From Triparma columacea (taxonomy: Eukaryota > Sar > Bolidophyceae > Parmales > Triparmaceae), in contig BRYA01000175.1 in NCBI GenBank assembly GCA_030267965.1, positions 1-64,000 on the forward strand: a stretch of DNA of 64,000 bases, given 5' to 3'. The position numbers were made by a program, and so were the translations under genes. The notes under the pieces were generated by a model. The model worked only from the letters and a program-made list of their open reading frames with translations, did no database searches and had not been told where the DNA came from. Position 1 is the stretch's first letter, and each line of letters opens with the position of its first letter. Shown one piece after another: positions 1-64,000 of this stretch.

Positions 1-1012
1 GGGCAGTGCCTCCGGATGTAGTCAGCCCCTTCTCTCCATTTCCTTGAGGCTCACCATGCCCGATCTCGATGTCGTTGTCCATGTCGTGTACGATATCCTC
101 TTCTTCGTCGAGCCCCCCGTTGCCGTTATCTTCAGTAACAATTTGCTCGTAGTCCTCTGCGTCTGTTGAAGAAGAAGCTTTTGTAAGGGCAGCCCTGAGC
201 GAATCGTTCTCTTTCATCAAATTGCTGTTGATGATGTTGAGACGCTTGTTTTCGGCATAGAGATGTGCGATTTTTGCGTCGACTTGACTTTCGAGGCTTG
301 CTGCGTCAAGATCGTCATCAAATTCTTTGCCTTTAGATTCGTAAAGAGGGGGAAAGTGAGCAAAAGTGGGAAAGTTCCTCTTATCCTCCGACACATCTCC
401 TGCCCTCTCCTAAATTATAAAGATGTTCTTTTCCTCCTCCAGCGCTCGACGCTCACTCACCTCGTCTGGCTTCCCCATGATCATTTTCAGATTCTGCGGG
501 TGTGGAAATGTTGATGTTTTTGAGTTTTTTTTTATCATTCCATCAGGCTTCCCAACGACCTCTCTTTTTCCCACTGCACCACCAAATTGGCAACCTTCTC
601 ATTTCACCCCCTACGCAAACTCACCTCGTCCGGTGTCTCCATGAGGCCCATCAATATCAACAGTTTCCCCAAGGTTGACAGCATAGTCATTTGCCTCAAC
701 GACATCAGCGGCACTTTCGTGGTATTCGGTTGCCTCAGCATCCCCAACAATAGCAGACTGATCCGCGGCGGAATCAGCGGCGGCGGCAAGGAGGATAGCA
801 AGGTCAGTTGCAGCACTGACAATGTCAGCAGTTGTGCCATCGTGCGCAGTGCTCTTGACGGCGGCAACAAGGTCGTTGGCTGCCGATGCTGTAGATACAA
901 GATCGGCAGTATGTTGAGCTCTTGTTGCCCTTAAGTTGGCCTTCAATCCAGCTATCTCCTTGTCTCTCTGCTTCAAGATTGAGTTGAGTTTTACCACCTC
1001 ACGGTCCGACAT
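1..1012 (-). CDS. Coiled-coil/acidic protein, 3' end cut by window edge
   Basis: Not recognised. Start ATG is at 1012 (MSDREVVKLNSILKQRDKE). Three exons join in phase: 625-1012, a 33-nt microexon 461-493, and 330 down past position 1. All donors are GTGAG. The N-terminus is a heptad-like coiled coil (about residues 1-40), followed by an Ala/Asp-rich stretch. The last visible exon has a second coiled-coil-like segment (LYAENKRLNIINSNLMKEND) and then an acidic Asp/Glu tail. The end of exon 1 and the microexon encode similar short peptides (DGPHGDTGR and NDHGEARR), as if a small exon had been duplicated. The frame is open upstream to 1285, but that stretch is low-complexity Gly/Arg and reads as 5' UTR. 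Splice joins are inferred from sites and phase only. Confidence 0.55.
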
Positions 1013-1828
1013 TAGCCTGTGAGAGCGCGGCGGGAAATGAAAGTGCGGAGGAAAGAGCTGGGTGAGACGCCTCGAAAATAGTATCGCATGGTCATGCAGT
1101 CCCCCAGAGAGAAATCCTTTTTTCTCATTAACATACCAAAGACACCGACCGGTGTCTTGGAGGCACCGAGGTCTCCTTCCTCCTTCCTTCCTCCCTCCCC
1201 TCTCCCATCCGCTCCCCACCTCCCCTCCCCCGGGCCTCCAACCCCACCGCAATCCCTCACCTTTACTCGTTCCTATCCTTCCCACTCCTTGACAAGATTA
1301 ATTCCCTGCCCTCGTGCCGGTGCCTTGAGAATGGAGAAGCTTGGTCTGAAAGCCCCAAGTACCTCGTCAGAATACGGCTAATTGAATATATATATTGAAG
1401 ACTTCGATGTGTACTTTGATGTGTATAAACAAAGCAGTAAGGTGTTAAGTCGAATAAATCTGAGCTAATTTGCTAGCACTAGCAAACTCCTAACCCTAAA
1501 GCTCACAGTCACACAGGCGATCCAAATGCGTTTAGGTGCGAAGTATTAAGTTAAGGATAACAGCAGTGCGAAGAAGAATGTAATTATAACTTGCCAAGGC
1601 ACTTGCCAAGACAATAAAAATTGTCGGTCCCTTTCCTTGATCCTTGAAAGAAACATTCTTTTATTATGCATATCCACGCGGGTCGCGTCGCAAATTTTCC
1701 GGGGCTATTTTTGAAATTGAAAACGAAGGTCCGGATCCGGAAGCCGTCAGATACGTAATGAAAAGGTCCGCGTTCTTATTAATGTGTGTAGCTGGGTCTC
1801 TGTCTCACTATTTCATTCAGCCCCTTGC
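1013..1828. other. Intergenic region
   Basis: No convincing gene. The left half is a C/T-rich tract upstream of the coiled-coil gene and includes an interrupted palindrome near 1139-1157 (GACACCG/CGGTGTC). A 62-codon ORF at 1644-1832 (+) resembles no family I know and ends against the 3' end of the EHD gene, so it is not called. Confidence 0.5.
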
Positions 1829-4141
1829 CTAAAGCTCCCCAATTTCTTCTCCGTCTTGGATGTTCGGGCTTGCTCCAATGGTAGAGATTACGCCCAGAAC
1901 TGTGTCTTGGATTTGTGTCGGTAGCACGTTCGTGGTCTTAGCAAGCACAACGATGCCGACAGCGGAGAAGAGGATGAAGAGGAGGAGCAGCCCAGAAATG
2001 ATGCCTGCAATGAGGAGAGGAGAGGCGGCCTTATTCTTCCTCCTGCGTTTCTTGGCATCCTCGAGCTTTCGCTGCTTGAGAGTTTCGCTTGTGTTGCTGT
2101 GTTCGACCTGAGAGGCGAGTAGGGGAGGGGGGAGAGGTGTTTTATGAGATTGACCTTTCACTCTCTGTTCGCTTTTGATACAACTCAGCTGAGACTCACC
2201 TCGAGCATCGACGACATGCTGTATACGCCAGAGACGCCCCCAACTGTTCCCATGAGCCCCGGGATGTCATGGTTGATGAGATCGTCGAGTTGTCTCAGCA
2301 CCTTTCGGTCAAGGCTGGGGAAGTTGCGGAAGTTATGCGAGCGGAGGTTCACCCTGAACACGTCGATGGGGGGCATGTCTCCGTCCGCAAGGTTGTACAT
2401 GCTCTTTACCTCCTCAAAGACGTCGTCAAGGTCGTCGAGGAGAGCCTTCTGTTTTGACTCCTTCCCGAACACGTAAGGCATCTGCCCCTTGAGGTGGGAG
2501 AGGATGCAGACGTGAACCTTGACGAGGCGAATTCTCTTGACCATCTCGTTGATCTTGCGAGCAGCCGCTGAGGATGGAAGGTTCTTCAATTCCTCTACGA
2601 GCATGTCCTCGTCCTTCTTGAACATTTCCTCATAGTCACTGTGCACGAGGGGTTGGTCCCAGTAGGAACCGCAGTAGACCCTCGATACTTCAGGGGTCCT
2701 GAAAATCTTTCCCATGCTCCAAAGGAGGGAACCATAGACGCGGACAAACTGCGAGGGGGGCGTCAGCGGACCAGGGTGGTGAGAGAGCCCCAAAATACTC
2801 TCGCTCTAATCATCATCCTCTTCGTCCTCACCTGCTCTTTCTTTATCTGGTCGGCCTTGTTGAGCACGCACCGAACCTTGTCGTCGACGGGTTTGAGCGC
2901 CTGTATAACCTCCCTGAACTCGTCGCTGATGTCAAGTTTATGAGCGTCGAAGAGAAGGAGAATGAGGTCGGAGCGCTCTATGAAGTGTGAAGGGGGGGGG
3001 TGGAAGGTCTTTTTGTTAGTCGTGGAAGGGGGAGACGGGGGTGGGGGCAGTGCCGACCTCGTCGAGGGAAGGAGCAGTAGAACTCACCTGCGAACCATCT
3101 GACCACCGTAGCAAAGTCGTACGAACGGGCTATGCGCTGTTATGAGTGAAGCGGGAGGTGGTCAGGGGACGAGGGGAGTGTGGAGGGTGCGGAAGTGTGC
3201 CTTTTCACGGAGATTTATCATCTCTCCTCAAGCATCTCACCTGCTTTTCTCCACTCAGCACCCCCGGTGAGTCAATAATCGTTACGCTCTCTAGCAACTT
3301 CGAAGGGCACACAGACGCTTCGAACTGCAGTGAGAGGGGAGAAGAGCGAAAAAGGGTAGCGGTGGCGGGCCGGGGTGTTCTTGGTGAGAGAAACGAGTCG
3401 CGGAGCCCAATAATGCTACATCGTCCTCCACGTTCTCACCTTGTTGAGGAAGGCTGCCCCAAAGTTTGCGAGGCCTCCAAAGGGAAGCTCAGGAACCACT
3501 GTCAGGGAATTCCCCTTGATGACCTTCTTCTCCTTCCCATGAACCACTGCGATGAACTTGTCGGTTGTGGGTTCGGGGCCTGCGACGAGCGTGATTTGGG
3601 ATAAGTTTAGGAGACCAGCCCACAAATGTTCGTGTTCGTGGTCAATTCTCACCTATGTGCGCGTTTGGGTAGGGTTCCTTCAACAGGTGGGAAATGAAGG
3701 TGGTCTTGCCCGTTGAATATTGACCGACGAGCAGAACTTGAGGCTTAGCTTCGATTTCAGCGTCGGAAATCGGCTGGTAGTGGAAAGAAGAAAATGAATA
3801 CTTATCTTCGATAGGGCGAAGCTATGGGGAACGGAACGAGACACGACAGGACAGGTGAGGAGAGGAGGACAGCGACAACAGAAGGGTTTGAGGTTGGTAG
3901 GAGGGTCGTTATCCCCCCAGGCAGCGAGAAACTCCTTCAAGCCCTCATTTTGGTGGTGCCCGCACACACACAAACACACCACCTCGCTTCTTCTCACCTT
4001 CTCGTGGTATAGGAGCTTCAGCCCCTCAATAACTCGAGCAGAAGTGGGGTCTCTCTTTCCAGGCGTCGAATCATTCTGGGATGAAGACTTTGGTAGGTCT
4101 TCCTTCTCCACTTCTGGAGTCGAAGGCGGAGATTCGGGCAT
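1829..4141 (-). CDS. EHD-family dynamin-like ATPase with C-terminal transmembrane helix
   Basis: EHD proteins are dynamin-superfamily ATPases that oligomerise on membranes and remodel endosomal or ciliary membranes. Eight exons join in phase (3998-4141, 3653-3821, 3440-3579, 3241-3324, 3088-3136, 2832-2977, 2200-2748, 1829-2107), giving 519 residues. The P-loop is VLLVGQYSTGKTTFISHLL. It is followed by the EHD segment GPEPTTDKFIAVVHG, the switch motif TIIDSPGVLSG and the guanine-specificity-like NKAD. The helical stalk follows (MGKIFRTPEVSRVYCGSYWD...). Animal EHDs end in an EH domain. Here a basic stretch (KRRRKNK) leads into one strong hydrophobic helix (SPLLIAGIISGLLLLFILF...) and a short acidic tail. 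I see no EF/EH motif at either end. Family assignment is firm; the C-terminal membrane anchor is read directly from the sequence but its topology is inferred. Confidence 0.9.
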
Positions 4142-5177
4142 CTGCGGGGAATAGTGAAAATGAGATAATGTTCATAAGACTCAGGAAGATCACCAATGAG
4201 TCAAAATCATTGAAAACGAGTGGCATTGCCCCCGACGAATATGATGAATCAAATATTACAGATAGCAGACAGATCATTAGGAGATCTTCCTAATCGAAAG
4301 ATGTCGCTGAAATACACTAAACGTCAGTAGTGGCAGGCTCAAACACACAACTCACCGCTTTCAAAGAAGTGTGCCGATTTGTGGAAATGAAAATATGGAA
4401 AAAAATGAAATCGTCTACTTTACAGTACAAAATATATATTGATATCAAGAATCAATTTAATACACTAATTTAGTATAGATGATAATATTAAACTTGTTTT
4501 GACATCTCAAGAATATAATTTTAGTAATGTCTCAAATGTAACTTAATATATGCAATTATGTTAATAATATTGTATTTTGAATCTTTTCGTATATTCATAT
4601 TACCTAAATAAATATTTGAAATTTCTCAGGTGTAAAATATTTTGCTATATGGATTGTTGTACATTTTGAAATCAATTGATGAAATTTTAAACAAACATTA
4701 AGATAATTTGGTAACGACAAAGAATTTAGAAGACTTTTGAAAAATGTTGCGAGCAAAGGCGATTGATATAATGTGCTCTAAGAGAGGTTGTAGTCGCTCT
4801 TTTGACCAAATTCCCTAACTGAAATAGGCGAGTATTGGATTCTAAAACTCTGTCTGCTATCAACTGGTTTTCTGCTTTTCCTGCCATCCCTTCCCAGGAT
4901 TCACATTCGGAAAAAATAGGATCGATTATCTTAATGGCAATTTCTCTTGCCGTTCCTTATTCTGTCTCTTAGGTTCCTACTAGTGTAATTCGCTCCTCTT
5001 TTGTTTTCTGAGACTCTGCTCTTTCTTTCTTGCTTTTCTTCCGGCTGGCTCTTTCCCACGGAAACAATGGATACAGTTTGAATTCTTATTTGTAGTACTA
5101 ATTTTATGGTGGTTTTATACTCCGAATATACGTTGCGTATTATATTACAAACAATCGACAAAACGTTTACTTACGCC
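4142..5177. other. Intergenic region with AT-rich core
   Basis: Separates the EHD start (4141) from the 3' end of the EF-hand gene (5178). From about 4380 to 5160 the sequence is strikingly AT-rich compared with the GC-rich, pyrimidine-tracted neighbours. It holds no ORF above about 75 codons and none that looks coding. It could hold the EHD promoter and the EF-hand gene's 3' UTR. No repeats or tRNA seen. Confidence 0.5.
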
Positions 5178-8100
5178 CTAAATATCAAAGCTTCTGAAGG
5201 ATTTGCCATTCCTGTCAACTCTCATAGTGCCTCCCGTCCTTCTTTCCTTCCTGCTTCCCCTGCCCGTTCCTGCTTTCCCATCGGCGCCGTCTGCCCTTTT
5301 GCTACCCTCGAAATTATTTTGATGTGAGAGTTCATTGGCGATTCCAAAATCTGCCCCACTGAAGGTATTTCTTTCAGTCCTTTTTATTCTCCTTCCTGCT
5401 TCCTCCTCCCTCTCCTGCCCCTCCTGCTCCTCCTCCTCTTGGTTCCCCCAAGGTCGCCCCTTCCTTTCCCAGGCGGAGAGGAAAGCTCCCCCCCCCTCCT
5501 CTTCCCTCCTCCCCGTGACGAATCTCCCCTGCTGGTAAAGCACCGATCCCCCGGTTTCTCCAATATTGATGGGGTACATGATCCTTTTTTGGCTGTGTTG
5601 GGTTACGTTAGTGGAGTTAGACATAGATAATTAATTGGTGCGTTAGGATTGTTGTCATGCGAATCACCGTTTATTCCGCGCTCTCCCGCTTCTCGCTGGT
5701 CCATCCTCACCTGTCGTACACGGGCCCTAACCCTGGTCCATCGAGCCCAATCGCTTCCCAGTCCCTACTTCTGACGCCCCCGAACGACGCCACTGCAGAC
5801 TTCGGTCTCCTCCCAGTCGTGTTGCTCAATGGAAGTCCCGACGTCCTCCGCTCCTCGCCACCCCCCATCTCCTTTCCGTCCCTCACATCTCTCCAAAGGG
5901 ACCTCTCAACCCCAACCGTTTGCGGTCTTTCCACACTTCTCCATCCCCCCTCCCCCCCCCCCTCCCCCATCCCTCCCCAATACTCCTTGAGAAGCTCCTT
6001 AGCCGCCCATCCCAAGCTCGACCTGTCGAATTCACCCCTCTCCTCCTTGTCCCATTTCTCCTCTTCGAGCTTCTCTCTTGCTACCATCATCTCAATTATC
6101 TTCCAAAATTGGGACACATCCGCGAAGTTGATGTTTTTGCGTAGAACCCCTTCGCCACGCCCCTTCATATTGAAGCCCACACCTGAGGGAATCACAGCGA
6201 GTCGCGAAAGTCGATTTTGTTAGTTTTTGGGTGAGCAACTATTCTTTCGCGCACTTTTTGGCAACCATGAACAGATCTCTCCTCTCTCACCTCCCAGCCA
6301 GGTATCGTCGTCAAATATTTCCGCCATGATCAGGCTCGCCGTCATATTGCTCCTTGTGTAGCAGGTTTCTCTCTTGTTCTTCTCCCTCATAGTCTGGTAC
6401 GCAGCCTTCATCTTCGCGAAGAAACTCGTGTCCTCTTCGGGCGTGTTCTTAGGGAAATAGCTGCACCGAGCGTGAGGAAGACGTGCACGAATAAGATGGG
6501 ATGATTGCGTAATGTGTGCTTCGCAGCCAATTTTTTTTACGAATATCTTTCCTAACTCTCAACTCTCACTCTAACTCTGCCTCTCTTTCTGACTCTCTCT
6601 CTCACTCAACTCACCTCACTCCGACAAAATTCCCGCACCCCACCCCAGACCTCTCTCTCCCCTTGGGCCTGAAGACGGACTCATCGACTTCCCAGACGAA
6701 GTTCTCCGCAGCCTCCCGCCGTTTCCTCATGAAGGTGTTCTCAGAGACGGTGCTTGTCTCGTCGAAAATCTCCTTGGGCTGTCACGAGCGAAGCGGGTGG
6801 CAAAGAGGTTGGCGTTAGTAGGGAGACCTTACGCGTTTGGTCCGCTTTACCCTTTCGCTCGTTCCATTTACCCTTTCGCCCGTTCCATTTACCCTTTCGC
6901 CCGTTCCAAATCTCACCTTCTCGTAGGCCTTCTTCACCACCTTCGAGGCACTCCCTTCCCCTTTCTTCTTGAATGCTCTCTTCGGGGTGCCGTCGTCGTA
7001 GTCAGTCTCCCAAAGTTTCTTCCTGTCCTTCGGTGGCTCGACCTTCTTTGGGAGCGGCTCGAGTTTCGGCGTTGCCACCTTGCTGCACGACGAGTGAAGC
7101 GGGTCGCGGATAGGGTGTGTTGCGTTTGTTAGCAATTTCGTCATATGATTGTCGCCGTGTTTATTGATGTGGCCCTTGTCCACTATGTTTCATTCATTCC
7201 TCTTCATCCATTTTCACTCCCTTTCCTTCCATCCTCACCTTTCCACCATCTTCTTCTCCACCCTTTTCACTGGCGCCTTCACCTCCTCCGTCTTCCCCCC
7301 CTCCGTCTTCTTCTTGAGCATGCTGCCAACCTTTTGGATTTTCTTGACAGATTTCTTTAGCGACCGCTTCGGTGACTTCTTGGAGGCCTTCGGTGTCCGA
7401 ACCACCTCCTCGGCTTCTTCCACAACGTCACTGAGGTCGTCCCCGACGCCCCTATTCCACTGCAACGAGGTAAAGGGGGTCAATCTAGTGTGTGCACGCA
7501 CAAACTCCCCCTCTCATCCCCTTGCCACTTCTCACCTTCCACTTGCGTTTGCCCGTCTCTTTGTCCTTGTAGCTGGTTCTGTTCATGAGGTCCGTCAAGA
7601 CCTTTATGTAAGCTGCCGCTGTCGTAGTCTTGCTCCACGCGTCCGCGATCTGGAAGAAGCACAGCTGGAATCTATGGTAGTCCAAGTGGTCCATCCCCTG
7701 GCTGTCCATCTGCCACTCCTTCTTGGCCGTGATGATGCCCTCCTCCTCGTTGAACTTGTCCTTTCTCTTATTTTTCTTGTTGTCGTACTCCAGCATATTC
7801 TTTTGCAGGTTCAAGCTCAGTTCGATATACTGCGAAGAGGGGGGGGCGCGGGGTGCTGGTGGTCAGCCACAAGGTGCTGCATGCACGCAAGCAAAGCACG
7901 CAAAAAAAACCCATCCTCACCTCCTCCAGATCTATCTCTCCGTTCCCGTCCACGTCAACAAGAACCCAGAATTCCTCGATAATCTTGAGAATCGTAGGCT
8001 CAAACCTCAGACTCTCCCTAAGCAGTAGGTTCCTGCGACAACGGGAGATGGCGACAACTGGAGTATTAGAAGTGCTCATGCAAGGCTCTTGGTTAATGTC

Positions 8101-9545
8101 AACTCCCGCTTGTTCCACTCTCACCTGTCGTTGAACTCATCGTTCCTCTGTTTCCTGCGCTTCGAAAGCCAGAGGTCCGAGTCGTCCCCGTACCATGCTC
8201 TAAACTCCAAGTCGTCTACCTCCCCAGAGTCGTCCTCGTCAATGATGGAAAGTATGTACTCGAGCTCTTCGTCCTTCACCCTCTGCCCGGTTTTCAGGAT
8301 CATCTCCTTTAGCTCGTCGCTGTCGATCAGTCCACTGTCATCCTCGTCGACGAGACTGAACAGCCACTTCGATTCAGCCGCGACCCTCTCCGGTCTCGGC
8401 ATATAAGGTGAAAGCTTCAGCGAGTTTGCCGCCAGCGTCCTCAGCTGCGCCTTCACCAGGAACACCCTGTAGCTGACGTCGTAGAACTGCCGCAGCTCGT
8501 GGAGCATTAGCATGGGGCCCTTGAGCGGCTCACCGTAGGTGAAGGAGTGCCGCCGGTTCCTGTTGCGGGCCATCTTCATACGCTTAAGCACGATCTGTTC
8601 GTGGGTCATTACCTCGATCTTCTGACCACCACCGACCTTAAGGGTCAAGGTGGAACGGCGGCGGCCCTTAGCGGATTTCTAAGGTAGGTTCGTGGTTGGA
8701 GAGGAGGGGAGGGATGGAGGGAGGGTGTTAGATGAGTGAGGGCCAGTATTTGATACATTTTCAACTCTCTCACCTTCTTCTCAACCATCTGCAGGTGCCG
8801 ACTGGCCATGTCTGGTGACCCAACCGGCGACCCCTCGCTGCCTAAAACGCTCAATCTTCTACTTTTCTGCGAGTTTTTCATGGGATGAGCGAGAGTTGTT
8901 GTGTAAGTTTCCTCTATCTTCCTCCCCCCTCCTCCCCCCTCCCCTCCCCTCCCCTCCCCTCACCTCCTTCCGGCTCATCAGAACCACCTCACTGTCAACG
9001 CTGTCACTATCATTATCACTATCATCGCTAACATCACTATCCCCTCCCCTCCCTAGCAGTCCTCCCGCCCCCAGCCCCTTACCCATGGCCATGTCCAAGT
9101 CCAAGCTCGACAAGAACTGGTTCTTCTGAAGCGTCTTCTTCAGCCCTTTCCGTTCGACGCTCAAGGCAGACTCAAGCTTAGGGGTAATAACGCTCTCCCT
9201 CCTCGGCCCCTTCGTGGGGGATTTAACGTATGCGTCAATGTCGAATTGTTTGCCGTCACCATCTTCATATCCCCCCTTCTTCTCCCCCCCCTCCTCCTCC
9301 TCTTCAACCGTCGCGATCTCATATCCCCCGAAGTCATTACCCAACGTCATTCCCCTCCTCAGCCTCGGCGGCATCGTCGTCCTCCTTTCACCCTCCCCAT
9401 CACTTGTCTCCTGTGGGGTCGTTGGGGTGTCTGACATTCTCCCTAAGGGGTCATCGTAAAGGTCGGCATCCGTGCCGTATATTGTGGCTTTAAGGGGAGG
9501 TGAGGAGGATGCCGGAGAGGAGAGGGCAGAGGGTGGCGTTGACAT
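5178..9545 (-). CDS. Multi-exon EF-hand calcium-binding protein, 1080 residues
   Basis: Family not recognised beyond its EF-hands. Eleven exons join in phase: 8964-9545, 8774-8866, 8125-8678, 7921-8032, 7536-7829, 7239-7459, 6917-7082, 6615-6778, 6291-6460, 5711-6182, 5178-5592. The first 200 residues are disordered, with a run of Asp/Ser. Three canonical calcium loops follow: DEDDSGLIDSDE and DEDDSGEVDDLE in exon 3, and DVDGNGEIDLEE in exon 4, each flanked by amphipathic helices. The middle is a very basic Lys-rich segment (exons 6-7). The C-terminal exons hold a helical region (NINFADVSQFWKIIEMM) and an acidic/Gly-rich tail ending at TAG 5178. A TATA-like run lies at 9549-9557 just upstream of the start. 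It is probably a calcium-responsive scaffold or regulator; no catalytic motif was found. The last exon join (CCAACACAG acceptor) is the least certain. Confidence 0.75.
6846..6908. repeat. Intronic 21-bp minisatellite, 3 units
   Basis: Three head-to-tail copies of a 21-bp unit beginning tttaccctttcgcycgttcc, lying wholly inside the EF-hand gene intron between exons at 6615-6778 and 6917-7082. Units differ at one or two positions. The pyrimidine strand is the coding strand's complement. Confidence 0.85.
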
Positions 9546-10117
9546 GAGGTATATATATAACAGACTAGGGAAGCGAGAGGGGGCCAGGAGCAGATTAAGG
9601 GAAGAGGGGAGAGGAGGGAGAGAGGGGTAGAATGGGGAGTTGTCACGTAGAGAAGTGGAGGGGGAGAGGGGTTCGAAGAGTCGGTTGGAGGTAGTTTGGG
9701 GAAATTATTGGAAGGTGAGAATTTCTGTCAACAGCTTCCTCACTCCACCACGGTGAAAAAGAAGAGAATATTAGGAGGGCTTGATGGGAGTTAGAATGGG
9801 GCGAGGACTTGGTTTTTTAGCAGCCTTTGGTCAAGCAGCATCTTTCGCTTTGTCATACGAACATCGGAGTGTTAGCGGAGAAGGGGTAGTAAAAAGATGC
9901 TCATGAAAGCAAGAAAAAACACCCGTCTTCAGTTTCACCGAGCCGACCCTATCGGAATATTTTCTTACATGTTTATATATGTCATCCTTCAACCCTCACG
10001 ATCATTCTGGTGTCAAGAAGGAGGATAAAAATTGAGACACAGACAGGCAGACAGTCTGTCTCTTCGAGATCCTCTTGAAAATTGGGCAAACCTTACTTGG
10101 GTCTTTGTTGTCCCCCC
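9546..10117. promoter_or_regulatory. Divergent promoter region, EF-hand gene / SEC24
   Basis: The two genes point away from each other across 572 bp without a convincing ORF. On the EF-hand side there is a tatatata run at 9549-9557. On the SEC24 side, about 60 bp before the ATG, there is a small imperfect dyad (gacagtctgtc, near 10050-10060). Assignment as promoter is from gene orientation only. Confidence 0.4.
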
Positions 10118-13100
10118 ATGTACAACCCCAATCAACAATTTCAGGGCTACGCGCCACCTGTAAGTATAGTCGTTGTCGCTGTTTTCGTCGTATGGTGTTC
10201 ATATAGCCATAAAGGCTCAGAGAGTAGGAATGATCCAAGAAATTATCTCGAACGCTTTGATATTTTCAGACCCCCAACCTGCTTCCTACAACACTATCGA
10301 TATGCTTAATATAAACCCCCCCCACTTCACTTACTCATCACCCACTCCCTCCACATTCATAGCGCGGACCACCTTCAAATAATGGATATCCCCCACCCGC
10401 AGCGCCACCCCCACCGGGACAGGGTCAATTCATGGCTCCTCCTCCACCAACTGGTTATGGTGCACCTCCTCCACCCCCTCAAAACAACGGTATAGCGAAT
10501 CAGATGGGACAAATGTCGCTAAACAACGGGATGCAGCCACCCCCACCCATGCAGCAGCCCCCCGCTCCACAAATGTACTCTGCCCCCCCCGCCCCCCCTC
10601 CTCCTAGCCAGCCCACCAGGGCTCCCGCCGCTCCCCAGTTCTACCAGGCCCCCGCCTCCATGCAGTCCCCTCAAGGCGTCGGTGGTGGCGGTCAGTTCAT
10701 GTCCCCCGGTGCCCCCCATTCCTTCCAGCAGCAGCAGCAGCATTCCCAGGCCCCCTACACCGGGCAGCCGAACCCCAACCCCTACGCCAACCAGCAGCAG
10801 GCGCAGCAGCCTTACGGGGGGCAGCGGCAGGCCCCTGCACCCGCCCCAGCGGCTAACGTGGATTATATGGCGCAGGTTGACTTGAGCATAGAGGTGCCTA
10901 AACAGGTAAGGAGTTTTGCGGCAACAAGAGTTTCTGTTCACGAGCGGTATGCGGCGCCGAAGGCGAGCCGTTCTTATTATGTTACGTCACGTATTATCTA
11001 CTGGAAGAAGCTGGCGCAGATATCTTCTTTTTAGCCTCCGAATTTTGGAACTGCGGTCTTCGGCTCGCTGCGCTCGCCTTCGACCTCGGCCTCGGCAGAT
11101 GGGTATTCCACGGGCTCCTAACTCTCGATCCCCCCCCCCCCCCCAAAACCCTCCACACCCCCCAGTTCCTCCGCACCACGGTCTCCAAGATTCCCACCTC
11201 CTCCGCCCTCGCCTCCTCCTCTAAGCTTCCCATCGGTGGCGTTATCCGTCCCCTCGCCCCCTCCCCCACCTCCACCAATCCCTCCGATGACGGTGTTTCG
11301 GTAATCAACCCGGCGGCGAGCGGGATCATTAGGTGCAAGAGGTGCAGGACTTACATCAACCCGTTCGTGGCCTGGCTGGAGAACGGACGGAGGTGAGGGA
11401 GGAGGGATAGGGGAGAAGGACCGCAAGGCATCAGAGGAGCGCAAGGCAGCAGAGGAGCGCAAGGCATCAGAGGAGCGCAAGGCATCAGAGGAGCGCAAGA
11501 CATCAGAGGAGCGCAAGGTACCTCAACTTCTACACAAGCATGATCCCTTCCGCCACTCGCTTCGCTCGCCGCCGAAAATCCCTTCCGCAACTCGCTTCGC
11601 TCGTCGCCTTCAACACCCCACTAACCCCCCCCCAACCCCCCCCCCTCCTTTCAGGTGGAGGTGCAACATTTGCGGTCAGCTGAACGACGTCCCCTCCGCC
11701 TACTTCTGCCACCTCGACGAGGCCGGCAAGCGCCGCGACGCCTCCCAGCGGCCGGAGCTCTCCTGCGGCGTCGTCGAGTACGTCGCCCCCGCCGAGTACA
11801 TGGTCAGGCCCCCCCAACCCCCATGCTACTTCTTCGTCATCGACGTTAGCAGCGCGGCGGGGAGGGTGGGAGCGCTGAAGGCGATCGCGGAAGGTATCAA
11901 GATCACCATCGACGAGCTTACCGAGAACCCCCGGACCCAGATCGGGTTCCTTACGTTCGACAAGAGCGTGCACTTCTACAGCCTTAAGTCCACCCGTTCT
12001 ACCCCCGAGATGATGGTCGTGTCTGACCTGAAGGAACTTTTCATCCCAGCACCCGACGACCTCCTCGCTAACCTCTCCGACTCTCGCCATGTCGTCGACT
12101 CCTTCCTCGAGTCTCTCCCCTCCATGTTTTCCAACAACCAGGGGACAGAGAGCTGCCTGGGCCCGGCGCTCAAGGCGGCCTTCACGGTTTGCAAGGCGAT
12201 TGGAGGGAAAATGTGCGTGTTCCAAAGCGGACTGCCGAACCTTAGCGACGGGGCACTTAAACAGAGGGAGAACCCAAGGATTATGGGTACCAGTGAGGAG
12301 GTGAGTAGAGGACATGACTAGCGTTTAGGAATGTCTAGCAGGAGGGCGCAAGTGGCGAGCTATTTGCTTCGGTCACAACCCACGCACANNNNNNNNNNNN
12401 NNNNNNNNNNNNNNNNNNNNNNNNNNNCCCCCCCTCACACCCACTAACCCCTCTCCTACGCTACGCTCCCCACCAGTTCAAGCTCCTCACCCCCTCTATA
12501 AATTGGTACAAGGACACCGCGGTGGAGTTCAGCCGCAGCCAAATCTGCGTCGAGATGTTCGTCTTCCCCCACCAGTACGTCGACATCGCTACCATTACCG
12601 AGCTCACCAAGAACACCGCCGGCCAGCTCTACACCTACCCGAGTTTCAACTATGACACCGACACCGCCAGGTTTCACGCCGACCTCCAGCACGCGCTATC
12701 CAGGCGCACGGCGTTCGAGGCCGTCATGAGGGTCCGCTGCACCAGAGGCATGAGGATCCCTAACTTCTACGGGAACTTCAGTATCAGGGGTCAGGACCTC
12801 CTCGCCCTCCCCAACGTCACCTCGGACACGTGCATGGGCTTCGACCTCGTCCACGACGAGCCCATGCTCAACACCTCGGTCGTTTGCATACAATCAGCCC
12901 TCCTTTACACCTCGAGCGAAGGCGAGCGCAGAATACGCGTCCACACCCACGCGCTGCAGGTCACGTCTGTGCTTTCAGACGTCGTCAACTCCGTCGACAC
13001 TGACGCCGTCTGCAACCTCCTCTCGAAGCAGGCCCTCGACCTTAGCCTCAAGAGCGGTCTCGATACCGCCAGGATGAGGCTCCAGCAGGCCTGCATCGAC

Positions 13101-14743
13101 ATCATAAAGAGCGCCAAGGGAGGGGGAAGGAGCGTGGGAGTCTACGGGGCGAACGCCCATTACCCCTCCCAGAAAAAGCTCCAGCAGGACACGAGCCAGC
13201 AGGAGACGCCGGAGAGCCTGGCGCTTCTGCCCCTTTACACCATGGCGCTGCAGAAGAACATCGTCTTTAGGGGAGGGGCAGACGTTCACCCCGACGAGAG
13301 GGCCAGCCACATGGCGGCGCTGAGGGGGATGTGGATATCAGACAGCAGGCACTTCATTTACCCTAGAATGTTCTCCGTGCACGACATGGACGGCAGGGTG
13401 GGGACGGAGGTCGGGGAGGGGGAGGACGAGGACGAGGATAAAGTCTGCGGGAGGAACAACATCCTCCTTCCTGAGGTCGTGGACCTTTCGGTCGAGAACC
13501 TCAAGAGCGACGGGATCTTTCTCCTGGACAATAGTATCGAAATGTACCTGTGGGTCGGAAGGGCGGCTGACGCAAGCCTCCTATCGAGCCTGTTCGGCAC
13601 TGCAACACTCGAGGGGGCAGACATGGCGCAGATAAAGATCGTAGACGGCTCAGGTAAGGGGTGCGGCGAGCGAAGGGTGCGGCGAGCGAAGCGGCGAGCG
13701 AAGCGAGCCGCAGAGAGGGCTGTGTTAGAGCGACGATCCCCACAATGCGACCATCCCAATCAAGCGAAGCGATTCATTGGATGGTTAGAGGAGTAGTTTG
13801 TTTCCGCCCAATTTTTACCCATTCCATGACTCGCTTCGCTCCATTGCGCGCAGACCTAGCCTCAAGGCTGAGCTCCATAATATCAGGCCTAAGGTCCTCG
13901 GGAATTCCCAAACTCACAATTGTCAGGGAGGGAGACCAGATGGTCGAGCAGCGGTTCTTCTGGCACCTAGTCGAGGACAGGGCTAGCTTCCACGGGACGT
14001 ACAGCTACGCGGACTACATGCAACTGATCAATAGTGGGGGCCAACAGGGCGTAGTCGCAGCTCAGCCCGTGCCGAACAACGGAGGAGGGTACGGAGGAGC
14101 GGGGGGAGGAGGAGGGATGCCGGGGCCCCCACCGTCCAACAATATGGGAGGGGGGTACATGCAACCACCGACGAGCGGGAACAACATGGGCATGGGAGGA
14201 CCGCCGAGAAGCGGACCACCAACGAACGGTGGACCGCCAATGGGAATGGGAGGGGGGATGGGAGGACCGCCAACTGGAATGGGAGGACCGCCGACCGGAA
14301 TGGGAGGTCCGCCAACTGGAATGGGAGGACCGCCAACTGGAATGGGAGGACCGCCGACTGGAATGGGAGGACCGCCGACCGGAATGGGAGGACCGCCAAC
14401 ATCAGGGTACGGAGGTCCTCCTCAAATGTCCACCCAGCCCCCCATGCAGCAGCAACAACACGCGCCTCCTGCTCCTCCTGCGCAGCAGCAGCAGCAGCAG
14501 CAACAACAGCAGCAATACGCCCCCCCCCCTACATCCATGTCTCAACCTCCCATGCAGCAGGCGGGATACGGAGCTCCCCCAACCATGGCATCTCAGCCTC
14601 CTCCAATGTCCTCGCAACAGGTAGTTCCCCCGCAGCAACAACAGCAGCAACCACCAATGTCCCAACAACCTCCACCCCAAATGTCAGCACCACCTACGTC
14701 GAATTCATACGCGATGGGACCACCACCTACATCCAACTTCTAA
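10118..14743 (+). CDS. SEC24: COPII coat cargo-binding subunit SEC24
   Basis: SEC24 binds cargo and pairs with SEC23 on ER exit vesicles. Well-phased exons are 10403-10905, 11166-11392, 11655-12300, 12477-13653 and 13854-14743. A Pro/Gln-rich N-terminus leads into the conserved entry FLRTTVSKIP. The zinc finger follows, CKRC then CNIC about 20 residues later, split by an intron. Next come the trunk domain (CYFFVIDVS..., QIGFLTFDKSVHFY), the beta-sandwich and helical domains (FKLLTPSINWYKD onward) and the gelsolin-like domain (DGIFLLDNSIEMYLWVG). The family normally ends soon after the gelsolin domain. Here some 230 residues of Gly/Pro/Met repeats and poly-Gln follow in frame, ending at TAA 14741. 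A likely first exon 10118-10159 (MYNPNQQFQGYAPP, donor GTAAGT) is one base out of phase with 10403, so the true start is unsettled; 10432 is the fallback. Confidence 0.92.
11422..11518. repeat. Intronic 18-bp tandem repeat in SEC24
   Basis: Five units of cgcaaggcatcagaggag plus a partial sixth, with single-base variants (gcagc, gacatc), inside the SEC24 intron 11393-11654. It lies just after the donor and is absent from the coding frame of SEC24. Confidence 0.9.
12389..12427. other. Assembly gap (39 N)
   Basis: Run of N inside the SEC24 intron 12301-12476. The flanking exons join without loss of any conserved SEC24 segment (...MGTSEE then FKLLTPS...), so the gap probably hides intron sequence only. 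Confidence 0.97.
14264..14389 (+). repeat. Coding 21-bp repeat in SEC24 tail
   Basis: Six units of ggaccgccaactggaatggg (plus one base) encode tandem GPPTGMG heptads in the SEC24 C-terminal extension. A poly-Gln run encoded by CAG/CAA follows near 14482-14515. Unit-to-unit changes are mostly synonymous. Confidence 0.9.
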
Positions 14744-14968
14744 CATTCCCAAAAAGAGCAAGGGAAGGAAGGGGGGAGGTGTTTAGGGGAAAGGAACGGG
14801 GGAGGAGGAGGAGGAGAAAAGTACGGATTATTAACTTTAAATTAACGCATGGGCGAAAAGAAGTCGAGATAAAACAAACTTTAAGGTTTTTTTCCTTCAA
14901 AACGCTAAGATATCTTTGGTTTGTTTTGAGATCCCCTTACCCCCCCTCTTCCCCCCCCCTCCCCCCCT

Positions 14969-15244
14969 TCACTGCGTGTCCTTAAACTCGACAAACTTGC
15001 CGCTATTCTCTTTCCATTTAAGTAACTTCTCCATACAAACCTCCTTCCTATCCCCCTTACTCTTAACCACAACCAATTTCTTCTCAACATCAGTCTCCAC
15101 TCCAACAACGCCTTCAATTTTAGTAAGAATACGGGTTACTGCACCGGAACATCCGGAACATGTCATGCCTACGGAGTAGGTTGTGGTTACGATACCAGAG
15201 GAATCGGGGGGGGAGGGGTTCGGACGAGACTCAGATGCTCCCAT
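14969..15244 (-). CDS. ATX1/ATOX1-like copper chaperone (HMA domain)
   Basis: A 91-residue single-exon protein. HMA-domain chaperones of this size carry Cu(I) in the cytosol to P-type ATPases. The metal site is MTCSGC (M-x-C-x-x-C), preceded by TTYSVG. It is followed by the usual helix (SGAVTRILTKIEGVVGVETD) and the beta strand KKLVVVKSKG, then a second helix and strand. The N-terminus starts MGASESR, so myristoylation at Gly2 is conceivable. It lies tail to tail with SEC24 (226 bp apart) on the opposite strand. Domain is clear; target ATPase unknown. Confidence 0.9.
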   Translation of the reverse strand: MGASESRPNPSPPDSSGIVTTTYSVGMTCSGCSGAVTRILTKIEGVVGVETDVEKKLVVVKSKGDRKEVCMEKLLKWKENSGKFVEFKDTQ

Positions 15245-15865
15245 TTTATAGTTTTTATGGGGGGGTTACTTGAAAGAGGAACGTTTAAAGGGTTGGACTG
15301 TAGGTTTGGTAAGGAAGGGTGGTGAATGCGAGGTATGAGATGTGTGAGAAATGTGGGTTTGAGGGGGATAAGAAAAAGAGAACTCGAAGGAATTGGGTTA
15401 ATGGCTCTCATTTTTTTGTTTGGAGCGTGTTGGAGGTATAGAAATGGCGTATTAGGGGTATTTAGGGCTAAATTAAGACATGGGTTGTATTTATATTGTG
15501 TGGTATCGTATGTGTGAGGGGAAATGGTCACCTTTTGTTTTGCTCTTGTTTTGCTGCTTTTTGGCCAGGCCAGGTGTAGTTTTTTGTCAGATTCTGAATC
15601 TAACCAAAACCCTCTAACCTCAACAACAACTCCAGCTGGAATGATCCCGCGCCCAAGGAATGAGTCCAAGCCTACTTGTCCACATTCCATTTCAGGTTTG
15701 CCAATGACGGGTATTCATAGAGTATTTTCTTTGGCAACAGAAACTCTATCCACAAAAACCCTTCTTCCGCTTGTTCCGCCCCCCAAATTTGCCCTTCCAT
15801 TTCACCATTAAAATCCAATCCTCAAAAAAATATCCAGCCTCGCAATTACACCCAACAATTTAAGC
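15245..15865. other. Intergenic region
   Basis: Divergent spacer between the copper chaperone and SNRNP40. It holds ORFs on both strands: 15524-15811 (+, hydrophobic start) and 15187-15690 (-). Neither has family support or splice signals, so nothing is called. The last 50 bp hold the SNRNP40 leader. Confidence 0.4.
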
Positions 15866-16924
15866 ATGCCCTCGACACGTGGATCAAAACGCGTCAAGAC
15901 ATCCCACCCACCTTCACCCTCAATCTCCACAGCTTTATCTCTCCCCCCCCAGCCTTCCGTGGACTCTGACAAAATGTCTCTCCCCTCTCCTAACATGTCT
16001 CTCACCGGTCATACATCATCCGTATACTCCATAGCCTTCGCTCCTCCCCCCCTCGATGCCTCAGATTCCCCCCCCTCCTTATCAATGGCATCCGGTGGTT
16101 ACGACGGTTCGATCCTCCTCTGGTCTCTATCCCCACGTTCCGTCCAAAACTACAACGTCATAACCTCCTTCAAGAACGCCGTCACATCCCTCCAATACAC
16201 ATCCCCCTCCACCCTGTTAGCCTCGTCAGCTGATAAGTCTGTATCTTTTATAGACTCTGAAGCTTGTATACGCATCCGTAAATACACACATCATACATCC
16301 GTAGTAAACGATGTATCCCACGACCCTACCACGTCATCGTGCTACTCTGTATCTGACGATAGGATGCTATGCGGGTTCGATGCTAGGTGTAAAGGTACGA
16401 CATTCAAGGTCAAACATGAATACCAGATTACAGCAGTAGCGGCAGGGGGGGGGAGGGTTTACACAGCGGGTGTTGACAACGTTATCAGAGCATGGGATGC
16501 TAGAAAACTGGTCGGGGACGATGATGATTCCCCGATCTTCACGCTCTCAGGCCACACCGACACTCCCACAGGTTTATGCATCGGTGGTACAACCTCCTCC
16601 CTCCTCTACTCAAACGCCATGGACAACACCATAAGGGCGTGGGATATCTCCCCTTACTCCTCCAACCCCACCCGGTGCACATGGGTGAAAGAGGGTGTAG
16701 TTAAACACGATTCCGAGAAACGTCTTCTCCGCATATCCTACAACTCTAACAATACACTTACACCAGGATCATCTGATGGTATAGTGAACGTAATGGACGG
16801 GGAGAGTGGGGATGTGCTATTCAAGTTACCGGGACATAAAGGGGCGGTTACGGACGCGAAGGTTTTTAAGGGGGTGCTCGCGAGCGCGGGTGTTGATAGA
16901 CAGGTTATTATCGGGGAACTCTAA
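15866..16924 (+). CDS. SNRNP40: U5 snRNP 40 kDa WD40 protein (SNRNP40-like)
   Basis: Single exon, 352 residues, close to the size of human SNRNP40. After about 45 disordered residues a seven-bladed WD40 propeller begins at MSLTGHTSSVYSIAF. Blades are marked by MASGGYDGSILLWSL, LLASSADKSVSFIDSE, RVYTAGVDNVIRAWDAR, LYSNAMDNTIRAWDIS and VLASAGVDRQVIIGEL. The blade wording (AGVDNVIRAWD, NAMDNTIRAWDI) matches the spliceosomal SNRNP40 family, which sits on PRP8 in the U5 snRNP. A general WD40 protein is the alternative. The 3' end is duplicated downstream. Confidence 0.85.
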   Translation: MPSTRGSKRVKTSHPPSPSISTALSLPPQPSVDSDKMSLPSPNMSLTGHTSSVYSIAFAPPPLDASDSPPSLSMASGGYDGSILLWSLSPRSVQNYNVITSFKNAVTSLQYTSPSTLLASSADKSVSFIDSEACIRIRKYTHHTSVVNDVSHDPTTSSCYSVSDDRMLCGFDARCKGTTFKVKHEYQITAVAAGGGRVYTAGVDNVIRAWDARKLVGDDDDSPIFTLSGHTDTPTGLCIGGTTSSLLYSNAMDNTIRAWDISPYSSNPTRCTWVKEGVVKHDSEKRLLRISYNSNNTLTPGSSDGIVNVMDGESGDVLFKLPGHKGAVTDAKVFKGVLASAGVDRQVIIGEL

Positions 16925-16934
16925 AAAGACACCT

Positions 16935-17215
16935 TACAACTCTGACGGTACACTTACACCTGGAATCACTCCGATGGTATAGTAAACGTAATGGACTCTG
17001 ATACGGGTGATGTGTTATTCAAGTTACCGGGACATAAAGGGGCGGTTACTGACGCGAAGGTTTTTAAGGGGGTGCTCGCGAGCGCGGGTGTTGATAGACA
17101 GGTTATTATCGGGGAACTCTAATAAAGACATAAGGGTATGGAGGAGCTAAGGTTTGTAAGGGGGGGGGAGCGAACGCAGGGATTGATAGGCAGTTTAATT
17201 ACCGGGGAACTTTGA
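16935..17215 (+). pseudogene. Duplicated, decayed 3' end of SNRNP40
   Basis: Positions 16935-17130 repeat 16739-16931 almost base for base from the last blades through the stop codon and flanking aaagaca. An indel near the aatcactccg segment breaks the frame and brings in an early TAG. A second, much more degraded copy of only the last stretch follows at about 17130-17215 (aaggtttgtaagg... ggggaactttga). No start codon or own promoter; these are tail fragments behind the intact gene. Confidence 0.85.
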
Positions 17216-17504
17216 ACGGGGGGGAGAGGGAAGGAGAAGTGGGGAACGGTTCGGGTGAGGGAGGAGGGGAGGGACGAAGGTGGGGTGGGATAAGGTGAAT
17301 GTATTTCACCGATATATGAAAAAAAAAACTGCAGATTAAATCACGAATCATCCCCCTCCCCTATCGTCGCCATTTCGCTCCCTCTTGTCCAAATAAGTTT
17401 TTCCAATCTCTGATAATAATGAGAGGATTTGGTTCGAATTTTGAGGGATTGAAAGGGACCCTTGCAATCTATTTACTGGCCAAATTCGATAAATACAAGA
17501 GTTC

Positions 17505-18263
17505 ATGTCGTATGTGCCGTTGCCTTCTGGTGACCTAATGTCGCATATGGACAAGTTTGCGCCAAATACCTCCTCAATAGATGAATTCAAGGCTGAAGAA
17601 TTTCCATCTTCGGACCCTGGTATCCTTGCTGAGTTTCAAGGAGGGAACAAGAGTACATCGACAGCGGGTGGTGTCGAAGGAATGAGTAGAGAAGATGTTG
17701 TTAAAGATGATGACGTGGTACGCCATGATTTGCTTGTTTGCCAACCATGTGATGAGGATGAGGAGAATGTGGAGGTTGTTGCTGAAGGGAAGACCAACAG
17801 CAGGAGCAAGAAGCGAAAGAGAGTATTCCATAATGACATAATGACTGATGAATATGTCGACGATAATGACGAGAACGTTGACTCTTGGAACGGTGGTGGT
17901 AATGGTGTGACATGGCAGCTCTGTGAGGACTGCGACTACAAAACGAAGCACAAACATAGTCTCAAGACGCATCGCGCAGCTATCCACAACAAAAACGTGA
18001 CCTGGCACTACTGTAATGACTGCGACTACAAAGCGAAGCAAAAAGGCCACCTCAAGCAGCATCGCGCATTGATCCACAACAAAAACGTGACCTGGCACTA
18101 CTGTAAGGACTGTGACTACAAAGCAAAGCAAAGAGGCACTCTCAATCGGCATCGCGCAGATATCCACAATGAAAACGTGATCTGGCACTACTGTAAGGAC
18201 TGCGACTACAAAGCGAAGCGAAAAAGCAATCTCAAGAAGCATCGCGCAAACATCCACAAATGA
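17505..18263 (+). CDS. C2H2 zinc-finger protein, copy 1 (4 fingers)
   Basis: 252 residues, single exon. An acidic N-terminal half contains a basic NLS-like SRSKKRKR near residue 102. Four tandem 30-residue fingers of the form C-x2-C-x12-H-x4-H follow: CEDCDYKTKHKHSLKTHRAAIH and three relatives. Linkers read NKNVTWHYC rather than the TGEKP of animal arrays. The final finger ends at HK and TGA. Probably a nuclear nucleic-acid-binding protein, inferred from the fingers. Just past the stop a further finger-like start (WHHCEE...) is readable out of frame, a decayed fifth finger. Confidence 0.85.
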   Translation: MSYVPLPSGDLMSHMDKFAPNTSSIDEFKAEEFPSSDPGILAEFQGGNKSTSTAGGVEGMSREDVVKDDDVVRHDLLVCQPCDEDEENVEVVAEGKTNSRSKKRKRVFHNDIMTDEYVDDNDENVDSWNGGGNGVTWQLCEDCDYKTKHKHSLKTHRAAIHNKNVTWHYCNDCDYKAKQKGHLKQHRALIHNKNVTWHYCKDCDYKAKQRGTLNRHRADIHNENVIWHYCKDCDYKAKRKSNLKKHRANIHK

Positions 18264-18586
18264 AATAAACCATGATCTTGGCACCACTGTGAGGAAACTG
18301 AGACTAACAAAACGAAAGAAAAAGAAAAACGACATGGTGCCTCAATGGACATGGCAACTCAATGCACTAAAATACATTTAGTTTTTCTTGTAAAGCAAAA
18401 ATCTGCAGATTAATTCACGCGAGTCACCCCCCTCCCCTATATCGTCGCCCTTTCGCTCCCTCTTGTCCAAATAAGTTTTCCAAATCTCTGATAATATTGG
18501 TTGGATTTGGAGGTTCGAATTTTGAGGGATTGAACAAAGACCCTTGCAATCTATTTACTGGCCAAATCCGATAAATACAAGAGTTC

Positions 18587-19429
18587 ATGTCGTATGTTCC
18601 GTTGCTTTCTGGTGACCTAATGTCGCATATCGACATGTTTGCGCCAAATACCTCCTCAATAGATGATTTCAAGGCTGAAGAATTTCCATCTTCGGACCCT
18701 GGTATCCTTGCTGAGTTTCAAGGAGGGAACAAGAGTACATCGACAGCGGGTGGTGTCGAAGGAATGAGTAGAGAAGATATTGTTGAAGAGGATGACGTTG
18801 TACTCCATGATTTGCTTGTTTGCCAACCATGTGATGAAGATGAGAATGTGGAGGTTGTTGCTGAAGGGAAGACCAACAGCAGGAGCAAGAAGCGAAAGAG
18901 AGGAATGACGATGAAATACTCCGATGAATACGTCGACGATAATGACGAGAACGTTGACTCTTTGAATGGTGATGGTAATGGTGTGACTTGGCACCTCTGT
19001 CAGGACTGTGACTACAAAACGAAGCGAAAAGACCATCTCAAGAAGCATCGCGCATCTATCCACAATGAAAACGTGACCTGGCTCTACTGTAAGGACTGCG
19101 ACTACAAAGCGAAGCAAAAAAACCATCTCAAGAACCATCGCGCAGCTATCCACAACAAAAACGTGACCTGGTACTACTGTAAGGACTGTGACTACAAAGC
19201 GAAGTTTAAAGGCTCTCTCAAGACGCATCGCGCATTCATCCACAATAAAAACGTGATCTGGCACCAATGTAAGGACTGTGACTACAAAGCGAAGCACAAA
19301 GGCCATCTCAATCAGCATCGCGCATTCATCCACAATGAAAATGTGACCTGGCACCAATGTAAGGACTGTGACTACAAAGCAAAGCAAAAAGGTCATCTCA
19401 AGGTGCATCGCGCAAGTATCCACAAATGA
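18587..19429 (+). CDS. C2H2 zinc-finger protein, copy 2 (5 fingers)
   Basis: 280 residues, tandem paralogue of the gene at 17505. The N-terminal 70 residues are almost unchanged; a short segment before the fingers (RGMTMKYSDEYVDD) has diverged. Five 30-residue fingers follow, each with CxDCDYK and HRAxIH, against four in copy 1. The finger positions expected to contact DNA (between the second Cys and first His, such as RKDH, QKNH, FKGS, HKGH, QKGH) vary most. The same decayed finger remnant (WHHCEE) lies after the stop. Confidence 0.85.
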   Translation: MSYVPLLSGDLMSHIDMFAPNTSSIDDFKAEEFPSSDPGILAEFQGGNKSTSTAGGVEGMSREDIVEEDDVVLHDLLVCQPCDEDENVEVVAEGKTNSRSKKRKRGMTMKYSDEYVDDNDENVDSLNGDGNGVTWHLCQDCDYKTKRKDHLKKHRASIHNENVTWLYCKDCDYKAKQKNHLKNHRAAIHNKNVTWYYCKDCDYKAKFKGSLKTHRAFIHNKNVIWHQCKDCDYKAKHKGHLNQHRAFIHNENVTWHQCKDCDYKAKQKGHLKVHRASIHK

Positions 19430-19624
19430 AAAAAACCATGACCTTGGCACCACTGTGAGGAACTGAGACTAACAAAACGAAAGAAGAAAAAACCCGATAT
19501 CTAAAAATCTACATGACGACTCAATGGACATGACGAGTCAATGCACTTAAATACATTTTATTTGTTCTTGTAAATCAAACCACACTCTTATTTTGAAATA
19601 GTAGCAACTTTGAACCCCTCCGCT

Positions 19625-20359
19625 TCACTTCCCCCTCCTCTCTCTTTCCTTTTCTCTAGTTTTTTTCTCCCCTTCAAAGACCCTCCCATCAACCCTCCCT
19701 AAAAACTCCTGCCTATCCAAGTACCCTTCCTCCCCCGCTTTCTCCAGGCTTTCAGTAACCCCCATTTTATCCTTCAGAACATCCCACTCCATGCTAGTCT
19801 TCTGGAGCGTGTTTATCTTACGTTCTTCCAAGCTACCTAGGAGTTTATCAAGCCCTTCCCCCCCCCCCCCGCCCCCGGAGGTTACACTTTTCTTAACCTC
19901 AATTACTTTACCAGCGAACTTTACCTTCTCAACCACGATCTTCTTCTCCCCCCCCGAACCTTTGAACCTCCCCTGTTCCTTCTTGTTGTGTTTCTTCTTA
20001 ACCAAAGCGTTCCTAACCACGGACTTGGCCATTGTTTTACTACCGAATATACCTGCTAGTATTGACTTGGCCTCCTGAGTTCTCTTGATTGCTTTCTTGC
20101 TCTTCTTTTTCTTACCCTTCTTACCCGATGATGTTGTGGACGATGAGAAACCCTCAGAGTTCATGGATTTGAATATATCGTCAACCTTATCCCTGTTTGC
20201 GTCACTTATACCTACTACCTCGTTCTTACCATTACTGGTAGACTCTGTTGTACCCTCAAGGACCTCGAGAGGATCGGGGGCGTAGTCAGAATCATCGGCA
20301 TCTGAGTCTGCGTTGGTTTGGGGGGGAGGAGGCAAGGAAGACTTGCGGGACTTGGCCAT
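19625..20359 (-). CDS. CFDP1: BCNT/CFDP1 (SWC5-like) chromatin protein
   Basis: 244 residues, single exon. The C-terminal 60 residues show the BCNT domain: KTSMEWDVLKDKMGVTESLE, then the hallmark GYLDRQEFLGRVDGRVFE. The N-terminal half is acidic (DSDADDSDYAP), the middle is Lys-rich. SWC5/CFDP1 proteins act with the SWR1/SRCAP remodeller that installs H2A.Z. The domain is at the usual C-terminal position and total length is in the family's range. The neighbouring flavodoxin gene starts 158 bp away on the other strand. Confidence 0.88.
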   Translation of the reverse strand: MAKSRKSSLPPPPQTNADSDADDSDYAPDPLEVLEGTTESTSNGKNEVVGISDANRDKVDDIFKSMNSEGFSSSTTSSGKKGKKKKSKKAIKRTQEAKSILAGIFGSKTMAKSVVRNALVKKKHNKKEQGRFKGSGGEKKIVVEKVKFAGKVIEVKKSVTSGGGGGGEGLDKLLGSLEERKINTLQKTSMEWDVLKDKMGVTESLEKAGEEGYLDRQEFLGRVDGRVFEGEKKTREKERERRGK

Positions 20360-20517
20360 ATTTTTAGAGGAGGCGATGGGAGAGCGGGATAAGAGGGAGA
20401 GATTTGTGGGTGATGGAGGGAGGATTAGGTGGATAGGGTGTGATGTGTGTGTGTTGTAGTTGCTTGATGTGTGATGTATAGTAGTTTGAAAGCGTATTTG
20501 TTTAGTTTTGCGTTTTA

Positions 20518-21134
20518 ATGGAGTTGAGAACGTGCAGGGAAATTGTGGAAAAGATTGTAATGCAGCTCACTGTTTTTTGGGGAGGTGAATTGGCAGACGG
20601 GGTAGCGGACCAGCTCAAACAGGAGGCGCCAGATGGTTTTGAAGTTGAAGTTGTGGCAATGCAGAGCTATGGAAAGAGTGATTTAGAGGGTGAGTCGTCG
20701 AAGATAGTCGTCAAAAGGGTTGAAAACTTTCTCCACAACCCATCATTCCTCACCATCATTCCTCACACAACGTAGCATTCAAGGAAACGCAGATGGTTGC
20801 TGTCTTCCTGCTTCAAACTGCTGAGAACAATCAACCTCCTGAGGACGCCTCAAAGTTCCTTCGTTACTTCAAACGAAAGACCCACCCTGAAACCATGCTA
20901 ACGGACAAGCTGAAATTCGCGGTTCTAGGCCTTGGCGACTCGAATCTCCTCCTCGATCGACAGACAACAGGGGCGAAGGATTGTAATGCGTGTGGTCAGC
21001 TCCTGGACAGCAGGCTGGAGGCACTTGGGGCGACAAGGATTCACGAGCTTGGTCTCGCAGATGAAAGGACTGGGATGGAGGAGGTTGAGCCGTGGATTAA
21101 GGGTCTGTGGGAGGCCTTGGGTAAAATTGAATGA
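20518..21134 (+). CDS. Stand-alone flavodoxin-like domain, FMN loop degenerate
   Basis: Two exons (20518-20689, 20776-21134; donor GTGAG, acceptor CGTAG) give 176 residues. The chain reads like the FMN domain of diflavin reductases (CPR, MTRR, NDOR1 family): FKETQMVAVFLLQTAENNQP, PPEDASKFLRYFK, LKFAVLGLGDSN, LDSRLEALGATRIHELGLAD, and a final PWIKGLWEAL helix. The phosphate-binding loop, normally SQTGTAE-like after the first strand, is missing: LTVFWG runs straight into GELADGVADQL. No FAD/NADPH reductase domain follows; the stop comes 45 bp before the next gene's end. Likely non-FMN-binding or decaying, or the start is mis-set. ATG 20560 is an alternative start. Confidence 0.7.
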
Positions 21135-21175
21135 ATTGTCTGTGACCAAAATGTACAGAGTTGAACAGAATCAAA

Positions 21176-22780
21176 TTAAATATTATCTTCCATCGGCATG
21201 GCACAAAGAGAATCCGATGGACAAGCCGATAAGATCCACTCGTCCCCGAACTCAACCCCTCGCCGGACGATGCAGGCGCTAAATGTGTAGATGCCCGCGC
21301 CGAAGAAGGAGGCGCACAAAGCGCAGCAGCAGACGAGGCCGAGGAATCTGAGCTTGTGCCTGGGTTCCCTCTTGCTCCAGACGGCGGTCAGGTCGACTGT
21401 TGTTTTACCAGCTTCGACTTTTGGAAGGATTTTGTTGATCATATATTGATCCCTGTTTTTTACCGTCGACCAGGCTGCAACGGCGAAGTCCGCCAGGAAA
21501 ACTTCGCAAAGAAGCACGATCGCCAGGTTTGTCAGGATCGTCGAGGCGCTGTAAGGCTCCCCTCCTGGTTCGCTCATGTTCACGTTATTAACAAGGGCGA
21601 AGGCTGAGCCAAAAATCACTCCGGTGGCTTCGCCGACTCCATAAACGATAATGGCGTCTCCGAAGAAGGCTCTCTTCGCCGATGACATGTCCTCCCTGGC
21701 TGCAAATTGATCAGGGCTGTCGGGTGTGATCGCGTTGGCCTTCTTCCCTCGCCCTCCGCGAAAGATAATGTTGTAGATGTCCGCAACGCCTCTTGTGTAG
21801 CTTTGGACAACGGTCTCTCCTCGAATGTAATCATCGAGTTCCAACAACTCCATAAAGATTAGGATGATTTCTATGAACACAGTCTCGCCAGTGCCAGCTC
21901 CGATCGACGTCATTCTTCCAATGACTCCGCAGATGAGAATCACAAAGCAACCAGATATTATTCTCGTGTCATCCCTGGCGTCTTTGAAGCCCACGATGAA
22001 CCAAGCCTCCAGATGAATTGCAACGGCCTTAAGCAACATAAAACCCAACGTCCTAATCAGCATTCTCTCGACGAAATTATCCGCTCTGTTGTACGCCATC
22101 GTGCCTTCGAACAAGCAGTAAGAGACGCATCCCCTTGCGAAACCCAGCCCCAACATGCGCTTCCAAATCGAATGGTCCTTCAGCTTAAACCCCAACAGCA
22201 AGCAGTAAATGACAGGCGAGAGTAAGTTTGATAACTGTGTGTAGAGGTAGTAAGTTGTACTGTACTCAAGCCCCTCCCTCTCACTCTCAATCTGGTCATT
22301 CTGGTCTTTAATCGTCATGAAATAAGAGCCGACCCCATCTAAGATAAATAACAAAACTGCATACCACAACGACTCCCTAGCCACCTTCCAAGGCAAAGCA
22401 TGAAAGACACTGCCCACCCCAGCGAACCACCTGAAGATCATCCAGATTATCGGATAGAGCGGAACTGGTAAAACATGATGCACGCCTGTTACATTCGCCT
22501 CCAAACCTGGTGCCCACGACTTGATTCTCTGTCCTGGGATATGTACGATTGTCCTGCCGCCCAGCGCCCCCGACGACTCCATCGTCCCATTGAACGTGAA
22601 GTCGCACCTGACAGTGTCGTTGTAAAGCTCATCGTGCCATTTGAGCACCTGGGAGCCGGCGGACTTGGAGCTGGGAGACGCAAATAACACGACCAGCGCC
22701 ATTGAGAGGAGGGAAACGACTAGCGTCAGGCTGAAAATATCGCGGGTGTACAGGTAGAGGGATCTGGATATAACAGCCAT
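21176..22780 (-). CDS. Polytopic membrane protein of unknown function
   Basis: Single exon, 534 residues from ATG 22780; an upstream ATG at 22852 adds 24 polar residues and is less likely. I count about nine to eleven hydrophobic helices, for example FSLTLVVSLLSMALVVLFA, LYPIIWMIFRWFAGVG, AVLLFILDGVGSYFM, FLGLVCCCALCASFF. The loop after helix 1 carries possible N-glycosylation sites (NDT, NGT, NVT), suggesting a lumenal or outside face. No transporter signature is visible to me. Confidence 0.75.
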   Translation of the reverse strand: MAVISRSLYLYTRDIFSLTLVVSLLSMALVVLFASPSSKSAGSQVLKWHDELYNDTVRCDFTFNGTMESSGALGGRTIVHIPGQRIKSWAPGLEANVTGVHHVLPVPLYPIIWMIFRWFAGVGSVFHALPWKVARESLWYAVLLFILDGVGSYFMTIKDQNDQIESEREGLEYSTTYYLYTQLSNLLSPVIYCLLLGFKLKDHSIWKRMLGLGFARGCVSYCLFEGTMAYNRADNFVERMLIRTLGFMLLKAVAIHLEAWFIVGFKDARDDTRIISGCFVILICGVIGRMTSIGAGTGETVFIEIILIFMELLELDDYIRGETVVQSYTRGVADIYNIIFRGGRGKKANAITPDSPDQFAAREDMSSAKRAFFGDAIIVYGVGEATGVIFGSAFALVNNVNMSEPGGEPYSASTILTNLAIVLLCEVFLADFAVAAWSTVKNRDQYMINKILPKVEAGKTTVDLTAVWSKREPRHKLRFLGLVCCCALCASFFGAGIYTFSACIVRRGVEFGDEWILSACPSDSLCAMPMEDNI

Positions 22781-23026
22781 TTCGTAAAGTTTTTTTTTGC
22801 AGCAACTGACGTTCAAATTGGAATATGAATGTGAGGGGGGGGGGGGCTCCACAAGGAATGAAATTGAACGGGTTGGGGTCTAGTAAGATAATTAAATGCC
22901 CAGGGAAGGGGCAGCGGGTTGTATTAAAGTTTTGCAGCTCCCAGTTCGGACCCAGTCTGGAAAATGCCCATTTCCTCCTTTTTCTCCTCTCTCTCTTTCC
23001 TCCTATATTCATTACACACACTATAT

Positions 23027-25597
23027 ATGGATAATATAATCAGTGCAGAGGAATATGAGAACCTCAAAACGAATTCCAACTTCGGTGTTAGTCTAAGTAG
23101 AGTAAATAGGAAGAAGATAAAAGAATATGAAATGAAACACGGGAAACCCAGCAACAAAACTCGCAGCAAAACCACCACAAATACAACTAAAAAGGACGAC
23201 GACGATGAACCTGAGGTTGTTATAGACTCTGAGGGTTCCCCCTATTCAGAAGAAGAAGTGAAGCCCCGTCGCACCAAAAATTCCAAGTCTTCGTCCAAGT
23301 CTTCAAACAAGTCCTCCTCCAAGCCTTCCTCCAAGTCCTCCTCCAAGCCTACCTCACCCGCTCGCAAGGGTCTCGGCTTCCCAACAGGTTCCGGTAAATT
23401 CGAGCCCCCCGTAAAGCGCAAGGATCTCTACACTAACGGTAACCCTCACGTTGGTTCCCTCTGCATGGCGTACAGGGGAGGGAAGGGACACGGCGTTAAA
23501 CCACCCAAACAGACGCCGGGGAAGATAACGGGTGTCTTCACGGCGAATAGGGCACCCATCGCTGACACTGAGAAGGTTGGGGGGAGGTACGTTAACGTTA
23601 AGTACAAGGCTGATGGCCGTGAAGAGAAGCAGCTACACTTTAGGTTCGTCACGCTCATCAAGGAGGGGGAGGAAGGATATTCAGACTGGGAGTCTGACGT
23701 TGAAGATACTGCGGGGAACAGGGACGAGGATGACAAGGAGGATGACATGGATGAAGAAGACGACGTTAATGGAATGGAGATTGAAGCCTTCAACAAGGAC
23801 GCGACGGACGCGTCCTTCTCCGACCCATCTCCACCCAGACACCCCTGGATTGTCATGTTAGTCTGCACAGAGTGCGGCAAGGTCCTGGACGCGGGTAACC
23901 CGGCGGAGGTAGGGAGGGACTTTAAGGAGGACGAGGCTAAGAAGATTAAGGCGAGGGGGGAGAAGTGGACTTGCCACCACTGCAAACCTGACGAGGGGGG
24001 GGGGAACGGGGACGTTAACGGTAGCAGGAAGAGGAAGAAGGACGATGATGGGGGGGAGGAGGAGGTATTGAAGAAGAAGGTTAAGTCTAAGGAGGATACG
24101 ACTGTACCAAAGAAGGCAGCGACGGCAACCACGACTGTACCGAAGAAACAGAAGAAGGTTAAACCAAAGGTTATGACTCCACCACAACCGCAACCACTTG
24201 GGAACGTCTCATCACCGGGAGTAGGGGGTGGGGGGGGGGGGATGAAAATGGGGCAACAGCAAGGAACACTACATCCAAGTAACATGTATAGGGGAATCTC
24301 AGGGGGAGGAAGGGACAGGGAGAGGGAGAGGGACGTCGGAGGTCGGGGTAAACAAAGTTCAATGGGACTGAGGATATCACAACCTCAAAACTTATCCCAA
24401 CCTCAAAACAACATCTCCGCAGCAGCTAACATGTCACCGGCTACACCGACATACGCAACGACACCGACGACACCTATCATGACGACACCGGCGGGGAAGA
24501 AACTATCTGAAGAGGAGGTGAGAAGAGAGAGAGGAAAGGGATGTGAGGAAACCAAGTGTCGCCAACAATGCACGGTTAAAAACACAACCTAACACTCACA
24601 CGCACACACGGTCCTCGCACACCCCGCTTACTTGCAACCCGTTCCTCTCCCCTCCCCCCCCCTCCCCCCACAGCTGAATTTGAAGATAACCTCCTTCTCC
24701 CGTGGTGTTAAAAGCATGTTCGACGCCTACAACGCCCGTCTCGGTAACAGCACCTACGCCTCGTACGAGAAGAACAACGTAAACCAGTACGACATAGACT
24801 GGTTCTGCACGTTACTACCTGATCAAGCTGTATTTCGTATAGGGAAGGATGGGAAGGTTATTGAAAGGAACTTACCTGAGGACAACATTAAGATGTTTAA
24901 GGGGGAGAAGGGGGGGGGGATGGAAGTGGAAGAGAGGGATATTGGATGGTGGGGAGTACAGGAGGTTGAGGAATGGTTCGAGAAACTTAGCAAGAAGAAA
25001 AAGGGAACAGACGACAAAAAGGGAGGAGCAGGAGGAGGAGGAGTCGGCGTCGGAGGAGTCGTCGGAGGAGGAGTCGGCGTCGGAGGAGGAGTCGTCGGTG
25101 GAGTCGGAACGGGTGGGCAACGCTACCGCAAGTCGGGCAGGCAGGGTCAGGACCTACTTCGTGATCACTCTCACTACATGGGTAATCCAACTGCCCGTGG
25201 TCCAACTGCCCTACCTTTACACCAGCAGGCGCCGGGCCCCATGCAGCAGGCGGGGGCGCCCATGCAGCAGGCGCAACAAATGCAGCAGGCGGTACCGATG
25301 CACCTTTACCAGGGAGGACAACACGGGAAACAGCCACCACAACCACCTATACAACAGCTTGTACCTCCAGGGAACAACCAGCCGGGGAACAACCATTATG
25401 GACAGCCTTACCAGGGACAGGGACAACAGGGACACCAGGGTCAGCAGGGGTCGCATTATATGAACAACAATTTACAACAACAACAGATGGGGGGAAGATG
25501 GGGAATGGGAGGGAGGGGGGGAGGAGGATGGAATGGACAACAACAACCTAACAGACGAGGGAACAATGGAGGAAGGGGAAGGGGGAGAGGGTTCTGA
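23027..25597 (+). CDS. Basic protein with Cys4 zinc-binding-like motif and RGG tail
   Basis: Two exons (23027-24517, 24674-25597), joined in phase, about 804 residues. Order: short N-terminal helix; Ser/Lys-rich linker; a compact conserved-looking block around NPHVGSLCMAYRGGKGHGVK and YVNVKYKADGREEKQLHFRF; acidic run; a Cys4 motif CTECGKVLDAG...WTCHHC resembling CW or PHD-type fingers; Lys-rich linker. Exon 2 holds a second ordered block (ITSFSRGVKSMFDAYNARLG to DWFCTLLPDQ), a Gly/Val repeat, Gln/Met-rich sequence and an RGG box (GGRGRGRGF). This fits a chromatin or RNA-binding protein, by composition only. Divergent from the membrane-protein gene (246 bp apart). Confidence 0.7.
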
Positions 25598-25726
25598 GGA
25601 TAAGGAACGGGGGGAGGGGAGAAGACACAACTAATCAGCAAAAACGTTAGGATGAAAATTGCGAATAATAGACCATGTTTGGGATTCAACAAAATGAAAA
25701 CAAGTACACTCACTTGCATCCCCTCA

Positions 25727-27070
25727 TTACCTGTTCATGGACTCCTCCTCAGGCGCAATCTCCTTGGAGAATCCCTTGTTTGCCCCCGCGCTCGCGCTCG
25801 GCGTGATGGGGACGCTGCTGTAAGTTCCTGCGTTCTCGCTCCAGTTCTTCATCCACTTTTGCGTAACTTCGAACGCCTTCTTTTTGAGCTTCCCGTCGTC
25901 ATCCCTGAGCAAAGCGCTCATGGACCTGTTGTCGCCCAACTTGCCTTTGCCCCCCCAAGCGCAGCCGGGGAAGCACAGGCACTTGCAGAGGAGCTCCCCG
26001 CTCATTGGCATGGACCCACTCGAATACTTTTCCTCCCCCGTAAGGAGCTCCACGTACCTCTGGACCCCAGCGTCCATGGTGTGCGCGACCCCGATCATTT
26101 CAAAGAGGCTAGGCATCAACCTCATGAGATTCTTGACAGGAAAACCCACGGCGTTCACAAAGCTGCTCTTCTCAGGGTCGGCAATCGCACCGGGGGAGAT
26201 TGAAATGACGTTGAGTTCAGGGTTATCCTTCGCAATTTGTCCGAAGTACAGGCTGCCTACGAGTTTGCCGTTCGCGTACTGCTGCAATCTACCCCTGAAC
26301 GGGAGGCAGTGTCCCCTTATGCAGCAGGGATCGCCGCACCCCGAAACGTCGCGCGTGATTGCATCCTCCACGTTGGCCTCTCCCCACATGGAGGAGAGGC
26401 AGAAGTTAGAGAAGACACCGCAGCGCCCGAACCCCGGGAGCAGGCCAGCGAAGGACCAGACAGGGCGGGCAGTCTCCGAGCTAACGTAGGCGATACGGGA
26501 TCCCTTAGGAACCTTGTCCATCTCCAGCAACTGATCAAGGAGGATTGCATGCCCGAGGGTAGGGATGTAGGTATTGGTGACGCCCAGCTCGTGCATGCCG
26601 CCGTAAGCACCGCCAGCATTGAAACAGAAGCGGTCAATGTCCGAGGGAAGAGCCTGGGCGGCCTTGATAACCGAGGTGTAGTCTGCGAGGTCAAGTACAA
26701 CGTGCTGGAAAAACTATGGATGGCACGTTAAGAAGTTAGTAATGGACGAAATTGAAAGGCTTCAATGTATCGGAAAGACGAATGCAAGCTTCGAGTAGGG
26801 TCCGGGTCGCTCGGACGAGGAGGAGAAGGATTTTGTGCAGGCGAGAAGAAGCGGAGGATAATGCTCCTCAGCAGATTTGCACCTCTCTGGAAAACTCACC
26901 TCTCTGGATTTTCCCGTCTCCTTCACTAAGGATGTGATGGCATCTTGTGCCTTCTTGTCGGAACGAGCAGTCAACCAACATTCTTTGATTTCAGACTCCT
27001 TTGCAAACTTGACTAATGCATAGTAGCCACATCCAGCATTGCCCGCCGTTAGTAGGAGCTTGTGCGACAT
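25727..27070 (-). CDS. Short-chain dehydrogenase/reductase (SDR)
   Basis: Two exons (26900-27070, 25727-26713), phase 0, 385 residues. The Rossmann glycine motif is TAGNAGCGYYALVKFA (an atypical TGxxxGxG). Later SDR landmarks are DLADYTSV, CFNAGGAYG (NNAG position), AYVSSETA (catalytic Ser strand) and YANGKL (catalytic YxxxK), followed by VISISPGAI. It is therefore likely an active NAD(P)-dependent oxidoreductase. The C-terminal third has a Cys cluster (LLCKCLCFPGCAW) unusual for the family. Substrate unknown. Confidence 0.85.
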
Positions 27071-27321
27071 GAGCGCAAAATTGTCTGCGCGGGCAAGGTT
27101 GATTAATTACGTTTGCGGATGGGGCAGGGATGGATGGGTTACCTGAAAGTCTGTGTAGAAACTGGTTGACTTGTCCAAAAGTCAACCACTTTACAGGGGC
27201 CCCTGTGAGGTTTTCCCCAATTTTTGTTCAATTCGGATTCCCAAAAACGGACACACATGACGATTTTTCATATAAAAAGTACACGCTCTCTTGCATACAC
27301 CTCTCCCCCCCCCCTCCCCAC

Positions 27322-28862
27322 TCACTTCCTCCTTGACCTCTCCTCCCCCTCCCCGTTTTTCTTCCTCCTTTGTTTTCCCTCCCCCCCCTTCTGCGCCTTT
27401 AAAATTTCCTCCCTCCTCGCCACCTCCTTCTTATATTCCTTAAGTCTAATGTCAGCTTCCGACCTAGCGTCATCAACCATAGCGTTCGGGTACCCTCCAA
27501 CAACGTCCCCTCCCCCCTGTCCATCCTCATCATTATCGTCAACCTCTATCTTACCCTCCTCCTCCCCCCCGTCGACCCCACTGTCGAGGTTACCACGGCC
27601 GAAGAAGGAAGAGCTGACGTCCTCCCATTGTGAGGAGCTGCGTGAGCTGACGGTGTTGGGTCCTATGAAGTCACTTTTTACTGAACCCTTCGGTAAGGCT
27701 GCTAGGATATCGTCGAACGTGTCTGTTCCGAACTTCACTGATATAGGGCCGTCGCCGTAGGATCCGCTCTTCCTCCAAGGTTCGGGTTGATTCGAAGTCT
27801 GCTTGGAAGTTTTATCATCGTCAGAGGACAACTTGTTGTTGCCGCTCGGCACGACGGGGGCCTGGGAACGACTCGAGAAAAGCTGCTGACGAGCAGCTCC
27901 TCGGTACAGGTCCCTAGAGCTCTACGAGCGAGGGTGGGAAGTAAAATTATGTGTAAGAGGGTGATTTGAGTGTATTTTTGCAGATTGGGACCTCCTTCCC
28001 TCACCTTGTCCCTATTGCTCCCGCAGACCACGGCCCCCCCGTTAGCGTGTGAGACGAACCTGACCGCCTGCAGCAGGCACTTCCTGCTCGCCGGTTCCAT
28101 GTCCTTCATGGTGTCGAACTTGTTAAGGACGAACAGGACGGGGACGGGGCTGATTTTTAGGAGACCGTAGTCGGGGTGCCTTGGGTCGACACGCTTGGAC
28201 GCGGCGTCGAGCATATCCTTGGCACGGTCGGGCTCCGAAGCCTGGAAGACCAGCATTTCCTCCTCTACGCTTCTCCGGATAATGTCCATCCACTTGTTGA
28301 GGCTAGGGACAACGTTCTCAGGCTTGGAACCGTCCAAGACGATCACGACGACGCTCTTGTCGAGACCCCTCTTCAGCGGGACCTTGACGAGGTCCTTAAC
28401 GCTGATGCCACCCCCAAGCTCCCAAATGTGGCTAATGTCCTTAGCCCCCTGCACCCCGGGTATGGGCCTCCTAGCGAAGGAGTACTCCAGGGCCACGGTG
28501 CTGCTGGGGGCGTCGTCCTTGCCGAGGAACTGCTGGATTAGGCTGCTCTTACCGGAGTCCTACGCAAGGGGGGGAGGAGGGGAGGGCGGGGGGGCTTAGA
28601 ACAGACACACATTTATTGATGCCTTTTAACACGAGTATGTTTATGAACGTCATCAACCCGACCCCCGTACTACTCCCGACAAAATTACTCAAAATACACG
28701 TCCCTATCTCACCTTCTCCCCAACAAACAGAGTAAATTTATCGGTGTTTTTGGCGGCCAGGATTCCATTTTCAGGGTCCTTGAGATCCGACTCAATAAGT
28801 GACCATATATCCTGGACGCGCTCTTCTTTATCACTCATTTGCTGGGATCTAGAATACGACAT
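27322..28862 (-). CDS. DYNC2LI1: Cytoplasmic dynein-2 light intermediate chain
   Basis: Three exons (28713-28862, 28005-28559, 27322-27921) in phase, 434 residues. The GTPase-like fold begins with the P-loop VGEKDSGKSSLIQQFLG, split by intron 1 between K and D. It is followed by the family signature STVALEYSFARR, then HIWELGGG (switch region) and PVLFVLNKFD. The C-terminal third is disordered, with SVKFGTDTFDDILAALPKGS and an acidic/basic tail. DYNC2LI1 is part of the retrograde intraflagellar transport motor. Dynein-1 LIC is the alternative, but the ALEYSFARR wording and short tail favour dynein-2. Starts 250 bp from BBS9 on the other strand. Confidence 0.88.
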
Positions 28863-29112
28863 TTTCGATGTTGGAGGCGAGAGAGGCGACAAATTCAAAT
28901 TTCAGACTCCTCGAAAAAATAAATCCCTCTCCATTTTCAATCCCCCCAACCCCTCTCTTTCACTCAAACGCTCTTCCTGACGAGTCACATCCTCCACACT
29001 AGTTTTGCCTCCCCGTGGAACAATCTAATTTCTCCTTCTTTCTCCCCCGCACTCCCCCTCTTCCTTTGTCCCATCCCCCCTGCCCGAACTCCCTTCCTGT
29101 GCCTGCCTAATA
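28863..29112. promoter_or_regulatory. Shared head-to-head promoter, DYNC2LI1 / BBS9
   Basis: Only 250 bp separate the two start codons, so both promoters must lie here. The sequence is largely pyrimidine on the + strand. I looked for a clear RFX X-box (GTTGCC-like dyad) and did not see one; acgagtcacatc at about 28980 is the only AP1/bZIP-like string noticed. Confidence 0.6.
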
Positions 29113-31916
29113 ATGAGCCTTTTCAAGGTGAAAGAATTCTGGCAGACGAAGTGCGGCTCCGATGAGGAGTTCGACGGGGCTGCTATAGCCGTTGACACCA
29201 TAAATAATGCTAGCGTAGTTTGTTTAGGATCCATTAGCGGATTCCTCAGAGTTTACTCCCCCTCATCATCAACAGGGTACGACGTTAAGGACCTACTCGT
29301 GGAGCAGGACTTGTCATCCCCCATTCTTTCCGTCCTGATTGGAAAGTTCATCCCCTCCTCCTCCTCCCCTGCCATCGCAGTCCTTCACCCCAAGAGGCTT
29401 TGCGTTTTTGGGCTCAACGCGAACGAGGGTGGGGGCGGCGCTTCCCTGGACAAGATTTACGACCACGCTCTGGGAATAAACGGCCAGCACTTCACGGCCT
29501 GCAACATGTGCTACGGGGGCTTCGGCGGAGATTCTGACCGAGACCACATCTGCGTCCAGAGCATGGACGGCAGGATCCAAATATTCGAGCAGGACGTCCA
29601 CGCCTTCACCCGGCGGCTCAAGAACGTTCTCATCCCCGGCCCGATAACTTACGTCGACAAGATCGACTCGTTCGTTACGGCCAACTCTCAGCTGCAGGTG
29701 GAGTGCTACAAGTACAACGTCCTCGCTAGCAGCCAGTCCGACGGTAGCGAGGCGACCGCCCAGGCGCCGGACGAAGACGATCTGAAAAAAAAGAGGAGGG
29801 CGAGCGTTACAACGATGAAGGGCGTGACGGTGGACTGGTCAGTGTGCGTGGGGGAGCCGGTGCTTGACATCAAGGTGGGAAAGTTCTGCTCGAGCGAGAG
29901 GAAGGGGCAGGTTGATATCATCGTCGTGGGAGCGAACTGCCTGTTCGCCATCTCGGAAAGCGGCTCAATTAGGTGAGTGAGGGGGGCGGCGGCAAGATAG
30001 CGACCGCGGGGGGGGGTGGGCACTTGTCTAACAACGCGTCACATTGCAACAAACCTTTCTCGCGCAGAATGCAGAAGAAACTCGGCTACGATCCCTCCTC
30101 CATGTGCCTCTTCGATAATCCTTCCGGAATGCCCAACCAGAACCTGATTGTAACATCCTTCGACTCCACAATGAACATCTTCAGGGAGCAGAAGGTGATC
30201 TGGTCCTCCAAGCTTCAGTCGGTTCCAATCGCCTGCTTCGTTGCTGAATTCCAAGGCCATAGGGGGATGATCGTCACGCTCGACGACGAAGGTTTCCTAT
30301 CGATTGTTTTCTTAGGCACCGATCCGGCGAACGAGTCTGTGGTTGCACCTGAGTCGAAGGAGGTGAGAATGGAGAAGGGAGAAGGGGGAAAAAATAATAT
30401 AAAATGGCCTGTCAATCGTACCTCGCCAGGCCACTCATACCATCCACTGACACAATGCTCTCCTCCGCTCGCCCCCCAGTTCAATTACGACGACGTCGAC
30501 GAGGAGCACAGGAAACTCTTGGGCATCATCAGAGCCAGCCAGAGCGACAACAGGGTGGAGCCCCGGGAGAAGGTCGTCATGAGGACGCAGGTCCCAAAGA
30601 ATCTCGACCCCCCCGGTTCTATCCACGATCTCGACGGTGGTTGGGAGCATATTCTCACCTCTTGCGTCAGGCAAGACGGCGGTATCCTCCAGCTGACTGC
30701 CAAGCTCTTTTTGACCTACACGGGGACCGGGAGCGTCAAGGACGTTACGTGCACCCTGAACCTACCCCCGTGTGTAATGACCAAGGACGCGGCCATAAAC
30801 ATAGGGTCCCTGCGGGGCGGGTCCGCGACGCCCATGATAATAGACATCACCTTCTACGCCGACGCCTACGTGCTCCCGACCTCCAACGTCGTGGAGGTTA
30901 CAGCCATGTTCCTTACCCCGAAAGGTGAGCCTAGGACGGCCATGTGCTCGATGAAGCTGCCGATGTGCTTCTTCTGCAGGCTCCAGGAGCCCGTGAAGGA
31001 GCCCACTTACAAGTTCAAGCTCGAGACGAACCGGCAGCCCGTCATGCTCGCCACCCTCTTCGACGACATGTTCCAGGTCCTAGGAGAGGAGGAGGCCTCC
31101 TCGGTAGGGGGGCAGACGGCCAACTACGTCCTGACGTTCAGGTATTGGGTAAACGACGACAACGGGGTTCCCCTGAACGCCACTGTGCTCCTGAGCAAGA
31201 ACGCTGGCAGGTACAGGGTGCAGTCCCACTGCCTTCCAGCGCTCTGGTGGGTGGGGAAAGAGCTGTGCGAGAGGATCTCGGGGTACTTCGCGGCGACAGA
31301 GAGCAGCGAGAGCGGGTTCGAGATGAGCTACAACGAGCCCCACCTCCCCCTCCAGGACTTCTTCACGTGTGTGGACCAGCACCACCACTGGAGGGCCAGG
31401 CTGAAGGAGTGCCAGTCGAACCTTAACGACACCTCCCACCAGTTCAGGACCATCGAGAAGAGGCTCCTCCTCCGCTTCAAGGACAGGAACGCCGTCCCCC
31501 TCCAGCAGCTGGACGTGCTAATGTCGGAGACGTACCACCGTCTCCTGGACCTCGCTAGGGTCGTGGAGGAGGCCCAGGCGAACGTGGCCAGGTCCGGGAA
31601 CGGCCTCAGCTGCGCCGTCCACCTCATGCTCCTCTTCGTTAAGCTCAGGTACAGGCTAAGCGAGGAGGAGGAGGAGGTCCTGGCGGCGCACATTAGCCCG
31701 GTCGTCTTGGAGGGGGAGGGGTGCGGGTGGGAGGAACTTACGGACCTCGGGGTTACTGATCTTCTACGTACTGTCCTCGCGAAGAAGAGCGGGCAGGAGG
31801 GGGAGGGAAGCTCAACGGGACAGGTTAGGGTGGTCATGCCCGAGGATACGAATAAGCTGAAGAAACATATTAGCATCGCGGTGGATAGAATTCACAAGGG
31901 GGCAAGACTAGTCTAG
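29113..31916 (+). CDS. BBS9: BBSome subunit BBS9 (PTHB1)
   Basis: Three exons (29113-29972, 30068-30362, 30480-31916) join in phase to 863 residues, close to the human protein. The N-terminus MSLFKVKEFWQTKCGSDEEF is a near-signature of PTHB1. It is followed by beta-propeller strands ICVQSMDGRIQIFEQD, IPGPITYVDKIDSFVT and MIVTLDDEGFLSIVFLGTDP. Exon 3 carries the C-terminal platform and helical domains (LSCAVHLMLLFVKLRYRL). The BBSome is a ciliary membrane-protein trafficking coat; BBS9 is a core subunit. Its presence supports a working cilium at some life stage. Confidence 0.93.
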
Positions 31917-32083
31917 CGGCGGGGGGGGTTGAATTCACAGTTGGGAAGGCCATTGTGTCTGTGTTTTTGGGGGGAATAATGTAGTCAAAAAACAAGACCG
32001 CAGCTGCTATATGAACCAGATGCATTATTAGGTGACAAATAGAGTACAATCTTCATCATTCCGTGTTTTTGTTCCTGTTTCAT

Positions 32084-33442
32084 TCACTTCTTCTTACCCC
32101 TACCATTCTTGCCCTTCTTCCCCTTCTTACCATTCTTCCCCGTCGCAACTGCTCCTTCCGCTACTCCCTCCACCGTTGCTCCCACACCCGCTACTCCCAC
32201 ATCCGCTCCTCCCGCCGCCGCTCCCTTCCCTGTCTTGGATCTTTTCTTGACCATTGCCTCACTTTCCCCCCTTTCGTTCAGCGGTCCCGTGCATAGCACC
32301 CTGTGCTCCCTCCAGTGCTTGAGCTGGCACTCCCTTGAGCAGTAGGCGACGTTGCGACAGGGACACATTAGGAGCTTGTCACGATCACGCTCCTTGGCAG
32401 TTAGAGCCTCGCAAACAAAGCAGCAGAAGGGACGGCCTTGAAGGTAATGTTTCGTGATGTTGGTGATTGTAGGATCGCGATAGGAAGGGTGCTGTGATGC
32501 GAAAGAATCGAATTTGTCTCGAACTACGTCGGGATCGGGCTTTCCGAGATGAAGAAATGTTGCGAACATCTTTATTGCGACATCTCTACTAATGTTAGGG
32601 TGCCCTCCTTTGCATGCTCTGAGGCACGAGAGCAACACATTACTCACGTCGTCGGTGGTTGGAATAGCACCACGCGTGAGAAACAGCCTGCATATGTCGT
32701 GTGCTCCACAATTGACAGTACAAGTAAGTGGTGAAAGAACTTGTTGTGTGTAAACAGTGTCAACCATAATCTTGTTCACATTTGCTCCATGATCGAGAAG
32801 TGCTATGGCGTGATCAATTGACACAATGTGTCCCCTTTTAGCAGCAAGCATCAAAAGGTTGGGGTAAATGTGTTCAACTAACCCTTCGAATTGTAGGTCC
32901 ATATTAGGGTCAAGTCCATGTTCTAAGAGCAATCTCAAGATTGTTGAATCGTCACTATTCTGAATTGACGCACTTGCGGCCGAGTACATGGCTTCCTTAT
33001 TGTCAAAACCGGCCTCTAAGGTAAGCTTGACCATCTCAACATTTTGGTGATATGAGGCGAAGGAGAGGACTGAACGTATGGTCCATTCCTCACCATCCAC
33101 TGACCAGACGCCTAACAAAACCTCAGGACCATGTTCCTTGACATACCCCTTGATGCGATCCCAGTCTTGCTCATTAGCCCATTTCAAGCACGACTGCTGG
33201 CCGTCTGTCAAATCGTCCCAACTAGATACTGTCACATTTGTGGTCTCTGATGATTTGTGTGACGATTGTACCTCTGATTGTTGTTTCTTGAGTAGTTCCA
33301 CGAGTTCCCTCTTCTCCGTTAGTCCCACCGCCTCCTTTGCTAGTCCCCCTTTCCTGATAGCAGCCTTCAGTTCCTTCACGCTCATCTCTTCAACCTCCTT
33401 CTCCTTAACAACGCAGCTGTCTTCGACCGGGAGTTGTTCCAT
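32084..33442 (-). CDS. Ankyrin-repeat MYND zinc-finger protein, copy 1 (SAP-like N-terminus)
   Basis: 452 residues, single exon. The N-terminus has a SAP-like helical module (MSVKELKAAIRKGG, LTEKRELVELLKK). Ankyrin repeats follow (SFASYHQNVEMVKLTLEAGF, STILRLLLEHGLDPN, HAIALLDHGANVN, HDICRLFLTRGAIPT). A MYND finger follows: CFVC...CPCRNVAYCSREC...HWREHRVLC. The tail is Ala/Gly-rich and ends in poly-Lys. MYND fingers bind short proline motifs in partner proteins. First of three tandem paralogues in the same orientation. Confidence 0.85.
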   Translation of the reverse strand: MEQLPVEDSCVVKEKEVEEMSVKELKAAIRKGGLAKEAVGLTEKRELVELLKKQQSEVQSSHKSSETTNVTVSSWDDLTDGQQSCLKWANEQDWDRIKGYVKEHGPEVLLGVWSVDGEEWTIRSVLSFASYHQNVEMVKLTLEAGFDNKEAMYSAASASIQNSDDSTILRLLLEHGLDPNMDLQFEGLVEHIYPNLLMLAAKRGHIVSIDHAIALLDHGANVNKIMVDTVYTQQVLSPLTCTVNCGAHDICRLFLTRGAIPTTDDVSNVLLSCLRACKGGHPNISRDVAIKMFATFLHLGKPDPDVVRDKFDSFASQHPSYRDPTITNITKHYLQGRPFCCFVCEALTAKERDRDKLLMCPCRNVAYCSRECQLKHWREHRVLCTGPLNERGESEAMVKKRSKTGKGAAAGGADVGVAGVGATVEGVAEGAVATGKNGKKGKKGKNGRGKKK

Positions 33443-33748
33443 TTTTGAGCGAACTTATCCCGAATGTAAGTTTATAGCGGCAAATTGCGATGTGAAAGTG
33501 ATCAATAAAGCCTTTAAGCTACTCCAAGCAGGTAGAAGTGTCGTGTATGTGCTAATATTGGAGTCCAACCAAAACTGCCACCAACCCCAAAATCTGTGCT
33601 CTGCTCCTCCTGCCTCTGAGAAAAGGGGCAAATTAGTTGGAGAAATGAAATTGTTCATTCTCACGCTAATCGTTAAAAAATAAGCAATTTGATGTACATC
33701 GAATTCTGAAAAATTGCCCATAGCCGCCGCATTACTGTATTGTTTCGT

Positions 33749-34909
33749 TCACTTCTTCTTACCCCTACCCTTCTTCCCCTTCTTGCCATTCTTCCCCGTC
33801 GCACCTGCTCCTTCCGCTACTCCCGCACCTGCTCCTTCCGCTACTCCACCATCCGCTCCTCCCGCCGCCGCTCCCTTCCCTGTCTTGGATCTTTTCTTGA
33901 CCATTGCCTCACTCTCCCCCCTTTCGTTCAGCGGTCCCGTGCATAGCACCTTGTGCTCCCTCCAGTGCTTGAGCTGGCACTCCCTCGAGCAGTAAGCGAC
34001 AGTGCGGCAGGGGCACATTAGGAGCTTGTCACGCTCCTTGGCAGTTAGAGCCTCGCAAACAAAGCAGCAGAAGGGACGGCCTTGAAGGTAATGTTTCGTG
34101 ATGTTGGCGATTGTAGGATCTCGTATGGAAGGATGGGCTAAATTAAATTTGTCTCGAACTACGTCGGAATCGGGCTTTCCGAGATGAAGAAATGTTGCGA
34201 ACATCTTTATTGCGACATCTCTACTAAGAATAGGGTGTTCTCCTTTGCACGCTTGGAGGCAGAGACTAAACAGTTTATGCACGTCGTCGGTGGTTGGATT
34301 AGCACCGCGCGTGAGAAACAGCCTGCATATGGAGTGTGCTCCATAGCAGAGAGTAACAGCAAGTGGTGAAACATTTACAGCAGGGTCAACCATTACCTTG
34401 TTCACATTTGCTCCATGATCGAGAAGTGCTATGGCCTGATCAATGTGTCCCCTTTTAGCAGCAAGCATCGAAAGGTTGGGGAAAAAAAAATCCACCACCC
34501 CTTCGAATCGTAGGTCCATATTAGGGTCAAGTCCATGTTCTAAGAGCAATCTCAAGATTGTTGAATCGCCACTTGTCTTCATTGACGAACTTGCGGCCGA
34601 GTACATGGCTTCCTTGTTGTTGAAACCGGCCTCTAAGATAAGCTTGACCATTTCAACATTTTGGTGATATGAGGCGAAGGAGAGGACTGAACGTATTTTT
34701 TTTCCCTCATCAACACCCACTGACCAAACGCCTAACAAAACCTCAGGACCATGTTCCTTGGCACACCCCTTGATGCGATCCCAGTCTTGCTCATTAGCCC
34801 CTTTCAAGCACGACTGCTGGCCGTCTGTCAAATCGTCCAAACTATATACTGTCACATTTGTGGTCTCTGATGAATTGTGTGACGATTGTGCCTCTGATTG
34901 TGATTCCAT
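33749..34909 (-). CDS. Ankyrin-repeat MYND zinc-finger protein, copy 2 (short N-terminus)
   Basis: 386 residues, single exon. It starts directly at the segment shared by all copies (MESQSEAQSSHNSSETTN), with neither the SAP-like nor the EF-hand module of its neighbours. Ankyrin repeats and MYND finger (CFVC...CPCRTVAYCSREC...HWREHKVLC) are intact. Relative to copy 1 there are small in-frame deletions (for example KERDKLL for KERDRDKLL). The upstream flank repeats that of copies 1 and 3. Confidence 0.85.
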   Translation of the reverse strand: MESQSEAQSSHNSSETTNVTVYSLDDLTDGQQSCLKGANEQDWDRIKGCAKEHGPEVLLGVWSVGVDEGKKIRSVLSFASYHQNVEMVKLILEAGFNNKEAMYSAASSSMKTSGDSTILRLLLEHGLDPNMDLRFEGVVDFFFPNLSMLAAKRGHIDQAIALLDHGANVNKVMVDPAVNVSPLAVTLCYGAHSICRLFLTRGANPTTDDVHKLFSLCLQACKGEHPILSRDVAIKMFATFLHLGKPDSDVVRDKFNLAHPSIRDPTIANITKHYLQGRPFCCFVCEALTAKERDKLLMCPCRTVAYCSRECQLKHWREHKVLCTGPLNERGESEAMVKKRSKTGKGAAAGGADGGVAEGAGAGVAEGAGATGKNGKKGKKGRGKKK

Positions 34910-35218
34910 TTTTGAGCGAACCTTACGCCAAGTGTAAGTTTATAGCGGCAAATTACGATGCGAAAGTTATCAATAAAGCCTTGAAGCTACTCCACTTAGG
35001 CAGAAGTGTCGTGTAGGCGCTAATTGGAGTCTAACAAAACTGCCCCACCAACCCCAAAATCTGAGAAAGTTTCTTCCTTCTGGAAGCAGGAGGGGACAAA
35101 ATTAGTTGGAGAAATATGGTATGGTTCATTCTCACGCTAATCGCAAAAAATAAGCAATTTGATGTACATCGAATTCTGAAAAATTGCCCATAGCCGCCGC
35201 ATTACTGTATTGTTTCGT

Positions 35219-36499
35219 TCACTTCTTCTTACCCCTATTATTCTTGCCCTTCTTCCCCTTCTTGCCATTCTTCCCCGTCGCACCTGCTCCTTCCGCTACT
35301 CCCACATCCGCTCCTCCCTCCTTCATCCCCTTCCCAGTCTTGGATCTTTTCTTGACCATAGCCTCACTCTCCCCTCTTTCGTTCAGCGGTCCCGTGCATA
35401 GCACCTTGTGCTCCCTCCAGTGTTTGACCTGGCAATCCTTCGAGCAGTAGGCGACGTTGCGACAGGGACACATTAGGAGCTTGTCGCGTGACTTGGCAGT
35501 TAGAGCCTCGCAAATGAAACAGCAGAAGGGACGGCCTTGAAGGTAATGTTTCGTGATGTTTGCGATTGTAGGATCGCGTCTGGAAGGATGGGCTAAATTG
35601 AATTTGTCTTGAACTACGTCGGAATCGGGCTTTCCGAGATGAAGAAATGTTGCGAACATCTTTATTGCGACATCTCTACTAACGTTACGGTGTTCTCCTT
35701 TGCACGCACAGAGGCAGACACGAAACACAATTTCCACGTCGTAGGTGGTTGGAATAGCCCCACGCGTGAGAAACAGCTTGCATATGTCGTGTGCGCCATA
35801 AATGAAAGTATAAGTAAGCGGTGAAAGAACGTCTCCATCAGGGTCAACCATTGTCTTGTTCACATTTGCTCCGTGATCGAGAAGTGCTATGGCGTGATCA
35901 ATGTGTTCACTTTCAATAGCAAGCACCAAAAGGTTAGGGGAAAAATCTTCCACCACACCTTCGACTCGTAGGTCCATATTAGGATCAAGTCCATGTTCTA
36001 AGAGCAATCTCAAGATTGTTGAATTGTGACGATTCTTCAAAAATACTTGTGCCGCCAAGTGCATGGCTTCCTTGTTGTCGAAGCCTGCCTCTAAGGCTTG
36101 CTTGACCATCTCAACGTTTTGGTATTCCGAGGCCACTGTGAGGACTGAATACAACCCATGCCTATCTGAATAAACTCCTAACAGAACCTCAGGACCATGT
36201 TCCGAGGCATACCCCTTGATGCGATCCCAGTCTTGCGAACCAGCCCATCTCAAGCACAACTGCTGGCCGTCTGTCAAATCGTCCAAACTATATACTGTCG
36301 CATTTGTGGTCTCTGATGATTTGTGTGTCGACTGTGCCTCTGCTTGTGATTCCATTTTTGTGTTGCCCCCTCTCTTGTCACTGTTCATGGTTTCTATGAG
36401 TTCTTCCACCTGATCGTCGCTAAGGTCCGTCCCGAGGGCCCGCAGGACCGCCCTAAGCTCGTTTTCGTCCACGGTGCCGTCACCGTTGTCATTGAACAT
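35219..36499 (-). CDS. Ankyrin-repeat MYND zinc-finger protein, copy 3 with EF-hand N-terminus
   Basis: 426 residues. The N-terminus is a calmodulin-like EF-hand unit: loop NDNGDGTVDENE, then LRAVLRALGTDLSDDQVEEL, joined at MNSDKRGGNTK to the common MESQAEAQ start. The frame stays open a little upstream (KLEDFKTQFG) without ATG, hinting that the EF-hand piece is a fragment of a larger calmodulin/centrin-type gene or that an upstream exon exists. Ankyrin repeats and MYND finger (CFIC...CPCRNVAYCSKDC...HWREHKVLC) follow. Confidence 0.8.
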   Translation of the reverse strand: MFNDNGDGTVDENELRAVLRALGTDLSDDQVEELIETMNSDKRGGNTKMESQAEAQSTHKSSETTNATVYSLDDLTDGQQLCLRWAGSQDWDRIKGYASEHGPEVLLGVYSDRHGLYSVLTVASEYQNVEMVKQALEAGFDNKEAMHLAAQVFLKNRHNSTILRLLLEHGLDPNMDLRVEGVVEDFSPNLLVLAIESEHIDHAIALLDHGANVNKTMVDPDGDVLSPLTYTFIYGAHDICKLFLTRGAIPTTYDVEIVFRVCLCACKGEHRNVSRDVAIKMFATFLHLGKPDSDVVQDKFNLAHPSRRDPTIANITKHYLQGRPFCCFICEALTAKSRDKLLMCPCRNVAYCSKDCQVKHWREHKVLCTGPLNERGESEAMVKKRSKTGKGMKEGGADVGVAEGAGATGKNGKKGKKGKNNRGKKK

Positions 36500-36857
36500 T
36501 CCAAATTGTGTCTTGAAGTCTTCTAGCTTTACCGGGCCGAACCAACTGAGCAGATAGATAGCGAAGCTACCTCAAGTGTAAGTTTATAGCGGGAAATTAC
36601 GATGTGAAACTTATAATCAAATCCTTCAAGCTACTCCACGCAGGCAGAAGTGTCGTGTAGGTGCTAATATTGGAGTCCAACTCTGAGAAAGTTGCTCTTG
36701 GAAGCAAGGGAGTCGAAAGGAGGGGACAAAATTAGTTGGAAAAATATGAAATTGTTCATTCTCACGCTAATCGCTAAAAAATAAGCAATTTGACGTACAT
36801 CGAATTCTGGAAATTGCTTACAGCCGCCGCATTACTGAATTATATTCCCTCCTTTTT

Positions 36858-37382
36858 TCACTCTTGTGTTTTCCTCCACATTTCATCGAGTATCTTCAAA
36901 TCGCATTTAACCTCCACCTTCCCGAGTTTCCTGTTGACTAAATTGTGTTGTTCGCATACGTACATTGAGAAATCTTCCCGTGATGATGTCCTGCTTTCAG
37001 GTGGGTTTGAATTAACAGCTTGGTTGAAATCCTCCCTACAGTCGGTGCATGGGTAGAGGGTTGCTAGGGAGTGGATTAAGTCCGATGCTGCCTTCCTTTC
37101 TTTTTGGTTTGGTTTTTCGGGCATGTTTCCAGCTATTGTGTGGAGGATTGACCATGAAAAGTATCCCAGAGCTTCTCTTTTAAGTGGTGTGTTTGGAGGT
37201 GTGTTTGGAGGTGTAGATGATGATGATGATGGTGATGATGATTTAGATGTATTTGATATTGATGCACTCTTATCATCACTCTTATCATCGGTCTTATTAT
37301 TAATATAATTTAATGAAGCTTGGAGAGCTTCTAGGCTAGACTCGCATGCTGGAACTGAGCAGTCTGAATTTGGCACTGACAT
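36858..37382 (-). CDS. ERV1: ERV1/ALR FAD-linked sulfhydryl oxidase
   Basis: 174 residues, single exon. The ERV/ALR domain shows GYFSWSILHTIAGNMPEKP (FAD-binding helix), the redox CxxC in LYPCTDCREDF, and CEQHNLVNRKLGK followed by a conserved Cys (KVEVKCDL). A distal cysteine pair near the N-terminus (DCSVPAC) could be the electron-shuttle disulfide seen in mitochondrial ERV1. A Ser/Thr/Pro linker separates the two. Mitochondrial intermembrane-space ERV1 reoxidises MIA40; location here is inferred from family. The start at 37382 is preferred over in-frame codons upstream, which give an implausible hydrophobic leader. Confidence 0.9.
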   Translation of the reverse strand: MSVPNSDCSVPACESSLEALQASLNYINNKTDDKSDDKSASISNTSKSSSPSSSSSTPPNTPPNTPLKREALGYFSWSILHTIAGNMPEKPNQKERKAASDLIHSLATLYPCTDCREDFNQAVNSNPPESRTSSREDFSMYVCEQHNLVNRKLGKVEVKCDLKILDEMWRKTQE

Positions 37383-37783
37383 GATGTATGTAGTATATAT
37401 GTAGTATGTATGCCTATATATGTAGTATTTGGCCTTAAATGGAATCCAATTAGTGAAATTAGAGCAAATTAGAGCAATTTGGAGCAATTTGAGCTGACAC
37501 AAAATGATACAAGACCCACCTATAAGCACACAAATAAGCCTATAAACACCTAATAATGATATAACCAATGATATATCACAACAATATCCAATAGATAACC
37601 TTCAAATTTAAACAAGGAGACAACAAAGACGACTTGTTTCAACTTTCACACGATTTGCCTGACTCGGCTCTGGGATCCTCTGAAAATCTCTGTCTGAAAG
37701 TCTGGAAGTTTCCAAAATATTCAGCCGTTTGCCCCTCTCCAGCCAAACACCGCTCCTGTTGGACTCAACAAACCAACAGCAGC

Positions 37784-40700
37784 ATGGGCGCAGGAGTTTC
37801 CACTACAAATGAGGAATATGCCCGCACTAATAGCGCTACAGCCTCCAACAAATCCACCTCAACCCTCCCTGCCGGCCTGACTTCTCTTCAGGACATCCTA
37901 AATAGCTCAGACTACCACCACCGCCCAACATCTCGTCGGCCAAAGTCGTCCCTCATCCCCAACTCCTCCGACAGTCTCGCCGAGGACCTCCGCAACGCCG
38001 CCATAATCCTAAGCCCGTCCCCTTCCAACTCCTCTGCGATATCAGAGTATGTTAGAACCCTCTCCCAGCACCTCTCCCGTACCTGCTCACAGTCAGACCA
38101 ATTCCATCAGGCGCTGGAGCAGAGGATGGAGAGGATAAGGGCAGTACATAAAGCACTAACTGAACACGAGGAGGAGACAAGGGCACGAGTCACTGACAAC
38201 CTGCAAGCTTTTGACAATGGAGCCAAGCAGGTCGGGGTAGGGAGTACGAGTGAGGAAGGCGAGGGAGTAACTTCAGGTGAAAAGTGTAAAACCGGGAGCT
38301 TGCTCGGGCGTCAGGGTAGGACCGTGTCGTACGAGACGCAGCTTGGGATTCACCTCTTCTTCAAGATGCTAGAGTTCCTTAGCAAGGAGGAGTGCGATAC
38401 TGAGGTAAGCGAGGGCACGGTGGAGAGAGAGAGGAGTAAGGGGCCGAAGCTTTAATGCGAGCACAAACTAAACCCCCTCCCCCCACCCCCCTCACACCTC
38501 CCACCCTCCTCCCACCCCACACCCCTACCAAGAAACGAATGACCTTCCTCTCCTCGGTTGCTCCAGTCCTGTCCAAGCTTCCGCCTCTTTGCCTTGAGAA
38601 CTGCTCCCTCTCCCCGTCCCCCCTCTCTCCCTCCCTCTCTCCCTCCCTCTCTCCCCCCTCCCTCAAGATCCTAGACTCCCTCCGAAGTTTCCTCTTCACA
38701 ATGGCTTCCTCCCCTCCCCCCTCCCCCCTCCCAACCCCCCCCCTCCCCCCCACCACTTCCAAATCATTCGCAATCTTCAAGACCCAGAACCAGCTCGCCG
38801 TAACCGGTCTCGTCGCCCTTGCAGGAGTCCGTGGTTCAGCATCTGATCTACTTCTACTAATATCCGTACTCCTTGGTGTAGGTGTATCACTACACCCACA
38901 CCCACATCCACCCGAGCCCTCACCAAGACCTTTAACCCTGCTAACTGATTCGGGGGACGACGACTCGGTTGAACAGCAGCAGCAGCACTTCCCCCCACAC
39001 CGCGGTTCAGATATAGATGACTTTAGCGACTTTAACGAATGTCTTGACGATCCTAGCACGGCGACGACACCAAAGAGGGGTGATAAGGTTACGGGAGGGA
39101 GGGATAGGGAGAGGGGAGAGGAGTGGAGGGAGACCCCTGTTAACACACCTGATGATGGTGAGGGGGGGGTTATGGATAAGGCTACGAGGATTAAGATGGA
39201 AGCTAAGAAACGTATGAGGATGAAAAAGGGGGCGGAGAAGGGAGGACAGGGAGAGGAAGGGGGAGGAACGATGGGAGAGGAGGGGACGGATGAGGTACCG
39301 AACGGGGTTGATGTTCCGCTTACGGAGGAGGAGAGGAGGAAGATTAAACAACAAAATATGCCCAAGAAGGTGAGGGGAGGGAGGAAAGAGGGAACAATAA
39401 CCCCAAGTAACAATATTATGTATAGCCCTTAGAGAACTAACGCGAACCTCAAACCCTCCCTTCCAACCCCCCCCCCCCCCCCCCAGGCTCCCGACCCAAC
39501 CTCCTCAACCCCCACAGAGGAGTGGCTCCCAAGTGACAAGCCCAACCCCACCTCTACACATCAGCACAAGAAGCTCCCCCCAAAGTCCAAGCCCCAGCAG
39601 CCCCCCCCCTCCCCCCGCCCCCCCTCACCTGCGGAACTGGGACCTGGTGAGACTCATAATTACGACGACGAGTCAACGTTGGACTCTCATGGTGTACTGT
39701 GTAATCCACCGGTGACTTCACCACTTATGGACGTTATGATTACACCGTTCTTACACCAGATTAGTAAAGCGAGAACAGAAGATATGAGACCGAATGAGAA
39801 AATTGTTGGAGCGAAGAGTAATCAAAGAGAAGGTGAGAACGCATTTATATGAGCAGTCATTTATACGTCGACATAAATTACGATGAGGGAAAAAACTCAC
39901 CCACCACACAAAATCTTATTTTAACGCAGTCTGGAGCTGTGGACAGAACTCTTACGGAGAACTCGCGCATGGTGACGTACAGAATAGGTGAGTTTTGAAG
40001 AGACAACGTTTGGGAAGAGAGTGGGCTCCCTTCATAAGTCTAACCCCCACCACCCTCCCCCCCTTGCACGTTTCAGAAAATCGCACGTCCAGGTGCACTT
40101 CCTCGATTCCCTTGACGTCGTCCAGGTCGCCGCCGGCAACGAGCACACAGCCGTCTTGACCCGTTCCGGTCACGTGTACACTGCCGGTTACAACGACAAC
40201 GGCCAGTGCGGTCAGGGTCACCAGCAGAGGGTCCCCGAGCTCGCCAAGGTCAAGCAGCTACCGAAGGGCAAGAAGGCCACGCAGGTCCACGCGTACAACG
40301 GGTGCGAGCACACCATGATTGTCACGGAGGACGGAAAGCTGTACTCCTTCGGTTACAACTACAGGGGGCAGCTAGGACACGGGACCACGGTTAGCGAGCT
40401 GGTGCCGAGGCCGGTTAAGGGGCTGGAGGGGAAGAGGGTCAGGCTGGTGAGCTGCAGCTACTACCACACGGTCGTCACGACGGATGAGGACGAGGCGTAC
40501 TCGTTCGGGAGGAACGACTTTGGACAGGTGAGATAAAGTTGGGGGATTAGGGGACGTGCAGGGGAAGGGGTATGGGAGCAAGGTTTAAGACGAAAGGGAC
40601 AACTTACCCCCTCGACTCTCTCCGCTCCTCGTCCTCTCTCCCTTCACCCCTCCCACCACAACAGCTCGGCCATGGCGACAATACAGATAAAAAATTTCCC

Positions 40701-43700
40701 CAGTCCATTGACGACTTGAAGGGCCGAAGAATACTTTCCCTCGGCTGTGGACAGTACCACACCGCCGTGGTAACTTCCGGCGGCAGCGTAATGGCTTGCG
40801 GTAAGAACGACTACGGTCAGCTTGGTGTCGACAAGGGTGACGCCCACAAGCGCATGACCCAGGTGTCCGGGGCCCTAGACGCCGAGCGGGTCTCCTCCCT
40901 AAAGTGCGGGTACTACCACACGATTGCGCTGTGCGAGAGGGGGAGGGTGTTCGGGTTCGGGAGGAACGACTACGGGCAGCTGGGGCTGGGCAACGAAATG
41001 GGCGCGCATGGAGGGCAGACGGCTAACTCGCAGAGGGTGCTAGGGCCGCAGCTTATTGAAGGTGAGAGTTAGACAGTGTTGGACCAACCCAAGACAAGAA
41101 CGGACGAGCGTCAATGAAAGTGGTAGCACAAAGTTCGACTATTCACAACCTACTAACTACAATCACTCTCTCCTCTCGTAGCATTGGAAGGGAAGAACAT
41201 TACCAAGATCGCCGCTGGCTGCTACCACTCCGTCTTTGCTTCATCAAATGGCATGATTTATGTTTGTGGAAGGAACAACCATGGGCAACTGGGCACAGGC
41301 GATATTACAGAGAGACACGTACCGTACCCGATAGGCATTTTCCTCGGGAAGAGGGTTGCTCAGATTGCCTCTGGTTTTTACCACACCATTATTTTAACTG
41401 GCCTCGACGAGGATGCGCAGGGGGGGGAAGGGACAAAGTCCGACGACCTCGCCGCGCCCTTCAGTGGTGAGAAGGTGCTCTCCATGCCGTGCCTGTCCTG
41501 GGACACGCAGTCCAACGCCCTGGCTCTTCCACCCAACGCTAACAAGGTGTCTGAGATGCTCGACTCGAGCGCGGCGGCAAGCGCCAAACCCGAGGGGTTA
41601 CTGAACCAAGAGCAGGCACACGCGGCGTCCCTCCATGCAACCGTCGCACCGGTGTCACCCCCCCTCGACGAAATTTCTCACCATTCAGTGGCATCAGACC
41701 TTTCGACGTCGGCAGTACCATACTCTGACGTATGCTCCGAGGTCACTCTGCCAACTAATGCGCCTACTAATCAAGACCTTGCCGCGACTGCAACTTCCCC
41801 CCATGGATCTAGCCTCTTCTCCGAGGACGGGAGCGTCAGGCAGGACAAGGCAGCTCTCTTTGTACTCGCTCACATGGAGAGACTCGCCAGGCCCCTATTT
41901 ACTGACGTTGGGGGTTCAGTGGGAATTTGCGCAAAGGTAGGCTCCAAGGTAGTGTCGGCAAACGAGGACGGAAAACCCAAGGTTAGATACGTCGTTGACG
42001 TTTGCCCGAAAACTTTCTGGCTCCTCCACAAGCTCATTTCTGCTATTCACGGCGGCGGATCGGGAAGCGGTCTTGGAACTGTCAACACGCAGGCAACTTA
42101 CACCCAGCTTCTCGACGAAAACCGGGGATTTATGATATTGAGCTGCCTGAGGATCCTTAAGGCCAACCTCGGGAGGCTCGTGAAGATGGGATCTCTTGCC
42201 GGCAGGGTTAGGGAGGCAATGTCCGTCAAAGAATCCACGTTTGGGCCTGGATTTTCTGAAGATAGTATTAGACCAACTTACCAGACCGAAGCTGCTTCGT
42301 CTATTATGAAAGAGAGACAAGCCACCGAGGACATGGGCGCAGAGGACATCGACGACCTCGTCTCGGCCCTCCGTTCCATCCACGTTCTCCTCGTGTCCGT
42401 CGTCGAGTCTCCTACTTTAATTGGCCTTGACGCCACCGCCCTCCAAAAGGAGGCTGCCGAGGTCCTCGTCATGGGCATCGAGCTCTTCTACCCCAACCAA
42501 GGCGAGATCATCTCTCTATTGGACAAGCTCATGGGGTGCCCTTTGTGGGAGGGGCGCAGTGTAGAGGAGGGAGAGTCCGAGGAGGAGACTGAGGAAGACG
42601 AATTAATTGGGAAAATGCGCGAAATTGATGTCGAGGACGAGGAAGACTGCAGGTGAGAAAGGACGATAAAAAGGCCCCAAGACTGCATCGCCGCGAAAAC
42701 GACGACCACTAACGCATCACTAACGCATCCCTCTCTTCCTACGCGCAGCATCGACAAGGGCAGGATGATTTTAAGCCCCCCGGCAGGTCTCGAGGCGGCA
42801 AGATACTTCCTTCTCGACCCCCTCCTCGATCGGATGGCCTCAGACGACATAGTAATTTACCTTGTCCCCAACACCAACCTTTTCAAAATTGACATCGAGG
42901 GCGCCACCATTTCGCCAAGCCTCCCGAGCGGAGAAGGCCTGAAGTCGCTCATGACAATGTTGGTGAAGGAGATCGGGACTGGAATCAGCACCGGCCACAA
43001 CGAGAAGGTCGTCAAGTTACTGATGGCCCTCCTCAAGCACGTTATGCACTGGGCAGGCCAGGAAGGTGTCGACTTGGGCATGCTCTACAGTTCCAGCGCC
43101 AAGGCGCTCGAGACTGCCGCAGCGAAAGGGAAGAACAACTCAAGCGTGCTAGGCATCGCTCTCGAGGAAGCGACGAAGAGCAAACTTGCTGAGGCATCGT
43201 CCTGTCTGCTTGAGTTCACCACCCTCACCCTCATTACTGCCATCGAGACTCTCACGTCCGTCACGAGCATCTCCACTGCGAGGCGAGGCTCTGGAAAGGT
43301 CGATGCGAAAGATATCGAAAGGCTCAACGAAGGCGTCGTCGGGAAGGTAGTTCCAGGAATGGTTCTTGGTTTGGTTGGGTTCGCTGGAAGGAGGGGCTTC
43401 GCCCAGAGGCTGCTGCCTCTTGCGAGCAAACTGTTGCAGAGACTCGACAAACTCGTAAATATAGTCGCACCCGACTCGCGCAGTACAGGATCCCACCAGA
43501 GCCTCTCCGCCGAGGTTAAAGGAATGGCTTGGCTCGACCAGTGCACAAAGACTACTGCGACTCTCTGCGGCCGCTTGGCCTGTACGTTGCTTACTGGTTT
43601 GGAAAGTGGCACCAGCGATACTATGGAAGGGGAGGCCGAGATAGCAAACAAATTCGAAGGGAAGGTCTTTAAGAATGGGATTAGGACCAGTCTCGGCGAC

Positions 43701-46700
43701 GTTCTCGAAAGATACAAGGTCAAGTTCCACAAGGGGACAGCAAGAAACTCCTCATCTTCCGGGGCGGAAGATCACCTGTCGTCTGCCCTTTCGAGTCTGC
43801 GCCGCAACCATGCCCTGACTGATCTCTCGTACACCCTGGTCTCCCGCCAAGCCTCGAACCCTCCCGCTCTCAAGCAGAGGGTGGAGAAGCTCGAAAGGGC
43901 AGTGTGGGACGCCGTGCTAGAGCAGGGTGGGGTAAGGGCGGCAGCTGAAGCGTACGGCTCAAGGCGAGCAACTACCCCTCGATACGATAGGACGAGCGAC
44001 AGGACCCCCAGAACAATTCAGGACACCTTCAACGAGGTTGCAATGTTCACCAAGTGGATATGGCAGCTGCGGTCTAAGATAAAGGCCTCAGAAGAAACTG
44101 AAGAAAAGGCAAAGGAGAGGGTGGAGAACATGTTGAAGGCTGCAGAGATCACTGTCAGCGTGGTCGGAATGTTCGCGGGTGAGAAGGGAAGGCCCCTTCC
44201 AATGACAGGTTTGATCAGACCCGGGGTTTCAAGGGCCAAGGTCAGGTGGCGTAGAGCTGTCAATCTCATTATCTGCGCGATCCGATGGAGTAAGATCGGG
44301 GGAAAGACCGCGGACGAAAGCACCCCCTTCAAGCCCTTCCAAGGTAAGAGGGAGACGAAGAAGGAAAGGCACGAAGTGTTCCACATTTTAAAGGAAATGA
44401 TCCTCGAGGATGTCAGCAGAGTCGATGGATGGGGCTCGCTTCGCATCGTCCGAATGTCTGCCTCCCGCCACTCTCGGTGTCAGCAGAGGATCTTGGGGAT
44501 CAAGGGTTTTGAAAATCTCTTCAACTCCTTAACGCACTTGCCAAGCTTGTGCATACTCATGCAGTGCGTGAACGAGGGCATGAGGGGTCCGCGAGGAGGT
44601 CATAGATCAGCTGGGTCTGGAATCAGCCTTACAAGCGGAGTCCAAGGTGTCAGCGGAGGGAAGGAAAGGGTCGCAGAGGCCCTTGAAGGCCTGTGGAAGG
44701 GGTTCCTTGTCAGGGTCAAGGGGTTCAAAAGGTTTGGAGATCGCGCAAGTAGCGCTGCCAACGGTGAAATGCCCCGCACGATGCATCCGCCCACGCTCAA
44801 GCTCGAGATCTCCAGTGGCCTCCAGGACCTCACCCAGCTGGATGCACGGTATTTCCTCCTCCTACTCGAGGCACTTGGCCTTTATGCGCTCGATACGTCG
44901 TGCTCGGGAGGAGCAGCAGAACAGGAAGACGTTATGGCTACCCTCATGGGCATCATGGGAATATTCAAGAACTTGGAGGAGGCAAACGCAAACTCTTCGC
45001 GCCTTGGTGAGGGTCCTGGAGCTGAGGATGCGAGTGTGAAGGGAGAGCGTATTTCGGCACTTCGAAACGCCACTTGGGGGCTTCTCCGGATTATACTCAG
45101 TACGAGCAAGTTCCAACAACCTACGGGAGTTATCCAGAAGGTCCTCAAAGGCTTTGTTGACGACATGGTGGTCAAGCTGACCAACAGCAGCAAGGGCAAG
45201 GACAAAAAGAGCGAGAGGGAGAGCAGGGGAGGGAGGAGGCGGTGCCAGGAGCTCATAACGAGCCCGAGAAAGTTCACCCCGACCAGTCAGCCTCTATCGT
45301 TTGTGCCTCAAGACACTCCCAGCGGCTCCAAGCAAGCAGAGTTTTCAATGAGCTTCTGGCTCTACCTTGGCTCCGAGTTCGCTGGAAAGCCTAGGTCACT
45401 CGTTACGAGAATTTACAGAACCACGAGGGACGGAGAGAGGCTGAACTTTGTCAACATTCGTGGTACCGACAGGAGGCTCGACGTAGGGTACGGTAGCAAC
45501 AACCTCTTCTCTAGCAACTCGCAGATCGCCCTCCGGAGATGGACGCATATTGCTGTCGTGAGCGAAGGAAGCTCGGTGAAGCTCTATGTCAACGGTAGCA
45601 AGGATAACCAGCGTCAGCAAGGTGGGAGAGACTTCAGTCCAAGGGTCGGTCTTAGTGCAAACAAGCATGTGATTATGGTTGGAAAAGTGTCCGATGAGAG
45701 GCTTGGTTCCACAATGCAATGCTTTCCCGGCTCTGTCGCTTGTCTGAGGTGGTACAGCCGGGCTCTAAGCCCGATCCACGTTAGTGTGGTATTTGACCAA
45801 GGACCACCCAAGGTCGAGGAAGAGGCCGATGGTTGGGTGATGCAGTGTCTCGCCGTCGGAAGGATATTGCAGGTCAACTCCGCGGGCGGCAAGAATGTTG
45901 GAGGAGATGAGTATAGGAGAGAGATCGAGAGGTGCTTCAAGGAGGGAACTAAGAGGGTTAGGCAAGCTTGCATAAGGATCTGGAGGGGAGATAAGGGAGG
46001 GCAGCTGGTCAGGGAGGGTAAGCTCAGGCATCTGCTCGGCCTGCTGGGTATCGTGCTGTGGAGGACGAAGCTCAGGGGAGAGAGGGAGTACCTGAATCTT
46101 ACGGGCGGCGAAGACTTTGAGGGCGAGGATGGCGAGGTTAAGGTTGTTAGTGAAGAGGAAATCCAAAGGGCGCTGGAGGAGAAGATCTTCTTGGAAGAAA
46201 TGCCCCAAAGCTTACGGTGCCTTTGCGTCTCGGAGAAGAGAGAGAAAGGAAACATAAAAGAAGAGGGGAGGATGAGGAGGAAAGCAGAGAGGGAGGCCGA
46301 AGACTTGGCGAGGGAGTTGCAGGCTCTCATTTGGGACATGACAAGAGGAGAAGAGGCGGAGAACGTTAGGGATCAGATTGAAAAGTGCCTCTTGGAGATG
46401 AGAACCGTCGACGAGGAAACCGGAAGGATGAAACTTGTCGATGATGCACTCAAGACTGCCAGAGGAATCGCTTCCCTGACGCTCATGGGAGGGCTGCCAC
46501 CCACGATGAGGCCTGGTGTTGTCTGCACAATTACGCACACTAGTCTACCTGCCATCGTCCTGCAGGCTGACGGAGGGGACCTTTGGGTTAGTGTCGAGGG
46601 GAGGGTGTCTAAGTGCAAGTCCACGGAGGTATCTTTACCCTTCATGTCCTCCCAGGAGGGCGTGTACTGGGGCTCCGCCGTCAAGAGGCTTATCGGCGAC

Positions 46701-49700
46701 GCGGGTGGCTGGTGGAAGGAGGCAAAGGGCAACGAGGACACCGAGGAGAGCGACAGGGCTATTATCCTCAGAGGAATTGTCAATGCTCTTGTAGCGAGGG
46801 CCATTTATCAGCTCAGTGTCGACTCCCGCTGTGTGGCAGAAATGCTGGGACATGAGAACCTGGTCAAGGAGCTGACGAGCGTCGCGGTGCGCTCCTCTTC
46901 GAGTCCAACCCTCATTACCTTGCCAGCAGCGGTGAGGAAGAGCGGGGCTTGGAGGCAGAGGTGCTACAGGGGACTGGGACTGTCTTCTGAGGGGAACAAG
47001 GTCGCTGGTAAGCAAGATAAAATCGACGATAATCTCAGCAGAGAAGGGCGTGGAGAGGGCGACGAGAAGCGCGAGAGCGCCGAGGAAAGTCAAGAGCAGC
47101 AAGGGCAGGTCGAAGGCAACTCCGAGGGCGGTGAGGTGTTGGGGGAGAGCCACGAATCTGGAGGCTCTGGTCTTGACAGCGCTTTGGAGGCCATCGCGAA
47201 CCACATGGGGCTTGCGCAAGAGACGGACAACGGCATACCCGGAGGGGCGTCCTTAGACGTTAATGGCCTACCAATATTGACACCTTTTGTCGGCGGAGAC
47301 GAGGACGACGGCAATGCAGGAATGGAGGATGCGGACCTTGAGGTTCTCAATGCAATGGAAGCAGGGGCTGATGATATTCTTAGAGCACTTCAGGGCCAGG
47401 ACCTAGCTAGGGGCATCTCCGACGGGAATGTGAGCCCCCCGAGCGAGCTTATCAAGCAGCTGGAAGACATGGGCTTCAGGAGCTCGTGGTGCAACCTTGC
47501 TCTCCGGGAGTCAGGGAACAACGTCCAAAATGCGACCTCTTGGATCCTTGAGAATGAGCAGTTCTTGGAAAGCCTGGAGAGCGAAGGAGAGGTAGAAGCC
47601 CTTGGACAGCACAGAGAAGGCCACGCTTATGCCACAACTACAATTAGGGGGGACGACATTCGTGAGCAAGATGGCGGCGAAGAGGATGAGGATGAGGACG
47701 AGAGGAATTTTGGGGGAAACTCAGATAGACGAGATGACGACAACTCGGACGACGACGAGGATGGGAGAGTTGCCATTATTGACAACCTCGAAGGCGAAGG
47801 GGCGAGGGGAGTGTTTGATGAGAACTACTTCACAACTTACCCCTACGGTGGAGCTGGAGAACTCGATATCAACGACAATGGGAAAGATGACAGGGACGTT
47901 GACCTGCTGTCAAGAGATGACGACAAGGAAGAAGTCGTTTGGGAGAACGCTTGGGGATTAGAGATCCTAAAGGTTGAGGAGTACATAAGCGTGCTCTTCG
48001 CGAGGGCGAGCTTGATGCAGCTGCTTCTCTGCTACGAGAAAAACTTCCCGGTGGGGACGAAGACGGTTTCCGAAGTTTTCGGCAGCAACGAGGCTGTAAT
48101 CCAAGCCATGAAGGTATGCTGCTTCAGAGGAGTCCAGGTTGCTGTGTTCAAGAAGAGCAAAAAGGAGGAGGGAGGAGTTATTGAACAGGTGGAAGGCGAG
48201 GAGGCATTTAAGGGCTTCTTGTGCAACGAAATCAAAGCAGAGATGGTTCAGGGACAAGTGCCAAAGGACAACAGCGAAGGGGAGGGCTCGGGAGAGGCCT
48301 CCTTCTCTCTCATGTTGCTCAACAGTTGCCTCGACGACCTCGAGGCAGCTGCAAGTATTGACGCTTTCGATGAAATGTCGTGGGGCGCGAGGATTCTCTC
48401 TGCGAGTGACTCTCAGGCGCTTCTTCAGCCCAACGTTGAGTTGGCGAGCTGGGGCATAGACCTCATGCTAAGCGTCGGGGCGAGGGAAATGAAGTGGGGC
48501 AGCGTTTTCCAGAGGGTGTCGAGCTGCTTGATGAGCGCGAACATGCCTGTGAAAGAGGTGGCCATGAGGATCATGTGGAGGATCGTTGTTGGGTGGTTCG
48601 AGGTTCTTGGGAAGGCCCAGGAGCAAGAGGTTGGAAGTGAAAAAGTCGGAGGAGACGATGATGTCGATGACGATGACTTAGATTGCATCCCTGATATCTC
48701 GCAGATGCTACACATATTGTCCTCCTGTGTGCCACTTGGTCGTCTCAAGAGGATTGCAAGTCAGAGGGCTGCCGAGGAGAGGAGACACGAGAGGATCTTC
48801 ATGTCTCGTTACACCCAAAAGATGACGCAACTCATTGTGGCAGTTGAAGAGCTTAGGGAGCACATCGAGGTTGTCATTGCCGAGAGGAAAAAATCGGCAG
48901 GAAGTGAAGGTTGCGGGGCCTCAGCAGAGGAATCCGACCGCACCCCCATCGTGGAGGACCTGAGCATGATCTTACTGAGCGAGAACGCAATATCGGTGAC
49001 TTGGGGAGGGGAGGAAGAGAAGGACGATGACGACGAAGACGCAGACGCAGACGACGACCAGCCAAGGAGCTACAGGTACGAGGTAGAGATGTCAACTCCC
49101 ACCTTGCTCGGCACTTCTCATGAGCTGGCTTTTACAAATATATACACCGGCTACGAGAATGAATGCGTTGTTGAGAACCTCCTGCCCTCGCGGCCTTACC
49201 ATTGCCGCGCTAGAACGGTGTCAACGAGGACCGGGAAGACAAGTGAATGGTCAGAAGTCGTTCAGAAGACCTCAAATAATGGCATCGCTTTCACGTTTGA
49301 CCGCCAGAATTCGGGCCCCAACATTTATGTATCGACAGACGGGCTAAGCGCTAGGTTTGAGAGCCAGGAAAGTTGGAGCACCGTCATGGGAAGCACGCCT
49401 TTCATTGAGGGCGTTAACAGGTGGGAGGTCAAGATCGACAAAACGAGCACGAGCTACCTCTTCATTGGAGTCGCAACAAAGATGGCCGACACGAGCTCGT
49501 TCCTTGGCGGTGATGACTACGGCTGGGGTTACATCGGCGACAGGGCGCTTTACCACAAGAGGCAGAAAGCCTCGGTATACGGGGAAAAGTTCTGTATGGG
49601 GGATGTCATCGGGGTCATCTTGGACCTCGACAAGGGAACTTTAGAATTCGAGAGGAACGGCAACAACATGGGTGTGGCGTTCGAGAACCTGTCGGGTGAG

Positions 49701-52232
49701 CTTTACCCGGCCGTGGCATTTTATAACCAGGGCCAGAGGGTGAGCTTGGTCAAGAGTGGGTTCGATTGTCCAAGCGCAGGAATCGTCGTTGGTGGAGGAC
49801 CGGGCGACGTTGAAATTGGCTGCGCGAGGGATTGCAGCGGTTTCATGGGGAGCATGGTCGGTTCCAGGTGCCTGGACGGTCCTCTCTTAGAGAGTGCGTG
49901 GAGAGAATACAAAGACTGGGTCGAGAGGGGGAGGATTCGTTATTTGACAAAGTGCGGCTTTGAGCTAGAGTTCGACTGCAGTAAGCAGGCATGCGGAGTT
50001 TATGGGCTCAAGGCCAATAGCATCGTAAATACGCCTCGAGGTCCTGCGAAGGTTATCGGTGTGTCCAACTCTATGCTGTGGCTTCACGTTGACGACGACG
50101 TTGGAGCTTGGTTTGTCAAAACTCAGGAGATGGATGCCAGGAAGAAGGAGGGCTACTACATTAGCGACGAAGCGGCTAGCGCAGAACTTTCCCAGAGCGA
50201 CGACGTTGCGTGCGAAGTTTCTTACGAAGCCTTCAAGGCGATTGCCGATGGAGACAAGTGGAACACCTCCCTTGACGGTCTCATCGTATCGGCAGTGAAC
50301 TCTTATGTTGATAGGTACGACCACGTCAACCCTTGGAACGTGTCGTCTTCCCAGTTGAGCCACGCTATGGCGCCCTACTTGAATAGGCTTAGAAGGAGCT
50401 GCATGTCAGATCCCGAGAGATTCGGAGAAGAGAAGACTCTAGAGAGCGTCGGGATGAGATTCAGCGTATTGAAATGCTTCAACTCGACCCTCGTCAACAC
50501 AATACCATTCATCGAGAGCGGAGAGGGCCTTGTGCTCAGCAACAAGGTGAAGCCAATGTCTTGCGTTTGGGGAGAAAAGAGTCACTGTCTGCCGGTTAAC
50601 TCCGCTGTTGTGCCTGCGTCGAGCTTATACCCCTCGGGCATCGGTCTTTCCTCGATGCTCGTGAAGCTCAGATGCTCCATATTTTTCTTGACGAAAAAGA
50701 GAATCTTTACGAACCTCCTTGAACGGACAGTGACGCATCCAAAGAAGGCCGAGGACGAGTACGACTACCCAGAGGATTTGCCTCAGGTCGTCCTTAACAG
50801 GGTAAGGGTCGAGATTGGCAGGAGGGCCAGCAGCAGGAGGAAGGATCCGGTAGGAAGAGTCTCTATGAGCATGTTCGGGCAGCTATTCGACGAGCTGCAC
50901 TTCATCGACCCTTGCCTCTTGAGGATCGGGTACACTCACCCAATGGACGACGGCCAAGAGCGCACCTTCAAGGTGAAGTTCGAAGGCGAGGGGGTGGACG
51001 ATTACGGTGGTCCTTACAGGGAGGTATTCGGGCAAGTCGCTGGGGAGCTCCAGGCCTTAGAGAGCGACGTCAACTGGATGGTGGGAAGGGGCAGGGGCAA
51101 GGCGATCGGAGAGGACGTGAGGTGCGTGCTTCCGTTGCTCTGTCCGACGAGGAACTGGAGGGGGGGGAGGGGGGGAGAAGAGGACGTCGTTGGGGACGTT
51201 GGCGGCACGGAAGGCATCAGGAGCGTCATTGAAAGGATGGATATGTTCGTTCCGAACCCGAGTCTCAGGGGAGGCATCTACATGGAGATGTACTGCTTCA
51301 TAGGGCAGATCATCGGCATTGCGTTGAGGAGCAGGATCTGCACAAAATTCAGGTTCCCCAAGGTCGTTTGGAAGGGACTCGTGGGGGAGAAGGTCAACTT
51401 GGAGGACCTGAAAGAGTACGATGAGGCCTGCTTCAGCGTTGTGCGGCAGGTCAGGGACTTTTCGAGGAAGATGGAGGAGGTCGGAGGGAAGGGAGGGGGC
51501 GAAGATGCGAGGGCGGCCGTGGAGGGCTTTGAGAACGCTGTTGGGGATCTTAGGTTCGCAGCAAACTTGAGCAGCGGCGAGGAGGTCGAGCTTGTTGAGG
51601 GGGGCAGTGGGAAGGCGGTTACCAAGGAGAACTGTCTGGAGTGGGTCGAGAGAATGATCGAGTGCAGGCTCCATGAAGGGGACAAGGCAGTCTTTGCCAT
51701 GAGGGATGGGTTAGCGAGCATAATCCCTTCGACGTTGCTGCCGCTGCTTACTTGGGACCAGCTGGAGTTGCTGGTGTGCGGGAAGGATGGGGTCGACATC
51801 GATTTGTTGCAGGAGAACACCGAGTACGACGACGACGTCAGCCCTGACTCTGAGCACATCCAATCCTTCTGGAGAGTGCTCAGGAGCTTCGACAATGAGG
51901 ACAGGAGCAAGTTTCTCAAGTTCGTGTGGGCCAGGGAGAGGCTTCCCAACACTTCCGCGGAGTTCCATCAGAGGTTCAAGATCCAAGCAGCCGTGGGTGA
52001 GGGCCCGAAGGACAACCCTGACGGTTACTTGCCAAAGGCACATACGTGCTTCTTTTCGCTGAACCTGCCGAGCTACAGTGGCGACGAAGTTATGAAGGAG
52101 AAGCTCCTGTACGCCATTTACAACTGCACGGAGATGGATGCCGATTTCAAGCTGGCAGAGAGCGAGAACAATATTTGGGTTGAAGAGGGGGAAGAGGAGA
52201 GCGAGGAGGGATTGGAGGAAGGAGGGATGTAA
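37784..52232 (+). CDS. Giant RCC1-LamG-UBA-FN3-SPRY-HECT ubiquitin ligase (HERC-like)
   Basis: Eight exons in phase (37784-38404, 38533-39369, 39487-39832, 39930-39987, 40077-40527, 40665-41061, 41182-42652, 42749-52232) give 4554 residues. MGAGVS suggests N-myristoylation. RCC1 blades span about 602-980 (WSCGQNSYGELAHG, YTAGYNDNGQCGQG, YSFGYNYRGQLGHG, FGFGRNDYGQLGLG, YVCGRNNHGQLGTG). Further domains are a LamG/concanavalin fold about 2257-2407 (SMSFWLYLGSEF), UBA about 2957-3004 (LIKQLEDMGF), FN3 about 3459-3569, SPRY about 3571-3728 (WEVKIDKTSTSYLFIGVATK), and HECT about 4070-4554. The catalytic Cys is in KAHTCFFSLNLP (TGC 52047). The HECT large lobe has GEGVDDYGGPYREVF. It should transfer ubiquitin from E2 via that Cys. 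Human HERC1/HERC2 are the nearest domain analogues. Exons 2-3 are low complexity and least certain. Confidence 0.9.
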
Positions 52233-52347
52233 GAGTTTGGAGATGTGGTGGTGTGTATACTGAAATATTTAAGCACTGTTTGTAAAAAAAAATCATAGCT
52301 TAAGGCGCAGTATTCAAGTTTTTTGTCAAAGCGCTTTGAGAGCGTGT
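52233..52347. other. Convergent 3' spacer
   Basis: 115 bp between the stops of the HECT ligase (+) and the pyrophosphohydrolase (-); contains gtaaaaaaaaatcat. Both 3' UTRs probably overlap here. Confidence 0.4.
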
Positions 52348-53208
52348 CTACTCGAAGGACCCCTGTGCGTCCTGCCTGATGACCTCGCCCTCAACGTCGG
52401 GCGCCTTCCAACCGGCGGGCTTAATAATCTTCCCGTCGGCCCTCTTGATGAACTCCCCAGTGGTGGGGTCCCTCTTGGCCATGTTGGCGGCGTGGACCAT
52501 GTTGAAGATGGCGGAAAGGTTCATCCCCTTCTTGCAGGCGGCGTTCTGCATGTAGTAGTAAACGTCGACAAGGGCGTCGGCCTGAGCGGCAGCCTGGTGG
52601 AGGGACTGCAACTTGGGGGTCTCAAGAGCTGAGTAGTCCTCCTTGGCAATGTCCTTGGATTCACGGATCATGGTGACCATCTGTGGAGTTGGGTGCGAAT
52701 AAAGAGAATATGAGGGGTTAGGGAAAATGCGTTACGAACAGCTAGGAACAGTAAGTCTACCAAATAATTCTCTCGCTTACCTTCTCCTTGGCAACCTCAG
52801 GGGTGTAAACAGTAGCGAGGAGCTCCATGACCTCGTCAAGGACCATCTTCGTGATGAAATCAACCTCAGGTTCCGTCATGGGGATGGGCTGGTTAGGAGT
52901 AGGCTGACCAGCTCCTGCAGTGAACCTATTGGAAAACGGGGGGAGGGGGCGATGGTTAATTGAGAGTAAATAGAGACGAACGAAGGATAAAGCATCAGCT
53001 CATCGAGTCATATCTACTCACTCTCTAACGTGCTCGCTGTCACTCTTGGTGCGGACGGCCTGAGTCTTGGTAGCAGGCCTGATGATTTATCGGAGGGAAG
53101 CGGAGGGAAGGGAAATATAAGTTAGGCCTTGTTAAGGGATACTAGCGAGAGTGCGGAGATGAGAATGACTTACATAGAAATGTTGTTCTCTTTGAGGACG
53201 GCAGACAT
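52348..53208 (-). CDS. MazG/PRA-PH-type nucleotide pyrophosphohydrolase
   Basis: Four exons (53174-53208, 53022-53078, 52781-52925, 52348-52680) in phase, 189 residues. The all-alpha NTP-pyrophosphatase fold shows FITKMVLDEVMELLA (first acidic helix), AAQADALVDVYYYMQNAACK (metal-binding E/D-x-x-D helix), AIFNMVHAANMAKRDPTTGE and GKIIKPAGWKAPDV. The last two are typical of PRA-PH/MazG-like proteins that hydrolyse NTPs or related nucleotides to the monophosphate and pyrophosphate. House-cleaning of non-canonical nucleotides is a reasonable role, but substrate cannot be read from sequence. Exon 1 is only 35 nt. Confidence 0.85.
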
Positions 53209-53495
53209 ATTGATGTTAAATGAAGAGTTTAGTGTGATTTTGGTTCTTCTTCTTCAGCAAATTGGCGAATTGGAAGATTCACAAGAGGAATTGACCGAGC
53301 GACTATAGCTCCATCCCACCATTAACAACTGTCTAACTCATACTGACTAACATACGCTGAGTCTGATTGTCTACTTTGAGGAAGTATTTTGAGGCTTTAA
53401 GACACAGCTTTCGAGGGTCGTTTTTGTTGAGTCCATATTTCACACCTCCTGTGGCACCTTAAGTTCCTTTTGTCTCTTTTAGGTTGGATTTAGCA
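53209..53495. promoter_or_regulatory. Divergent promoter region, pyrophosphohydrolase / BRCA2
   Basis: 287 bp between opposing start codons. Contains tttttagg just before the BRCA2 ATG, which could be a splice acceptor for an upstream non-coding exon (ttttag at 53477-53482). No clear TATA element. Confidence 0.35.
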
Positions 53496-56400
53496 ATGAG
53501 ACCACCACCTAGACGTGCCAAAGATGCTTCTATCGCCCGTTCAATCGCGATAAACCCCAATACAATCCCCTCACCTGCCACCAAGGCTGAGGGGTGGAAT
53601 TGCCAGCTTTGTACCACGGTAAACGGGAAGAGGAAGAGGAAGTGCTCAACTTGCGGATACTTGAAGGGCACCACCAAGGAGGTGGTGAGAGAAATTGCGG
53701 ATAAGGAGCAGGGGATGGAGAAGGAGGAGAAAGAGGAGGAGAAGGGGGAGGAGGAGGAGGAGGAGGAGGAGGAGAAAGAGAAGGAGGAGGAGAAGGAGAA
53801 GGAGAAGGAGGAGGAGGAGGAGGAGGAGAAGGAGAAGGAGAAGGAGAAGGAGAAGGAGAAGGAGAAGGAGAAGGAGAAGGAGAAGGAGAAGGAGAAGGAG
53901 AAGGAGAAGGAGAAGGAGAAGGAGAAGGAGAAGGAGAAGGAGAAGGAGAAGGAGAAGGAGAAAGAAAGGAGAAGGGGGGACAAAAGAAAGAAAGGTGACG
54001 GCCGCAGTACGAGATCTAGTATCGCCAGGTCGAACATGGAGCAAGTCGAGGTTCCCGAATCGCCGCCCACTACGAAGGAGGTTCCCGAATCGCCGCCCAC
54101 TACGAAGTCGTCCTCTACTTCTGCCTCTTCTGCAACAAGCATCTCCTCTTCCTCCTCCTGCTCCAAGAGGAGAACGACGAGACGGAGTAGTAAGGAGGGA
54201 CCGAATATTAGTGCCAGCGGTAACTGCAGCATCAACACAACAACAAGCTCCAGCTCGACCAACTTCAGTGGGGCCAGCAGGCGTGAGCCCTCCACCCCTC
54301 AGCCCATCGGGACGCCTTCGCAAGCCACCAATGCCCCCCCTCCATCCAGTCAGGGCAGCGCGAGCTTCACGCAACAAAATGGCTTCGATTATGGACTATC
54401 CCAGATCAGCGTGGCCAGCGGGTCCGGATGGGACGACAAGGAGAACGAGGATACAGGGGGGGGGGGCAGGCAGGGGCAAGGGCCAGTCACTTTCGTGGCG
54501 GACGTGGAGGTTGACAGCGAATCAAGTTGGTGGGCATGCAGTCAGACCGAGAAGGGGGAAACTGAGGTGAGAAGAAAACACAGTTTTAGGTACTACCTTC
54601 ATCGTACTTGATTTAACCTCTCCCGTTCTCGCCAGATTCCCCCAGCGCAGGAGCACACGAAGGATGGAGAGGATCGGGTCCGTGCAAAAGAGGCGGAGAG
54701 AGAGCATGGAAAAACTCCGGGGGGCGTCAGCGTCTCCTGGAAAGAGGGGAGAGGACCCCGCTCAAAAGCAAAGGCTTCTCCCGCCGCTCGACCAACCCCT
54801 GTCGCTCAGCTACCATCCGTAGCTAAGCCCCCCCCCGCTACTGATCCCCCCCCTGTTGCAAATTCAGCTATTGCTGCCGTCCCTGTAGTAGCAGCAACGA
54901 CAAAAGCAATAGTAGTAGCAACAGCAGCAACAACAGCAGCGAAACGACCGCTGCCCTCGTCCAACTTATCCACCATCACATCCACTGAATCTTCGTACTC
55001 GACGTCTTCATTGTCGGCTTCGACTTCTTTTTCCTCCGACAGGAGTGCCTCCATGGTTACGACAGGATTCACCACTGCGGGGAAGAACTCCAACATCAAA
55101 GTTCCAGAAAGCGTGGTTGGAAAGGCGGGGGAAATACTCAATGACAGCACAAACATTTCTCCTCGGCCACTCCCTTCTGCCGCCGGCGGGAAGAAAACAA
55201 TTTCTAGGCCGGCCCTCAACCACCCGTCCGTCCTCCAACCTTCCAATCGTCTCTCCTCTTCAGTGACGAAAGCGCAAATTGCACCGCCACCTGCGAAGCA
55301 CATTGGAGCGCGAGTAAAAACCGGCTTCTCCACCGCGGGGGCTCGAAGGGACATCACGGTCGACGAGGACATTATTAGGAACAACATTCTTGTTAATGAT
55401 GAAGTAGCAACCACTTCCGCAGTGACGAAAGCGCAAATTGCACCGCCACCTGCGAAGCACATTGGAGCGCGAGTAAAAACCGGCTTCTCCACCGCGGGGG
55501 CTCGAAGGGACATCACGGTCGATGAGGACATTATTAGGAACAACATTCTTGTTGATGATGAAGTAGCAACCACTTCCGCCGTAACCAACACCACCACCAC
55601 CACCACCAACAACAAGCAGAAAATTGTGCAGACGGGATTCTCTACTGCAGGGGGAGGGCGATCTATTACTGTAGACGAAGAGGCGATAAGGAAAGTCGGA
55701 GAAGTATTGAAGTCAAATTCACAGATACAGATCGCTCAGCAGTCAACTCCCCTACCCCCACCCTTACACCCGTCCCGACGAATTGCTACCGGGTTTGCAA
55801 CGGCGGGAAGGGGGGGCTCAATCAGCGTTGACGAAGACACCATCACCAGCGCAGATCTTATGCTCAGTGAGACGCCCAAGTTACTCCCTCCAGCGCCCCT
55901 TTCAAGCACTATGGACACGGGTTTTACGACGGGGTCCAAACCCCTTAAAGTAGCCGAAGACGCAATATTGAAAGGGGAGAATGTGCTCGGCAACTTGTCC
56001 GAGAAGAAATCGTCATACGCGTCGGTGTTATCGTCTTCGTCATCTTTTAAGCCCCCTTACCTACCGTCCTCCCAAGGCTTGAACAACTCCACTGTGTCAA
56101 GAAGGATCGAAGTCCCTGCAGCCGCCGCAACATCTTCGCAGTCTTCAGCCTCCTCGGTCGCTGATATTACAAAGCGCCTCTTTCACCAGTCCCAAACTCA
56201 ACCCTCGCAACCTACTCCAAACGTGCACGTCGCTGGCAAGTTCGGCTCGATCCCCCTTTCACCTGCCTCCCTTTTGGCCGCAGAAAAAGTACTTGACACG
56301 AGCGGGATGCAGGCCATCGATGTCTTTAGCAAGACTCCGTACGGGGATAGTAGGATCACGGATCCAGCCAAGCAATCGACGTCTTCGTCCTCCTCGAGAG

Positions 56401-58740
56401 TCAAGGGAGTCCCAAGCAATCCCTACGCTCAATCGAGTAAGGCAACCGCGAGAATCAACCCTTACGCGAAATCAGCTAAGACTCCTAAACCGACAGCCGC
56501 GAAGCATCAGCCTGCTACCGTGGCTGTTATAAGGCAGAAGAATGACGACGGCGGAGTGAAGGTGTGGGCTCCCATGACAGAACCAAGATCAAAGTCGGTG
56601 ACATATTCCATGCCTCCCCTTCACTCTCCAACTCGTGACAATGGCGCCGCCGCCCTAAGTTTTTTCAAGCGCGCTCCGCTCAGGCCGCCCCCTAACACCA
56701 CAGGGGCATCCTTTGCGATTCGACGAGACGAGGCTGACAAGGTCATTAGCATGAGAGAGGCAGCTTCTCGGCCCGCTTTGGACGTCAAGCTTCAGTCAAA
56801 CTCTTGGGAAATAGTCAATGCGATTTCTCTCTACAACGCCAACTACGTCCGCTTCGATACTTATGGCTTTCCTTCGTTCTTCAGGTCCAAGGCCTCTACC
56901 AAACTGATGCTCAAGGCGTCGATCGGCGAGGAGGACATGTACGACATTCTCTGTTCAGACCCGACCTTAAGAACGGAACTTCTTACGCTGAGGTTTGTCT
57001 CAAATCACTTCGCCCAAATAGTGTGGAAGTTTGCAGGTATGGAGAGAAAGATTCCTTTGGCAAGGGGCAATTACCTCTGCTCGGAACGCGTGCTCGAAGG
57101 ACTGCGAGAGAGGTTCACCAGGGAGATTCTGAAGCACCAGAGACCCCCAGTGAGGAAAATTTTGAATAGAGATGCGGCAAGCACAAGGATGTGAGTTTGG
57201 GTCCTTCTGTCTCATTGTTTAACATGGGCTATTTGCCGTAGCTAACTCGTCATCCATCGCTTCACTCAACAGGCTGGTGCTCTGCATAGCGTCGATTCGC
57301 TGCCCTAAGACAGCAGACCAGACTTCGCCCCCCGTCTCTCTGGAGCTCACTGATGGTTGGTACAGAATCCATGCCGTGCTTGACCCGCGCTTGAGCGACA
57401 TTGCAAGGGCAGGCCATCTAATTGTGGGGGAAAAGCTAGCTGTGTGCAACGCGGTCATGTCTGGAGCTGAAGATGGTATTGACCCAATGGATAGCAACTA
57501 CTCTTCATCCCCTCTAAATCCTTCTGTCACTCTTCAGCTCAACTACAACTCGACGAGGAGGGCTTCGTGGGACGCCAAGCTCGGTTGGAGTAGGGGTTTT
57601 GCGGGGACAGGGTTGATGAGAGTTGCTCTTCAAGACGCTGAGGCCGGAGGTGGCGTCATCCCCATGGTCGACGTGGTCGTGAGCAGGAAGTTTCCTAAAA
57701 TGTTCGCCCAGACTGTAACCAAGGGGGACGGAACGAGCACGACAACATTCCTCACCGAAGCCGCCGAGGAGAACGCGAAGAGGTTCTGGGACAGCTCGAG
57801 AGAGAAGAGAACTGAGAAGATCGTCGAGAGCATCATGAACTCCGACGTCAAGGAGTTTGAGGAGGAGGTGGACAAGCAGGCCCCGGAGGAGTGGAATGGC
57901 ATATATAGGAGCAACGACGCGGGGGAAGTCTACGCTGGTCTCAGTCATGATCGCCAAGCGGCAATAGACAGGTGGAAGGAGACTCGCTCCCAATTAATCC
58001 AGAATTGGCAACAGAGGGAAATAAAGGACAGGATGCAGGAGGATGGGCTAAGCGAGGAGAGGAAGAGCACCCCATACGTTGACTTGCGTGTTCTTGGGCT
58101 TGGCAGGAAGGGCGAAGGGGGGGAGGCGACTCTGAGGATATGGGGCATTAGGGACGACACGTACACGTTGCTAAGGGAGGGGGGGGCGATGAGGTTGAAG
58201 GACGTAGGCGTCAAGTCGACGAGGAACGGGGGGGCGATCCAACTGTTTGCCAATATGAAGAACTTCCAAATGAAGTGGTTTGGAGAGCAGCAGGGGCTGC
58301 GGCTCGAATCTTGCGGCTATAAGGAGAGGAAGGCTTTGAGGGTGGAGGAAGTCATGGACATGATTGCAAGGGGTGAGGCTGATGGAGAGGATAAGAAGTT
58401 GGTTGACTTTGTTGGAAGGGTAAAGAGCGTTATCCACAACAGCGGAAGGAGACAGAGCGCCGTTTATTTCGTTGACGACAGTGGCAATGTCGTGATACTG
58501 CGGAGGTTCTTTGACTACGACGACGACAATAGCTGGAAAAAGTGGAAGTTGCTTTCGAGTGCCGTCGGGAAAGTCTGGAAGGTGACGAATTTGATCTTGG
58601 AGGGGGTCGAAGAGTATGAGGGCTGTGGAGTTTTGGTTTGGAAGGACGTGAGCGAAGCCTCGGAGGAGGGGGGGGGGAATAAGAGGTTGGCTGGGGAGGT
58701 TGGCGAGGGGGAAGGGGGGAAGAAAAGGGCCAGATTGTAG
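53496..58740 (+). CDS. BRCA2: BRCA2 homologue with RanBP2-type zinc finger and Glu-Lys tract
   Basis: Three exons (53496-54566, 54636-57190, 57273-58740) in phase, 1697 residues. Order: RanBP2-type finger about 36-57 (WNCQLC...CSTC); a Glu/Lys tract about 75-160; Ser/Pro linker; six BRC repeats about 500-790 (TGFTTAGK, TGFSTAGARRDITVDED twice, TGFSTAGGGRSITVDE, TGFATAGRGGSISVDE, TGFTTGSK), the RAD51-binding FxTA motif. The DNA-binding region follows: helical domain (SNSWEIVNAISLYNANYVRF, VWKFAGMERK), OB folds (DGWYRIHAVLD, VALQDAEAGGGVIPMVDVVV) with a tower-like coiled insert, and a last OB fold (VDFVGRVKSV). The basic C-terminus (KKRARL) may be an NLS. It loads RAD51 on ssDNA in homologous recombination. 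Confidence 0.93.
53717..53966 (+). repeat. GAGAAG hexanucleotide tract in BRCA2 exon 1
   Basis: About 250 bp of almost pure purine on the + strand, mostly (GAGAAG)n interrupted by GAGGAG near the 5' end. It encodes alternating Glu-Lys. The reverse strand gives a long Ser-Phe or Leu-only ORF that is a shadow. Confidence 0.95.
55263..55580 (+). repeat. Tandem 159-bp duplication of a BRC repeat
   Basis: Positions 55263-55421 and 55422-55580 are near-identical (three differences seen), in frame, 53 residues each. Each contains one complete BRC motif plus its linker (VTKAQIAPPPAKHIG). Confidence 0.95.
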
Positions 58741-58803
58741 GTGTGTAAAATGAAAGTGTTTGTTGTGGGAAACGTTTGTTCAGGTTAACACGGTAGTTGC
58801 ATT

Positions 58804-58848
58804 TGTCGGGGTCAATGAGCGTAACTCTTTTTTGTCTTGACCCGTCAT
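58804..58848 (-). promoter_or_regulatory. SECIS-like hairpin in 3' UTR (candidate)
   Basis: On the minus strand, 32 nt after the stop of the thioredoxin-like gene. It reads ATGA (58848-58845), then stem GGGTCAA (58843-58837), GAC, an unpaired A6 run (58833-58828), a mini-stem GAG/CTC around TTACG, and the returning stem TTGACCC (58815-58809), followed by CGA. Eleven nucleotides separate ATGA from the A run, in the range of eukaryotic SECIS elements, and the mini-stem resembles form 2. Against it: helix II is short, with a C-C mismatch beside the quartet. Confidence 0.35.
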
Positions 58849-58879
58849 TCAATGCCGCTCGGTCCGTGGCCCCCAAATT

Positions 58880-60311
58880 TCACTTTCTCTTCGCATTTCG
58901 TCTTTTCGATAACTGCTGTTGCGACCTTACCGCGCACTCCCAGAGAATGCCCTTGCTTGGATTCTTTACGGAGCTGGCCCAAGGTCCATGCAGTACCCTC
59001 CCGAATTCCCCGTCCCACCACATTAAAAGTTTCCCGCTCCTTACATCAACTATCATTCTGTTGGGCACATATCTCACTTTGAGGAGCTTTATTATCTTCG
59101 TATCAATCCACGTGTGGTGATTGATGTTCGGCCATCGGTCTCTGGCCCTCTCTACACACTCGTCACTGGTCTCGTCGCAGTTCACAGCAATGAAAGTGGC
59201 ACTAAATTTGTACTTTGAGTAATTCTCTGCTGCCCCCCCGTTCTGCCAAGACCGCGACGAGCAAAGGGAATGAGTTGCGTAAGACAGTTTAGGATTGCAC
59301 ACGTCGGTTCATTGAGGCGTTCCATTGACGAACGGATAATCGCGATGTTCCTTTATTTCTGATCTGTTCTCACCTCCCTCAACCTCACCGACGCACGGTC
59401 GAGCTCGTTCAAGCTCTGACCCCGCCGGACTGGACATCAAGGATCTATCGCAATTACAGGCTCAACAGTCCGGGTTTTTGAAACGTAAAACTCAATCACG
59501 GCCAGCTGTGTGGTGGAGCAGAGGTCGAAGACCGAAGTGTAGGACTTGGTGTCGGTATTGAGAACTGGGATATCAGGAAGGATTGAACCAATGTCCAGAC
59601 CCTTGAAGGTTTTTGCAGATGAGAAGGGATTCTTCCGAAATGTTGTGGGGCCGAGCATTTTCTTCTGATTGAGCATTGAATAGAGAGATTCACCGGCGGA
59701 TTTCATTAGATTGGAGGTTGTCCGTTGAGCGACCTCTTTCGCTCGTTTGACGAATACGGATTGCATTGTCTGCAGGGGGGGGGGGAGAGGGGGGGGGTGC
59801 GGAAGTGGTGGATGAGTACAGCGGATTTGTTGAGGGCGACTCTCTCCTGGCTGACCTTGTTTCTCCGATTTTGAGTTTTTGAAAGCGACCTATTGGATGA
59901 AGAGGTCTTTTTCAGATCCTGAATCTTGCCCTCCCAATCATTAGGGTGGGAAGTTGCTGTCGTTGAACCCTCCTTGGCTATCACTTGGGCTTGAACAGGA
60001 TTGTCGTTACCCTTCGAGGAGGAGGTGGGGAGGGGAAAAGGGTTGGAGTCCTGCTCCTCTGAAGAGATAAAATGGTCGCATGAAAGAAAAATCGCGTTGG
60101 GAAGCTTGCCGGTGCCAGACTTGGGTGGTGGTGGGAGGTCTTGGGAAAAGGAGGAAGGAATTATTTCAAGTTGCTCGGCTTGGCCAAGATTTTTGTTGGG
60201 GGCTGTTAAGGCCTTTCCGGTTGGAGATCCGAATGGTTTCTTAGGGGAAACGAAGTTGATAGTAGATGGCGGGGCAAAGATTAGCGTTTTAAGCCTTCCA
60301 GAACCCTCCAT
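58880..60311 (-). CDS. Thioredoxin-fold protein with in-frame TGA, candidate selenoprotein
   Basis: Exons 59856-60311, 59374-59769, 58880-59242 join in phase; 404 residues if TGA 59439-59437 is read through. Exon 1 is a Ser/Pro/Lys-rich N-terminus. Exon 2 has a thioredoxin/peroxiredoxin-like entry (GLDIGSILPDIPVLN, LAVIEFYVS), then DP-TGA-CPVRR and a helix SLNELDRASVRLRE that stays in the same frame up to a GTGAG donor. Exon 3 resumes in phase with KFSATFIAVNCDETSDE, INHHTWIDTKII and VRYVPNRMIVDVRSGKLL, a tryparedoxin-like ending. The TGA sits at the N-end of the first helix, where this fold carries its redox Cys. Without recoding the protein would stop at 261 residues and lose half the fold. 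Donor of exon 1 (GTCAGC) is weak but the phase fits. Alternatives: a 42-66-nt intron around the TGA, or a null allele. Confidence 0.6.
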
Positions 60312-60516
60312 GATGATGAGGAGTTTGGCAGTTTGTTAAGTTTGTCAAGTTTTTTTTGCAGCAAATGCTCTAATTTTGAAAATGAGCCCAGATGCTCCTC
60401 CAGACATCGCGTGAGTGTCCCTGGGATAAGATTAAAGTCTACCCGAAAGGAAATACTACGAGGGGCAATGACGCGGAAACACTAGGTGAAATCGTTTGTT
60501 ATAACAACATTATGGA

Positions 60517-62602
60517 TTACATGGGACTCAAAATCCCGGCATGCGGAACAGTCGTGGGCGACTGCTGGGGGCTCCTCGGCTTGCTTGCTGTCACTAGTCC
60601 ATGCACAACGAGGAGCTTCTTCGATCCTTCCTGATAGTCATTCTGCTGCGACTGCGACTTGCTATTGTGGGGGAGGATCGTCGCCATCGCAGGTGATAAG
60701 TTCAGAGCGCGCTGCTGGCTCATGTTCCGTGTTGGGCGAGAGGCCCGGGGGGACTTTAAGGCCTTGTTGCGACGCGGCGAGAGCATGTAGGTTCGCAACT
60801 AGGAGGAAGACGGGAGATTAGGGAGCGAGGCATCGTGAGTAGGGATGCGTGAGAGGTTGCAAAAGCCTGATGTCAATCCTTACTTACCTGCTCTGATGCC
60901 TTTAGGTTGTGTTCGATGCGCTTTGAAACAAGTTCAAACCGCTCCTCGTGATCATCTACAGACGCTCCCTTGTCGAGGCATTGATAATGGGTAGACAACG
61001 TTGCCTTCTTAGACTCCTTGATCTTATCCTTGCGGTCCTTCTCCTGCTTCTTGTTGGAGCTCGCCTTAGCAAGGCCAAGCAAATTGGCCCCAACGTTCAT
61101 TGTGAACGCATTGATTACAGACCGTTCAGCGTTTATCTTCTTCCTCGCCTTCTCCTCTGGAGGGGGAAGGGTAGCGTTAGTAGTAGTGGCTTTGGTATCA
61201 ATGAGATGAGGAGGTGCCTCCTCGCCCGAGATGTCTCTCACCTTTGCCCTTCTTTTCGGCTGCCTTTGAAAGCCTGACCTCCTTGGGGGACTTAGGCGAC
61301 GAGGATCCATTCTTTCCCTGCTTCTTGTTTTTGCTCTTCTTCTTCCCAACCATTCCTTTCACCTGGTGTCTCTTTTTCTTCTTCTGATCCGGTGGTACCC
61401 TAACTTGCAGGATGTCCTCCTCCTTGAACTTAATGCCTGAAAGGTGCAGCGGCGATCCCTTCTCGGGGGATGGGGAGCGGTTCATCTTAGGGTTCACCAT
61501 GTCGCTGAACTCATCACCTCGGAAGAGGCGACCGAGCTCCAGCTCAAGATCCTCCCAAGCCTCGTGCTTCGGCATGGCGAACTTAACACACGTGCTGACA
61601 AAATAGTAGAAGCACTCAAAAAAATCCCTGTCGGAAGCGCTACTCTCGAAGTTAGAGCACTGCAAAAGTATCCTGGAGTACCCTTCTGAGACCTTTTTCA
61701 GGGCCGCCACAATGTCCTCAGCGTTTTTTATCACGGCAGGGTTGGAGGCATCGAAGACAGGGTTCACTTGAACCGGAGAAGCCCTCCCATCATCATTCGT
61801 GTGTCCCGATGTGTAAGGAGCACCGGTGATGTGGTCCGGGCTCACTGGTTCCCCAGCCGTTATTGAGACAAACGGCGGGAGCTGGTTTTGGTGTGGCTGC
61901 TCCCCCTCGCTGTTGTGGCCGCCGTCGAAGTGGTCTATCTCGAGAGCGACCTCATTGAGCTTCCGGATCTCTGAGGTGCGATTCACAAAGGCGTTCATGT
62001 ACAGGAGGACCGAGTTTACAAAGTGGACAACTACATCAGACTTATAAATCAGCTTGAACTTGGCTGGCAAGGTACCAAAGGGAGACTGCGAGGCGTCAGG
62101 GGAAGGGGAGAAGGGGTTAAGGGGGGGGGGGAGGGCGAGGGGGGCGGTTGTGTAAGGAATGATAGGGTGCTGATGCTTCGCTCCGTCTCAGCATGAGCTT
62201 GTGTGTTGCGCCTTTTCTCACCTCCTTTGAATTCTCTGACAAGGTGCACATCCTCTGGTACGCCGCGTCGATGCTCCGCTTAATAGGTATACGTCTCTTT
62301 GAGGATAACCCCATCCCGCCGTCGCTGGAGGCAGGGCGGAGGCTGTGTGAGCTCGAAGCACCTGACCCTATCGAGGAGGAGGAGGGATTATACTGAAGTG
62401 GGGACGGGGAGTAGTTCGATGGTGTTGCATCGGAGTTGGGATTAGATATTCTTCGAAACCCTGTCTTCGGGGATGGGTTAGAGACAGGTTTTGAGGAGGA
62501 TGGCGGGTAGGGATTATTCGAGGGTCCGCGAAGGAGAGAGCTTGTTGGACTTGGGGGGGAGTTGGGAATTAAGGACTGTCGCCCCGAAGAAAGAACCTTC
62601 AT
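60517..62602 (-). CDS. Unrecognised 591-residue protein, helical core with basic middle
   Basis: Four exons (62222-62602, 61242-62085, 60888-61156, 60517-60798) in phase. Residues 1-100 are Ser/Pro/Asn-rich disorder. A helical block follows (RSIDAAYQRMCTLSENSKE, then FKLIYKSDVVVHFVNSVLLY and RTSEIRKLNEVALEID). A second helical block, DIVAALKKVSEGYSRILLQ to LELELGRLFRGDEF, is rich in aromatic and Cys residues. Then come a Lys cluster (KKKKRH...GKKKSKNKK) that could be an NLS, a coiled coil in exon 3 (EERFELVSKRIEHNL) and a short tail. No catalytic motif. The C-terminal exon is supported only by phase and a CTCCTAG acceptor. Confidence 0.65.
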
Positions 62603-63077
62603 GATATGATGGGAGAGAGGAGAGGGCGGAGAGGGGGGGGCGGAGTGCGAGCAAGGGATTGGAGGAGGTGGAGAAACAGTTTTGCTTCGTTCATTCTTCT
62701 GTTAAAGATTTGCCCAAAATAAATAAAGGTGCGCACTATCCGCAACGTCTTGGGGATAACCGAAAGGAGTTCCTGGTACCCTCTCAAACGTTAGGGAGTA
62801 AATTTCTGTGTAGGGGGTTATAATGATAAGCGCCTTCTCTCGCTATTGTATTTATGATGTATTTTGTTGTGTTGATTGTGAGAGCAGGAATGGCTAAGAA
62901 AAGGAGATGGCTCCCGATTATTGATCAAAGACTTCACAGCCACGAGCTGCTTGATGATGCGAGTCTAACCCCCCCCACCCCCAACCCCTCCAACCTCATC
63001 CTTCGCTTATTGCTACACCATGGTTTGACAGGCTTCAGAGAACATACACAAGAAATAAGTTACAGGTTACAACCCCG
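62603..63077. other. Divergent intergenic region
   Basis: 475 bp between opposing genes. A 75-codon + strand ORF (62854-63081) has no family resemblance and runs into the next start in another frame; not called. Probably both promoters. Confidence 0.4.
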
Positions 63078-64000
63078 ATGATGAGCATTATACTCGTATT
63101 TTATCTCGCGTTCGTCGCGCAGTACTCGTTCAAATGTCTTCAGCATGAAGATCTCCTGCATGTCCATGACCAAGGATATGCAGTTGGCCACGATGCTTCG
63201 GTCGTCGCGTGTATGAACGGGAAGGGCGTCGAAAAGATTCTGAATGGAAGCTCCATGGAGAGCGTCCTGAATAGAGCCGCTGTTGATAAGAAACCAAATG
63301 CTCCTGGTGGACAATCACTCACCTTGGAATGGAAGGCGTCTGGAGCACTCTCGACAACCGCTGACCAATATACCTCTGATGCATACGACGAGGAGGGGGT
63401 GGACAAGCTTTTTAGAGGAAATTCCTTACTTCTCGACAACAGATGTTGTTTGAGAAAGTCGAAAATCCTGTCAAAACGACAAAACGACGAGACTGAATTG
63501 GCCTTCACGGCCCTCCCGACGAGAGGTGGCCGCACCAAGCCCCTTGTCCCTCACACGTATCAGTGTAGGGAACCTCGAGGAGGCAAGCTGGCGCTTTTCG
63601 AAGGCAGTTGCGAGAGTCCGTCTCCTTGGCTGCTCAGTGCTTGTGAATTAGAGCAAGTTGAGTGGGATTCCGGAGCGCTTTCGACGAGATATTCTCAAGA
63701 GGGTTTCTATGCCGATCTAAGCAACGGGGATATCGAGCTCTCGCGCGAGGAGCTGATACTTGGCGACCGCGCAGGTTGCGAACAGCTTCTTTATGGGCTG
63801 AAGGACGGTCATAATTTCAAGACTGTCAAGGCATTTGATTTACCATCGACGGGAGATGTTAACGACGAGGCAATTGCCAACCGCGGGAATACTGACAGCG
63901 ACCATTCAGGGGACAGGCTGCCACTTCTCAATGACGAAGATTGTAGATCAGCAGTGCGGATTATTCTCGTTTATGAAGGTAAGCATCAAGGAGAAGTTTA
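63078..64000 (+). CDS. Secreted/ER protein, 5' part only (runs off right edge)
   Basis: An open frame from ATG 63078 to the edge, over 300 codons, without stop. MMSIILVFYLAFVAQYSF is a good signal peptide. The mature part is acidic with scattered Cys (CLRKSK, CREPRG, GSCES, ACELE, RAGCEQ) and two loosely similar segments (LEWKASGALSTTADQYTSD and VEWDSGALSTRYSQEGFYAD), suggesting an internal repeat. A GAAG/GTAAGC donor-like site at about 63979 may end the exon. Family not recognised. Confidence 0.6.
   Translation, partial: MMSIILVFYLAFVAQYSFKCLQHEDLLHVHDQGYAVGHDASVVACMNGKGVEKILNGSSMESVLNRAAVDKKPNAPGGQSLTLEWKASGALSTTADQYTSDAYDEEGVDKLFRGNSLLLDNRCCLRKSKILSKRQNDETELAFTALPTRGGRTKPLVPHTYQCREPRGGKLALFEGSCESPSPWLLSACELEQVEWDSGALSTRYSQEGFYADLSNGDIELSREELILGDRAGCEQLLYGLKDGHNFKTVKAFDLPSTGDVNDEAIANRGNTDSDHSGDRLPLLNDEDCRSAVRIILVYEGKHQGEV

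Follow-up and report, generated by a model that had tools for sequence, protein, structure and literature searches.

A candidate selenoprotein of a probable new family in the bolidophyte Triparma columacea, with predicted selenocysteine close to the catalytic site in a thioredoxin-like domain

A minus-strand gene in a 64,000-nucleotide stretch of Triparma columacea DNA (the window; taken from a 37.85-Mb genome in 789 contigs) very probably encodes a selenoprotein, predicted to be about 404 residues long, with selenocysteine (Sec) specified by an in-frame TGA. As judged from sequence comparison, the most likely interpretation is that it represents a new selenoprotein family of Bolidophyceae, in which Sec would lie near the place of the thioredoxin catalytic Cys. 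The family seems to be confined to Bolidophyceae/Parmales, as far as one named relative can indicate. A sequence-only reading had put the gene forward as a new selenoprotein candidate, and this is supported by a break of the relatives at the TGA column, by the presence of Sec machinery in the genome and by evidence from one relative, P0004, that the stop codon is retained in mRNA. The features of the gene are listed in Table 1.

Table 1. Features of the candidate selenoprotein gene in the window, and loci of the other likely selenoprotein genes of the genome
Feature	Position or locus	Strand	Content or basis
Exon 1	59856..60311	-	ATG at 60311; open frame; N-terminal region
Exon 2	59374..59769	-	Conserved linker, strand LAVIEFYV, loop SKTRTVEPVIAIDP, TGA, then CPVRRGQSLNELDRASVRLRE
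In-frame TGA, proposed selenocysteine codon, residue 263	59437..59439	-	5/5 upstream relatives end here
Intron 2, GTGAG...GCAG, phase 0	59243..59373	-	RE/NG junction present in relative P0004
Exon 3, rest of thioredoxin-like domain (ATFIAVNCDE, RYVPNRMIVDV, MWWDGEFGRVLHGPWASSVKNPS)	58880..59242	-	Thioredoxin_8, E 3e-5
SECIS element (candidate)	58799..58855	-	Sequence and predicted fold
Native selenoprotein loci	L010, L009, L024, L025, L026, L030, L038		GPx, SelT, three SelU-like UxxC, SelM, TrxR

The three exons join in phase into a frame of 404 codons, which is interrupted only once, by the TGA at codon 263, and which ends with a second TGA at 58882-58880. The ATG is the presumed start codon of exon 1, the exon 1/2 junction is likewise a presumed one (GTCAGC donor, TGCAG acceptor), and the N-terminal region encoded by exon 1 is probably disordered. 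Beyond the in-frame TGA the frame stays open for 21 codons up to a GTGAG donor and restarts in phase at 59242, in agreement with the sequence-only reading, and this second intron is real because P0004 has the same junction without an intron. Searches of the T. columacea genome with the DNA and the protein of the gene gave no match beyond the gene itself. On the opposite strand, a convergent open frame (window 57223-58740, plus strand, 505 codons from stop to stop) ends 139 bases from the stop of the candidate gene, so that the 3' UTR of the latter would have room for little beyond the SECIS element, unless the two transcripts overlap.

Protein-database searches, restricted to relatives sharing short words and lying within given length ranges, yielded 13 relatives, all known as proteins only, the codon at the column of interest being read as DNA in the window alone. 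The five relatives of the upstream half (P0002, P0003, P0011, P0012 and P0013) each stop precisely at the TGA column and the eight relatives of the downstream half (P0001 and P0004-P0010) all begin past it; no relative crossing the column was found among the 13 in these restricted searches. The upstream relatives share the ending EFYVSKTR[ST]AEPVIAI[DN]P, placed exactly where the window has its TGA, and are 59-86% identical to the window over their last 56 residues. Exon 2 is kept in these five before the TGA and in P0004 and P0005 after it, and coding sequence is thus conserved on both sides of a stop codon whose identity as a codon comes from the window. It had been proposed earlier to look for Cys or Sec in homologues at this column: all five upstream relatives break there, none of the 13 relatives has a Cys at the column, and the usual Cys/Sec pairing is therefore missing.

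The closest named relative among those found is the Triparma laevis hypothetical protein TL16_g03364 (P0002), which is 50% identical in the upstream half and has the same end column; in contrast to the window gene, it is on record as a protein of 269 aa that lacks the thioredoxin-like half. According to the text of the Parmales genome paper, the published annotation of T. laevis made use of RNA-seq hints (PMC10328945). If TL16_g03364 comes from that annotation, as we presume, a gene model built with RNA-seq hints also ends at the TGA column.

The most informative downstream relative is P0004, which is 98% identical to the window gene, has no intron 2 and begins at codon 9 after the TGA, with TTG, the first TTG, GTG or ATG codon that follows. 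As P0004 lacks the intron, its sequence probably derives from RNA, and its beginning at the earliest codon that could serve as a start makes it very probable that this RNA has a stop ahead of it; a spliced-out TGA would have left P0004 with an open frame further upstream. It is thus strongly indicated, by comparison of sequences, that the mRNA retains the UGA. P0005 (65% identical) begins VRNGQSLNELDR, which lines up with the window starting at the third codon past the TGA; the motif VRxGQSLNELDR right after the TGA is kept in it, which argues that the residues following the TGA are coding. Both P0006 and P0007, which are MMETSP transcript ORFs labelled complete, begin past the TGA column. An upstream half (P0003) and a downstream half (P0007) come from JGI contigs of equal length, 1482 bp, and probably stem from one and the same contig. 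P0004 and P0005, with starts no more than nine codons past the TGA, inform on the stop, as do P0006 and P0007; the relatives that do not are P0001 and P0009 (non-aligning first residues, probably intron), P0008 (beginning shortly before the second strand) and P0010 (beginning inside exon 3). The downstream part has 40 invariant columns across nine sequences. Upstream halves matching the group of P0005, P0008, P0009 and P0010 were not found in the restricted protein-database searches, and a search of viral contigs gave no relative of the candidate gene.

The genome encodes the machinery for Sec, which had been named earlier as a point to be checked. Two tRNA-Sec genes (anticodon UCA; 64.5 and 61.7 bits vs. 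a cut-off of 47; L001 and L002) lie on contigs C54 and C402 and differ by one base over the 86-base gene; ARAGORN reports neither of them. SecS is encoded on contig C31, in pieces that span profile positions 2-444 of 444 and score over the cut-off, and eEFSec on C402, where the top PDB hit (E 4.9e-29) is to eEFSec, with SelB and EF-Tu ranking behind it. Matches to selB on contigs C500 and C489 had first been taken as eEFSec and were rejected on reading; we take them to be EF-Tu-like and eEF1A-like proteins. A selenophosphate synthetase on C366 (L035-L036) looks to be of the Cys type (MRCGGCGAKV) and gave no SECIS control; it follows an in-frame stretch resembling a FAD/NADH oxidoreductase domain and is possibly part of a fusion.

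Seven other genes have a TGA at the expected Sec site and are likely to encode selenoproteins, judging from their motifs: GPx (NVASRUGAT), SelT (IKFCASUGMKR), SelM (IETCTGUK), TrxR (GCUG) and three SelU-like genes (RRSGUGNCR, VVRRPGUQICR and LLRSFGUPFCQ). Their names come from family models, whose curated cut-off is not reached by the SelM match or by any single TrxR piece, and lean also on motifs that we take to mark these families. The native SECIS elements have a signature of AUGA followed by C, a helix II that starts one base later, and either C or U immediately ahead of the 3' GA. Those of the SelM, TrxR, L024 and L026 genes were first spotted by eye, and TrxR, which was read after the signature had been noted, shows AUGAC...(C/U)GA as well.

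The hairpin behind the candidate gene is as the sequence-only reading had described it, with AUGA from nucleotide 32 after the stop (58848), then 11 nt, a run of six A and a mini-stem; it also has a helix I (GCAUU/AAUGC) and a 3' CGA that completes the core, both absent from the earlier description. Its layout, GCATT-GA-ATGAC-GGGTCAA-(GACAAAAAAGAGTTACGCTCA)-TTGACCC-CGA-CA-AATGC, is the same as that of the native elements, and comprises helix I GCATT/AATGC, the core ATGAC (58848-58844) with CGA, helix II GGGTCAA/TTGACCC, and an apex with A6 (58833-58828) and the mini-stem GAGT/GCTC. The short helix II, once listed as a weak point, is less of a concern beside the native elements of SelM, which is weak (helix II of 5 pairs, weak helix I), and of the SelU-like gene at L025 (6 pairs). 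By sequence and predicted fold, the candidate hairpin matches the seven native elements in core and layout.

How often such a hairpin is met by chance depends on the descriptor. The overall folding energy of the region is no better than that of shuffles (z -0.47). With a loose SECIS descriptor, 24 of 254 pieces, each 540 bases long, score as high as the candidate (a background of about 9%), as do 0 of 400 (500 nt) and 1 of 1000 (150 nt) shuffles of the candidate's own region; the loose scan was set aside as non-discriminating because of the high background among the pieces. A strict descriptor was made of the core signature of the genome's own SECIS elements, with at least 6 pairs and helix I demanded; the stricter descriptors were composed after inspection of both the native elements and the candidate. 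The candidate is its sole match in the 128 kb of the window (both strands), with no match in 141 kb of other loci and one in 1,920 kb of shuffles, none as good. When any base was allowed after AUGA and before GA, the window gave one extra, weaker match, at 58255. The strict descriptor detects four of the seven native elements and misses those of GPx, SelM and TrxR.

A constrained-fold descriptor, composed after TrxR had been seen, matches six of the seven native 3' regions at -9.1 to -43.2 kcal/mol, with the candidate mid-range at -17.6; it misses the SelU-like gene of L024, whose element the strict descriptor detects. Outside known elements, the window has four matches at -15 or lower, of which three beat the candidate, and another two, which also beat it, come from 202 kb of other loci that overlap in part. 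One of the better-scoring matches is in locus L027; two further matches, in L039 and L040, coincide in position with the TrxR element. Six unexplained matches in 330 kb correspond to about 0.005 expected per 300 nt. Rfam gave chance matches only over 58600-60400, where SECIS_1 did not find the candidate hairpin, and SECIS_1 had no match in a search of the genome either (133 of 500 first-look candidates scored); with no match in that search, the model cannot judge the candidate.

Exon 3 matches the Pfam family PF13905, Thioredoxin_8, over profile positions 27-93 (score 24.7, below the gathering score of 27), and the same family is matched by four of the eight downstream relatives at E <= 0.01 (best 1e-6; precomputed for P0007). 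Positions 1-26 of the profile, which presumably hold the CxxC part, are unmatched by the window gene. No CxxC is found in the candidate between the strand and the first helix, where it has U-C-P-V instead. The order of elements is strand AVIEFYV, loop SKTRxxEPVIAI[DN]P, U263, helix SLNELDRA, strand ATFIAV and RYVPNRMIVDV, with a VP that we take to be cis-Pro-like. U263 would thus stand at the start of the first helix, within about one residue of the first Cys of the Thioredoxin_8 CxxC, if that Cys is placed, counting from the helix, by the consensus that we assume. The non-standard spacing between strand and TGA, another weak point named earlier, loses weight with the conservation of the long loop in all five upstream relatives. 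An AlphaFold prediction for the downstream half has low confidence (pLDDT 52), and its best but insignificant matches are mostly thioredoxin folds. A PDB sequence search with the downstream alignment gave four matches, at E 0.21 or worse, and an NCBIfam search one match at chance level.

Other explanations for the in-frame TGA have to be considered. Conserved coding sequence on both sides of a conserved break would look alike if a near-cognate tRNA let ribosomes read through the UGA without selenium, so that a longer isoform lacking Sec is made. We regard this as very unlikely, in view of the SECIS-like element of the genome's own type after the final stop, the Sec machinery of the genome and the location of the column, apparently near the catalytic position of the thioredoxin-like domain; the context TGA TGT also differs from UGA-CUA, a stop-codon read-through motif. 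Even less likely is the removal of the TGA in phase by a short intron of 42, 51 or 69 nt ending at GGTCAG/AGCTTG, which would leave an ordinary Sec-free protein. Three in-phase GT donors (GTTTCA, GTTGAG and GTAATT) do exist for this acceptor, but VRxGQ, which would be intronic, is conserved as protein in P0005, and VIAI[DN]P, intronic with all three donors, is the conserved end of every upstream relative. Moreover, P0004, although free of intron 2, still begins at the first start codon after the TGA, and the restricted protein-database searches gave no continuous protein.

The least probable of these explanations is that the gene truly ends at the conserved stop and makes the short protein, the domain that follows being either a cistron of its own or a remnant in decay. 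All the gene predictions from which the five upstream relatives come, T. laevis TL16_g03364 included, do stop there; nevertheless, the part that follows is in the same frame and strongly conserved, as its invariant columns attest, and the strand before the TGA appears to belong to the same fold. There is also no ATG in exon 2 once the TGA is passed: among the 21 codons that are left, the first start-like one is the TTG at codon 9.

If the gene is a selenoprotein gene, as we favor, the SECIS element would act via its binding protein and eEFSec to make ribosomes insert Sec at UGA 263, and failure of Sec insertion would yield a truncated product of 262 residues. Since Sec is followed at once by Cys (U-C-P-V-R), the protein probably carries out redox chemistry. 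Sec may form a selenenylsulfide with Cys264, or may be partnered by the Cys of FDxCS, of xCD or of the C-terminal xEC. We propose that the protein is a thiol oxidoreductase dependent on Sec, in which Cys264 or a different conserved Cys would act as the resolving residue.

The survey "The algal selenoproteomes" reports 42 selenoprotein families in 137 algae (PMC7539508). As presented in the text of that survey, its thioredoxin-fold selenoproteins (PDI_a-e, TlpA, AhpC_a/b, SymSEP and SELENOU) share with the candidate a Sec that lies mostly in thioredoxin-like domains, an occurrence in unicellular algae and the use of SECIS. The candidate differs from them, some of the named families being compared by printed motif only, in its motif DPUCPVR after the long loop SKTRxxEPVIAI, in having neither CxxC nor UxxC, and in that no Cys form was found. 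Bolidophytes are not mentioned in the main text of PMC7539508, that of PMC10328945, the Parmales genome paper, makes no mention of selenium proteins, and we found no paper in the open literature linking Triparma, bolidophytes or Bolidomonas with selenoproteins or selenocysteine. We rate the candidate as a probable new family among selenoproteins; an unrecognised match to one of the 42 families is possible.

New selenoprotein families are rare, and methods that need Cys/Sec pairs would miss one for which no Cys relative is found. Parmales are the sister group of diatoms; their public gene predictions split the candidate gene into two pieces, and the Rfam SECIS model finds no SECIS in a genome with at least seven other selenoprotein genes. 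A wider interpretation, on which we are evenly divided, is that the family is found in Bolidophyceae only and lacks any Cys form, the CxxC of thioredoxin being replaced by a long conserved loop that ends in a vicinal Sec-Cys pair with strictly selenium-dependent chemistry, and that the SECIS elements of this lineage, of unusually small size and with an invariant AUGAC...(C/U)GA core, escape standard models, leaving its selenoproteome largely unannotated. The gene offers a testable candidate for a Sec enzyme whose Sec-Cys site is unusual, in a lineage of marine plankton that uses selenium.
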